64,000 nt of DNA from Rhizoclosmatium globosum (taxonomy: Eukaryota; Chytridiomycota; Chytridiomycetes; Chytridiales; Chytriomycetaceae): positions 62,001-126,000 of the forward strand of contig MCGO01000057.1 of the NCBI GenBank assembly GCA_002104985.1, given 5' to 3'. Positions 1 through 64,000 of the stretch are shown here, piece by piece. Positions within the stretch are counted from its first letter, which is position 1. Each line of letters starts with the position of its first letter. The notes beneath the pieces are model-generated. The model was given only the letters and a program-made list of their open reading frames with translations. It did no database searches and was not told the origin of the DNA. A program made the position numbers and the translations under genes.

Positions 1-71
1 TGGAGGTGTTGTTCGGTTTGGAAAATTGATGTAATTCTTTCACTCTTTGTTTGTTTTGAAACAAGGAAGAA

Positions 72-1803
72 ATGAAAGAGGTAGCAGTGCAGTGCCCCCC
101 ACCAACAGCAAAAAACTTACCCATCGCCTATTTGAATGGACAGGAATCGGACATTCAAATTGAGCTGTCCAGGATCATATCAGCACTCCAGAGCATTGAC
201 GGCATCTTGGCTGATCCGATTGGCAAGTGGGCGTCACTTACTGCAGCCGAGAAAGAGCTCTACGGGAACTCAGCTGCTTCCTGGTGGCAACTTGAGCGGA
301 TTATGCTGCACAATAAGGCAAATCACCTTCGCACGCAGCAGACTGGTCTGCTTGGCCTACTTTCCAGCTTGATGGAAGCTCGAAAGGTGGTCGAGGCGGG
401 TGAGTCATCTGCTTTGATGTGCACTCTACGTTCTCAAAGGTGGAATACTGATATTAATAGTTTTTGTTAGATGATCCAATTGACCAACTTCGAATTACCA
501 ACTTCGTTTCTGCAAATGTCACTCACATTCCTGAATATCACGAGCTACAGTCATTGATTACTCGTCCATTGAAAAAGCCTTTCCCGGTGTCCATTGCCGA
601 CTATAACGCTGTTTTGACCAGTCCCGATGTCAAAGACCTCATTATGGAGAGCTCAAGCACCTATTCGAAACAGTTCATGTTGAAAATCTGGTACCCTATT
701 GTATCTCCACCGACTACAGGCGATTCTGAAGACTCTTTCCATGTATTATGGGATTTGTTGATTGTTGAAGTACTCAAGTTTGCTTTGACAAACAGCAGTA
801 CATTCCAACAGAACCGAAATTCAAAAAAGTTCACTGAAACCGGAAACAATCGTCCAGATCTGAGTCTTGTGGTGAAAGACTATTGCGTGTTCCGCGGGAG
901 GAAAAGGGGCCTACAACAAATGGCAACCCAGAGAGGGAACTGACGGAAAAACTTATTTGGTCATACGGTTCTCTTCCATACATTTTTGGATACTATGCAT
1001 ATGGTTACAACATCAGACTGTGTATCTTGGAATGCAAGAAGCAGAGTGGGGCAGTGACTCGACGAGATTTTGGCGATAATTATGATATACGACATCCCAC
1101 GGACCGTTGTCGACTTGTGACTGCATTGTTGAATCTTGCTCCAATCCTCGGAAAATTAGCTGAACTGGCCCCCTCATCCAACGCACTGCCTGATGTTGTT
1201 TTCACTCGACCAACCAAGACTGTATCTTTGTGTGGGAACCTGGTGTACAAAGGATTTTATGAACCAAGTGTGTTCCATAGAGTACGAAGAATTTATAGGT
1301 TAATTGAACCCAAAGCACCCAATCTCGAATACGCGTTCACAATTTCCGAGTCTGAAATGATGTTGGTCTGTAAACCACGAATCGAAATGACGAACCCGAG
1401 TACACCGAAACAATTATGTCAATGCCTTATTGACATTTCAGTGGCGTTGAAGTATCTACACTCGAAGCAAATTGTTCATCATGATGTGCGGTGGGATAAT
1501 ATTGGATTGTTGAATGGGACGTGGTATTTGATTGATTTCGATGAAGCATCAGATACATTGTATGATATTCTTGGACGGGATAATCTTGCCTTTGAATCGC
1601 ATTCTCCCGAGGTCCGATCGGCACATGATTGTCGTGTTGATATTTGGAGTCTTGGCCATTTGATATCCACCGCTTTCACGGACGTGACAGAATTCAAAGC
1701 GCTTTCTAATGCTTGTTGTCAGACTGATCCAAATTTGAGATGGTCTTTAACTGATGTGGAGGCTTGGTTGCGGTCTCTGGCGCTTCAGCATGAATGGAAT
1801 TGA
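72..1803 (+). pseudogene. Crinkler-like protein kinase-fold gene, frame-broken
   Basis: Exon 1 is 72-399; a GTGAGT...TTAG intron (400-470) leads to exon 2 in consistent frame. The middle part carries an RPDLSLVV...DYCVFRG stretch followed, one frame over, by EEKGP, which resembles the conserved central block of Crinkler-type and related fungal proteins (RPD...RGEEK). The C-terminal half is a protein-kinase-like fold: HHDVRWDNIG is the catalytic loop (HxDxxxxN) and DFDEA replaces the usual DFG. No LFLAK-type N-terminus or signal peptide is seen. The reading frame breaks near base 897, where one G seems missing (GGGAGG for GGGGAGG); as written the upstream frame stops at 943. It is either a young pseudogene or an assembly error in a G run. 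The kinase fold is clear; the Crinkler link is family resemblance only. Confidence 0.6.
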
Positions 1804-1927
1804 AAGAATAGGAGTTGCGGTCAAAATTGCGTTCAAAAAATAGTATGCATATAAAAGATTTTAGCACTTTTAATTTTCGATTCAAACAAACAGAGATACG
1901 TGAAAAAAAGTAAGTAAGAAGAGAATA

Positions 1928-2484
1928 TCAATCCTCCACCAAACTCTCCCTCCTCACTCCCCACTTCTCACTCTGCTTCCTTCCAGCCTCACCCAACCCA
2001 ACCATTTTCCTCACACTCACCGGCGTCCCAACTTCCACCTCCCCATCCCCACCACCACCACCTTGAACCTGCACACCAGCAGCCCAAGTCCTCTCAACCC
2101 CATCCTTCATCACCGTTCCCCACTCACAGCACCCCCCTCCAACCCCGTCAAACAATACCCAGGAACAACACCCTCCCCCTCCCGTCTCGACAAGTTCAAA
2201 ACAAACACCCATCCATCATCATACGTCCGAGTGACAGAGACAAGGTCGCCGACAACGAGGAGCGTCTCGTCGCGACGGGTTGGGGTGAAGGGTGTGGTTA
2301 CGGCGTGTGTTGCTTTCGGGGCTTTGGTTGCTGGTGCGGGGGTGTAGGTTGCGAGGAGGGCGGCTTCTTGGCGGGCGATGGAGTCGCGGACGAAGGAGTG
2401 TTTTTTGAGGGTGGAGCGGTTGGTTGACGTTGTGGAGAAGGTGGAGACGGTAGAAGCGGCGGAGGAAGGGCGGGGGTTTGGGGG

Positions 2485-2531
<47 letters not shown>

Positions 2532-4037
2532 GCTGTCGAGGGGGTTGAGGGGGCGGAGGGGAGGTTGGGCCTGTGAGGGATTCAAAGGATGTGTTTGCAG
2601 AGACAAAGTGAAGGTCTGTGGCAGATTCGTTGAATTGGTCAGTTGAATTTTGGTCATTGGCGTGGGAGTTTCGAAGAGGAGTTGGCTGGTTGGCTTCGTC
2701 GTCTTCATCATCCTCGTCTTGGTCTGGTAGAGCAAGGAGTGTTGACGCGATGGGTGGAAACGTCGATTCCGACGCAAGTTGATGCATAGAAGATTGAGGC
2801 ACTTGGTTTGTTGAAGAGGAAGAAGAATTAGGAGGAATCGAAGGTAGATCTGGTTGAATTGTTGGACGGCGAGAGGCTTTTGGAGTTGGATCGTTCAGGG
2901 CATCAGATGAGGTTCGCACATTTTGAATAACAGATGAGTTGGCCGCTTGATTTTGTTGGTAAGTTTGAATTGTGGTGACAAGGGCGTCAAGGGCTTCGGG
3001 GTGGGTGGTGGAGGGAAGGGGGATTCTGATTTTGTGGGAGACGAAGAGAGAGTAGAGAGAGTGTCCACCAGATCTTTTGGTGAAGTGTGTGTAGCACTGA
3101 TAAATCTAAAGGATGATGATTTTCCTGAAGAAGAGGAGAGAGAGGAGGTTGACGTTGACGCTTTCAAAGCATGGGGTATCGGTGGGGGTAAATAAACAGA
3201 CGGAAATTCGGGTGAAGATGAAGATGAAGTCGATGAAGAAGATGGAGGGGGATAAGATTGATGTGGGACTGGAGGGGGAACGAGGGGAAGAGGGTCTGCA
3301 ACAGAAAAGGAGTTACCTCCTGATTGAGCAACCAAGAAGGAATTTCCCTGAGATACTTCCGCTGTTTGTAATTGTTGTTGCTGCAGCAGTTGGCGTTCAT
3401 GGTCGTTCTGGCGTTTCCTTTTCTGGCTGTACAAACACCACACCACCAGGGCAATGGCAAGCACGAGCAACAGAACGACTGGCACCGCAATTGCAGCAAC
3501 ATTCACAGAATTTGACGAGGAATCCGCAAGAGCCGCAGCAACAGTCGAAACAATTGTTTTTGTGGTTTCAAATTGATTTGGATTTGAGGACTGGGTTGGT
3601 TTTTGATTTGAAGTTATTTGGGTTTGTGGATTTGGGCTTGAAAGTGCCGTTGTTTCTGATGCAGTTTGACGCGGACTTGCTAAGGCTGTTGTTTGGGTTG
3701 CACACAAGGCGGCTTGGTTGAGAAGGCCGCCATCGCAGACAGCACCGATGGGCTCGATTGGAAGCACTGGTGGCAGAGTAGAGAAATTGAAGGATTCAGT
3801 TTAGTTTATGCTTTAGTAGGAAAGGGAAGGATAGGGTGCGATAAGTTCTAAAACAGTAGTAGTATACTGGTAGTATACTGTGTCTTGAGAACCCCAAATC
3901 AAACTATTCAACCCACCATGTCCAGTTCCCCGCCCAGTACACGTCACAAACTCTGAGCCACACTGTTTTACGCATCGTCGTTCGCCGTAAAAGTCGCACG
4001 CTGCCACTGCCAAACTCTTTTCCGCATCCGAGCTCAT
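1928..4037 (-). CDS. Single-pass membrane protein with C-terminal SH3 domain
   Basis: Multi-exon gene. The N-terminal part is cysteine-rich (ACDFYGERRCVKQCGSEFVTC near 3.9-4.0 kb; PIEPIGAVCDGG near 3.75 kb). Next comes a Ser/Thr-rich stretch, one transmembrane helix (VAAIAVPVVLLLVLAIALVV) followed by a basic stop-transfer (SQKRKRQ), and a long Pro/Ser/Gln-rich cytosolic tail with a pure polyglutamine tract coded by the (TTG)n run at 2485-2535. The C-terminus is an SH3 domain (DETLLVVGDLVSVTRTYDDGWVFVLN...VVPGYCLTGLE). This layout is that of fungal cortex or sensor-like SH3 membrane proteins (inference). The start is taken at ATG 4037; an upstream signal-peptide exon may be missing. The last exon is either read through to 2110 or spliced by a 59-nt intron so that it ends at 1928. 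Inner joins near 3.1 kb and 3.8 kb are uncertain. Confidence 0.6.
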
Positions 4038-4169
4038 TTTTGGAAACACTTGTGAAAGTGAACCCTGCGCAGCACTTTCAACTTGCACCCCCCCAAACAC
4101 CTTTCCTTTCCAAGAATAGAAAAATTAGATAAGCGATTAGAGCATGCATTTTGTTCATTTATTCATGCT

Positions 4170-5143
4170 TCAATTGTCTGATGGAACAACACCTGTGAAT
4201 TCCTTGGCAATCTTCTCCCACGAACGCTCAAAGTGGGTTGGGCATTCGTACCCATCTGGGTTCTTGGTCAAGTAGTCCTGGTGGTATTCCTCACCATCCC
4301 AGAACTTGCGGAATGGCTCCAAAGTAGTGCTGATCTGGGCTGCACCGAAGGCTGGCTGCACGCGCTTAATAACTTGCTCGGCAATCGCCTTTTGCTCTTC
4401 AGAGTGGTAGAAGATGGAGGAGCGGTACTGGGTTCCCTTGTCTCCACCTAATTGTTTTGTTTTTTACGTGTATGAGTTAGAGTTTGATCCATGATACATA
4501 CAAGAGATGAGGAGACAGAGCGCAATAAAGTACATATGAAACAGGATGAGCTGATGTAGCTACAGAGCACGATCCAATGACGCCACCTCTCCCATTTCAA
4601 ATCACACACCCAACAACTCCCTTCCCATGCATCCTACACCTCCACCACTAAACCCAGCCCCATCCAACATACACTAGACACACTACAGAAATAGTCTCTA
4701 TTATACGCTAGCTTACCCTGTCTGTTGAGTGTAGTTGGATCGTGCATTCTGAAGAAGAAGTCGAGGATGGTTGCATAGGAAACCTGGGCTGCATCAAATT
4801 CAAAGTTGACGACTTCGGCGTGGTTCGTGGTTCCAGTGCACACGTCCTTGTAGCTTGGGGAGTCCTTTGAACCACCAGAGTATCCAACTCGGATGTTCTT
4901 GATGGCGGCTCCGAACTTGCGTGCGAATGATCTCTGTTTTGTAGTTGGTGTTTAGTTTGTATTTCGGTGGGTTTCAGTTGGATTGTAGTTGGGGCATGTT
5001 ACTAACCTCAACTCCCCAGAAGCATCCTATTATCACATCCAGTGAGAAAGGAAAGGATGTCATTGTTTAGTTCATGCCTGAGTATAAGGTTTCAACAGAA
5101 ATCACGCACCGGCTCCGAGTGTGGCAACGTTAACGGCAGTCAT
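4170..5143 (-). CDS. msrA: Peptide methionine (S)-S-oxide reductase A, copy 1
   Basis: Reduces methionine-S-sulfoxide in proteins. Exons: 5110-5143, 5007-5026, 4717-4933 and 4170-4447; all joins keep frame and give about 182 residues, the usual MsrA length. The catalytic GCFWG motif is formed across a junction: G from exon 1 and CFWGVE from a 20-nt micro-exon. Further MsrA signatures are RVGYSGG, the H-A-E-V-V segment, the Y-R-S and FYHSEEQ block, and DGEEYHQDYL. There is no targeting peptide, so it is probably cytosolic. It lies head-to-head with a second msrA at 5428-6547, which points to an inverted duplication. Confidence 0.93.
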
Positions 5144-5427
5144 TTGGTTTTTTGCTTGGATTTTGCTTTCTGTTCTTCCGCTTCGTACCTCCCTTCCGGC
5201 CTTCAATTTCGAATTCAAATTTCGAATTCATTAGAGTATGATAGACATCCTTAATTCATCCTAACCCTTTTATTCCCTGTTTTCAATGGATATGTGTATG
5301 TTAGCAAAAAAGATGCGGACGCCAGATTCCAATCCAGATCTTACTGGAAGCACTACATTAACTGGTTGCTTTATGTTCTTCCTGCTGCCTACGTTTATAT
5401 TGTTAATGGACACTTCTTTCTTCGAAC

Positions 5428-6547
5428 ATGAGCCAAACCCCGATTAAACGATGGCAAAGTATCAGTCAGCATTCCGTAAACAGTATCATCATGACAACTG
5501 AGCTCTGTCTTGGCAGAGTTGGCTTCCCGGTCCAATTCCTTGTTCCTTTTGTCGTGATTGCGTTTTTGTACATGATGTCACGGGTGAATGGAGCTACAGC
5601 TTTTTGGACACGTCCAAGAAATTGGCATGGATATGGTATATTGGCGTTATTGTCTTTTTCGTGTTGGTATTCTTTGTTGTTTGGGGAATCCATTGGAGCC
5701 GTGATCGTCGAAGAGAGCGGATTGGAATATCACCAAAAGTTCCCGCGACTGAGAATGATATGGAATGCAAATCAATAGAAAAGATTTGGAAATCAATTGG
5801 AATCATTTCAAAAAAACACTCTCAGATGGGCAACTCTCCAAGCAGCAACTACGTCCCACCAGTCCGTACGCCAAAAGACCCAAACGCCCAAGTTGCAACG
5901 CTTGGCGCCGGCTGTTTCTGGGGCGTTGAAAAGTCGTTCCGAAAGAAATTCGGGGACAAGATCCAGAACGTTCGAGTTGGATACTCAGGTGGTTCAAAGG
6001 ACTCCCCAAGCTACCGCCAAGTCTGTAACGGGTGCGTCGTATCTACATTCTTCGATATCTTTCTAACTTGAACTGCGTTTAGTGACACGATGCACGCGGA
6101 AGTGGTCAACTTTGAATACATTGAATCAGAGCTGCCATATGAGACAATCCTCGACTTCTTCTTCAGATCGCATGACCCAACCACAAAGAATCGACAGGGT
6201 ATGTTGTAACTGATGTTGCTGATTATGAATGATTTGAAATCTCAACAGGAAACGACAGTGGAACACAGTACCGATCGGCCATTTTCTACCACTCTGAAGA
6301 GCAGAAGGCGATTGCCGAGCAAGTTATCAAGCGCGTGCAGCCAGCATTTGGGAATCACAACATTGCTACTACTTTGGAGCCATTCCGCAAGTTTTGGGAT
6401 GGCGAAGAATACCACCAAGATTATTTGGCCAAGAACCCACATGGATACGAATGCGCTACACACTTTGAACGAACGTGGGCTCGAGTTGCGGCGCAATGGG
6501 GAGGTGTCGATATTTCGGCCCAAACGGGAAAGGGAAATGAGTTGTGA
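5428..6547 (+). CDS. msrA: Peptide methionine (S)-S-oxide reductase A, copy 2, possibly membrane-anchored
   Basis: The MsrA core is coded by exons ending at 6031 and covering 6083-6198 and 6249-6547, all in frame, with GCFWG, RVGYSGG, the MHAEVV stretch and DGEEYHQDYL. Starting at ATG 5826 the protein is 206 residues. Upstream of 5826 the same frame stays open to 5517 and codes a strong hydrophobic helix (LAWIWYIGVIVFFVLVFFVV) followed by RDRRRER. A GTAAAC...GGCAG intron (5476-5516) joins this in frame to ATG 5428 (MSQTPIKRWQ). The gene may therefore make a membrane-anchored MsrA of about 325 residues; I give that longer model but the 5826 start is a real alternative. It is divergent from copy 1. 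Confidence 0.82.
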
Positions 6548-6694
6548 TAATATTGAGAAATTGAGAATAACAGCGTCTTTTACTTTCTACATTCCATAAT
6601 GGAACTGAACATAATTGTTGATCAAACAGAAATCAAATACCTAGCGCCCAACACCCCTCCTTCCTCCCCATTACCAGTCGTAAACGAAACCTAT

Positions 6695-8325
6695 TTAAGC
6701 CAAAACCCTCATAGTGGCCTCGTAAGCCATGAAAGTGAAACCATTGACTGGTCCGGCACGGAGCATACAAGTGACGAAACCTCTGTAGAAACCCATGACA
6801 CCCTCAGCAGCCAACACTTTCTTGACACAGTCAGCAACACCCTTGTACTTTCTGTCAGCAACTTCGAAGCTATCCGTCTGAATCTTTGACTTGATGGCAT
6901 CCTATTTCCAAAGAATAAGTAAGAATCAGGAGAACAGCTCCTTCCCCCCATAATAAAACTTACAATTGGGTACATGACAGTCCACAAAGTGTAACCACTG
7001 CAAGCACCAAACAAGCACTGCATCCATCCAGCAACATCACCTCTGTTCTGAGTCTTTTGAATCTTCATCTGTCTCTTCATCAAGGCTTCGTATGTCAAAA
7101 AGTAGATTCCGTATCCACCAAACTCTCTGACCAATGTGATTCCTTGACCCTTGTAGATACCAGCGAGACCGTATTTTCCGTACACACGCTTGAAAAAGTC
7201 GATGGGTCCGGCGTAGGCACCTGCGGCACCGCTACGGGCCTGGATTTGGAGTCTGCTACGGACGTGCTCGATGGGGCCGGAGAGGACACTGTTGGCTACA
7301 CCTGAAGCACTTCCGGAGAGGAACAGTTGGGCGTAGGAGAGGTCGGTTGGGTTGTGCTGGTTGCGGGAGGCATTTTGGGCAATGAAGTATCGCTTGGCGG
7401 ATTCAAGGGCTGAGAATTGGATGGAGACACAGGCTCCAATTCCGATAAGGGGGGTTAAAGCGCCCTAAAAAAGGGATGGACAATAAGTAAAATTATTAGA
7501 ATGAAGTTTCGGTGATGGGTTTTTGAGGTTTCGTTCAACGCAACCACTTTTTTCTTCCGTAATGCGAAACAGGCTTGCCCTTCCCTCATTGCATTCCTCT
7601 CTTCCCGCACAGATACACAACAACAAAATAAAAGAAGCACAAGGATACCTTGTAGAAGCCCTTAAAACCTTCGTTCTTCAACGTCTTCTTGACACAGTCG
7701 ACCATTGAGCTGTACTGGTCTGGCTGTGTTTGCAGACGGACTTTGACGGTATCGAATGGCTGACCAGTCATGACCTAGAAATTGGACCTGGTTAGCGTAC
7801 GATGGTTCGGGCACTTTCGGGTAGTTGACGCTCAAGCAATTGTCTGTTATCGGCGGCATCCGAGGACACCCGACATCCAATCAGATCAGCACTCCCTTCC
7901 TTTCTCAGTCAAACCAACTGGCTGCGATCCCGATTCCCGATATCATAATGCGATAGTGCCAGATCAGGTGCATTTGGTGGTGTCACTGGTGTGTTGAGGG
8001 TGAATTGATAAAGCCACAAATAGGTTCGCATTGTCCTTCACAGCAACGATGCCCTGGCTGCCTTTCAAGTGTGGGTGGGTCAAAGTACCTGCACAATTCC
8101 TCCGACGCATCCAGCGAACTAGTTGGTTGTTTGGTTGTTTGGTTGTTTGGCAGCAGTGGGTGATTGATGGTAAGGTTGAGGGTGCGAATCGACAGATTGG
8201 TTGTTTGGAGAGCAGGTCGGCATGAGGGGTAATGGTAATAAACATTGACAGTTAGAAGACATTATTTGAATCAAATGAAGCGTTGGTACCGATTCCTTCA
8301 GAGCCTGGTTGTCTCCCTTTGCCAT
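6695..8325 (-). CDS. YMC1: Mitochondrial carrier (SLC25), YMC1/YMC2-type
   Basis: Inner-membrane solute carrier. Exons: 8290-8325, 8089-8118, 7649-7774, 6964-7464 and 6695-6901; joins keep frame and give 300 residues, the family norm. Three repeats carry Px[DE]xx[KR] signatures: [24 protein letters not shown] and [11 protein letters not shown]. Helix 1 ([10 protein letters not shown]) sits alone in a 30-nt micro-exon between CTAG and GTAC. The set [21 protein letters not shown]-like and [10 protein letters not shown] matches fungal Ymc1-like members of the carnitine/basic amino acid carrier branch; the exact substrate cannot be read from sequence. The first intron contains repeated GGTTGTTT units. 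The coding end is 148 bp from the msrA stop, convergent. Confidence 0.92.
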
Positions 8326-8559
8326 TGGTTGCTTTTCTTTTTTTGGAAGTCAAAATTGTTACCTCTTTCTTCTTGTTTTCCTTAGCGATAGTTTTTGCAA
8401 GAAATGATACTGTATTTAACATTTTAGAAGAACATTAAAAAAAAACAAAAGGTAAAAGAAAAAAACATACCTGTAAAAAATAATTAGAATTATGCCATAA
8501 GGAAAGCAAGGCCATACCAAATTTCTTTGTATTGTTAATCAGGAATGTATCCAGGGCTG
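8326..8559 (-). other. Region 3' of the Fanzor gene, candidate guide-RNA locus
   Basis: This 234-bp gap lies between the Fanzor stop codon and the start of the carrier gene, both on the minus strand. It is A/T-rich with A and T runs and must contain the Fanzor 3' UTR and the carrier promoter. In studied Fanzor and TnpB loci the guide RNA (fRNA/omega RNA) comes from the 3' end of the nuclease gene, so this is where one would look. I do not see a convincing stable hairpin by eye; the nearest is a GCC...GGC pairing around 8493-8512. The function is inferred only from position. Confidence 0.25.
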
Positions 8560-11500
8560 TTAAATGAAAGCTGCAGGTCGACCACCAGTATGATTGTAAT
8601 GAAACAGCAAGTGGCGAATGTTGCATGCAGCTTGAATATCTTTGTCCACAATCTTAGCAACAAATGTTAGTGCTGGTACCAGTCACAAGCATACATACAG
8701 TAGGGGGTCCTGGAATGAGTGGGCACTCAACAAGACCATAAACTGAACTCTGGATGTTAGTAAGATCAGGGCATTGAACAAAGGGATGCATTGGTTGTTT
8801 GTCATCATCAATGCAGTATTTTCTCCAGTGAAGATCCTGAAACTTGCGTTTCTTGTGGGGGCATCTAAGAATAGGACGTCGAACCTAGTCCAACATTAAT
8901 GTAAGACTTACTTTGTTGATTACTTACTGTCACAACTGGTGGATATTGGAACACACCTCCTGCCTCATAGCCAGCACTGAGACGATGGGACCGCTGTGAA
9001 GTCAAATGCTCATCAATAACAAACACAAAGTGCTCATGAGCAGCCTTTTCTCTGATTCTCTGTGTGAAAAACACATATTTAGTATTGCCAACCATTGCGT
9101 TAAACTGACATTGTTGGGAACAGGTGCCCATGGTCTCTGGTGATTCCAAGATCCATCGCCATAAGCAAAATAGACTGGTGCAACAGGAAAAGCTGGAATA
9201 TTATTCAAGCGGCGTGTTCGACGGCGGAGTTTTCTTGCTCCAGGAACAATCCTGCCTTGCATACTGTTCCAATCAGTGTCTGTCATGCGCCCAGCCATAC
9301 GATTGATGAGAGCTTGTTCAGCCCGCTGGTGTTTCATACGACTGCTCTGCTTCCACTTTAGATGCTGGGGACGAGAATACTCTTGCAACAAGAATTCTGA
9401 CTGGAAATGCTTGACCATCCAGGTCCATTGACACCAATGACCCAGTGTACGTTGACCAATAACACGTGGAGAATTTTGAGCAAGGACATCATATGCAAAG
9501 TTGATGCGGTGATCATTGTCTCGGAACACCTCTTCCCTCTTTTCAGAGAGCTTAGAACCATTGATTTGACACATATGACCATGGGAAACCTGAACAACGT
9601 GGTCATGAATAATTTGTCGTGATGGAGGATGTGCAGGCGGAGGTACTGGAACTGGAGCAACAGCAGCATTGTTGATTTGGAGCTGGATATCACTATTGAC
9701 ACAAGTTACAACATTCCTGATACCTAAATAGGTAAAATAAATATTAGAAGCTGATTTAGTAAGCCAAACACAGAAATCAAACCTGGGTCAACACTAATAA
9801 CATTGTGAGGATCCAAGATTCCAGCTTGAATTTGATTCACAATTCCCATATTGTTTATGTGATGATCCACACGCACCATTCCACGACCATTTATCATGAA
9901 TTGGTTATAGTTATAATTTTGTGGGAGTGAATTTGCATCATCAGTCCAACTTTTGTGAGGAACTCTGTTGGCATTTGCTGCAAGATTGTTCTGAACAAAG
10001 GCTTGTCTGGTATTCAGAGTCCATGAAAAGCTTCTGCCATCAGTTTGAAGATAATATGAAGCTAGGGCCCTTTAGAATTATTCAATGCAATAAAGTTTTA
10101 CATACAATCAACATCATTCCTCAAGTGGCGACTCCAGCGAACAGATTCAACTCGAAAAAACAGTCCAATTATGCCACGATGTTCAGCTCGAGTCCCTCCA
10201 TGACCATTGTATCTTCCAACCCCATTTGGTGGACTAATTATTCCCAATGCAGGTACAATGATGTGCTGGAAATGTGCAGCAGCAGCTACAAGTGAAGGTG
10301 GAAAGTTAACTCCACCTGGTGGTTGAGGAAGTGGAACAGCAAGTGGCCCCAAAAGGTCCCTCAGTCGTGGCATAAAATATTGACATAGAACACGATAGTC
10401 TATCCCACAAAAGACTGCTTGAGCCGTGGTAGCATTGGTTGGAAGTGGTGCAAGAGGAAAATAAGCTTCACTTCCAAGGAGTGCCATATCTGGGCGAATA
10501 AAACTGTTTCAATGGTAGTATGTTTGAAATTAGCAAATGAAGGCTTGACAGATAAAAACTTACTCTCTGGTATAAGCCAAAATATTATTGCCCATTCTTG
10601 ACATTGCCCTAATAAGATTCATTTCAAAGTGTGGGCCACGCTGAATGTTATTGAAGGGCATGGCAACAAGAAACTGTCTGTGATGGAGAAGAAATGCAAC
10701 AATATTGTTGGTCACTGCCTGTGGAACTGCTACAGGAAGTGCAAGTGGGGCACCAAATGGTGGGGTCAGGTAATTGTATATTGCTGTCTTTGCAGTTGCC
10801 TTGATAACAGCGGTAGGTTGGTATCCATGCAGGAAGCAATGAAAGTTGAAAACCTGAATTATGTTGTAAGATTTAAAGTAAATTTCAGACAAGATCAACA
10901 AACCTCCTCAGCCAGCTTGCCTAAATTGGCAATGAATCTGCGAGCAAGTGCATTTTCAAAGTCTGTACGCAATCGTTTGGCTTCAATGGCAATAACTTGC
11001 TCCCATTCATAGCTGGGACAGTTAAAGAGGGGAACCATTCGAAGACCAGGTTGGATGGGTTGTCCATTCTGAAAACCATTGTTGTCACAACTAAATGGAT
11101 GATGAAAGTTTTGGAAAGTTTCCAACAAGTAATGTCTTGTGACAGAACGGCGGGTGTTTTGGTGTGCCTGAAGGGCTGCACCAACTGGAAGGATGTAGGG
11201 TGTGCCAACAGGATTGCCAGGAAGTACAAAACCAATTGGAAGTGGGGCATGATAATTATTGGCGAGCAGATTTCCAGAAGCATACTTGAGTGCAAATTGG
11301 AAGAAGGATTCTGAAAACTCAATGTCAAGATGATCGTGACCTAATTTTAAGTCCCAATGAATTTAAACGATATTAATTTGAGCTGTTAAATACCAGTTGG
11401 GTTGCGCTCTAGGTGAAGGTTGATTGCAAGCATGGCATCGGAGCGTAGGAGGGACACATTTCTTGCAAACTCTTGTAAGAGTGGCCCCATTACACAACGT

Positions 11501-11625
11501 AGTTCTGGTCGAGTAGCTTGTCTTGCTCCAACATGGCGAGTGCGATGGAAGTTGTTTTGAGCCATATGAATGACAGAAGTGGCGACCAAAAGAATGAGAA
11601 GAATAGATAGGAGGCAAGGCCTCAT
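8560..11625 (-). CDS. Fz: Fanzor (eukaryotic TnpB-like RNA-guided nuclease)
   Basis: Nine exons: 11394-11625, 10904-11340, 10564-10853, 10106-10503, 9783-10061, 9110-9723, 8928-9059, 8699-8884 and 8560-8652. They total 2661 nt without a frame break, giving 886 residues (866 if M21, MAQNNF, is used). RuvC motif I is ISVDPGIRN (D544), with VDPG split by an intron. Motif II is VFVIDEHLTSQ (E767), preceded by the GDGSW box usual before it in Fanzors. Motif III is IVDKDIQAACNIRHL (D861), matching the RD..A..NI end of TnpB/Fanzor. Between II and III lies the zinc-finger region, with RCPHKKRK, YC, QCP and ECP cysteines. In characterised members of this family a guide RNA directs DNA cleavage. No transposase is adjacent. 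The first 20 residues are hydrophobic, so M21 may be the true start. Eight introns of 43-60 nt suggest long residence in the host. Confidence 0.88.
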
Positions 11626-11744
11626 CAGTTGGCTCGTGTTTTTTTCTCGAATGCAATTTTCACACTGTTATCTTTTTTATCCGATCTCATTTTCCGTTGG
11701 GGTTTACCCGGAGTTTTTCCGGCTTTCTTCCTCTCAGCAACAGG

Positions 11745-11820
11745 ATCTGTACCAGGGGTCGAACCTAGAACCTCTTGATTCATAGTCGAGCTCGGTAACC
11801 ATTTGGCCATTCGCCCATGA
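11745..11820 (-). other. tRNA-like sequence (tRNA pseudogene or SINE head)
   Basis: On the minus strand there is an A-box-like TGGCCAAATGG and, about 40 nt on, a B-box GGTTCGACCCC flanked by a pairing T-stem (CTAGG/CCTGG). An anticodon-like arm (CTCGA-loop-TCAAG) sits between. The acceptor ends do not pair and the D-stem is poor, so this is not a good functional tRNA. It could be a tRNA pseudogene or a tRNA-derived SINE fragment. It lies about 120 bp upstream of the Fanzor start, same strand. The downstream 120 nt are A-rich and purine-rich. Confidence 0.5.
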
Positions 11821-11890
11821 CATATGACATGTGGTCAAGATCGGCAAAGAAAAACCGAAGATGAATGTTCTTCGTCTCTGAAAATAATAG

Positions 11891-12032
11891 TAGGTTAATC
11901 ATCGAGATCAATGGGCCATTGTTGCTTCACTCACCAATCAGATTGAATTCTTCAAAACTTTGATAGGTTAATCATCCAGATCAATGGGCCATTGTTGCTT
12001 CACTCACCAATCAGATTGAATTCTTCAAAACT
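11891..12032. repeat. Tandem duplication, about 70 bp, period 73
   Basis: Two copies starting TAGGTTAATCATC at 11891 and 11964 run almost identically through GGGCCATTGTTGCTTCACTC and GATTGAATTCTTCAAAACTT. One clear mismatch (CGAG/CCAG) is seen near the start. It lies in the intergenic space between the Fanzor gene and the next plus-strand gene. It is a recent local duplication; no function is visible. Confidence 0.9.
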
Positions 12033-12310
12033 TGACTCTCAATCTGGCAGTCCCTTGTTACTTGAGAGAAACCAGTTTATATCATTGAATACCTTCTCAG
12101 TTACATTGTGAGTGTTTCCAAACCCCAATTTCCTTCAGGGTGGAGATTGTAATTGTTGTCGCGTCGCAGCCACCTTCACAATGGCGACCACACAATGGAG
12201 CCCCCTTAAGAGCTATTGTCTTTATAACCTTTGTCTTTTTCAAAGAATAGCATCTCACTCACGTCCATTATTCTCCCTTTAGCATCCAAAACACACGTTC
12301 GGCACACCAA

Positions 12311-13822
12311 ATGTCCCAATCTTCCACAATCCAGCAATTGCAACACCAAGAAGCCTTAGATTATGGAACATTATTCGAAGATAACCAAAAACAAGGTTAT
12401 ACCGAGCAGTCAAGTATGTCTGACCACTTTGAGGAAATGCTCGACGATATGAACCAGCGGTCGGCATCTCCCATGATGCACTCATTCTGTTCAGAATCCG
12501 GATCTCAAAATATCTTGAATATTCTGAATGACCCTCGCGCCATGATACCTCTTCCTCCTCATCACATGCCTCACCCAGTAACAATCGAAACAGCACCACC
12601 GTCATCGGATTATGAAGAAATTAAGGCATTCTTGCGTTGGAATTCGGAACCAGAGATTGATGGAGGATTCGAGTCTGTTGCAGAGAATTCGAGTAATCAA
12701 TCAGCAACAACTGGGCCGTCACTCGACTATGCATCTTCCATCTATACATCTTCCGGGAGCTCAAATAATTTAATGCCTTCCCCGCCCACAACTGCCACTT
12801 CACCGGCTGAAATTGCAGCGGTGCCAGTAGGGCTTAATCAAAATGCAAGTCAGATACAGTTTAGCTACGATCCTCATAGTTTAGCATTACAGCCAGAAGC
12901 ATATTTCGGTTTTACTGGTTACGAAGAGCCACGGTATTCAAGTACAGCGTTGCATGGTTTCGAGCTCATGACAGACCAGGCTTACTACGGATACAGCAAC
13001 CCAATAGCAACAACACCAAACTTTTCAAGTTCTTATTATCCTCTTTCTCAACAGCAGAATCAACAACTACCACTTTCGCATCACCAATCACAGCAATTCA
13101 ACCTACAGAACCAATCCAATTCCCTCAAACAACAGCAGCAACAGCAACAGCAAAATCAACAATCAAGCTTTACTGCATCGAAAGCATTTCGATGGGCAGC
13201 CGCAGCCGCCAGCGCAAACACCCCGACTTCTCATATCTCAATGAGTATGATTGTCCCACAACAACCCAACACCCAACAACTACAAAATTTAGACCATTTT
13301 TCAATGGACTCCACAACGCTAAACACACCCTCAACGCGATCTGGCTCCATCACCTTAACAACCACAACCACAACAGCCCAAAACCAAACAACAACAGCAC
13401 TCCACCAACCAACCCCATCCTCCACCTCTCAAAAATCAAAAAAACATTCACCCGATTCAACCCAACCCACAGGCCCACACAACCTCCGCAGCAGCAGTAG
13501 CACCAACAACAGCAACAGCAGCACAACCAACCAAACCCAACCCTTCAGCCCCTACAAAAAACCAATGAAACTCTCACCCCAAAACGCCACCTCGAAATCA
13601 CACGCCTCAAAACTCCTCAGCGCCGCGACAGCAGGAACCAGCGCGGGCAGCGCGTCCAAGATGGTCAAGATTGAGCATTTGGAGAGTCAACAGAAATGGT
13701 TTAAGGAGCAGGTGGAAATGCAGAGCCGTCGTGGTGCACCGGAGAGGGAGGGGATGATTGCGGCTTTGTTGAGGATTGCAGGGGGTGGTGTAGCTACTGG
13801 AAAGGATCAAGGGGAAAAGTGA
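12311..13822 (+). CDS. Low-complexity Gln/Asn/Ser/Thr-rich protein, unknown
   Basis: One uninterrupted frame of 503 codons from ATG 12311 to TGA. The N-terminal 100 residues are acidic and moderately ordered (EEMLDDMNQRS, NILNILNDPRAM). The middle is rich in Q, N, S and T with a polyQ run near residues 275-290. The last 60 residues are basic then helical (KMVKIEHLESQQKWFKEQVEMQ). No DNA-binding domain is seen; the composition resembles transcriptional co-regulators (inference only). I do not recognise the family. Confidence 0.75.
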   Translation: MSQSSTIQQLQHQEALDYGTLFEDNQKQGYTEQSSMSDHFEEMLDDMNQRSASPMMHSFCSESGSQNILNILNDPRAMIPLPPHHMPHPVTIETAPPSSDYEEIKAFLRWNSEPEIDGGFESVAENSSNQSATTGPSLDYASSIYTSSGSSNNLMPSPPTTATSPAEIAAVPVGLNQNASQIQFSYDPHSLALQPEAYFGFTGYEEPRYSSTALHGFELMTDQAYYGYSNPIATTPNFSSSYYPLSQQQNQQLPLSHHQSQQFNLQNQSNSLKQQQQQQQQNQQSSFTASKAFRWAAAAASANTPTSHISMSMIVPQQPNTQQLQNLDHFSMDSTTLNTPSTRSGSITLTTTTTTAQNQTTTALHQPTPSSTSQKSKKHSPDSTQPTGPHNLRSSSSTNNSNSSTTNQTQPFSPYKKPMKLSPQNATSKSHASKLLSAATAGTSAGSASKMVKIEHLESQQKWFKEQVEMQSRRGAPEREGMIAALLRIAGGGVATGKDQGEK

Positions 13823-14037
13823 TGCCCTTTTTTCCTTGGCGTGTTTGTGGGGGGTGAGGAATAATGCAAGGTTTACTATTTTGTTTTTTTGTGTGTTATT
13901 GGAAATATATTCGGAATATTATTTGTTGATGGCAGTGAGACCAAATATATTCACGCCCTACTCGCTTCGTGGTTCACCAAATTATTGTGACAAGAAGGAT
14001 ATTTATTCACGAACATAAGAAATGATACACAATCACA

Positions 14038-15659
14038 TCACTTTCTAGAACTATTCCGTGACAAACTCTGCCCACGTTGGGTACCCTGTCCTTGACCTTG
14101 CCCTTGCTCGTCAGACCTATACCCACTTCGTTGTTGTTGCTGCAAGTAACCAAACGAAGGAGACCCTCTATCCCCTGGACCACCACTTCCCAGTTCCCGA
14201 TACCGATTCTGGATCTGTTGTTGCATTTGAATCGGCATGGCATGTCTTTGAGGAGAATTTTGCTGTTGTTGTTGCTGTTGCTGTAGTTGTTGTTGTTGAA
14301 GTTGTTGTTGGTGGAGTGCTTTGAGACTGTTTGAACGACCCACTTCAGATCGACCCACTTCAGATCGACCGACACCGACTTCAGATCGATTCATATCAGG
14401 TTGAGTGGAGTCGTCAATGTAGTCAATGCCGCCTCCTTCAAAAGACTTTTTCCTGCGGAATTGAGGTGGAGTTGAATTCGGTCCACCTTTTTGATGTTGA
14501 GAGGAGTTTCCAGAGTTGGATGTTGAACGGGATATGTATGGAGCAGGGGATACCACTTCAAACTGGCGTGGATTGTACGAAGATGAGGAAGGGGCTGGAG
14601 AAAGGGGAGGATTTTGGGGCTGTGGTTGGAGGATCGAGTCTTCGTTGAGACTAGATATTGAGTTTCTGCGATCAGTGCTGAGGGAGGTGGATGGATCACC
14701 ACCTGCACTTGGTCTTCGTTGTTTCTGGGATGAGTTTGTACGTTTGGGCGTTTCGCGTGAAAGACTTCGAAAGCGAGGGGAGTTGGTTGCATTAAGTGGG
14801 GGAATTGGACTGGCTGAATTGACAGGTCCAGGTGATTTGCGGTAAATCGGTTGGTTGTGTTGCGGGTAGAAAGGCTGGGACTGTGAAGGCTGTTGGCGCA
14901 GTGGTTGTTGTTGAGGGTGTGAAAAGGGAGTCGAGGGTATTTTTGATTGAGAGGGAGCTGGATCGCCAGGCCTTCGCACCAGTGTTCTACTGCGTCTGTT
15001 TTGCGCACGTTTTCGAGCATCTGAAGCGAGATTGGGTGTTGCGGATTTGCCTATTAAAGTGTGGTTGTGCTAGGTCAATTAAGGCAGTCCCGTCAAAGCG
15101 CACGCACCAAGGTACTCGTCAGCAAGCATCAAAACCGCCTTTTCCCGCATTGCTTCAGAGGCATTTGGCTCGAGGGCGTCCACGGTCGATCCTGCGATTG
15201 CCATTGCAAGTGCCCGTTCGATGCGCTCGGTGCGCTCAGACGGCTGCACTCCGCTGCCAGCATTGATTGTTGATTGGTTGTTGATTGGTTGTTGGTTGTT
15301 GGATTAGATTGGCGTAGGAGGTTGTTGGTGGAGCAGGAAGAGAACAAACCAACCTCAGCTCAAGAAAGCCCAGACCCGCAACAGTCGCAGCCTCAAAACA
15401 CAAGTGCGGCGGCCTTCGTTTGTTTTCGATGGTTTAATTGATTTAATAATGTGAGAGACCCTAACCTTCCCCGCATCGCCCACCGGCCCCACCGAGCAAG
15501 CACTTCCCCCGCGTACTCGTCAAGCCAGGGCTCGCGCTCTCGCTCAAACGCACTAAACAACGACACAAAGTCCGCGTGTACATCCGTGAAGTAGCCATCG
15601 CCAACAGGAAGTCCGCTGCGCTTCGACGCATCAAACCGTCGATATTGTGTGCTAGTCAT
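14038..15659 (-). CDS. Low-complexity protein with helical N-terminal region, unknown
   Basis: Exons: 15466-15659, 15354-15391 (38 nt), 15108-15253 and 14038-15050. The N-terminal region (MTSTQYRRFDASKRSG...; GDAGKAATVAGLGFLEL; VQPSERTERIERALAMAIAG; MREKAVLMLADEYLG) looks like a helical domain. The rest is Pro/Ser/Gln-rich, with a tandem GRSEVGRSEVG repeat at about 14330-14380 and a polyQ tract at 14260-14310. Exons 2-4 join cleanly. Exon 1 joins to exon 2 only if one base is restored in the GGGGCCGG run near 15485, so an assembly indel or pseudogenisation is possible. I do not recognise the family. Confidence 0.65.
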
Positions 15660-15812
15660 CTTTTTTAGTAGAAAATTAAACAATTAAATTGGGGAAGAAA
15701 ATAGAAAAAAAAAAATAGAATAAAAACCGAGGAAACCAGTTTGGGTGCATTCAGACAAACCTCATGGTTCATCTTTGGTCCATCTCATTCGATTCTTTAT
15801 TTTGACAACCAA

Positions 15813-17404
15813 TTAATATCTCCCGATAACTTTATCAAACACTTTGACGACAAGTGGACTCACGTTTGCAGGTTCATTTTGGTACATTCCCATCAACACA
15901 GCCATACTCAAACAGCAGAGCGCAGTTTCACTTCCTGGGATATGGCATACCCATTTCCGCCGTTGACATACCAAAAAGAGACTCTGTAGGCCTTTTGGAA
16001 GTACATACATGGCCAATTCAGCACGCCTTCCTTTCTTTTCAATCAAGATGGAGAGACCGGAAGCGAGACATCCGAGAAGATAATAGAAGATTTTGTAATC
16101 TTTTTGCAGTATACGCTGACGAACCAAGTTCCGGACAAGACATATTCCGGTCATATAGATTCCCACATACGAGGACAAGAAAGTGGAAGACACAATCGTG
16201 TTCCAGACACCACGAGTGACGGAGTCCAGAGGTGTGTTGAGAAACTTTCGAGGACGGAGGAGGAGCATGGGAACGAAATTCAAGGCAGCGTAGACAGGAG
16301 CGATTGAACGAAATATTTTTGGAAAGAGAGCAAGGTTGTAGGATTGGCAGCTCGTGTTGGAAGGGTGGATTGCTTCACAGGGAACGATGGGGAGGATTCC
16401 TTGGGATGAGACATTTTTCGTATAGTACTCAGTAGCAGATTGAATAGTCTCATTCACTGTGTTTGTGGGAGCGTATTTTTGTATGCATGATGTCATGGCA
16501 GCGAGTGTTATTGGAGGTATCGACGATGATTCGGAGGCACGGTGGTTTTGCCGATTGAGGGCAAGGGATTCACGAGGGACACGTGCTGTTTTGGAGTGAC
16601 ATAAGCGATACAGTGCGAGCCATTAACATTAAAACTACCTGTTTTCACGATCCAGTTCAAGTATTCCGGCGGAATTGTGTCTGGTTGCATGACATACGCG
16701 TACATGATGCTTCCACAGGCGATTGAGAACAAAAGCGAGTCTCCATGGGTGAATGAAAAGAGATTCCTTGCTTCCAGACCATTATAAATGGCTTGTAGAC
16801 CACGAATTCCAAACTGTTGCAACACAACCACACGATTCTCATATGTCTCAAACAGCACCGAGAATCCGCCTACAAACCCGCCAGCAAATGCGCACAATCG
16901 CTGATCACTGAACAGGCCCTTGAATCTGAGGTAATTCGACACTAATTTGAAGACAGCGGCAAAGCAGCCGACCATGTTGGCAAAGCGGTATACAGTGCGT
17001 GACATGAACAGTTCTTTCAGAGTCGACGAGAGGGACGCCTTCTTCTTTGCGACTTTGAGAAGAGAGACGAGGAAGAAGACGCCGCCTCGAAGCCCAAACG
17101 ACGTGGCCCACGACTTTGCACCGCCAACGAGCGAATACAAAAGAATGTCTGAGAAGGATTTGAAGGTTGGCGGCTGCGTGGCGGTAGCTGCCTCGCTTTG
17201 GGGCCGGATTCCATCGCCATTCACAACATTCGAATTCGCATTCGCATTCGCATTCGCCGGGACTTGCTCCACTTTCTTGTCAGTGTCTTCGCTGACCTTC
17301 TCCTCGGTTTCGGGTGCGAGGTCTGGCTCAAACTCAGCCAGAGTTGCCATCGAGCTGCTTGCTGAAGATGTCGTGGCAAGTTTTGGAGAGGTGGGCTGAT
17401 GCAT
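15813..17404 (-). CDS. TMEM135: TMEM135-like multi-pass membrane protein
   Basis: Exons 16639-17404 and 15813-16585, joined by a 53-nt intron at a phase that restores WIVKTARVPRESLALNR; 512 residues. After an acidic, Asn/Ala-repeat N-terminus there are several hydrophobic helices arranged as two halves of Tim17-like type: FGLRGGVFFLVSLLKVA, ANMVGCFAAVF, CAFAGGFVGGFSVLFE in the first, and VGIYMTGICLVRNLV, YYLLGCLASGLSILIEKKGRR, CCLSMAVLMGMYQNEP in the second. Conserved landmarks (E..KGRR.ELAMYVLPKGLQS, IPPEYLNWI) match TMEM135, linked in animals to peroxisomes, mitochondria and lipid handling. The fungal role is inferred. Confidence 0.8.
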
Positions 17405-17499
17405 CGGAATCACTCGTGGGGTGTTTGATCGTGGAAAAATGCTGGAAAAAGAACCAATGTTCTATTTTCTAATACACTCTGCTCTGTTGACAGATATGA

Positions 17500-18110
17500 T
17501 TCATTTATCTTTATCTTTATTTTAATTGTAAATTAACACATTTTTTTGACTCATACTTCTACCACTTATCATCTATACGTCCGTTGAATCTAGCAGTATT
17601 CGCGGCATTGTGGGAGCATTTTTCCGCTCGGAGGCTGTATTGAGTACTGGGATAAGCAATATGACCCTCGTTGGCGAGAAGGAAGATGAATACGAACAAT
17701 TGGACGAAGAATACATCACTTCGGACGAAGAAAACGATGACATTTATGTCGCCGCAAAAGAATCGAATGAACTTATGGATTTGGAGGATTTGGGTTCCTA
17801 TGCTGCTGCGGGACTCAAGGCTGCGAAGCAAGCCAGAGACGAAGATCAGGCAAATGGAGTGGTCATCAACCGCAAGAAGGGAACTAGCACTACTACAACC
17901 CACACTCGTGAAATGCTGACTCCCAATCTTTGCAAGAATTCGGAGAAGCAAGGTTACAAACTTATTGGTACCCACTCTGGTGTAAAGATGGGTTTTCAAG
18001 ATTGATAATCCAATCCAATAATCACAGTGCTGACAAATGGTGAACACCGAAGTCACAAGAAAAACACACCTTTAAAAAGGGTTGATGGAGTCTGTAGCAA
18101 GAAAGACCCA
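17500..18110. repeat. Dispersed repeat family A, copy carrying the TYW1 fragment
   Basis: The left part (17505-17600: TTATCTTTATCTTTATT, TTGACTCATACTTCT, ATCTAGCAGTAT) and right part (18025-18100: GGTGAACACCGAAGT, GGGTTGATGGAGTCTG) align by eye with consecutive parts of the copy at 24185-24480. In that copy the two parts are only about 90 bp apart. The TYW1 fragment takes the extra space. Divergence is high, so the copies are old. The element class is unknown. Confidence 0.55.
17610..18005 (+). pseudogene. TYW1: Truncated TYW1 fragment
   Basis: The open frame codes an acidic linker (ITSDEENDDIY), MDLEDLGSY, then REMLTPNLCKNSEKQ and GYKLIGTHSGVK. These match the region of TYW1 (tRNA 4-demethylwyosine synthase) between its flavodoxin-like and radical-SAM domains. 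Homology stops abruptly after GVK; the next residues are MGFQD and a stop. The flavodoxin domain and the CxxxCxxC radical-SAM domain are both absent, so it cannot be a working enzyme. The fragment interrupts a dispersed repeat whose parts lie on both sides (see 17500-18110). Confidence 0.78.
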
Positions 18111-18548
18111 GTTCTCTCTTGACGCACACAAAACCCAAGTTCACCGTTCAACAAATACAGTCTAAATTAAAAATTAATGGGAAGAAAAATAACAAAAAAA
18201 TCAACAGTCCTAAACTCAAGTTTTAAAATACGATAATGGCAGAAGTACAGCACCAGAGATCGTTTCCAGTTAGATAAAAGATTACATCTAAGATTCTTCT
18301 CTTCTTGTTCAAACTGAATTTTGCCCACTATCTTTCCATAAGATAGAGCACAAACTTTGACAGCTCACACTTACTGGTATTCCAACCATTTGAATAAAAT
18401 AGGGCAAGCATTTAATCTCAATAGGGTAATACTATAAATACATTATCTGTACCTCCTCACCAACCAAATCTTTGAACCAAAACAAGTTCCATCACTCTCA
18501 ACTTGCTTGCACTGAGTTTTCATTTGTGTTTCCCAAACCACAGCGTAA

Positions 18549-19977
18549 ATGGAACTGGAATTGAGTGTTGAATTAATCTCTTCAACAACAGTTGCAGCTT
18601 CAAACTCTACAGTGGCTCTCAACAAGTTTGCTGAAGCTGCCACAAGAATCTATCACCACAAATTGTTTCCAGTGGAGATGGGAAATTTGGATGTTGTTCT
18701 CTCTGCTTCTGAGTTACCTCTGTCTGCTTGGAATCAGCTTAGGCTGGTGCTGTTGAGCAAGCCAAACTCAACCCACAGGACTCATTCCTGCTGGTACTTG
18801 ATACTCTTGTCAAGTTCTTTGCCTCCCCAATCAAGGATGCCACTCACTGTGAGATGGGAACTTTGGTCTTTCTTGCCTGCTTGAGTCAAGATGCTGATTT
18901 GGCCAAAGTCTCTGGTCTCGTCTTTTCCAAATCAACCAAGGACTTGGTTACTGTGGAACGTGCAAAGCTCCTTGAAAAGATTGTGCTCAAGGGTTGACCA
19001 TACTTGGTTCTGTTGGATGAGGAGGGTGAAAGACAGTTTGTAATTTGTCTACAACTGGTCTGTTGCCAAGAAGGAAAGTGTTAATTCTGAACTGGTTCAT
19101 GATTGGATGGCAGTGTTATTTGATTCCAACTCTGATGTGGGAAAAGGTGTCAGAAAGCTCATGAAGACACAGGACAATTGGAATACCAAGAAATTCATGT
19201 TTGAAACATTTGTGGGAAGTGTCGAGGAGCTTTTGAACCGGAACCTGAGGATCTCATTGGGGCTGGTAAAGAAGATGCAAGAGATGAAGAAGCAAGGGGA
19301 GACGTTGGTGTTGTTGCAGACAATGAAAGTGACAATGACGAGGAGGAAGAAGTAGTGGATGAAGAGAAGAAAGATGTTGTGGAGAACAACAACAGCACAA
19401 AGAAGCTTTCATCCAATGACCTTTGGTTTGCGAAACATTTGGATTTCATGTTCACCCTCTTCAAATGGAACACCAGTCCTACGTCTGGAGTCAAAGCTGC
19501 TTTTTCAAGGCATTGCAATGTGGAGGCAAATGGTGTTACTGCATGGTATATTTCTCTACTACTTTCGTACTCCTGCCCTCAACTCTCTCACTCTCTAATC
19601 ATTTGCTTTCTCAGGTTTCAATCCAAGAAGTTGCAACGGACCCCATTCCCTCCCTTCACTGAATCCCCTGCTGTGTTGGAGTTAATCAAGGAATTTAGTT
19701 GCATGAATTCTGATTTTGAAATATACGGCCATTCGCAGTCCACTGCTGTTCCCACTGCCAAGGAGTGGGGAGACTAGCTCAATGTTTGCAACACTTCCAC
19801 TGTATTCCAAAATCCCAGCCAAGGACACTGTTTTTGTGTTTGAAGTGTGTTCCAAGCTTGCTCAATCCATTCACTGCTTCTGAGGAACTTGTTGCAGGCT
19901 TAACCTTTGTGGCAAGTTGTGAGACATCTATTTCTGGTCCAGGGAGCGGGTACTAGGCTTGTCCCCAATATAGTGGC
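18549..19977 (+). pseudogene. Frameshifted protein-coding remnant, unknown family
   Basis: Protein-like text continues across several frames. In order: AEAATRIYHHKLFPVEMGNLDVVL and AWNQLR (frame 1), AGAVEQAKLNPQDSFLLVLDTLVKFF...VERAKLLEKIVLKG (shifted one base near 18745, stop 18996), YNWSVAKKESVNSELVHDWMAVLF...GSVEELLNRNL (19050-19255), then an acidic run DNESDNDEEEEVVDEEKKD and LSSNDLWFAKHLDFMFTLFKW (to 19545). A possible intron 19546-19615 leads to FQSKKLQRTPFPPF and a stop at 19777. Stops and frame changes break the text, so it looks like a decayed host gene. An unrecognised gene with more introns is possible but no splice sites fix all the breaks. Confidence 0.5.
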
Positions 19978-22855
19978 TGAGGGTAGGACAAGAAGGTTGC
20001 ACAACATTAAGTGTTACACATCAGAAAATTCAGATACTAGACACAAATGAAACGTCACACACATTTTATCCCCTGTTCAAAACAAAAGAAAAGTAGTATA
20101 TTTGAATGAAAGCAAAAAGAAAGAAAGAAAAAGAAAGAAAAAGAAAGAGAGAAAAAGAAAAGTTCAATGTTCAAAAAAAAATCATAGGGACTAGGGAAAA
20201 GGAGATGAAGGAGAAACAAATACCAAAGGAAGGCACAGGAGACAGAAAGCGAGGGAGAAGAGTCGGGAGATCTGTCAGGTGTGGGAGACAGTACATGTGG
20301 GAGAAGAGTGAATCGGGTGATGGTATGATATGAATAACTTCAGTTCGGTCAAGGTTGAGAGCCTTTGCATCCCAATGTTTACAACAGACAAGAACAACGC
20401 AAAGTCCTTCAGTGAGTAACCCATTATGCCTGTTTCGAGTCTGTAACAGACAAGCAATTTTAAGTTGAATGCAAACCTGTACGTAGGAAACAGAGGTTGT
20501 CCAATTGATCTGGTCATGGATTCATGGTGGCCTTACTGCGGCCACCAATTTGAAGCTTTTGCATTTTACTTTCATTTTCAGTGTCAAGGCGGAAGCTTTT
20601 GAGTCAGAGGTCACTTGGGCTGTTGACAGGTAGTTGGAAGGTTGGTTGACAGCTCGAATTGAAAAAGGGCAAATTTTTTGCGACTTTCCCCCTCGAGTAC
20701 CCGCCCCCTGTTTCTGGTCCATTGATGGAGGAGACCCTCTTGCCAAGCAATCCATCCTTTGTCAAGAAAGTTAATGGCTACAACAAGAATTCTGGTATTA
20801 AAAGTGAAAGACAAACAGCACATTTGAGCATTTTTAATTGAATCTGAGAGAAAAAAAATATTAAGTGCAAGTAATTCAAGGAATCATTTTGCACTTGCCT
20901 TAGCAAACAAACAAAGACAATTCTTCCTCCACAGTGAAAGAAAAACAACAACACAAACACATAGCCCTCTGCCAGTCACTCAAATCCCTCCGCACCATAT
21001 GCCTCCTTGTCTAACTGGCACAAGTAAAGCTTCCATTCCTCAGTACATACCCATAAGCTAACAACTCAAATAGTTACTGATTCTGCTCTGGTGATTTGTT
21101 GGACACATTCAAGGCTACTCTCTGGACTTCAGCCTTCACTATACTGGCTCTCTACTGATACCACTGGTTGTATGTCTTAAAGTCTACCGGTGTCCTTCTA
21201 GTCTAATGGTGTGGCTCTGGTCTTGCGGTCAAACTGATTTGTGTTTCACACAAGGGCCCCTCAGACTGATAGCTGTGTACATAAGTTCTGCACTCGCTGG
21301 TGTGATTGCATACTCAACCCATTCAAGGAATCAGAATCATTTACTTAACAAACAATTATGGGAAAAGGCGTAGTTGGGGCCACAGCAAACAATAGCTGTT
21401 AGCTAATAGGGTCCAGGCAGGCAGAATGGTAATTGAAGGGAAGAGCCATTTTAAAACTATGAATAAACAAGTGACTATCAGTATTACCGAGTCAAATAAT
21501 TCTCACCTTGTTTTGATGGGTGCGTGCTCAGGCGCGTTTTCATCCAATTTGGACCGTACGTAAGAGATAATAGGGAATTGTCAGGATTTTCTTTTTTGTT
21601 GCTGTTCCTGTTTTCCCCTTTCTTTTTTTCTTTCTTCGAAGTTATTGCAGTTTCTTATCTTAAGTGTTGTGCTGCTCTTAACACACTATTGTGGAATAAA
21701 ACGTGGGAATACCAGGCTTGGGTAAAGTAGGCTTGGGTAAAGTCAGAGTAGAATAATTAGAAGGTTTCAGTTTCAAAACCAATGTGACAACTAAGCACCG
21801 CTGGATGGCATTAGTCTCTGTAGACTTTGGGTACACCATTGCAGTCTATCTCCAATATCAGAGCAAGGAAGTGACTCACTTCCAATCCATCTATGATGCA
21901 ACCTCATGCTGTTAATACCTATGTAATGGTTGCCTTGGGGTTGCCAGCTGGAACCTGTTGATAACAACCAACAACCATGTCAGTCACGTGTTGACCAAGA
22001 GCATTGAGAGGTACATCATGAAGGAAAACAGTGTCACAAATTTTTCCTGTCAACAAAAGATCACAAGACAACAACATCTTTGTGAGCAAGTATGCCAGCC
22101 AGAAAACCAACAACTCCAAAAGCTGCGCAAACAAAGCCTTAGAGTATGAACAGCAACAAATGGTCCAGCTGATTTAGCTTCTGCTCGCTTCCTCACATTC
22201 ACAAGAACTGCTGTTAAGCGAACTAAAAATTGTCACAACGAATCCCTCGGAAAATGTCACAAAGATTTCTTTGTAACGAAACGTCTTTACTTATTCATAA
22301 AATGATTTTAGAAGCTTTTCCTTGATTGTGTGCAAATAGTTCAATGAATGATACCACAAATTGGATCTACAAACTCTGTTCTTTTATTAGAGATGATTTA
22401 TTGGGGTCGAAATACAACTTAAGTATGCTATGTTGTGATGGTTTTCATTGTCTTTTGCCGTTCTTTATTGACCAAACATATTGCTCACATATTTCAGACC
22501 TTTTCTTCCAGGTTTCCATGTTCATCAGGATCATCAACTTAATCCATGTTAGAGTGAATAGAACCCAAGCGAGTTCTAGTCTCCAAGTTTCCACACAAAA
22601 TATACGGTTTGACAATTGTGTGAGATTAATAATTCCAATGAACAGCACGCCTCTTTAAAGGATGTTCAAAGACTGGGTGCGTTCAAAAAATTCATGGCAA
22701 ATTTTTGTTTTTTATTTAGTAGTACTTAGCAAACAAATGATGGAGACCAAAACAAAAGTCAGAAACCCCACACTGAGATTGGAATTAATGAAGGACAGGC
22801 AATATTTGAGCATCACATGGAAGAGAAAAAAGTTATAACTTATGAAAGAAATCAA
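19978..22855. other. Gene-poor interval
   Basis: No convincing gene. It holds a purine-rich (AAAG)n-like tract at 20106-20165. A short protein-like stretch on the minus strand at about 21925-22060 (GKICDTVFLHDVPLNALGQ) has no start or partner exons. The base composition is more A/T-rich than the flanking gene blocks. Confidence 0.6.
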
Positions 22856-23490
22856 GGATACAACACTTAACATCTATCTTCCGAAGAGATATATATTAAA
22901 AAGGAACTTGACCATTGGTGAGTTGTGGTTTTGGCAGCCTGGGCTTTCAAGCTGCTCAGAGAGATAGAGAAGAAAACATGTTTCACCAAAACCTTGCACT
23001 AGAAATTTTGAGATTCCAGTTTAGTTCACACCTCCAACTGATACTGGGGACAAGAAAGCTTGGGCATGACTTCAGTACGTCTTCACAATATTGATGGTTG
23101 ATTCCATTTGCATTCTAACTAGGACTTCTTGTTCATGGACTTGGGAGTGGGTATGGCTGTATTTCACTCAGAAGAATAAAAAGTTTGAAATCTGCAAAGT
23201 TTTGGGGAAACCATCTGCAAATGGTTTTTTAACAATCAGAATGGTTCATCATAGTGTTGACCAATAGGTCCCATTGAGCTTTAGGCCCTTTGACCATTAT
23301 CCCAGTCAGTGATCGGTAAACAAAAAAGTGGCAATGAAAACACGTACAAGAAGGTTGAGTCTCCAACACAGCTCAAAAGATCTCTGCTCAAAAAGCAATC
23401 CAATTTGGTCCAACTTCAGTCTTAGTCCTTAGCACTTTACTGGATTCACTCACTTGGACCTTGTCCCGTGTGTCCATAACAAGAAAATAC
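22856..23490. repeat. Dispersed repeat family A, copy 2
   Basis: Contains in order CAACACTTAACATC, TTGACCATTGGTGAGTTGTGG, AAGCTGCTCAGAGAG, then GATCGGTAAACAAAAAAGTGGCA, AAGGTTGAGTCTCC and CACTCACTTGGACCTTGTCC. The same order recurs at 24255-24610 with many substitutions. No coding capacity is seen. Confidence 0.6.
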
Positions 23491-24184
23491 AACACACGTA
23501 TTCCCATGGCCTTGCCTGTGATTAAGACAATGATTATAGCCAATCGAGGAATATCAAATCATTCACTCTACCAACTACTTTCAACCACGTTCATTCCGTC
23601 ATGGCCAGTCCAGTTATCAACTGTTCAAAATTTTTGTCTGTCACAAACAGGGACCAAGTCTGACTCCAAGTCAACCTAGACAACATTGTTTGCTGCAACA
23701 CTGGGATTTGGTTCTCAGATATTAATCCTCAGGACTCTCCATCTTGATCTATCCCTGTTGATATAACTCACACTTTTAGTGTTGACACATCCAGTTATTC
23801 TCTTCCAGTCAGAAAGCGCACCCAGTTACATCTCAAGTATCAACCCAGTTTACACACTCTATCAAAAAGCCCCAAACCAACAATATGCCACCATTCCCTC
23901 CAATTACCTGACCTGACTTAATTCCATTTCATACAGTTGCTCATCTTGGTAACTATTTTGACATAATCCCTTTACAGTTTGTTTCCAATCTAAACCTTTA
24001 CATAACAGGTTTGTCAAAAAGCAGTTGAGCTCATTGAATCAACTCTGATTGAAGTGACCCTCAAGGAGACAGTCCGAATCAGACCCAAGATTGGCACTAA
24101 AGTCAAATCTGTTTATGTTCAAGGACTGGATTCACATCAAGTTGGATTTGTTATCCCTCTGCTCCTTCAACAGAGATTATTACA
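23491..24184. other. Gene-poor interval with one open coding-like stretch
   Basis: Mostly non-coding. From about 24010 to 24194 the plus strand reads VCQKAVELIESTLIEVTLKE...VKSVYVQGLDSHQVGFVIP before a stop, without an ATG or clear splice partner. It may be another coding remnant. The family is not recognised. Confidence 0.4.
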
Positions 24185-24615
24185 ATATAAATGATTTATC
24201 TTTATCTTTATTTAATTGCAAATAAAACACATCCTCTGGACTCATACTTCTTGCTTCAAAGGAATCAACACTTAACAACTTCTTTATAGTGAAAGGAATG
24301 CCTTGACCATCCATGAGTTGTGCTTTTGGATCTAGCAGTATGGGGTTTTAAGCTGCTAAGAGAGTTTGAGAAGATTCAATAGTTTTCAACATTATACAAC
24401 AAGGAGCATTATCCCATTAAGTGATTGGTAAACACTGAAGTGGCAGTAAAAATACCTAAAAGAAGGGTGGAGTCTGCAAACCCAACAGCTCTGAAGCTCA
24501 CTGTTCCAATCCAAAATGGTCCACACTACTGATATTCTCAAGTCCAGTCTCTGCCCCAAGCACTTTACCAGATCCACTCACTTGGACCTTGTCCAGTAGG
24601 TCTATGACAGGATGA
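24185..24615. repeat. Dispersed repeat family A, copy 3
   Basis: Begins TTTATCTTTATCTTTATT, continues GACTCATACTTCTTGC, CAACACTTAACAAC, TTGACCATCCATGAGTTGTG, ATCTAGCAGTATGGGG, AAGCTGCTAAGAGAG, GGTAAACACTGAAGTGGCA, GGGTGGAGTCTGC and ends near CACTCACTTGGACCTTGTCC. It is the most complete copy seen and links the pieces found at 17500-18110 and 22856-23490. Confidence 0.6.
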
Positions 24616-25490
24616 ACTATACACTTTCTCCTGTTCTTTACAAGTGTTTTAGCTGGTGGTTATGACCTTGGCCAAGTGGTCCTTGCTATCATTGCCAATC
24701 CAGGCCCACTCCCAGTGGGTGCTTATGCTGGTGCTTGTGCACAATGAAACTTGGCTTGGAAAACTTACCAAAACCAACAGTCCACCAATCATGATGCTCA
24801 GAAATTGTAGAACGCAGGTGTCATGAGGATTGGTTTGAGTAGAATGACAAATCCCCATTCTCCATGAGTGCCTTTCCACTCACGACATGACTTGTGTCAC
24901 CCTGGATAACAATGCTTCCCAGAAGTATGTGAGCTTGCTCTTTCTGTGCAATGCTACCTCCGGAACAAAAGCAGACACAGTGGATAACACCTCCTTTCCT
25001 AATAAATTCTCCATCCAAAAAAGGATGCTAGTGAATTTTGAAAGTCCAAAATGGGAGGTGTCATCAGTATTGTGTTGGTTGGAATTTGTGTTAGATGCTA
25101 ATTGACTGTTTTCTTGTTTCCTTGGCAAACTCCTGCAACCCTTCAAAGTCTTTGAAATCCATGCAATATGGAACAGCAATTGTTTCCCTCTCAGTCTAAA
25201 TGCCAAATCTCCTTAAACACATGTATGATCCATCGTACACACCAACCAAGTATGGCTAATTTGAGACAAAATCAAAGGAGAATGAGCCAGTGTCAAGAAA
25301 GGTCCAACCAAACGAGTCTTAACATGTGGAGTGTGCAAGGAGAAGGAGTATATAAGAAACAAACAGTCAACCTATCAGTATGCTGATTTTAATATTTTGA
25401 TGGTATGGTATCTCTCAGATAAGATGCTCCTGTGTCCTTATCATTGAACCCAACATTGAGTGAGTGAGTCAGCAATTTGAGCCTAAAGTC
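24616..25490. other. Gene-poor interval
   Basis: Only short, overlapping open frames on both strands without domains, start context or splice-linked neighbours. Nothing can be assigned. Confidence 0.6.
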
Positions 25491-25700
25491 AGCAATCCTG
25501 GCCCACCCCAAATCTGATAAAACAATAAATAACTTTATTTCCGTTGTATTTTGTACCTTTAAACTTTGGGTATTGAATCATGTATAATTTTATGAAACAG
25601 CAGAAGACTGCGAGGTTTGGAAAGAATGGTGAGGAGTATTGCCAGGTTTATGTTGAGTGAGACACTTGGCTTAGGGTTATTTGGTTGCTATTTACTCAGG
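25491..25700. repeat. Dispersed repeat family B, copy 1
   Basis: Shares with 28735-28920 the blocks AATCCTGGCC/TATCCTGGCC, CTGATAAAACAATAAATAACTT, ATTTCCGTTGTATTT/ATTTCCGTTTTATTT, GTTTGGAAAGAATGGTGAGGAG/GTTTGGAAAGAACGGTGAGGAG and GCCAGGTTTATGTTGA, followed by CTTGGCTTA. Downstream of the shared part, 25617-25850 reads openly as a hydrophobic stretch (RSIARFMLSETLGLGLFGCYLL), perhaps a coding remnant. Confidence 0.65.
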
Positions 25701-25850
25701 ATTGGACTCACCATTTTGTTCTTTTCAACAAGGAAGTTCCAAGGCAGCACGAGCATGTTTGAATGGGTTGCATGTCTCTTACGTTTTGTTTGGCGCATTG
25801 GGCAATTAATGGATTTGCTTGGTCCAAGTTTGCCTACCGCCTTGTGAATC

Positions 25851-28734
25851 AATTTTTTGGTTTGGTTTGGTGTGGTGTGGATTGTTTGGTTTGTGTTGAC
25901 TTTAGTATTGTTTATTTGATTGTTTGATATATTCTTTTATTGATTTACGGCACGTTGCAAGGCTGTCCACTTAGTGATGTATACTCTCCAGGTATCAGTG
26001 GACCATCTTCCAAAATTTTTCATTTCACAGGCAAATTTTCCTTGCAGTACCCAATTTGTTGCTCCTCCTGCTTGAAGGGATTTGCTTCCCAAATTAGTAT
26101 CAGTTTGAAGGTGAAGTTGTGACATAAGCTATTTTTGCGTTGGAATAACATTTGTTGAAGTCTCAAATACACATGGACTGTTTCGTAACTGAATTTCGAG
26201 ATGTGAAATATGCCATGAGTAATGGAATAGGATTGGTGTTGTTCTACAAATTCATTGGGACAATGCGACCTGTTGCACCTTTGGATTGAGGATCAGCTTT
26301 GTGATATGGTAAGAAGTATTCAATGAATGATGGTTGGGTTGGGTTGTTGAATAGATGGACGAAAGAACAATCCTGTGAATCAAGGCTTTCCATGCTGCAA
26401 ATATTGGACATCCAAATGAGTTCTCTTAATAAAGCAATTGTTGAAGACGTGTTGCAATATCTTGACCCAATTCTATTACAATCTAAACCAATATTTGCTC
26501 AACCTTCTGTCCCCAACAATTCTCAAGATTTCAAAATATCTTGAACCACATCTTGAGGAACAAAAAAAATCTGGACTGTTGAGCAACTTACTGCAAACTG
26601 CAAGAAAATGTTCCCAAGATGAAGTAAAGGGCTAATTCAACAAACAAAGATATCTGCCATACAGCAGCAGAATCAACAATGTATCAAAAGTCATTGGATG
26701 GTTCAAGGGAGACAATGTTGAGTGTGTTTGGTGCAATCATGAGCGGTCCTGCTGGAATCTCAGCCTGCACTTTCCAAAGGAGTTGTTCATGGATTGCCTT
26801 CTTCTCTACAATAGATGTTGAAAAAAGTGAAGAATGTTGGAGAACCAATACTTATTATCCCAAATAATTTTGACTTAGCAGAAACAATTTGACTTAAATT
26901 CCTTCAGCAGACTTCATCAATGAATCCACTTATTCTTGGCCTCTGGTTACTGGCATTAAGGAGAAGTGTGTTACTAATTTTCTGGGAAAGGCATAATAAG
27001 TTTTATGTTATAAAAAATTATGTTAACTCACAACAGTATCAGACGTTACTGTGGCTCATTCGCTTTTGCTAGCCAGCAATTAGATTTTATGAGTAAAATA
27101 GAGTTTGATGCATTTTTTCGCGCAAACAAATAGAACGGCAGCCACACGCATTGTATCAACATATCCATGGTCCCAAATCGAAGTTTTATAGTGCATCTAC
27201 AACTTCTATAGAACGCTTTTTCGGATTTTGTTTCGTAGTTTTGTTTTTTGACGTCGAAATCCGGACACACACCAAAGAAGGCAAAGGAAGCGAAGAAAGC
27301 TAATGCTGCCGATGTCCGCTTGTCATCTCGCACGTCTAATCGATCAGAATTGCGAACCTAGAGGCTGACCCGCTTGGTGTAGGTGATTGCATTGGGCCAG
27401 CTTGTCTTGACCGATCAAAACAACGAGATTGCAATGACAGTTCAGGCTATTTGTCACTTGATAAATACTGAGTTTGATGTGGATGAGATTGGATTGGCAG
27501 TTGTCTCGCTTCGACTGCAGGAAACAAATAATAAATACAATTGTTGTACTCAATCTAACACCCAGACTACATAGCTACACTGCATTAGATGATGTTCTCC
27601 AAAGCTCAAGGCGCTGCTGCACATACAAGTGGTGGGGGAGTTTAGAGGGTTGGCAATCTCGACACTTTTCTGGCATCAAAAATTGTGCATTTTTTCTTAA
27701 TGGCTGGACCGATGCCTTAAGCAATTAAGCTTGATCATGTTTAGGTTCTGGGTGTCATCAGACAGAGTGGAAGCCTTTTCCAACTTGTTTGCAGCTGATT
27801 TCCTGCCAGCAACCTTGATTCCTGCTCCCGTATCCAATTGCTTCTGCAGCTTGGCAGTTTAGAAGTCCTCTCCTTCCCACAGTCCCTCCAGTAGGTCCAA
27901 GCCCACATTACAGCAAATCCCTGTCGCAAGTCATCCTGTTTGCATCTGCACAGCCACTGAACCTGTCCAGTGATCCCAAGTTGAGTGTTGATCAGTCCCC
28001 TATTCCTGTAGCACAGGTCTGGATAGTTGGGAAACCATCCAGCTTTAGAACCTGCTTTAACCCTATCGTCCTTACATGCCTGCAGTTATGGAGCCTCTTC
28101 CATCCCTTACAGGAGGTCAACCTTACTCTCAAGCTAGACACTACGCTCAAAAGGGGGAGAAATTCACCTAGACTACCTTGCTCAAGTATGCCAGGTGGCG
28201 TCCCATCCTTTTCCGATGCCTGTTTGCATGCTGTTTTGTTCACAAGGTAGTTTCAATTTTTACGTTTTCCCCTTCTAGTGCTTCTTCCCACAAGTACAAG
28301 ATAATAAACATAAAAATGAAGAAAGAAGAAAAAAGAAGTCTGAAACCCTCCCTCCGTCAGTTCCCTTGACACCCTTCAAATGGCGTTGAAACACGCCCAA
28401 CAACTGTGAATTCCCCTTGATCCAGTCAGCTAGAATGCAGTTTGGAACAGAGTATGAAATAACTGGAGAAAAAAACTGAGTTTAAGCTGCAGTGATGGAA
28501 TATCGCAAGTTGTAAATTCACCTTAAATACGTGCCAGAATACAGTTTCTCTTGCACCTCCAGAGGCAACAGGTGGCAGGCAGTACAGACACTGCTTTGCA
28601 AAATATGCTTTGAAAACCTCTGCAAACTTCTTTTCCATGTGAGCTACCAACGCATCCACCAATCCTTGCATTGATTCTCATGATCGAAAATTATGGAATC
28701 ATTTGAAGACTACTAAACAAAGTCAGAGCTCTTG
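25851..28734. other. Gene-poor interval
   Basis: No gene can be supported. Short open frames occur on both strands (for example 26323-26544 plus and 28426-28671 minus) but lack domains and consistent splice links. The tract includes TTGGTTTGGTTTGG and GTGTGGTGTGG low-complexity DNA near 25860. Confidence 0.6.
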
Positions 28735-28920
28735 AACAATTTTTTATCCTGGCCTACTCCAAAACTGATAAAACAATAAATAACTTCATTTCCGTTTTAT
28801 TTCGTATCATGAGACTCTGTTAATATTAAAGATCATATAAAATACTGCAGTTTGGAAAGAACGGTGAGGAGTAGTGCCAGGTTTATGTTGAATGCAACAT
28901 CTTGGCTTATAGCTCCTCTC
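28735..28920. repeat. Dispersed repeat family B, copy 2
   Basis: Diverged second copy of the 25491-25700 repeat in the same orientation. Its hydrophobic open stretch is lost after AGGTTTATGTTGAATG. No coding capacity remains. Confidence 0.65.
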
Positions 28921-30170
28921 ACAGCAATCATAACCACCTAAAAACGCAGGAAGTAAAAGAAAATATCTATTTTATGCTAATATATAAGAGGAAGCTCAGA
29001 GCCTTCCTCCTTCTTTGCCGCTCTCTTGAAAATGAAATAAAAAATTTAAACAAGTCCAGTTCATCTGGCGTATCTCTTACTGTCCAATAAATTATATAAA
29101 TTGTATTAAGATATAAACATACTGCTCTCCTCAGAAGTATAGGACGTTTACATTAAGGAAAGTGCGTATTGTTATGGGATAGAATTTACAATTATTTGCA
29201 CTAGAAGCTTTGATTGCAGAAACTTCAAACTTTCGGTAAGTATTATTTATTGTTTATACTATATTCACGCATACTCTCAGCAGAACTGCATAAACGTTGA
29301 GGCAGCTAGGATTTGTGGCTGCCAACCCTTCCAAGAGGCACTCCTTGAAACAAATTGTGCAGGCTTACAGTTGAACATTTGTGAATTTTAATTGTATAAA
29401 TAGTACTATTATAAGTTCATTGCTCGTAATTACCGCTGATTCAACGGCTGGTGCATGAAAGAAGATCACCTTGAAGAATGCTAATTTCTAGAAGGTCCTT
29501 AGAACAAGATACCATCCTCAGCTTTTGCAGATTTATTAATTTTTACTTGTTTATATCAGTCGCAGCATGGGATGCTTTCAAATAAACAGGCTCTGAAGTA
29601 AAGCCGAATAGAATGTAACAACATCATATCCCAAATAATTACAGTTCCCAGATAGCTTAAAGCTTAAAACTCTCTACTAATGGAATAAAATAGTTAACAC
29701 CAAAACGAGAATAGATAATAACTGGTCAGAAGAGGCTCCAATTCCAAAATAGATGGTGGTAGTTTCAAACAACAGACTATTATTCGAAGGAGACAATGAT
29801 AATTGCATTAAATACAATTAATCCAATAAATAAATGTTTGATATCTGATGTACGTGAATTAGATGAGTGGAGAAAGCTGGCTCAGTGCGTTGTTAAAGAT
29901 GAAGTGTTGAGTTGGAAACCTGGACCTAACTAATTAAAACGGATAGCCTGGCCTAAGCCTACTTAAGCATAGTATTATTGCGCAATTTTCAATGTTTGCA
30001 CTTTATTTGAGGAATAAATCTCGACGGGTTCCAGCTAGAAGATTTTTGGGGTGGGCCAGTGCTACAGAACACATACAATGGGAGATTCTTGAAAGTATCC
30101 AAATTACGAAGAAAGCCAAGATACCCCCTCAAAAAAAGTGTGCACATTTTCTTTTCTATTCATGCAAACA
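28921..30170. other. Gene-poor A/T-rich interval
   Basis: Very A/T-rich DNA with no open frame above about 60 codons that shows a domain. It ends at the stop codon of the helicase gene and must contain that gene's 3' UTR. Confidence 0.6.
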
Positions 30171-32260
30171 CTAACCAAGCACATTTTTGTACCGCACACT
30201 CTTTTCAATCTCATCTGCAACCCTACGATCTCTTTTTGTGAGTAAACTTGTTGCTCTTCCCTTTCCTCCATTCCTTGCTGTCCTTCCCACACGATGCAAG
30301 TACTCAATTGAGCTGCGTGGGAAATCATACAAAATGACATGGTCAGCTGCTGTTGTATCTACACCTCGTGATGCAACATCCGTAGCCACCAGAATTGCAA
30401 TGCGGTCTTTCCATGGGATCTTGTCTCCTTCCTTTCCACCACTTCCTGCCACAATCCCATCATTTGCAGTCCCAGCAACCATAGCTGCGTCCAATAATCC
30501 TTCTTCAGTTCGACTCAACCCTTCACCACCCCCTTCCTTAAACAACCCCAACACGACATCTCGCATCCGTCCATCCATTTGCCCACTCGCCAAAAAGACT
30601 CCTCCTCCTCCATCAGAAACAACTTTCTTTCCACGCAGGAAATCACATACCCAAGTTCCCGTGTCTCTATTATTCACAAACACAATCACACGCTTCTCCC
30701 CGCTCTGTGCGGATCTCTTCAACACGTCCAAGAGAAGGTTTGGCTTGGTGGTGGATGAGGTTACTGGAAGAAATAGTTGCTTCAGACCAGAGGAAGGGCG
30801 GTGAAGTTTTGGCGTGGCGATTTGAGTGTATCCTCCTTGCTCAGGTGGATGGGCCAGACCGATTAACGTTGTCATTCGAACTGGGAACGTTGCACTAATG
30901 TATGTTGTTAGCGGAGTAACTGATGCCGTTGAAGAGTCTTTTGAAGTTTCAGTGGCATCCTCTACAGGCCGATGTGTCGCAACAGCTTTTTGAATGACTT
31001 CGATATCCGGAAGATTGCTTTCGTCAAATAGCGTATCGCTCTCGTCCACAACTACTTCTGTAAGTTTACTGAGAGCAAGTGTGCCCTTTTCGAGGTGCTT
31101 GACAAGTTCATGTGGAGTCGTGACAAGAATATCGATGGGGACTGTGGCCAACTTTGCAGCGAGGCGGTCAGCGTGTGCATGACGTGCATGAATACCTAAG
31201 ACTGTGAGACGGAGGTCTGTGTGGTGTGTGCACAAGGACTTGGCGACTTGGGTAACTTGGGATACAAGATCACGGGAAGGAACGAGAACCACGGCACGCG
31301 GGCGACGCAAGCGACGTAATTTTGAGGAAGAAATAAGTTGTGGAGTGACAGAATTCTGATTAAATGTTGGAGTTAGTTGAATGAGCTTTGGTAAAGATCC
31401 TTTCATCCGCAAAAGCTCACCTCAGATCCAGACACAACCGCATCTATGACATCCTCCGGATTATCTAGCGCCAACTTAGCATGTTCAATTTCTTGAGATT
31501 TCAAACGATGAATCATAGGAATTAGGTAAGCCAAGGTCTTTCCGCCACCTGTTTCAGCACCAACAAGAAGAGCACGTGTATTCGAAGAAGTAAGCGACAT
31601 CGATGCAGGAATAGCAAGAGCCTGGACGGGAGTAGGTCTGACGTCTGAACCAAACACCGAATGTAAGGCATTGAGAAGAGGTGGGAGGAGGGACATATCG
31701 GCAAAAGTAGCAGCTTGGATAGCCTTGATGAGAGAAGGAGTTGTTTGCGGAAGAGCTGCCATGCTAAACTTTTGATCATACTTTTCCTGGGCAGCTTCCC
31801 GTTCCGCTTCCACTTGACGTCTGTGTTTTGAAGCAGCTTTCGCGGCAGCTGTGGCAGCAACGGCCCCTGCGGCCATCGCCATTCCAGATCTACGACCAAT
31901 TGAGGATGAAAGAGACGAAGTGGCTCTGGTTGGTTTCACAGGTTTCGTTGTTTTTGTTTGTGTTTGTGTTTGTGAAGAGTTCGTGTTCTTTCTGTCCAAG
32001 CGCTGCTTCGACGGCGAATCAACGACTCCAACGCCCAATCGAGCAAGTCTTCGCGAGGCGGGAAGTGCGAGTCCAGACAGCTTCGACGCAACTTTGGACT
32101 TCAAGTTGCTCCGGTTCTTTGCAGCTTTCCACGCCCCTTCCGTCCCGCCACCTGCATTTGGTGCTCCCCGTCCCGCCGATGGAAACCGCGTGTTGAATGT
32201 CCACTGCGATGGTGCCCGCTTGGAACGAGGGATGCTACGTGCTACTAGCGTTCCAAACAT
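30171..32260 (-). CDS. MRH4: DEAD-box RNA helicase, mitochondrial MRH4/DDX28-like
   Basis: Exons 31421-32260 and 30171-31355, joined in phase; 674 residues. The Arg/Ser-rich start MFGTLVARSIPRSKRAP is a likely mitochondrial presequence. Motifs in order: Q-motif core PTPVQALAIP, Walker A GAETGGGKT, VPSRDL, TPHELV, motif II DESD (a DEAD variant), SATFP, VIVFVNN, ATDVASRGVD and HRVGRTARNG. The set best fits the Mrh4/DDX28 group that assembles the mitochondrial large ribosomal subunit (established for those proteins; inferred here). A Gly-rich insertion of about 60 residues lies before motif V. An Ala-rich stretch with RQVEAEREAAQEKY precedes the helicase core. Confidence 0.85.
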
Positions 32261-32702
32261 GGATTTGTTGAAAGCAGAAAAAAGAAAGAGACAGGGAACG
32301 AGGAGAAAGGAAGAAGGAAAGAAAGGCAAAAACATACAGCACAAGACGTTCTAAGATGCTTTCAAAACCATCCGATTCAAAACCTTTCAATCTTCCTTCT
32401 AAATACATAAGTACATAAAAGGGAAAACCATACATATTTCAGGGTCGGTATCAGAAATTCATTTTCCCCCCCTCAGCTATCTTTCTCTTGTTTCTCTTCT
32501 CTCAAAAAAGATCTGTGCAGACTTTCGACAAGAGCCAAGAAAATTTTCGCATTTCTGTCATTGGTCACGTGCCCTGAACACGAGGCAAGTTTGAAGCAGC
32601 ATTGTTGGAAGAAGAGTTGCCTGCCTGGAAAGTGGATACTGGGTGTTGTATGATGAAGAAAAGAGAAATTTATAATAGTATTACGGGAGGCAGGGAGGAA
32701 AA
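32261..32702. other. Intergenic promoter region, helicase/bHLH
   Basis: This 442-bp gap separates two divergent genes. It contains purine-rich DNA (GAAAGAGACAGGG, AAAGGAAGAAGG) next to the helicase start and GTCACGTGCCC (a CACGTG E-box) at 32565-32575. No coding sequence is seen. An E-box upstream of a bHLH gene could allow self-regulation (inference). Confidence 0.5.
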
Positions 32703-34891
32703 ATGGAAGGAGATTCCGGAGGGAGGCACGAGGTGAAATCGAGGTGGCCCCGTGACCCAAAAAAAATCAGCAGGATCCAGTCAAGGCACATGACGCCGTT
32801 GCAGTCGGAATCCGCAGCGACTACTTTGGGCGCAGCAACAACGTCGCTTCTCGGAGCCCAACTTCAGCGGGCGGCAGCAGCAGCAGCAGCAGCTCAGTTC
32901 CAAAGTGGGCAAGGACAGCAGCAGCAACAGACTCAGGGACAGTCCCTAGGGCAACAACAGGGACAAGGACAGGGACAGAGCCAGCAACAGCAGCAGTCTA
33001 ATGCCTATGAATCTAGTACTGGCGAATACAGTGTCGGCGTAGCAATGCCACAGTACTACGGTGCGTGTCGGTGGTTGTGTGGTACTTCGTTTCGTTGATA
33101 GTGTTGATGTGATCACACACAACGGACGAACCAACCAACCAACAAAGTACCTACCAATCGATCTAAACACACTCTACACAGGCTCGTACGGCTCGCAGTC
33201 CGCACAACAAACAACAACCGCAGCAACAAACACAGCAACAAGTACTTCGCAGCAGCATCAGAAGCCACAGCTCCAGTCGCCCGCCGCCACCAATCACAAC
33301 ACTCCAACTCGCTTTTCGGCTGGACAGTACTCGCTGGTTCCATCGTTGGCCACGCATTACGAGGACGGACCCACATCGACCTCGCTGCCACTCTCCCACT
33401 CGCCCTACGACTCCATTACTCGCTCTTCTGCTGGAGCAAGTGTTGGGGCAGGTGCTGGCGCTGGTGCTTCTGGTCTCATGGGAATGTACGCCCAAATCAA
33501 CCCACTTTCCTCAGTGAACTCGTCCCTCATATCTGCTGCAACTGCTGCTGCATCCAGTCCACCAATCAAGCCCTCCTCAATTGCGGCAGGTTCAGTGGCA
33601 ACAAGAACACGGAAAAACTCTGCAATCACAATCACTGGTTCGCCAGCTACTTCGGCCTCGCCACTCTACTTTAACCACCAGTCGTTGTTGCAGCAACAGC
33701 AACACCAGCAGCAGCAGCAGCAGCAGCACCAGCACCAAATGCAGCAGCATCAACATCAACAGCAACAGATGCAGATGCAACAGCAACAGCAACAATTCCA
33801 GCGGCACGGATCTTTGACTAACGAATCCTTGATTGGCGATGATGACATTGGCGGAGATGCTGGTGGAAAAATGTGAGTACACCTGTCCAATATACAGAAC
33901 ATTTCGGCGAACGAATGCAAGTGAAGGTCAAGCCTTGTATTCAGTGTCAAATGATCTGTTGTCAAATGATCCAATGGAGATGAGCAAAGACAGAAGTCCA
34001 ACATCCCACATTTCTTCATTCCACTTTGTCACATCCACACCAACCACCATCATACAACCGATCATGCATATTCTTCCCCATCTATATGATCTCAAAGACC
34101 ATATGTTACATACTTGTTGTCTCAAACAACTGATCAAAAACAACTGATCAGTAATCCTCCCACCTGAAACATTATCTATACCCCCTTTCCAACAATCATC
34201 TAAACCTTCCAAAAACAGCCTGGACACAAATGAAAAGCGTGCTCGTCGCCGTGCCTCTCACAACGCCGTTGAACGCCGTCGTCGTGATATCATCAACGAA
34301 AAAATCCACGAACTCTCCCAACTCCTGCCTGACCACCACCTCCTTCCTGCCGACGCCCAAAACAAAGGATCTATCCTCCGTCGTTCCGTAGACCACATGC
34401 GTGGCGTTCAAGCTCTCGCGGGTCGTCAAGCTGAACGTATCACGGAACTCGAAGGCGTTTGTCGTGCTTTGATGCAGCAGGCCGGTGTTATGGAACATGA
34501 ATTGGTAATGAGTTTGCCGTTGGGAACGACGTTTGAGTTGCCAGTTGCTGGAATGCCTGGCGGAGGAATCACGGGAGGACAGCTTGCGGGGGCTAGGATG
34601 GCGGCGGAGGCGGCTGCTGCCGCCGCTGCCGCTGCGGCCGCGGCTTCTGCTACTATGGCCAATGGTGGCGGTAGTGGTAATCAGAATATGATGGGGAATA
34701 TGAATGGTATTCAGCGACGGGATTCTATGCATCAACAACATCAACATCGTCAACATGCAACCACTGGACTCGGCATGATGGGTCTTGGAGGTACCAACAG
34801 TCATCACAATAACAGTTCCAGTGGTGGATTTGGTGAGAATGGCGCCGGTCACCATTTGAACTATGGAATTGATGACATCATGAATGAATGA
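32703..34891 (+). CDS. bHLH-leucine-zipper transcription factor (USF/Rtg3-like)
   Basis: Exons 32703-33060, 33182-33872 and 34219-34891; joins keep frame; 573 residues. The N-terminal two thirds are low-complexity: polyA, several polyQ/QH tracts (33690-33800) and an Ala/Gly repeat. Exon 3 opens with the bHLH: ASHNAVERRRRDIINEKIHELSQ, loop with DAQNKGSILRR, then SVDHMRGVQ and a heptad-like helix (LAGRQAERITELEGVCRALMQQ). The H-E-R residues of the basic region predict CANNTG, probably CACGTG, binding. The tail has a second polyA run and ends in GIDDIMNE. A target set cannot be inferred; close relatives include USF and yeast Rtg3. Confidence 0.88.
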
Positions 34892-35038
34892 AAAGTGCGT
34901 GAGAAGGCGTTTTCTAGTTTGGCTTGTACGTTTTTGTAAATTCTTGTGCGTTTGTGTGTTAGTACTGTAGTTTCTGGGTCTATGCAACTTCTGTTTTTTT
35001 TAATGAAATGAAATGAATGTTATCACTAGTTTAAATAG

Positions 35039-36817
35039 CTAAATAACGAAATTTGATTCCGTTGGTTCCTGAATTTTCACCTTGCCATCCTTCACTTCTT
35101 TCTTGCCCAATTCTTTCTCTCTGTTATCTCCCACACTTTCAGCTGTAGCCAACATTCCACTCTCCGCGTCAAATAACACTTCCACTGTCAATGGTACCAA
35201 CGGTGGAATGGCCAAACCAGCGGATTTGGGAGCACTCGATACAGTTGACGACGCGGGACTTGTAACACTTCCTCCGGGACTCGCTTTATCGGGACTGTGT
35301 TGTGGCGTGTTCTCCGCTGACTTTTGTGGTGACGTTGTTGATGATGACCCGAACTTCCACCATGACTTTTTCGGGGGCTCGGAATTGCCCGATGTTGATG
35401 CTGGAGATGGTGCTGAAGTAATGGATGTTGCGCTTGTTGGGGTTGGTTGGTTCAAGTCTGTGTTGATTTGGGGTTGTTGTTGTTGGGATACTGGGCCCAA
35501 GCTTCCTGCCGGCGGGGCATCCAACGTTGTTTCAGAAACTGCGTGTTGTTCTGCTGCAGTTTTTGTTGGTGTGGGATGTGGGCTTGATGGCATTGATCCG
35601 TCTACAGTTGGCGTGGGGATCAATTCGTCTGGAGAAGATGCTTCGTGATGGTTATGATGGCTGTGGGGATAATCGGAGTCTCCGGCTGCTGATGTTGGAG
35701 AGGGGTGGGTTTCGGGGTCGTGTGTGATTGGGATTTCATCGTACATATCCTTGACGAGACCACCATACCGTTCAAATAATTGATCGCGATCAATAATTCC
35801 TATCAGAGTTTCCGGATTATCTCGAATTTCAATCTTGAGTGAGTTAGAAAATGTGGTTGATTGTTTCTGAATTAAAACAATACCTTCTTTAAAGTAACTG
35901 GATCAATACTGCCTTTCAACAGCTTCCATGCCATCCAAAAGTATGTCGAGTTTGGAAACAGAATAAAACGTTGGAGTGTATCCGGGTAGTTCTTTTGGAA
36001 TATTGGAATGAGAGTTTTGAACGTATACGTATCCATTTGTCCATTTGTTGTATTGAAACGGTCAAGGATTACTAATAGTTTATCGGTGAGAATGCTGGAA
36101 ATACATCTCATTAGAATCATGTCTGGGTTGGTTCTTTAGCAGTTTACCCTTCTGACCTCGCCCGTTCTACCAGATGAACGGCATATCGAACAACGCGATC
36201 TCGCCCCGCTGCATCTTTTGGAGTTTTGTGACGAGAGTTGTTCAGAATGAGAATAGGGACCTTTCGATTCTTTAAACTTCAATAAAGGAGGCAAATGGAA
36301 AGATTACCCCAGTTCTAGTCCGACCAACAAACTGAGCAGCTCCAGTTTGATCCTGATCATTAAAGTCTTCGTGTAAAATATCGTGTGTTTTGAAGGATTC
36401 CCTCCATGCCAAATGCTCTGAAACAGCCCCAAGCGCTTTTCCGGCATGATGCTTGTTGCACTTGAGGAACTTGAGTAGCTCGTGGTCATTGAGGACATCA
36501 ACTTTTTCAGATTTGTAGAGCTCCCGCGCTGTGGATAGGAATTTCTACAATGGCACATCGCTAATAAGTCAAACGCGTTGTATTGAAATGAAGGCAAGAA
36601 ACACTAAAACCTGTTCGATATCACGAAGCTCAGAGAGTTTAGTTTCGGATAAAGCAAGTTCGGCCAGGTTAAGCCAACTGTTTGAAACATTTGTAAAGGA
36701 GGTTAGCGAAGTGACGCTTGCTCGCACGCTTTGGCCTCCGGTATTTGGAGCAGCGGCTGGAGCAGATATATCTCCGTGTCCTCCACCAGAAACCGAGTCG
36801 CGTTTAATTTCTGCCAT
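35039..36817 (-). CDS. CRAL-TRIO (Sec14-like) lipid-binding protein
   Basis: Starts at ATG 36817. Exons include 36611-36817, 36308-36544 and three more down to 35039, all joined in phase. The order is a short N-terminal helix region, CRAL-TRIO N-domain (LLKFLKCNKHHAGKALGAVSEHLAWRE), then the Sec14 fold (VPILILNNSRH, ILTDKLLVILDRFNT, TLIPIFQKNYPDTLQRFILF, FWMAWKLLKGSIDPVTLKKI, QLFERYGG). The long C-terminal tail is Pro/Ser/Thr-rich with SWWKFGSS. Members bind or exchange phosphoinositides and other lipids at membranes; the ligand is not readable here. The tail length is unusual for Sec14 itself. Confidence 0.85.
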
Positions 36818-36983
36818 GGAACGGAAAGGGGAGGAAGAACTTTTTGTTGGGATTTTTCCGCACACACGTCCACATCACCCCCAAAAACATCAGTGAAGAC
36901 CTCCTTCCTCCGCCTCCTTTCCAGCTTCAGCAAACCGTCCCCTGCAAAACACCCCCGTCAACCACCACCACCTTCAATCAACA

Positions 36984-37988
36984 ATGGCCAGTAAACAAGC
37001 ATCGAAACGATTGCAGAAGGAGTATCAAATGATGATGGCCAATCCACCCGAGTTCATCAAGGCGAAGCCCCTCGAAAGCAACATCCTAGTGTGGTTAGTT
37101 GTCTAGTGCTACTAGAGCGAGTGTGTTGCACCAGACTAACCAGGCCTCCTTCAAAGGCACTACATTGTGACTGGGCCTCCTGACTCGCCTTACACCGGTG
37201 GCGAGTACCACGGAAAGGTCATCTTTCCGGAGGAGTATCCGTACAAACCACCCGCAATCAAAATGCTGACTCCAAATGGTGAGTGTGTGCTGTTTTATGT
37301 GGCTCCAGGTGTCTCAGCCTCCTTCATCCTAATTTGATCAATTGGAACAGGTCGCTTCCAAACCGACACCCGTCTCTGTCTTTCTATGTCCGACTACCAC
37401 CCTGGAACCTGGAATCCCGCCTGGAGCGTTGCAACTATCCTGACAGGCCTGCTCTCCTTCATGCTCGAAGAAACCCCAACAACTGGATCTGTCAAAACAT
37501 CCGTGCCTGAACGCAGAGCCCTGGCCCAGCGCAGTAAAGCATGGAACAGGAAGGACCCTCGCTTCAGGGAGGTGTGGGATGACTTGCTTGCAGACGAACC
37601 AGAAGGTGTGTATTGGGCAAAATTGATCTTCCACCTCCTTCACTCCTCCTTGTTAACGCACGTGCCTCTTTCCTTTCTTTTCTTAGAACCTCCTGTCAGT
37701 GTCGAACAGCCTTCATCACAACAACAGCAACAACCTGATTTAAGAAAACGACTGCCTACATCCACATCAACAAACATTGCATCACACCCGACTACAGCAG
37801 TTAAAAATGCCGCAAATTCTCAACAACCTGCAAATGCTCCTGTCGTTGTTCCTGCCCCCAACGTTGCATTTGTTCAAAAAGCCATGGAGGGATTGTGGGG
37901 CCGCATTCGATCAAACTTGTGGATTCTAGTATTGGGAGGAGTCATGATGTATGTGGTGGTACTCAAAGTCATAAGCAGATTGGGTTAG
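36984..37988 (+). CDS. UBC6: Ubiquitin-conjugating enzyme E2, Ubc6-type, tail-anchored
   Basis: Exons 36984-37093, 37157-37278, 37351-37605 and 37687-37988; 262 residues. The UBC fold starts [15 protein letters not shown]; the HPN-equivalent region and active site read [17 protein letters not shown], with the catalytic Cys in TRLC, diagnostic of the Ubc6/UBE2J2 class. A Gln/Pro/Ala linker leads to a C-terminal hydrophobic anchor ([18 protein letters not shown]) placed at the very end, as in ER tail-anchored Ubc6. It acts in ER-associated degradation in known relatives. It is divergent from the CRAL-TRIO gene, 166 bp between starts. Confidence 0.96.
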
Positions 37989-38201
37989 GAATAATTCTTG
38001 TTGTGGGAGGGCAATTGTATGAATAGTTTGAGTGTGGATGAAATCGGTTCGTGTGATTATTTCCTTTTTCCAATAAAGAAGTATCTCTTACAACATGAAT
38101 TGAAGAATAGGAAACTCTACTTTCCTTTCCTTCTGTACTTACTAAATGTCCCCCACACTCATTCTTTTCTCCATTCAAGTTCTAGAACACCCTTTGAAAA
38201 A

Positions 38202-41200
38202 ATGGAAACTACATCACCGCTACATCATTTTCCATCAGCACTTCCAGATGTTAAACACAGTGGCAAAGTACGAGCAGGAAAACATGTCCCTACCACAGGC
38301 AATGAACCCGTCATAAGAACAGCAGTGAATCAAATCATGGAAATGCCTACTTACGGTCACGTTGGACGCATAAACGAAAACAATGACTATGAGCCCAACC
38401 CAGAACACTTGCGTAACATCAGCAGTGTGACAACTTCAACATCGTCATTAAAGAATGCGGATTATGTCATCAAATCTATGTCAAGATCAGATTCTAGACC
38501 GTTTAGTAGATCTCAGCTCGGTGTGGATGGGTCAGGAATTGGATTGGACGTTTCCTCGAATAAGCCTCTTTCGAGCAATCCTGTTTCTGTGTCAACTACC
38601 AAAAGTGAACGCGGAGAAACAATATCAGGAACTTTTATCACAGATCTGATAAATTCAGGGGCTTCGTCTTCCAAGGGTTCAGAACCAGTCTCGTCAATTG
38701 CAGGGGTAGGGTTTTCAACATCAGTTCCTCAAACTCCCAAGAAAATACAAAGCCCTGCAGCATGTCCATCAAGTCCGTCGCTGCCTCGATCTGGAACAAC
38801 TATACCTCCGAAATCAATTGATTCAACTAAACCTGCAAAAGTAACAAATGAAACGAAAGAGTCACTGCAAAATGCTGTATTCCGCACTGCCATTTTCCCT
38901 AGCCTCGTTCGCACCAACTCCTCAACCGAAAAGTCAAAAAAGAAATTGACGCCGATTGATTCTTATTCCACAACCTCAGAAAGCAGTATTCAGACAATGG
39001 ACTTGGTTGGAAAGGGTTCAGGGTCTCGACCCGCAACTTCAATCCAAAAAAAAACTCGGACATCGTCTGCAAACTCTATTCGCTCAAATGCCGATGAAGA
39101 CTCTGAAATGATTTCTAGCCTCACGTATGGCATACAGAGCCAAACTTCCTCTTTACAGGGTGTTTCATTCCACGATGGCAATTCAAGTCAGACTTCTTCC
39201 TATGCCGGAAATAGTGACAGTCGTCCTAATTCATATGTCGGATCGTCTGCAAGTGGGCCCGGGCTTGTTGGATTAGAAATTCACGGCAACCTAAAGATGA
39301 AACCACCGGTATTGACCGCGGGATCGAAGGCGACGCCTGTCAATCAATCCAAGCCTATACAATTGTGGAAACCGGCAGGGAGTGGGGGCTCGCAAGCTAA
39401 AGCTGTTGACTTCAATGCCAGTTAAGGTTTTTTTAAGTGCATCTTAATTGAATTAATATTAAAATGTTCTCTTCACTCCAGGTGGTCAAGCAAAAGACCT
39501 CAGTGATAGAGAAAAAGCAAAATTACTTAAGGCTGGTACTCGCACAGTTCAAGGAAATGAACAACACGAAGAACCCGATTTACCATTGCCTCCCCCATCC
39601 ATGTCTCCCATAATATCACGCAGTATGAATATAGATCCAGTTAATCCTGCTACTCGTCGACCAAGGAATGGTGAAACATCGAGAATTTTGCCCAAGCCTG
39701 GACCTGACAAGGACTCCCAGCCCATCTCCGGGATGGGAATTCTTAACCAACCTGCAAGGAATACATCATCCATTACCTCCATAAGCGATAGAGACTCCAT
39801 AATGACAGCTGGACGACCTTCAGCTGAAGCACCAAAAAAGTTACCAAAACAAAAAACAATTTCCAACAAAGGAGCAAAGCAACTCTTCAATCTTTTGACC
39901 CTCCATACCTCGAAGGACTCGCGAAACGATGCTCCCGTTGATATCGGAGAAGGTCAGTCGACTGTCGTAAGCAGTGTGCAAGAATCATTACGCGATGATG
40001 GTACATGCCTCACAACTATCTGCGAATCCAGTATCAAAGAGTCAAGTATCAGAGAAAGTGAAGTCCAGATATTGCCAAAATCTCCTAAACCACCGCTTGG
40101 TGATTTAATAAAAACTGGCAAGAGGGAAAAGGTGGGCCGGGCCTTAAAACCCATTTTAACATTGATTCTAAATTAAAAGTTCCAGGTAAAAACTCATGCG
40201 GAGTTCCTTGAAGATCTTCGTACGGAAGGAGAGCTTGAAGTACCGATAAGGCCCCCTGAACCAGTTTTCACAGTTCAACAGCTTGAAAAAATGATGCTAG
40301 CTGACTATACTTTCTTGGAAAAGCGATCGACAGATATTCAAATCAACAGGATTCATCAAAATATGAAAGATATGACAGTCATTGCCAACTTGAAGATTGA
40401 ATTTATTGAGTGGCCACGACTTCGCGATATGGCCTACACTCTCTTCAAATATCATACTGCCATTCAATGTATGGCGGACCCTTATTTAATGCAGCTTGTA
40501 GTTGAGACGATGGGTAACGTTTGAATGAAGTTCGCGCGATTTTCCATTAACTATTTTTCAATAGAGGAAGACAGTTTCAGTGATGAGAAACGAGTAATGG
40601 AACTCAAGCGATTATTCGGAACTGTATCTAAGAAGGAAAGGATATTTTGGAAAATGGCATTTAGTCATTTGGAACGGTTTGTCTCAAATAGATTCTACGT
40701 ATTCATTAACGTTTCATATTTCAAAACTAGAATCTGTACTTCATTAAATGATATCCCCGCTCCGTTGTATAAACCATTTGCCGGCTTGTTTTCAACAGCC
40801 TTGTTTCGATTTCCGTCACGACATAACAAGAAGTATCGCCAAGAACAAGAGGAGCGTCACAAAAAAGAACAAGAAGAAGCAGAAGCCGCAGAAGCCGCCG
40901 AAAACCCTGGCCTCTTATCTCCTGGTCTCCTGTCGCCACATGGAGCCTCGCCAGCAGCCCAAAGAAGGTCCCCCCGCGATAGTAGTGGAGGCGTTATTCG
41001 AGATCAAAAGACTGGAGGTGCGCTCGTAAAGGGTTTGTGGGATGAAGACGAACTTAATGAACGACCCAAACCGAGGAAACGCGGCTTATCCATTAATACG
41101 CTCGCAAAAGGAAACTTTGGCGCTGGTACGCCATCTCATGAAAAAGTACGCGGTTTTCGAAATGAAATCGCCAGGGAAACTGTTTTCCAGCCTCCTGCTG

Positions 41201-41817
41201 CTATAATAATACCCGAAAACTCTCCCTTCTCGCCCAATAGTAAAGCCGAGGAGAAAGAAGCCGAGGCTGAGTTTGAGAGGTGGTTTGCGAGTAAAGATGT
41301 TAAGAAAGAATTCAAGCTGGAAAACGAAAGGAAAATGGCGGAACATGAAGCTCAAATGAAAAAGGAAAAGATGAAGGAGAAAATGTTGGAAGAAATGAAG
41401 AAGGAAAAAAAGAAACAACGTGAACGAGAAGCGCTGCAAGAACGAGGCCGATATCTGTGGGCAAAAGTGCGAAATTGGGTTTTGACAATTGGTGCCGCGT
41501 AAGTTCAAGAAATTTTCAAACCAATTTGAGGAAAAACTTATGTTCTTCTCAGTAAACTTGCCGACAAATTATTCGAAGGATATGCACGCGCAATGAAAGA
41601 AATCCAAGAGGAGATTGGAAATAGCTCAGAAGCTGCGAAAATAATCCAAGAAGGAATAATCATCAAAGGCCAAGTCAAAACTGACCCTGATGGATTTGGA
41701 TGGACGTTTTTTCGAAAAGAAGATCTGGATGCCAAAATATTCTTGGAGGAGACCGTACCCACTGCCACATCTGCTGCATTAGAACTCATTTTGAAGAATC
41801 TGAACACAATTCTTTGA
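38202..41817 (+). CDS. Large Ser/Thr-rich protein with helical C-terminal half, unknown
   Basis: Start taken at ATG 38202. The N-terminal 400 residues are Ser/Thr-rich and disordered. An intron from about 39423 to 39480 (A|GTTAAG...CCAG) joins NAS to GGQAKDLSDREK. Further introns lie near 40133-40184, 40513-40564 and 41500-41553. The ordered part includes FTVQQLEKMMLADYTFLEKRS, LRDMAYTLFKYHTAIQCMADPYLMQLVVETM, KRVMELKRLFGTVSKKERIFWKMAFSHLERFV and PAPLYKPFAGLFSTALFRFP. The last two faintly resemble the second half of a RhoGAP fold (NLP...L..HL..V, then ...P.L), but no arginine finger is found, so I do not claim it. A charged coiled coil (EKMKEKMLEEMKKEKKKQ) follows. It ends 24 bp from the convergent ALDH7 stop. 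Confidence 0.6.
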
Positions 41818-41840
41818 AAATACAACATCATGTATGATAT

Positions 41841-43776
41841 TTATTCGAATTTGATACCTTGAGCCAATGGCAAAGCTCCTGAAAAGTTAATGGTAGCAGT
41901 CTGGCGTCTGCAGTATTGCTTCCATGAGTCAGATCCAGACTCACGACCTCCTCCAGTTTCCTTCTCTCCTCCGAAGGCACCACCAATTTCAGCACCGTTG
42001 GTTGGAATGTTCACGTTGACAATACCGCAATCACTTCCAGCAGGTCCAGTCCACTTGAAAACATTGGAGATATCTTGGGTGAACAAACTGCTGGAGAGTC
42101 CCTGCGCAACTTGGTTGTTGAACTTGATTCCCTCTTCCAAGTTCTGTCAGATGAAATCAGTAAATACACTAAATTGCGTGGCACAATCATTACCTTGATT
42201 TTGCTGACATGGAGGATTGGCACAAAGACTTCATGCTGGACAATGGCAGCGTTGGCATCAATGCTGGTGATGGTTGGCTCGACAAAGTTTCCTGGTCCTG
42301 GAATAACGTTTCCACCGACAAGGATCTTTCCACCTTGCGCCTTCACAGCCTCGATAGTCTTTTTGTAGTGCTCAACGGCAACCTTGGTGTGGAGTGGTCC
42401 ACACAAGACTCCCTCCTCGAGTGGGTCTCCAATCTTCACTTGAGCGTATGCCTTGACAAGTCTCTCAACGAATTGGTCGTGGATCTTTTCGTGCAAGAAA
42501 AGACGACGAGTGGTGGTACATCTCTGTCCAGCAGTTCCAACAGCGGCGAAGAGACAAGCACGGACGGCAAGCTCAAGGTCAGCATCTTCGTTGACGATAA
42601 TGGCGTTGTTTCCACCAAGCTCCAAGAGAAGCTTTCCGAAACGGTTTTGGACGATGGTACCAACCTTTCTACCAACCTAGTAAACGAGCATTTAATCGAA
42701 ATACTTTAAAAGACAAAAATATGTACCTCAGTTGAACCGGTGAAAGAAACCAAGTTGATGTCTGAGGACTTGGCCAAGTATTCACCAACGTCGGCACCAC
42801 CACAAACCATGGTGTGCAGAGCACCAGGCAAGTTGTTCTCCTCCAAAACATCCTGAATAATCTTTGAGATGGCCACAGAAATGAGTGGAGTAGATGGGGC
42901 AGGCTTCCAGATGGTGGCGTTTCCGGTGATGAGGGCAAGAGCAACGTTCCAACCGGCAACAGCGGCAGGGAAGTTGAATGCAGAGATGATTCCAACAACA
43001 CCGAGTGGGTTGTATTGCTCCATCATGAAGTGACCAGGTCTTTCAGACGGAATAACGGAGCCGTTCAAGGCACGCGACAAACCAGTAGCAAAGTCACAAA
43101 TGTCAATGTACTCTTGGATTTCACCAACACCTTCAGCATAGATCTTTCCCACCTCTTCAATAAATGCGAAAAGCAAGTTAGGATCCAGATTTCATGCCAT
43201 AAAATTCAAGATTTCCACGTACCAAGGGAGACAAGGGAACCAAGAGCATGCTTGTGCTTCTCAAGTCTCTCACGAATCTGACGCACGATTTCACCTCTAC
43301 GGGGAGCTGGAACCAAGCGCCATTCCTCCTGAGCCTTCTTTGCCTTTGCAATTGCAACCTTGAGTTCGTCGATTGTGGCCGTTGAAACCTCGGCAATCGT
43401 CTCGTTTGTGACTGGAGAAACGGCGGTTTGGACTGGACCGGATCCGCCCCACTGGCCATCGAAGAGACCCTTGTTTCCAGTTGGTTTGAGGCCGAGTTCA
43501 GAGAGAATTGCCGCGTGTTTGGCGAATGCGGAGGATGTGGCGAGCATGCGGAGACTGGTGCGGGAGAGCGACTCTGTTCGGGGGGGCTTCCCTGTTAGTC
43601 CTTTGGATGGTGGTTGTTGGGGAAAGAGAGAGAGGAAGAGGGAGAGAGAGAGACGAGAGGCAGGTTTCCTAGGAACGGTAGCAGGTGCACTAGGGCCCTA
43701 ACAACCACTACTAGGCCCCAGTCTTCTAACTTTGATACTCACGACGGAGAGTTGAGAGAGCACGAACTGGCAACAT
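41841..43776 (-). CDS. ALDH7A1: Aldehyde dehydrogenase 7 (alpha-aminoadipic semialdehyde dehydrogenase type)
   Basis: Exons 43743-43776, 43223-43591, 42727-43154, 42194-42676 and 41841-42143; all in phase; 538 residues. The start [20 protein letters not shown] is a mitochondrial-type presequence. ALDH marks: [40 protein letters not shown], catalytic-region ELGGNNAI (Glu base) and GTAGQRCTT (nucleophile Cys), and EVFVPILHV. The order and wording are those of antiquitin/ALDH7, which oxidises alpha-aminoadipic semialdehyde and similar aldehydes with NAD+. Lysine catabolism or aldehyde detoxification in mitochondria is inferred. Confidence 0.93.
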
Positions 43777-44139
43777 TGCGTGTTTTTCAAGGGTTTTCAA
43801 AGAGCGGCTTTTCCGATGTTTTCCGAGCTCAAAATCAGTTCGGGGGTCGTTTCGTTCCGACGCCACCGCAATCCACAAATCTTTTTGAAATGTTTCTTGC
43901 TTCTTTCGTAAGTTAGTTCTTCCTTTCCCCTTTGTTGTTGTTCTTGTAGTCTACAATGGTACGCCTGCCTGGCCACTCAGCTCTCTTCTTCTCCCTCCAT
44001 CATTGAAAGCCAGCCACCGAGCCAATCTCCACATCGGATGTTCACAGAATACCCCTGATTCCAGGGACCCAACTCCAAAAATTACAAATAAACCATATCA
44101 ATAAACTTAAATCAAAGATTTAAAAACTAAATTAACACA

Positions 44140-44188
<49 letters not shown>

Positions 44189-44197
44189 CAATAAAAT
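43777..44197. other. Intergenic region, ALDH7 promoter side, with CA microsatellite
   Basis: Between the ALDH7 start and the stop of the next minus-strand gene. It contains pyrimidine-rich stretches (TTCCTTTCCCC, CTCTCTTCTTCTCCCTCC) and, at about 44139-44188, an uninterrupted (CA)n run of roughly 25 units ending 10 bp before the next stop codon. No gene is seen. Confidence 0.7.
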
Positions 44198-47100
44198 TCA
44201 TCCCCATCGTGACCTCTTTTTATCCCCCCGATCATCCCTATCATCATAATCACGACTTCGTCCACTGCCGCCTCTTCGATCGTCTCGGTCATCATACCTG
44301 CTACTACCCCCTCGACTGCCACGGTCTCGATCCCGATCCCGGTCTCGGTCTCTATCCCTCTCATCCCGGTCCCAATCCCTATCCCGATCCCTCTCTCGAT
44401 CCCTATCACGATCCCTCTCATCATAACTACTTCCTCGATACGTGCTCCCCCCACGACCACTTCCACTTCCACTGGCACTACCACTGCCACCTCCCCGCAA
44501 CGATGGATTTGTAACCCCTCGTCCATTGGCTTCGAAGAAATCAGTGATATCAGGCTCTTCAACAATATAACCGCCAATAATGGGCCCTCCTCCATACTTT
44601 GCATTCGTCAATGTCTTGCGATCCGAATCTGTCATTTCAGCAAGTGGGAACAACGTCTCTCCAGTTGGATACAAGAAATGCTCTCGCGGTCCAAATCCAC
44701 ATCCCCAACTTATCTAATACAAAGAAATAAAACTTTAGAACAAACCAGACAACACACACTCACAAAGGAAAATAACAAACGTACCTTTAGTGGAACTCCA
44801 TCCAGGATATACCCTTGCAACTTGTCTTTTGCAATCACAGCCTCTTCACGTGTGTAGAACTTGACAAAGGCAGTCATTTTTATGGGATTCAGGTTGACAC
44901 CGCATACACGTGCTACAGACGAGAACACTGCTTCAATTCGGTCTCTATCGGTTTCTGGACGCAAGGAGCCCATGAAGACAGTGCGGGATAGGATTCGGAT
45001 AATGTCGTCGGATCCACCGCGGGGATCAGCAAGAGCTTGGAAATTAGATGGGCCGCGGGAGAGCAGGGCTGCGTCGTAGGTTTCTGGGTTGCGGCCGCCC
45101 CAGATTGTTTTTGGTTTTGGTGGACCCCCGCTACTCGATGGTGGAGTCGAGCCTGGGAACGTAGAAAATGTATTTGGATTTGTAAGACTAATAGGAGGTG
45201 GGTATTGTTGTTGTTGCTGTTGGTGTTGTTGCGTGAATTGAGATAATGTATTTTGGAGCTGAGCAAAGTCAACACCAGGAGGAAGACTTCCTACTCCCAA
45301 GTATTGTTGTGGTGGAGACGATGCATTATTGTGGAATTGCGGGGGCGGTGAAATCCCGGGTGCTGTGGAGACGGGTGCTGGTGGTGGTGGCGGTCTGTTG
45401 AAGGGGGGAAAATGAGGAGAAAAAAATTTTAGACAAATTTTCCAATAGTTGTTGCAATTCTCAACGCTCTGTGCTTCTGGAATTTGTGGTGGGAAGAAAG
45501 GAGAGAGTGGAGAGTATGTGATGCGGTGTAGTGGTGGAGTGGCAGTTTCCCTGCCATGGGAATTTTTCAATCTCTGGCCGAAACTTGTCAACATCTGGTT
45601 GGAAAACTGCCACTCCCCATATGCATTTCAGAGCGAGACAAAGTCGATAGCAAAACGGGGGTTTATTAGAAGTGGCAGGCGTGAGTGAGGTAAAGGGGAG
45701 GAGGTGAGGTGCCTGAGCGGAGCTCAACTTGAACCTCAACCAATAAAACAAAAATGATACCGCAATTTCGCATTTCACTTGTACAGAGCCCAAACTTTTG
45801 GGAATCATCACTGATCCAGATTATTCAGACTCCGCGAGTTTGTCATTGTTGATATTACAATAATTCATCAGTCAATTTCAAAGCCATAACTCCATTATTT
45901 GTTTCACTGCCCAGTTTGAAGACAGAAAGAGGGGGTAGGTTGGATGTACAAGATCTAGAAACAAGAGCAATGCATATCACAAGACTCATGACAAATTAAG
46001 CTCGCTCAAACTATTACACTCAACAGAAACGGAGGAAGGGCATTCCGCCCAACGACAACCTAAACACAGAAAAGATACTTACGGCATAGTCATCAAACTG
46101 GGTCGCCCTCCAACATCAGGTCTCGCCCCAACATCTTCATCGTCCTCTCCATAATCAAACCCATCACCGGCAGCCGCCACATTTCCGTTACTCTCAGGTA
46201 TACCACTCACGTCCACACCAAGTCCTTCACACGCAGCTGCACCAAACGTATCCAAAACGCCCTTCACTTGATCCCAGCGTGCTTCAGCACGTGCTTTTCG
46301 CACAGATTCAATCAAATAGGGAACAAGAGTTGACGCATCGACACCAATCTGTGGAGCCAACGTCATTGTTTGAATCAGAGTCAATGGATCCACTGTTGTC
46401 AAATCAATTCCAAGTGCAGTGAATGGGTTGGCATCAGCGGGCAACCCCCCAGCAGAGGGTGGTTGCTGTGGTGGCTGCTGTTGAATTGATTGTTGATTTT
46501 CGTTTTGAGATGAAGTTCGAAGTCGTGGATCATTTTTGTTCACAACAGTTGTTGTGCTGCTTTGGTTCTGATCTGTTGGCTCAATTGGCGATGCGAATCC
46601 ACGAGGAGAGTCAGTAGATTGTAAAGCTGAAGCACAATTATATTAGATTGATTGCGATTCATGACTGCGTTGGTAGTTTTTGTTTACCTGATATTGAGGC
46701 ATTTACAGGTGCAGAAGGCAAATCGGCGAAATAAATCATTTCAAGACCATCGAGAATGTCCTTGTTGAAGAGATCCAATTGTTTCCAGATCCCAATCAGT
46801 TTTTTCATCTTTTCCTGTGAGATAACACTGGGTAAGTAAGTGTTGCTGTTTATGACCCGCTCTTTTGCATCATTTTTGTTATTGATTGCCCAGTGTCGTT
46901 CGAAGTATCGCCTCATTGGATAAATCCAGCAATATGTTTGTTCTTCAGTTGTCACGTCAGCACGTTGCCCACAGATTGATTACACCCAACTCCACTATAT
47001 GAAGAATATAATATATACTCTCTCCAGTCGCTCATTCGTTCCTGACTGCTTTGCCTCTTACAAAAAGGCACAACCAAGCATCTCTCCGCCACTATAAAGA

Positions 47101-47571
47101 AATGAGAGAAGACAAACCTTATCTTTCGGAGGAGCTGAGAGCATGTGAGGAAACATGTGTTCAATCTTTTCTTCGAAGCGGGTAATCTATTAATGAGAGA
47201 GAGAGAGTTTAGAGAAGACATGCAGAGAAGACTCGGGGTAAAAAGAAGGGTAAGTACCAGATTGGCATAGTCTTGATGATGCAGAGCTTTGTGGCAGGCA
47301 CGTACGACAGAGTCGATAATGTAGAGGGCTGATGTGGGTGAAAAGAGAGTGATGAGTGTGAAGTAACGCAAAAAGGGAGGGGCAACCAACCACTTAGTTT
47401 GTGTTCAGGAGGACACTTTGTGACAAGGCGCTCTACTGAAAAGACAATTGCCTTGTAGTTGCGGCCGTACTTTACACCGAGTTTCGTGATTCGTTCGATG
47501 CGGGAGGCTGAGAGTGGTGCGTGGGCAGAGCACACTGAAAGCACTTCCTTGTCAAACTCGACTTCAGCCAT
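44198..47571 (-). CDS. seb1: Nrd1/Seb1/SCAF-like CID-RRM RNA-binding protein
   Basis: Starts at ATG 47571. The N-terminal CID (Pol II CTD-interaction domain) is spread over short exons: SRIERITKLGVKYGRNYKAIV, TLYIIDSVVRACHKALH, FEEKIEHMFPHMLSAPPKDK and EKMKKLIGIWKQLDLF (46688-46814). A disordered middle follows, then the RRM (ISRTVFMGSLRPETDRDRIEA...FVKFYTREEA) and the Nrd1/Seb1 hallmark after it: SWGCGFGPREHFLYPTGETLFPL, LTNAKYGGGP and VEEPDI. The C-terminus is RD/RS-rich (44210-44400). Relatives couple Pol II CTD phosphorylation to termination and RNA processing. A 688-nt intron (45395-46082) is far longer than its neighbours. Some CID joins are approximate. Confidence 0.87.
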
Positions 47572-47708
47572 TGGTTGGTTGGTTCGTTGGTTGTTTGGTT
47601 GTTTGGTTGTGTTCTGTTGTTTCAGAGGGTGTGGTGCTCGGAGTGGGAAGTGACTGATGTTTTTGAAAGGGTTTCTCCACAAAACAAAAGAAAGACATTG
47701 AAAAAAGA

Positions 47709-48528
47709 ATGACATCAACACGAACAAGCAAACCAATCCAACTCTTTTCAGCCTGGCTCGCTGAAGCCGTGGAAGCAGATGGACTCAATGCAAAGGCAAT
47801 GCACGTGGCGACTGTGTCTGCTGCGGGTCGTCCTTCAGGAAGAATTGTTATTCTTCGCAAGGCCGATGAGAACGGGTTTGTTTCTGCTCTTTTTAGGAGG
47901 AGTCTACTGTCTTTCGATTGCTATTCCTTTTCCTATCTCTTCTTCCCATCCCTTATCGCTCTGTCTGTCTCCCTTCTCCTCTCTCCCTCAAGACCATCAT
48001 GACAAATCATCCAAATTTCAATGACTATTACTCAAAATCAATAACACCCCAAAAAGCTTCGTTTTTACTTCCAACACGAATTCGCGCAAGGCAAACGATC
48101 TTGCTGAACGACCCTTTGCGGCACTCACATTCTTGTGGAAACAGAACAGACAAGTACGCATTGAGGGTCGCATCGAGCAAACACCGGATTCAGAAACAGA
48201 GGCACTGTTCAGAAACCGACGACGCGAAGCCCAGATTGGCGAATGGATCTCGGAACACATGTCGCATGCTCGTAACTCGGATTATCAAACAACAGTCGAT
48301 GCAATCAGAAAGCGCTTTGAGGATGCCACTGTTCCTGTGCCACGCCCACCCTTCTTTGTTGGATACCGTCTAGTGTGCGATCGTATCGAGTTTTGGGAGG
48401 GAAGCCGTGAACTTGGAGGTGTACCTTCTCGTTTTGAATTTGTGCGTCGTGTTGAAGATAAAGCGAGTGAGGGAGCAGTAGGAACCAATGCAGAAGAAGA
48501 ATGGACGCGTACAGAGTTAATCGGTTAA
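47709..48528 (+). CDS. PNPOx-like flavoprotein, diverged paralogue
   Basis: Exons 47709-47875 and 48057-48528, 212 residues. The FMN-binding split-barrel pattern of pyridoxamine-5'-phosphate oxidase is clear: VSAAGRPSGRIVILRKAD, FVFTSNTNSRKANDL, PFAALTFLWKQNRQVRIEG, AQIGEWISEH. Towards the C-terminus FFVGYRLVCDRIEFWEGSRE matches the family, but the canonical R-x-H-D-R substrate-binding segment near the end is replaced by LGGVPSRFEF. It may bind FMN with altered substrate use (inference). It is divergent from the CID-RRM gene across a 137-bp promoter that holds TTGGTTGTTTGG repeats, and lies 37 bp upstream of its better-conserved paralogue. Confidence 0.85.
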
Positions 48529-48565
48529 TAATAAGTATTGACATTTGTGTCCGATCGAATTCCGA

Positions 48566-49501
48566 ATGACAGCACAAACGATGCTTCGAAATCTGTCACA
48601 ACTTCTGCGACGACGCACAATGACCACCACAGCCACCCCTTCAACCACCACCACCACCACCAGCAACAACGCAATGCACCTAGTCAACACGGATGTCGCT
48701 GGAATGCGGCTCTCGTACACGTCTGGTTACCTGGAAGACGCAGTTGGTGCAAAGAACGCAAAGAACCCAATTGCCCTCTTTGACGAGTGGCTCACGGATG
48801 CAAAGAAAACTGAACACGAGGCAAATGCGATGACTATCTCAACTGCCGGAAAAGATGCCCGTCCAAATGCCCGCATTGTCCTTCTCAAAGCATTCGATCA
48901 ACGCGGGTAGGTACTCCCTTCTCCTTACACTCCTCTGGTCAATCCATGTCCTGATCTCCTTCACTCTCACTCCAGATTCGTCTTTTACACAAACTACAAT
49001 TCAAGAAAATCTCAAAACCTGATTGAAAACCCTTGGGCAAGCATCACTTTCTACTGGAAAGAACGTCAAGTTCGCATCGAAGGCTCTGTCACGAAAACTA
49101 GTGCCGAAGAGTCGGACGCTTATTTTGCTTCACGGCCCCGTGGCTCTCAGGTATGGTTTCTTATTTTTTCCAAGATTCCCCCCCCCCCCCCCCCCCCCAA
49201 CTTACATGACACTTACTTTCTAAATCTTCAAAAGATTGGCGCATGGGTCTCAAACCTTCAATCCTCCAAAGTCGAATCCCGTGCAGTCCTTGAATCTCGT
49301 GAAGCGGAAATTGAGAAACAGTTTGAAGGTGTGGATCCAGTTCCTCGCCCTGACTTTTGGGGTGGTTGGCGTGTCTCTTGTGACAGAATTGAGTTTTGGC
49401 AGGGTCGTCCTGGACGGATTCATGATCGTATTGTGTTTGAAAAGAAGGTGGATGCGAATGTTTCTGATGGGGAGTGGGATGTGGCGCGTTTGATGCCATA
49501 G
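48566..49501 (+). CDS. PDX3: Pyridoxamine-5'-phosphate oxidase
   Basis: Makes pyridoxal 5'-phosphate from PNP or PMP with FMN. Exons 48566-48906, 48976-49150 and 49235-49501; 260 residues. After an Arg/Thr-rich leader (perhaps mitochondrial, or unused if translation starts at the internal MHLVNTD methionine) come [83 protein letters not shown] and the terminal signature [21 protein letters not shown]. All canonical FMN and substrate residues appear present. Intron 2 contains a run of about 18 C at 49180-49198. It forms a direct tandem with the diverged copy upstream. Confidence 0.95.
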
Positions 49502-49826
49502 TTGACTTATTTGCTCGATATTGTTGTTGGAAGGAAGTTTGATATAAGATATTGAAGTATCCTTTCTTTTTTCCAAATAAATCATATGAACATTGCCAAT
49601 TATTCTATTGGTGGTAAGGAATGTCACAATTGATACCAAAACATTCGCTATTCTTTGGAATAGCTCGTTGAAACGACATGCTGATGCGGATTAGTAAGTA
49701 CAAAAACCATTTTAAGTTTATATCAAAATTCACATGCTGAGTATATAATATGCGAGATAATGGAAACTTTCCTTTCTTTGTTCTCCCGTTGTTGTAAATC
49801 CCCTGACACTTTGAAGAAGAACAACC

Positions 49827-52468
49827 ATGGCGTCAATTGCCAACGCAGCAAGTCAGGCACGCGAAGAACGAATCAAAGAACTCGAAGCTCTCTTGGATCA
49901 CAGGAAATCAGAGTCATTTGCTGGTGGAAGCGCGTCATCCCCGACCTCTCCCACCGACAGGCAAAAACAATCCTCTTCTATGCCATCTCCAATCGTTATG
50001 TCTCCGAAACATATAAGCGCTCTTTCAAGACAAGTTTCTCAGATTGGACGCGATATAAGCTCAATGTCTGTTGAAGAACACGACGATGATGTGATCAAAT
50101 CGAAGCCTCCAACTGGACTGCAGAAATCAAACTCGGGAACGGGTTGGGTTCCGCTTGTATCGCGGGATTTCAAAGGAAAGCCAAAGGTGATTATTCGATC
50201 GTGTATATTTTTTAAAGTGTGGTGGTGCTGATTTGGTGTGGTGTATTACAGAACGCAGTTCCGGCAACCGATAAAGCACTCCTCGCCATCTTGGAAGAAG
50301 AACGGTCGAAATATAATGCTCTCGAACAAACATATCACGCTCTCTTGACAGAAGTGAAAGCTCTGCAAACAGCCCATATTCACGAAATCAAAGCCGCCGA
50401 TAAACGCGCTGATTCTGCCGTCAAATCCGCTCAAAAGCAATTACTAGAAAAAGCTGAACAACAGCAAGCCACACTCCAGGAACTCAAGCGTCTTCAAACG
50501 CGCTTTGAGAACCTGTCCAAATCGCGTGAAGCCGAAGCCGAACGCTTCGAATTTCAAAACCTTCGCTTGAACGCACTTGTGAAAGAGTCGGATCAGAAAT
50601 GTGATGTACTTGAACGGCTTGTCGAGGAGTTGAAAGGTGTGAAACGGGAATTGACAGATAAGATCAGCAAACGCGAGGCTGAAATGAAGAAACTCATCAT
50701 GATGTATAAAGAACGTGAAGCGGAATGTACAAATGAAAGGGAATCGCGTATGAAACTGGAACTCCATATCTTGAAGTTGGATCAAACTGTCGAACAGCGC
50801 GATTCTGAACTGCGAATCGTACGGGAACAGTTAAAAGTTAAATCGACAATTGCTGATGAAGCCGTAAAGCTTAAGGAGGCTTTAACTGACTCTTGTAGAG
50901 ATGTGGAGCAATTATCACAACGTGAAAAAATGTATCTTCAAGAAATCGAGACGGCTTCCAATCGAGAAAAGCAGCTATTCACAAAATTAGACGAGCTTAA
51001 CGCGACATATCAAAAAACTGTGGCAGACTTTGACCGCGTGAATGCTTCTTGTTCATCAAAAACGAAAGAAATCGAAATTCTCAAGCAAACCGAAGCAAAG
51101 CTCAAATCGGAACTAAACAGCACATATCAAGCAAATCGAGCTCAAGCCGAGGAGATTTCTGAGCTTGAGAAGGGGGTTCGACAGGGACAAAATGAACGTT
51201 CGGCTCTACAACAAGATTTGGCCGACCTAAGAACTTACACTGTCGATCTTACATCTCAACTTAAGCAGAAATCTGATGAAATTAATTCGTTGCGTGATTT
51301 GGAATTGCAACTACGTCGGGACAATCAAACATTAAAGTCGGACCTGTTTGCAACACAAGATGACTATGCATCTCTACAGTCCCAGCTGCTAGAAGTTGCC
51401 AAGCGCCTGGAGCTTGAGGTCCAATCGAAGAGTGATATGAAGAACGAAAGTAAGGAAAAGATCACAGTTGTAACGGAAAAGGTGTACGAAATGCAGCGAG
51501 CACTCTCAACAGCCCAAACACAACTCGAAGGATCTCAACAAACAGAAAAACTCTTACGTACAACACTATCCCAAAAGGAATCCACTCTTGCCGACCAACA
51601 TCACCACCTACAAGAAATGGACAAGCAAATTTCAGATCTTCGTGAAATAATCAACAAAAACGAACTTGTCATTGAAACACTTAAGCAAAAAAAGAAGGAA
51701 GACATGATTGTCGTGCAGGAAAAGTTTATGGCAGCAAGACAAGTAATGGAACAAGATGTCAACACACTCAAAACCCAATTGGGTGCTAAAACCGTTCAAG
51801 CAGCCAGCCTCGCAGAAGAAGTAACGCGTCTCAATTTCGAAATCTCTGAAATCACGGCAGAGAAATTCAAGCTGGAAATGAGGCTTGCCGAACTGGCTGC
51901 CAACGATTCCAACCAATCCCGAAACATTGCTGCTCTCCAACAACAGCTCCGAATCAGAGACCAAGAGTTGAACGTCACGTCCATCAAACAGCAATCGCTC
52001 CTTGAACAAGTCCGACTCCTTGAAGAAGAATTGCAGTCTCATCGAAACTTGAATTTGAGAAAGGAAGGGGAGTTGCAACGGATCCAGAATAACGTCTCGG
52101 AAATGAATCGGAAATTGAGGGAGCAGGTTGGTGTGTTTTTGGAAAGAACAGAGGCGGATTCCAATGTTGTGAGTGGAGCCAATTCACCGTATACGCCAAT
52201 GAAGAGCGTGTCACGTCAAAATACGTTCCCGTCCTCGCCAGGAGTCCTTTCTTCCCCAAACAGGAATCTTATGATCAGCACCCAAGTTCCATCACAAAAA
52301 TCAATTACGGGGATGGATGATTTGGATGCAGATTTGCAACAGTTTTTGTCGTACCAGGGTGGTGGTGGTGGTGGTGGAAATGGTGGTGTCAGCGGAAACA
52401 CATTCCTCAGTCGACCTGCAGACAGCATTCTGTCACCAGACGCTTTGGAATATGCAAAGCGAGGTTGA
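49827..52468 (+). CDS. Long coiled-coil protein, unknown
   Basis: Exons 49827-50186 and 50252-52468, 858 residues. A short N-terminal helix (QAREERIKELEALLDHRK) and a Ser/Pro-rich segment with GTGWVPL precede about 570 residues of continuous heptad-type coiled coil rich in E, K, Q and L. The tail is Ser/Pro-rich (SPYTPMKSVSRQ, FPSSPGVLSSP) with a Gly run (52358-52385) and DLDADLQQFLSYQ. It is probably a scaffold or tether of the cytoskeleton or a membrane, but there is no family-specific motif I can name. Confidence 0.8.
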
Positions 52469-52549
52469 AAAAAAAAGGATAATAGTTACCAGAAATTTCA
52501 ATAAACTTATTCAGTAAGAAACATAACAAACAGTAAGAAAACATTATGC

Positions 52550-55110
52550 TCAAGAACGATTGCACACAGCCCCAATGAACCCATTTACTGCCTCCTGACT
52601 CCATTGAAAATCATCATCACCTTCAATATAATCCTCGTCGTCGTCTGTACTTGCCCCTGCATTTTCCTTGTCATCCAAAAGTTGCATGGTATTTTGCTGC
52701 TGTTTTACGCGACGACACCAAATAATCGTCCTTCTAAATGCTCGATCCACGCCAGCATCTTCCCGCTTAAGAGCCTCCAACAACTTGCGGAGCCGTTTCC
52801 CATTCTTTTCACTTTCCTCCAGTTTGTTTCGAAGTGCTTGAAATTCTGATACCTCACCCGCTTGAGGGGCTACGCCATCATCGTTCATGGGTTTCCATTC
52901 CTCTTGTTCCTGTGGTTGTTGAACCCGAGCTTGGTCTTCCTCGTTTCCATCTTCAATCCCAATCATAGATGTTGACGCGTCAGCGGCTGCAGAGCCTTTC
53001 CCGAAACACCATTTGAGGCCACAACCGTCACATAGAATTCCGACAGTGGCGTTAAATCCGTTGCGTTTCCATCGCGATGGTGTCAATACCCCACAACTAG
53101 AACAAGGTGACAAGCGCTTTGAAAGGAATCCACCAATACGACGAGTTTTGGCAGATTTACGTTTAAGACCGTTGGATCTTTCAAGCGTTGTTGCTTCATC
53201 TTCGTCAACACTTGATACTTCAGACATAGCGTCCACAGAATCAAAGCCCCGACTCCCCGCCCTCCGTTTCCGGCCTCTCATTGGTTGTCGCCCAGGACCA
53301 CTCAACCACCTGTCGTCGTCTTCTTCTTCTTCGTCTTCATCCCCTTCCTCTGCTGTCGAAGCACCACCGTCTCCAACACCATCTCCATCATCTTCAACGT
53401 CCTCATCATCACTGCTCCATCCATCCCGCCGATTCAAGACACCATATGGATCCATAAGCTCCATAATATCACGTTCCCGCAACTCGTCAGGGCCCAGAAC
53501 AACAGGTCCTCCGTCGTCATCACCGTCTTGTTGCTTCTTGTGCCCTTTTTCGTCAAGCGCAGCTTTGGCAGCTGCAGCGGCGGCGGCAGCAGCAGCAATG
53601 GCGGCAGCAGCAGCACCTCGAGGTCTTCCTCGCCCTCGACCTGTTCCAGGAGGCTTATTTGCACTTGACGAGGTTGACGTTGTTGTAGGTGGTGGAATCA
53701 CGCGTCCGCTCGTTCGTACTTCGCGTTCAGGGCTTGCAGAGTCTGCGAGTTTGTTGAGTGAGCTGGAGGAGTCTGATCGGCGCGGTGTTGGGGCTGGAGA
53801 GGCACTTCCACGGTTAGGGTTATTTTTGGATCCTTTTGGACGTCCCGGGCCGCGTTTTACAGGAGGGGTGTCGGGTGTTTGTTGAGGGTATGGTTGAGGC
53901 GATGTTGAGGCTGTTGGCGGCGCTGAGACAGGTTGTGTATTTGATTGAGGGGTAAATGAGATTGTGGGTAATAAACCGGTTGGAGAAGTTGTGTTGGATT
54001 TAGGAAGGAGAGAAGGAGGGTTATCGAGTGGGTTTGGAGTTGGAGCTGGTGATCGATCTGAATTTGGACCTGTTGCTGCAAGGGAAGCAGCGACAGAGTT
54101 TGGTGATGCTGATGGACCAGGTTTCTTTGTGTTGTCAAGTAGAGGCGGTGATGATTCGTTTGTGGAAGATTCCGCTGATGAAGACGATGTTGAATTGGCA
54201 AGGGGTTGGAGTTGCGGTGAAGTACGTTGTTCTTTTGCTTTTCTACTTTGGGGGGATAATGATGTTAGTTCAATACAGACGCGTTTCAGAATTCAAAGAT
54301 GCGTTCTAGATTTGCTCGCTCTTTTGATGTCTCTATTGAACAGCATCCGAGTTGACTGGGTCATAATATTGACATGTCTCCCATAGATGAGGATTATGTC
54401 TCCCTGGCCCTAACACATACCCGTTGTCTTCCGAGTCTTCATTTTCCTCGTCATCCTCGTCATCTGGTTCTCCGTCATCGACGTCACTTAAATCGGAGTC
54501 AAAGTGGCTTGACTGTGCCGTGGAGGCGATACGCGAAGAAGCCGGGCGAGGATCAACCTTTCCAGACACACCCGATGGCTAGTTAGCAAGACGCGATGAT
54601 GCCAGGCAAGAGCAAGAAACTCACCTTTGCGCGTGGAATGCGGTAGGGCTTCGCAAACTTTCCAATTGACTTGAAGATGTCCGAGTGTTGCGCGTTTGGC
54701 AGCGTGAACTCGAACAGCGGCATCAGGACATCGACGACGCCGTGCTTGCGGGCCAGCTTGATGGCAGTGTCAAGTGGGACCCACGTGCCCTAGTAGGAGA
54801 GGAGAGGAGTGGGTGGGTTGGGGGTAAGTACGAGGTTAGTCTTAGCGTGATTGGGGGTTATTTATAGCATGCGAATACTACACACCTGAAACATGTGGAA
54901 CCCGCCCTGAACCTTCTCGTGCACGCCACCAGAGATGTCGCGTTCGAGTATCTTTGTGCGCTGTGTCTTTGGGAAGCCGGCAGCGCGAAGGACCTGCGTG
55001 GCATTGATGTAGTCGTCGTGGGCGCGACGCATCACTGGCTGGCCGTACGAGTCCGCGATTTGGAGCACGTGAACACCGCTGTACGTGGCCGGTGTTATTA
55101 GCTCAGACAT
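52550..55110 (-). CDS. APSES transcription factor with AT-hooks and GATA-like zinc finger
   Basis: Exons 54886-55110, 54625-54789, 54421-54578 and 52550-54242; all phases agree; 746 residues. The N-terminal APSES/KilA-N domain covers about residues 1-115: DDYINATQVLRAAGFPKTQRTKIL, HEKVQGGFHMFQGTWVPLDTAIKLARKHGV. An acidic region (DVDDGEPDDEDDEENEDSED) follows, then AT-hook cores KRGPGRPKGSK (about 53850) and GRGRGRPRG (about 53630), polyAla, a second acidic block, and a GATA-like finger at about 53020-53107 of form C-x2-C-x20-C-x2-C (CSSCG...TPSRWKR...LCDGCGLKWC). APSES proteins such as Mbp1, Swi4 and StuA act in the cell cycle or development; most have ankyrin repeats, absent here. A short helical Ile/Trp-rich C-terminus ends the protein. 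Confidence 0.87.
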
Positions 55111-55210
55111 GCTTTAGAGGTGGTTGGTTGGTTGGTTGGTTGGTTGTTCGTTGTTGGTTGGGTCTGGAAGATTTGGAAGTTTTGCTCTGAACTCCATTGC
55201 AAAAAAGGGA
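55111..55210. promoter_or_regulatory. Compact divergent promoter with TTGG repeats
   Basis: Only 100 bp separate the start codons of the APSES gene (minus) and the BEACH gene (plus). The side next to the APSES start holds (TTGG)n/(CCAA)n repeats (GGTTGGTTGGTTGGTTGG, 55119-55145). Similar tracts occur beside other starts in the window (see findings). The regulatory function is inferred from position. Confidence 0.5.
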
Positions 55211-58200
55211 ATGGATGCTGATCTCCCATGTTCCTGTTGCCTCCTTGAAGGCAACACGGACGACACCACACTCGTGCTTCTAACTGGGAATGAAGGTCCA
55301 GGCCCTGATGACTCCGCACATGCTCTGATGCTGCACATTAACGCGCTCTATGGTGGTTAGTTAAAGCGTGCATTAAGAATACCTTAGTCACCACTCCAAC
55401 ACCAATTAAACAAACACATACAGGCTCGCTGGACACCCGAATCTCTGCTGGATGCTTTCTTGCCTGTGCCCAACTACGCCTCAGCAGTCCAACGGACCAA
55501 AAGCCACACTCAGTGATTGCCAAAGACCCGCCTCCAAAGGAAAAAGACCTCTACTTCCCCTTCGCCAAAATCAAGCCATTAAACATCAATCTGGGTCTGC
55601 TGAAGCCGGATCCCGCCCTGGCTGCCTCCCCGAGCACCCAGGCAAATCTCGGTGGTGGTGGTGGTGGTGGTGGTGGTGGTGCCAAACACGCAGCCTCTCC
55701 GAACTCGAACTTCCCTTTAGCCCAAATCAACAACAATCATCCACATCGAATTGTCGTTAAACTTATTGCCGACTTTGCTGCTCAGGCCGCTCTCCTGCAC
55801 AAAACATTAGCCACTTCCACATCATCAACTGCATCTCCGTCTGCTGCGGGCCCACCACCAACTCCCGATGCAAATGCAAATGCAAATGCGAACGTAGAAC
55901 GCCTAGTCGCTCTAAAGGACGCGTTGACTGCCCTTCGATGTGTCGATATTCTTGCTCGATTCGAAGATGATGCAGATGCTGTTGTAAAACATGGAGCTCT
56001 TGCCGCTGCTCTTTCTCTCATTCGCCTATTTACCAGTAAAACCTCCTTTTTTCATTATTATAAGGTTTTTTATTAACGAAGACTTCCTAGCTTCAAAATC
56101 GGCACCAGAAGACGATCCTGCCCTCGCGAACGTTGTTCTCAACATGTGGAGAGACATTCTTTGTACCGCTTTGGCTCTTGTCTCGCGCATCCTTCGAGGT
56201 GCTCATCGCTGGTCAAGTTTCCTTAAACAAGGGAAAATCACTGGTTCCTCTCCGCTCAGTCCAACCTCCTCTGTTGTGAATGGAATCTACGAAGCAATCA
56301 TTCAGCTTCTTAAATATGTGTTCAACGATTCGTCCTCCATTTCGAAATCGCATCAACTTCGAGCTGATATTGCCATGGCGTCTATTGTCACACTCAGTAT
56401 TGCCGTTGTTTCTTCTCTATCCGTCCAAAATTCCTTATTGGCGTCACCAGAGGCTCTAGCTCTATTAACAGCCACCTGCTCAAAATTCCCTGCAATCGAT
56501 CCACAATGCGTTGAATTGAATTTGGCAGCAAGTCATTTGATGGTATACCTCTCTCTCATAGCGCCCCCAGAAGGCTCCCAAAAGCGGGTCTTGAGTGATG
56601 CTGCAGGGATCAGCATCGTGTCACTCTTAAATTCCATCACATCTACGCCAGCAGATGTTTTGGATGCAAAAACAAGCAACACCAATAACGTGTCGAAAGA
56701 TTTTGAGTTTGCATTGTCGTTGATTGAGAAGCGGCAGGGAATTCAACAGCCCTTGTATGTCGAAGATGCTGTGCTTAAAATTCTGTGTGGAGAGGATGGA
56801 GGCACTATTTTAAACCAAGGAGTAGACTTGCTGGGCATCTTTGGACGTTGCGTGTTGGGTCTTTTAATTGGATTTTGTGATGTACGGGTTTGGGTGCTGA
56901 ATAGTCACGAAGCCGAAGATGACTTGGAAGTCGTTGTGAGTGATTCGGAAGTCATGTCCAGAATCCGTGGTGTGACAAAAACTCTTTTTGCGAATACGAG
57001 ATCTGAGGGAGAAGGAGGTGTTCTGTTCCGCCTTGCTGTGATCGAATTCCTTGGGGCTGTGTTTGAAGTCGGTGTTAATGCGTCGAGTGAAGAGGAAACA
57101 AACACGTTGAATCTGAAACGCGCCGTTTGCTTGGCTGTGATGGATCAATCAGACGCATGGAATGAGTTGTTGGGGTTAAAGTACTATTTACATCCCACAG
57201 TGAACGTCAAACACTTGGTTTTGACATTTATCATTGAAGCGGCTGCATTACCGGATACTTCAAATGCTGGTCTTATTCTCAATTTGTTGCAAATGGCTTC
57301 CGATTCTGAAGCTATTGCCATGAAATTTGTCGCAATTCGAACAATCTCTGCCGTTGCACAATGTTCTCGCTCATCTATGGATAGAACAATTGAAGCACTC
57401 ATCAAACTAAACTTCCTCGAGCATTTGATTCCTATCATTTCAACTGCATCCACTGAAGACTTGGAAACACTGGATTTAGCCAAAGCTATGCTTTCTTTCA
57501 TCAACTTGATTTCAAAAACTAGTTTCAAAGCAGCCTTGTACATTTCAGAACATCCTCGTACTCGTAATTTCTTGCTTGGATGCGTTACACTGTCAGTCAA
57601 GAAAGTATCCCCTGAGTTTATATCGTTGGGTTATAATGTTGTTCTGGCACTGATGGGTACGCTTCTCTCTGCATCCGAGAAGCTAGTGAATTCTACTACG
57701 TCACATTCAAGCACAGAACCGAAATCAATTATGCTGGCATGGATCAACAATTATATGTGTTCGTTTGGACTTCAAATTGAATCCGTGATGGAAATCGACA
57801 TCCATCTTCGGCTATTGAAAGGATTGCGTTCCGTTATGAAGCTATTTCCAAGCGGTTCTTTGGAGAGAGGACGTATTCGCAGTCGACTAGTGGAGGCGAA
57901 AGTTTTGGAGCGACTGGTTGGATTGTTCAGTGTCAAGTTTGTGGACAAGGTTTTGACGCCATCTCAGCAAGTCACACCACTCTCAAATCCCCCAGAGACA
58001 CCAACTTCTCCCACCGCCATATCTCCTTCCTTTTCAGCTCTAAATATCTCTGAATATATGGTTCGTATTCACTCTCATGCTCTGATGGCGACGATTGGTT
58101 CGTTCCTCACAGGAAGTCTTCTCGCCAACCGCTGCTTTAAATCCATATCCGGATTTGATGAAATCAAGCATCGCTTATTCGGAGCTGAGGATGGTTGGAA

Positions 58201-61200
58201 AATGTGGCCAGGATTTCTCAACGATATGATTGGATTACTGGTTCCCAAGACGATGCGAACTGTCCCAGATGATTTCAAGTCGAGCGTACAACGTGAAGAT
58301 GAGAGCGGCGCAGTTTTAGAAATTTCAAATGTGCTCGTTATTCGTAACTTGTCTGTGCTGGAGCCACTACTTATTATGTTTGGAAGCTGTGATGATGGCA
58401 TGCGTCTTCGTTTGTTGGACTATCTAGAGAAATTAGCAAATGGGCATGAAATGAATCGCGTTTTGATGACTCAAGCTGGAGCTGTAGGAATGCTGTTGAA
58501 GAATGTTTTGAGTAAAGTCGAAGGATTGGAGCAGTTGGAGAAATTCATCAAGCTTTTCGAGGTATCTGTCCCTTTGTAATGTTCTTATCTTTTACTCAAT
58601 TTTTTTAAAGGTAGTTGCAAACTATTCCATCTCCGTGGCAGAAGCCAAGTATTTGTTTCGAAGCCTTCGACACTTTGAAACGTTCCGATTGGATACTCCT
58701 GAACATCAACCACAGCCCCTCGTTCGAACACGCTCTTTATCACTCAACTCGATTAACACTCCACCGCGGTCTTTGTCGCGGCGACCTTCAGGAAGTTTGT
58801 TTGACGGACGTAGCAACACTCTCTGCCTTCCATTTTACTATGACTCGTTACTTAAATGCGTCTTGAAATTGTTTCAACGCAAAGATCCCGACCTTGACAT
58901 GTTTTACTTTTCGGGTCGCAACAGTGGTCTCATTTTACCAGAAGTCGAAAAATGGCCATCTCCGGCTGGATACTCTTTCATTGGATGGATTAAAATTCAA
59001 GATTACACTACCGCAGCCGTTTCTACAACTGCTGCAAGCGAAAGTACGGGCTTGAAGATGCTTTGGAGTATGAGAGCTGAAAATGGAGATGGAGTTGAAT
59101 TGGCAATCGTTAAGAATGTTGTGACGTTATTCATATATCGTTCTGGACAATCTTATTCGTTGGCGGCGAGCGATATTCCTTTAATTTCTAAAAGGTCAGT
59201 CTCGATTTTGTTTAATCGGGTTCTTATCACATTTTTCAGGTGGTACTTTATTAATGTTTGCCATACGGCACCGAAATTACCGTGGTATGCAAATCCAGAA
59301 GCAACAATTTACATCAACGGAGTTGCTCGCATTACAGCTAAGCTACCATATCCAGATACCAGGGCCCATTCATTCAACAGAATCGGTGCTGGTGGGTTTG
59401 TGGGTCAACTGGTTCAAACGCCAAGTAGAAAGAACTTTTTCCAACCGCAAGGAGTCTCAAACGACTCAATTCCTGATATCGGCGATGTACTTATCCAAGA
59501 TACAGCTGTTGCAACATGTTGTTCAAGTTTTTCTGGGCAAATGACTTGTGTATACTTAATGGATGATGTTCTCTCTGCAACTCAAGTTGAAGCTCTATTT
59601 AACATTGGCCCAGGACACTGTAGTCAGTTCAAAAGTGAAGATTTGTCATCTTTTCCAGATGTCGGAAAAATATTGTTTGATGGTTCGCTTAATCAAAAGT
59701 AGGTACAATTGCACCACAATAGTGATACTCATATATCTGTAGAATTATGTTGCAAGTATATCCTACCGCGACTCGTCATGGCAGTGTTTCTTCTGTGTGC
59801 TACGATATTGGACCACGCCATTTGGGCGATGTTGAAATGAGGGATGTCATTTCATGCTCATCCAAGTGCTTACAAACTGCTGTACATGCATTTGGTGGGA
59901 TTGAAGTGACGTTTCCTCTTATTTCCCACCTCAACTATGCAATTGAGCCTATTCCGGGCAACAATCTCAAACGAAGCTACGTAAATCCTCTGGATACTCC
60001 TATTGTAGTTCGCAACGGAAGACTTTCAATATTTTTGCAAATAATTGGATTGCTCTTGGCAAATGATATTGCACATATGGAGAGGTTTGCTGTTGTTCAG
60101 GGGCCCCGAATACTGTCTATGCTCCTTCAACAACAAGATGCTACTTTACTGAATATGAAGTCTCTGGATGCAATAATGGCGGTGGTAAAAATTGCGTCCG
60201 AAGTGTCGCTTATGTCACCTAAAATCGCGCCCGTCGGATCAGTCTTAGGCAGTTTGGGGGAAGAATTAGAGGTGACCAACGACGATAATTATTGTTTCCT
60301 TGCTAACTTGCTGCTTAGGAGTATTTGGTGTTCGAGTACCGGTTGTGGGCTCTAACAGACCTTTCTGTCCAACTACAGCATATTGAATTTCTTCAGCATT
60401 TCTTACTGGCAAACAACGAAACTCATCGATCAAAGTATGGTATAATATTCTTGACAGACCTGCTTGAGAAATTTTATTGGTCTGTACCTCCTGACTTCTT
60501 GCCTCCTGATGTCCTTGCCAAATTGATGTTAGGCCGGGTGGATGTCGCCGCTATATCCAAAATAAGAGAATCCATCTTCAAAATCATGAGTGATATGGTA
60601 ACAAATGCAGGAGGAATGCGCCCAGAAGAATGCCATAGGCTAGTCAACTCCTTGTGGACATGTCGTAATGACCCAATCCATATCCTCGAGATTCTTAAAT
60701 TTTTCATTGATCATTGTTTGGTGTCCACATCAAACTCTGTTTTGGAGAGCTTTTTGGCGACTGGGGCACCTGTTGAGGTGATATTGTGGTTAGCATTCCA
60801 TTCAGACAACGAGAATGTGCAAACTTCTGCGTTGAAATTGCTCCTTGTCTTGTTAAAAGTAAGTCATTGAGGTCTTTCGATTCATTTTTAACCTTTTCCA
60901 TAAGTCAACCAGAACACCTGAAAAATGTAAGAAAAAATTAAAGCTAGAAGACTTTCCCGGATCATTCGCCTCATCAAGTTTAACAACGCATCAATGCGGA
61001 TCTGCTATTGCAAACTGTTTGGCTCCACATCGGCTTTCAAAACATACATACCTTACCCTTTTGCAACTAGCAATTGAAGAGCAAATCGTGGATTGGTATT
61101 CAGACAAAACTGTTGTGAACCTTGCTGATATCCCCAACCTCACGATCGTAAATGGCGTCTTCTTATCTGCAATTTTGGATCTTTTATCCAAAGCCAAACA

Positions 61201-64000
61201 CCAGTCACAGCTTGATAAAGAAAAGCTGATTGGCACTGCTCTAGAAGATTTATTGTTTATCATCACCCGGAGTCCAGGAAATTCTGAACAACTGAGAAAG
61301 ATATATGGTTGGCAAACATATTTGGTTGACCTGATTCCGATTGGAGCTCAATCGATAACACCCACTGTTCAAGATGTTTTGAATGCAACAAGCTTTTCAG
61401 AAAAATTTGCAACATCAATGCTATCTCCCGTTGTCGAAAGTCCTATGGGACCAGCAAGCCCGAACACAGTCTTTCCTCTGTCGCCAGCAACCTCATCATC
61501 ATATGACGTTATTTTAGATCGTGTTGCTGATGTATTTTCGACAGCAGTATTGGATAGTTTCGTGAGTGATAGAAGAGTGTGGAGATTAGTGGAAGAAACT
61601 TTGGTTTTAGTGTGGATTTCCAAGCAAGTTGATGGTTTGCAGCCTGGAATGAAAATTATGGGTTCGATTCTGAAGGGAATGATGAGGAAACTGCGTTTTG
61701 ATATTCAGGGTGGTGTAGCTGATATGTTCACTGGAAATACTTTGGTAAGTTTGTATTTGAGAAAGCATAAATTAATATTTGGTAAAGGAAAACACGTACC
61801 ATTTGCTTAGCCTTGTGGAGGAGTTTTTATTCAGTTATCAGGACTTGTACGATGAAATCCTTGCTGAAGTGAACAACCTGGACTCTTTAAATACCTCTGA
61901 TCTCGGGACAGATTCTGGTTCGAAATCATATACTAAATGGTTTCAATTTAACTCTTGAAAATAGCCTCTCAACTGGAAGTGCTAGCTCAAAAATTCCACT
62001 TGAATCGAAAACACCGGCAAAGTACGGGAGTTCACGTTGCATATCCATTTCACGAAAACAGACATGTGGCTGAGGAATGTGTGGAGCTTATTGGAACTTT
62101 ACTTGAATTTGGAATTACGCACGTTCCGCTTTCTGACACAGCTGACAAGGTACTTAAATAATATATGTTTGCCAATTTGACCATATTAGACAGGCACACA
62201 CACGTCCTGGTGGAATTCCCCGCATCCAACTGCGCCTCCTTTTGAATGCTCTGTCGACAGGAAATCATGAAGTTTGGTCAACAATTTTACCTCAATTTAT
62301 GGCACTATTTGAAAAGCATGGCCAATCTTTTTGTGACGGGCAGTCAAAAAATGATATGGCTCACGTGTTAGCACAATTGACCGATGCGTACAAATTGTAA
62401 GGTCATTATGCTCCAATCATAAATTAACATTACATCAGGGCATTGAAGCGAACTGATGAAACAAATTCTGCGCATCCAACATCAAAAGCCATATTTCCTC
62501 TCTTTGATCTTGTTCTGCAACAATGGCAGGATTCAATATGTCAATTGTGGAAGTCCAAAGATGGATCAACATTGTCGAAAGAGCTTCTTGAACAAGCTGA
62601 AGTCAGTTTGGATAGTTTTAACACTCTTATCACTTCGTCGGCATGGCAAGCTCTGTATGACGAACATTTCTTCCCAGGCTCCAGAAAAGCCGAAGAAGAG
62701 GAGCTTGAATATATTCCTATCATCAAAAAACGATATTCCAAAATCGCTAAGCCAGTTATTCAAAAAGCGGGAAAGGAAGCTTTACTCGTTTCAAAAATGA
62801 CAACAAGTCTCGAGTCTCACTTAAAGATACTTCACAATCGCCGCGAATCAGATGCACATGCTCGTCTTCCTGATGTGTTAGCCTCTCAAGAGAGTGAAAA
62901 GCGACTAACGGCCCGAAGGTGGCTGGCGATGTTCCACCAATTAACTCAAGAACGTGGTATTTGGCTTCCGAAGAAAGTTGGGACAAGTCATTTTCAAACA
63001 ACATCATTTACTGGAGTCAAATGGAAGCTGGACAGAACTGAAAATAGTGTTCGAATGCACAAACGGCTTATTCCAAACTTCGAGTTTGATGATCATAAAG
63101 ATGCAGCGATGCGTCGTGACAAGTCGTATGCATCACGGGAGAACGTGGCTGCACCTGAAACCGAAGCAATTTCGGACTCGTCTTTGGCGAACATGACGAT
63201 TGCTGAAAGAAAGAAGGCAAAGGTGGACAAACTCAAATCGCATTACAAACTTGGTGCATCGAACGACGAACTTCGACAAGTTTCCAACTCAATGGGGGCG
63301 TTAAATGTAACAGAAGAGGATTTAGTGGAAGAAGACTGGGATATGGTCAACAATGAGGAAATGTCCTCGATTAATGTAGACTCTGAGAACTTCTTGTTCA
63401 GCTGCGAATGTGAAATGATCTTGTTGATGACTGCAGTGAAAGGACGGCTAGAACTCACAGCCTCGAACATCACATTCTTTGCTGATTTGCGAGCTTCTGC
63501 TGCCAATTTAAGTGAATCAGATCAGAAGACATTAGTATTGTTGGCCGAATCAGAGGTCCTTTTACGTGAGAGACGATGGCCAATATCAAAGCTGCGAGAA
63601 ATTTACTTCAGACGTTATAAACTGCGAAATTCGGCTGTGGAGTTCTTCTTCGTGGATGGAGCGAACTGTTTCTTCAACTTCAAGACAGCAAAGCCAAAGC
63701 TCCGTTTGATGACATCAATCATTCGCTTAAAACCAGTAAATTTGAAAGTTGCAGATGTTCGAAATCCGGTTGAAATGATTGCCAAAAGTGACGTGACAGA
63801 ACGTTGGCAAAGGCATGAAATCTCCAATTTTGAGTATTTAATGCAACTGAACACGATTTCGGGTCGAACTAACAACGACTTGACGCAATATCCAGTATTT
63901 CCTTGGTATGTCTTACCTCACTGTGTCGGTTATATTAATGACTGTTAATAGGGTGCTCACTGATTACAAATCGGAGAAAATAGACTTGTCTGATCCATCT
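55211..64000 (+). CDS. Giant BEACH-domain protein (WDFY3/LvsA-like), 3' end outside window
   Basis: Exons in phase: 55211-55355, 55424-56035, 56082-58561, 58611-59194, 59240-59698, 59743-60271, 60319-60858, 60905-61744, from 61788 on, with later joins less sure around 61.9-62.4 kb. A Gly10 run sits at 55643-55680. Exon 3 is helical, armadillo-like. Exons 4-5 code a concanavalin-like lectin fold (WPSPAGYSFIGWIKI, ATIYINGVARI, GQLVQTPSRKNFF). Near 63.4-63.75 kb a PH-BEACH domain (WPISKLREIYFRRYKLRNSAVEFFF) is followed by the start of BEACH (FEYLMQLNTISGRTNNDLTQYPVFPW). The next exon starts at about 63951 and leaves the window. Relatives act in membrane traffic and autophagy. Confidence 0.9.

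Follow-up and report, generated by a model that had tools for sequence, protein, structure and literature searches.

The window analysed here, a 64,000-nucleotide stretch of the Rhizoclosmatium globosum genome, carries a 3.49-kb element (8408..11894, minus strand) with one recognisable, spliced gene, and this gene is the cargo of a recently multiplied mobile element. Fanzors are eukaryotic relatives of TnpB and kin to the CRISPR-type RNA-guided DNA cutters; judging from its sequence, we read the encoded protein as a highly divergent Fanzor1 that lacks the C4 zinc ribbon and has KD in place of RD. The best joint explanation of the data is that a highly divergent Fanzor1 rides on a short inverted-repeat element which multiplied recently and which would be retained through RNA guidance, a combination that we hold to be probable.

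Gene model and similarity to Fanzor1

The gene occupies positions 8560..11625 of the window and is read from 11625 down to 8560, on the minus strand as are all features given below. Nine exons join in frame into 886 codons followed by TAA (coding sequence of 2661 nt, stop included), and the eight introns of 43-60 nt each all run from GT to AG (8/8). Exons 1 to 4 lie at 11394..11625, 10904..11340, 10564..10853 and 10106..10503. Exon 5 (9783..10061) encodes RuvC I up to VDPG, exon 6 (9110..9723) the GDGSW box, exon 7 (8928..9059) RuvC II with IDEHLTS, exon 8 (8699..8884) the region in which other Fanzors have the zinc ribbon and in which CxxC is absent here, and exon 9 (8560..8652) RuvC III with VDKDIQAACNI together with the C-terminal GGRPAAFI. 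Met21 (MAQNNF...) provides an alternative start of the open reading frame (ORF), residues 1-20 being hydrophobic.

The nine exons, unbroken frame and 886 codons of the original prediction were confirmed, since the same frame and all eight GT-AG introns are kept in 13 of the 18 copies of the element, the window copy included. The one public relative retrieved is the hypothetical protein BCR33DRAFT_848342 of R. globosum (P0001, 783 aa), encoded by an internally deleted copy (c17); P0001 is identical to the window protein at 743 of 745 N-terminal residues spanning the joins of exons 1-6. Furthermore, the Fanzor profile alignment described below crosses the exon 6/7 join, and a separate, weaker piece crosses the exon 5/6 join. 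At the level of sequence, the conservation among copies, the agreement with P0001 and the profile alignment across joins confirm that the gene model is more than chance.

Standard searches returned little for this protein. Pfam gave nothing significant, its one match, to OrfB_IS605 in the RuvC I stretch, having E 0.79, and NCBIfam contained no match. A phmmer search of the PDB returned an unrelated hydrolase as the best match (E 0.049) and no match for the last 308 residues. Two word-seeded searches in a collection of 5.8 billion proteins, with 7998 and 2532 candidates scored (the 7998 being those sharing most words with the query), retrieved only P0001, for which the AF2 model was uninformative (mean pLDDT 31.7). 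The pattern DE[FY]RTSK had 0 matches in viral contigs, and two genome pattern matches (L083, L084) were rejected as Fanzors, Fanzor context being absent.

Known Fanzors were retrieved with a probe sequence, which gave 657 matches among 860 candidates. From eight of the 120 matches listed and stretches of three solved Fanzor1 proteins we composed a Fanzor1 profile (n=11), one member of which (P0037) matches the solved PpFz1, GtFz1 and SpuFz1 with E values from 1e-26 to 1e-27. Using hhalign, the single window protein aligned to this profile over residues 657-885 of 886 with a score of 43.0 (P 2e-4; 148-149 columns, 22-23% identity), compared with 25.9 for the best of 100 shuffles and 15.3 for the reversed sequence. 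The alignment covers GDGSW, IDExxTS, D861 and the C-terminal RPxxF, and both E767 and D861 are in register. A second run with a six-sequence profile yielded P 6.4e-5, and a profile to which a conventional Fanzor1 from contig C279 of the same host had been added yielded a score of 52.4 (P 1.2e-5), the highest score among 100 shuffles being 23.8. One-against-one BLASTP of the window protein with this host Fanzor1 gave E 0.002 without composition correction. D544 sits in a separate, weaker alignment than E767 and D861: within residues 430-660, NVISVDPGIRNVV aligned to the Fanzor RuvC I with a score of 27.7 versus 24.5 for the best of 100 shuffles. Residues 1-440 displayed no similarity to Fanzor1, 44 of 100 shuffles scoring equally high.

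We therefore regard the sequence evidence that places the protein in the Fanzor1/TnpB family as good for its RuvC half and as absent for the N-terminal half. The Fanzor/TnpB RuvC identity proposed in the original prediction is supported by the hhalign P values of 2e-4 to 1e-5, with shuffles scoring far lower. The profile search that it had proposed as a check left a divided result: Pfam and NCBIfam returned nothing significant, and the Fanzor1 profiles aligned with the RuvC half. As the protein is invisible to the ordinary sequence searches used, Fanzor surveys may have missed such lineages.

Catalytic motifs and the missing zinc ribbon

The RuvC I, GDGSW, RuvC II and RuvC III motifs that had been read from the sequence are all present at the places assigned to them. 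With codon positions counted from the exons, the RuvC I aspartate is D544 in VDPG (9787..9789), the GDGSW box comprises residues 734-738, the RuvC II glutamate is E767 in IDEHLTS, at the alternative, Fanzor-type position (9009..9011), and RuvC III is K860-D861 in VDKDIQAACNI (8638..8640 for D861), in which the aspartate is kept and the arginine changed. The zinc ribbon of Fanzors is usually found between RuvC II and RuvC III. None of the 886 residues of the window protein forms part of a CxxC, cysteines 802, 818, 832 and 848 remaining, and thus the C4 zinc ribbon is missing. This absence is a feature that the original prediction did not mention.

The motif given for the family in a section of Bao and Jurka (2013, PMC3627910) is D-X(125,275)-[TS]-[TS]-XX-[C4 zinc finger]-X(5,50)-RD, and the 225 residues from D544 to T770-S771 agree with its first spacing. 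The Fanzor fingerprint, described in a section of PMC10711439, consists of DPG and a glutamate in the alternative position, six residues before the ribbon. D544-P-G corresponds to the former, as aligned in the weaker-signal piece search, and E767 in IDEHLTS, which aligns with LLDEYKTS of SpuFz1, to the latter. Because the ribbon is absent, the spacing from E767 to it is unreadable, and the protein agrees with the fingerprint as far as the missing finger allows a comparison. Section 6 of PMC3627910 describes the C4 zinc finger as strictly conserved, and section 23 of PMC10711439 attributes it to 'many' TnpBs and Fanzors. Among the solved Fanzor1 proteins in the profile matching the window protein, PpFz1 (Parasitella parasitica, 9cf0) and GtFz1 (Guillardia theta, 9cer) retain Cys pairs in the stretches compared, whereas the window protein has no CxxC.

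Searching the genome with SpuFz1 revealed one conventional Fanzor1 (match at C279:422088-422627, L110; E 5e-18), which occurred once in this search and matches SpuFz1 by phmmer at E 8e-18. Like the element protein, it resides in the same host, has the RuvC D/E/D and a degenerate zinc ribbon, and the two match each other weakly in direct comparison; unlike the element protein, it was found a single time and is recognisable as a Fanzor1 by phmmer. Its CxxC pairs are lost as well, hence the loss is not unique to the family described here and may be tolerated. The window protein could thus serve as a natural test of the necessity of the zinc ribbon.

A mobile element, its ends and its insertion sites

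The search of the genome with the gene gave 126 matches, exon by exon, and sets a lower bound on the number of copies. We aligned 18 copies, the 17 others sharing 99.63-99.88% identity with the window copy when gaps are ignored; similarity among these young copies stops at about 8408 and about 11889-11897. Besides the 13 intact ones, c12 has an intact frame and a deletion touching an intron acceptor, c16 a 6-base in-frame deletion, c4 a stop at codon 425, c13 a frameshift and c17 a large deletion. The genome also contains older, broken copies of roughly 81-97% identity, and the counts among 18 leave out those copies that are old, rearranged or partial (L020-L022, L031-L035, L054, L059 and L061-L065). 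Among 17 copies (c17 omitted) we observed 15 nonsynonymous variants, one of them a stop, versus 8 synonymous ones, with a neutral expectation of 3.39:1; these are too few to claim that the ORF is under selection in the young copies. The 19 other ORFs overlapping the element had zero Pfam matches at the curated cut-off, neither a transposase nor a serine recombinase TnpA (a trait of Fanzor2/IS607) being found among them at that cut-off. This result agrees with the original prediction, which had seen no neighbouring transposase.

In gene orientation, the element reads 5' CC-TA-CTATTATTTT ... AAATACAG-TA 3', including the flanking TA duplication and the 5' CC. Its ends are inverted repeats of 30 nt, on the left TACTATTATTTTCAGAGACGAAGAACATTC (11863..11892) and on the right TACTGTATTTAACATTTTAGAAGAACATTA as read on the plus strand (8408..8437). 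The repeats are imperfect, with 19/30 identical positions ungapped, a value reached by 0 of 20000 internal control pairs; their gapped local score (10) is less telling, as it was equalled by 103 of 5000 internal pairs. The 5' junction is CCTA (11891..11894) in 17 of the 18 copies, c4 being the exception, compared with a background in the window of 172 TA sites preceded by CC out of 5192.

Two empty sites (L101, L102) were located by searching the genome with joined flanks. Both already contain CCTA: that on C170 for the C399 copy reads ...AGTCCGCCTA|ATCTGAGG and is collinear with the filled site over 865 + 736 bases (99.7% and 98.1%), and that on C290 for the C174 copy reads ...TACTACCTA|CTAAG and is collinear over 147 + 708 bases (93.9% and 98.9%). 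As both contain CCTA with a single TA, CCTA pre-existed in the target and the TA was duplicated on insertion. A reading from the flanks alone, insertion without target duplication, was rejected on the same grounds, one TA in the empty sites having become two after insertion. On the right flank, filled and empty sites agree over 3 and 5 bases, followed by an indel of about 16 bases and of 1 base, respectively. A further candidate, C169 as the empty site of the C24 copy, was uninformative due to a deletion around the site. The window copy itself adjoins a 73-bp tandem repeat, the second unit of which also carries CCTA. The empty sites suggest a DNA motif that the nuclease may recognise, and by analogy with the CATA of SpuFz1 we predict the TAM of the window protein to be 5'-CCTA, which would be derived from the target.

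Three ghost elements of 831-838 bp (C157, C235, C391) are devoid of the ORF, have only the last ~200 bp in common with the element and start with CCTACTGT. A further family, about 620 bp long, resembles the remainder of the ghosts; it is present at five places in the genome, with TTTA at the left end in all four places fetched (C221, C63, C1, C2). The non-coding region at the right end (8408..8559) is common to the three ghosts and is a candidate omega RNA scaffold. Compared with the rest, these 152 bp are better preserved in L054, an old copy (p 0.006), and likewise in L055, the single ghost examined (p 0.009, versus only 50 bases); the difference is not significant in L020 (p 0.09), and in L061 the region is kept worse than the rest (p 0.005). 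Conservation is therefore mixed evidence for an RNA function. The folding energy of the right end was no better than that of shuffles (z 0.25 and 0.96), and a special RNA structure at this end was rejected for want of any such signal. A right-end consensus pattern occurred at 2 places in the genome, adding nothing.

Possible modes of persistence

The SpuFz1 paper, the part of which describing the elements is drawn on here (PMC10432273), reports that the Spu-1 elements of Spizellomyces punctatus contain one Fanzor gene between inverted repeats of ~30 nt, that the left repeat is preceded by a conserved CA, and that the measured TAM is CATA. It describes 42 loci (19 full-length, about 82% identical), together with many ghost elements having the same right end, and in that part reports no transposase within the repeats (PMC10432273). 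The window element is similar in having a single Fanzor ORF, inverted repeats of 30 nt, a pair of conserved upstream bases, ghosts and no transposase found in it; it differs in having CC rather than CA before TA. At the protein level, the RuvC glutamate and aspartate and the C-terminal RPxxF align with SpuFz1. Unlike SpuFz1, the window protein has 886 residues, 8 introns in its gene, no C4 zinc ribbon and KD for RD, its N-terminal 440 residues are unrecognisable, and phmmer finds no match between the two. A section of Bao and Jurka (2013, PMC3627910) also describes Fanzor1 ORFs captured by diverse eukaryotic DNA transposons, some with target site duplications and without transposase. The window element likewise carries its Fanzor ORF as DNA-transposon cargo; its inverted repeats are weak, the TA is duplicated, and it could be assigned to no named superfamily. 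Within the literature searched, which included few subscription papers, none mentioned Fanzor and Rhizoclosmatium together, and one, the SpuFz1 paper (PMC10432273), mentioned Fanzor and chytrids.

For the window protein we infer RNA guidance and nuclease activity. A transposase supplied in trans would move the element, and transcription of an omega RNA would run past the right end, at window position 8408, and on into the neighbouring DNA. Such an RNA would guide the nuclease to CCTA followed by the neighbouring sequence, that is, to the empty site. Given the empty sites described above, the omega RNA would on an element-free chromosome meet CCTA and the start of the flank, the indel aside. 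Cutting of the empty site would lead to the element being copied back, as proposed for TnpB, and copying back would in turn allow the element to be retained and to spread. A more specific version, which we offer tentatively, is that the protein represents a separate Fanzor lineage in which the ribbon was lost and its region rebuilt with another, insertion-bearing module, and which, still RNA-guided and with CCTA as its TAM, would drive the element. If this is true, the nuclease would cut empty alleles beside the right-end flank and thereby spread the element and its ghosts through a chytrid population. As this assembly shows at least two sites both with and without the element and the CCTA prediction is definite, the question whether a Fanzor aids the persistence of its element is directly testable in a chytrid.

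The protein might instead be a mere passenger, a Fanzor descendant with a dead nuclease on a transposon moved by the transposase of another element. The missing CxxC and the KD in place of RD would fit such decay, purifying selection among the young copies is not clear, and ghosts without an ORF have spread too. However, all three catalytic acids are retained, the 886-codon frame persists in 13 of the 18 copies and the other Fanzor1 of the host is also without CxxC pairs, and we consider a passenger unlikely. The gene, being the only recognisable one of the 3.49-kb element, with no Pfam match at the cut-off among the 19 other ORFs, could also encode the element's own transposase, a protein that would cut the DNA and join it at the inverted repeats, rather than an RNA-guided retention factor. 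No TnpB or Fanzor is known to transpose, and the detectable homology of the protein is to these families; moreover, a duplicated TA is what a DDE transposase would be expected to leave. We hold this explanation to be quite improbable.

Two further explanations carry very little weight. Wrong exon joins or a pseudogene, with a likeness of motifs by chance, might be suspected because only one annotated relative exists and the model was read from sequence alone, but identical frames and GT-AG sites recur in 13 of 18 copies, the annotation of P0001 is concordant for exons 1-6 and the Fanzor profile aligns across joins, so that we think this highly improbable. The spliced, intact ORF is what a domesticated host gene would have, and the original prediction had allowed for a lone, domesticated gene. 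This is contradicted by the young family, in which 18 nearly identical copies with inverted repeats and a duplicated TA occupy different sites and empty counterparts of two insertions exist; we accordingly rejected the domesticated single gene, which is scarcely credible here. The Fanzor1 on C279 is a better candidate for domestication than the gene of the element. Between the left end of the element and the ORF lies a relic derived from tRNA-Arg(ACG) (11744..11816), which is recognisable in all 18 copies; in c3, c5 and c14 its T-arm/B-box has changed or has been lost in part.

A conventional Fanzor1 in the same genome

Besides the divergent Fanzor1-like gene of the mobile element, the genome search identified a conventional Fanzor1, found once in R. 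globosum (locus L110, C279:420588-424127; ORF 1228-2433, + strand), which matched SpuFz1 of Spizellomyces punctatus in the PDB with an E value of 8e-18. In its protein the DPGKR, IDEFRTS and NRDKN motifs are all intact and the CxxC pairs are gone. Compared with the window gene, this gene is the better candidate for a domesticated Fanzor.

Junctions and target sites

The CCTA junction of the element is the exact end point of a 73-bp tandem duplication of the host flank (window 11891-11960 and 11964-12033), which is possibly a repair product, either of insertion or of cutting. When the two empty target sites (L101 and L102) were compared with the filled C399 and C174 copies, each pair differed by an indel located 3-5 nt from the right junction, of about 16 bases in one pair and a single base in the other. 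In a related family of elements of about 620 bp, the left end was TTTA in all four fetched loci (L095-L098), suggesting that its target motif differs from that of the window's element. The left end of the C367 copy (C367:122500-123300) holds about 220 bp of extra DNA, flanked on both sides by ACATGTCATG.

Internal features and neighbourhood

Between the left end and the ORF lies a tRNA-Arg(ACG)-derived relic (window 11744-11816, - strand), present in all 18 element copies compared and likewise in the older copy L107. It is 86-90% alike to its other genomic matches, three of which were fetched and all called tRNA-Arg by ARAGORN. The relic may act as a Pol III promoter, or it may have been captured by chance; its B-box-like motif is altered in three copies (c3, c5 and c14). 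The first 20 codons of the window gene, MRPCLLSILLILLVATSVIH (window 11566-11625), encode residues that look like a signal peptide, and the true start may be Met21. Seven flanking ORFs were scanned (window 5502-7774 and 12251-16622); the genes around the element look ordinary, with neighbours including peptide methionine sulfoxide reductase, a mitochondrial carrier, a Q-rich protein and a TMEM135-like protein.
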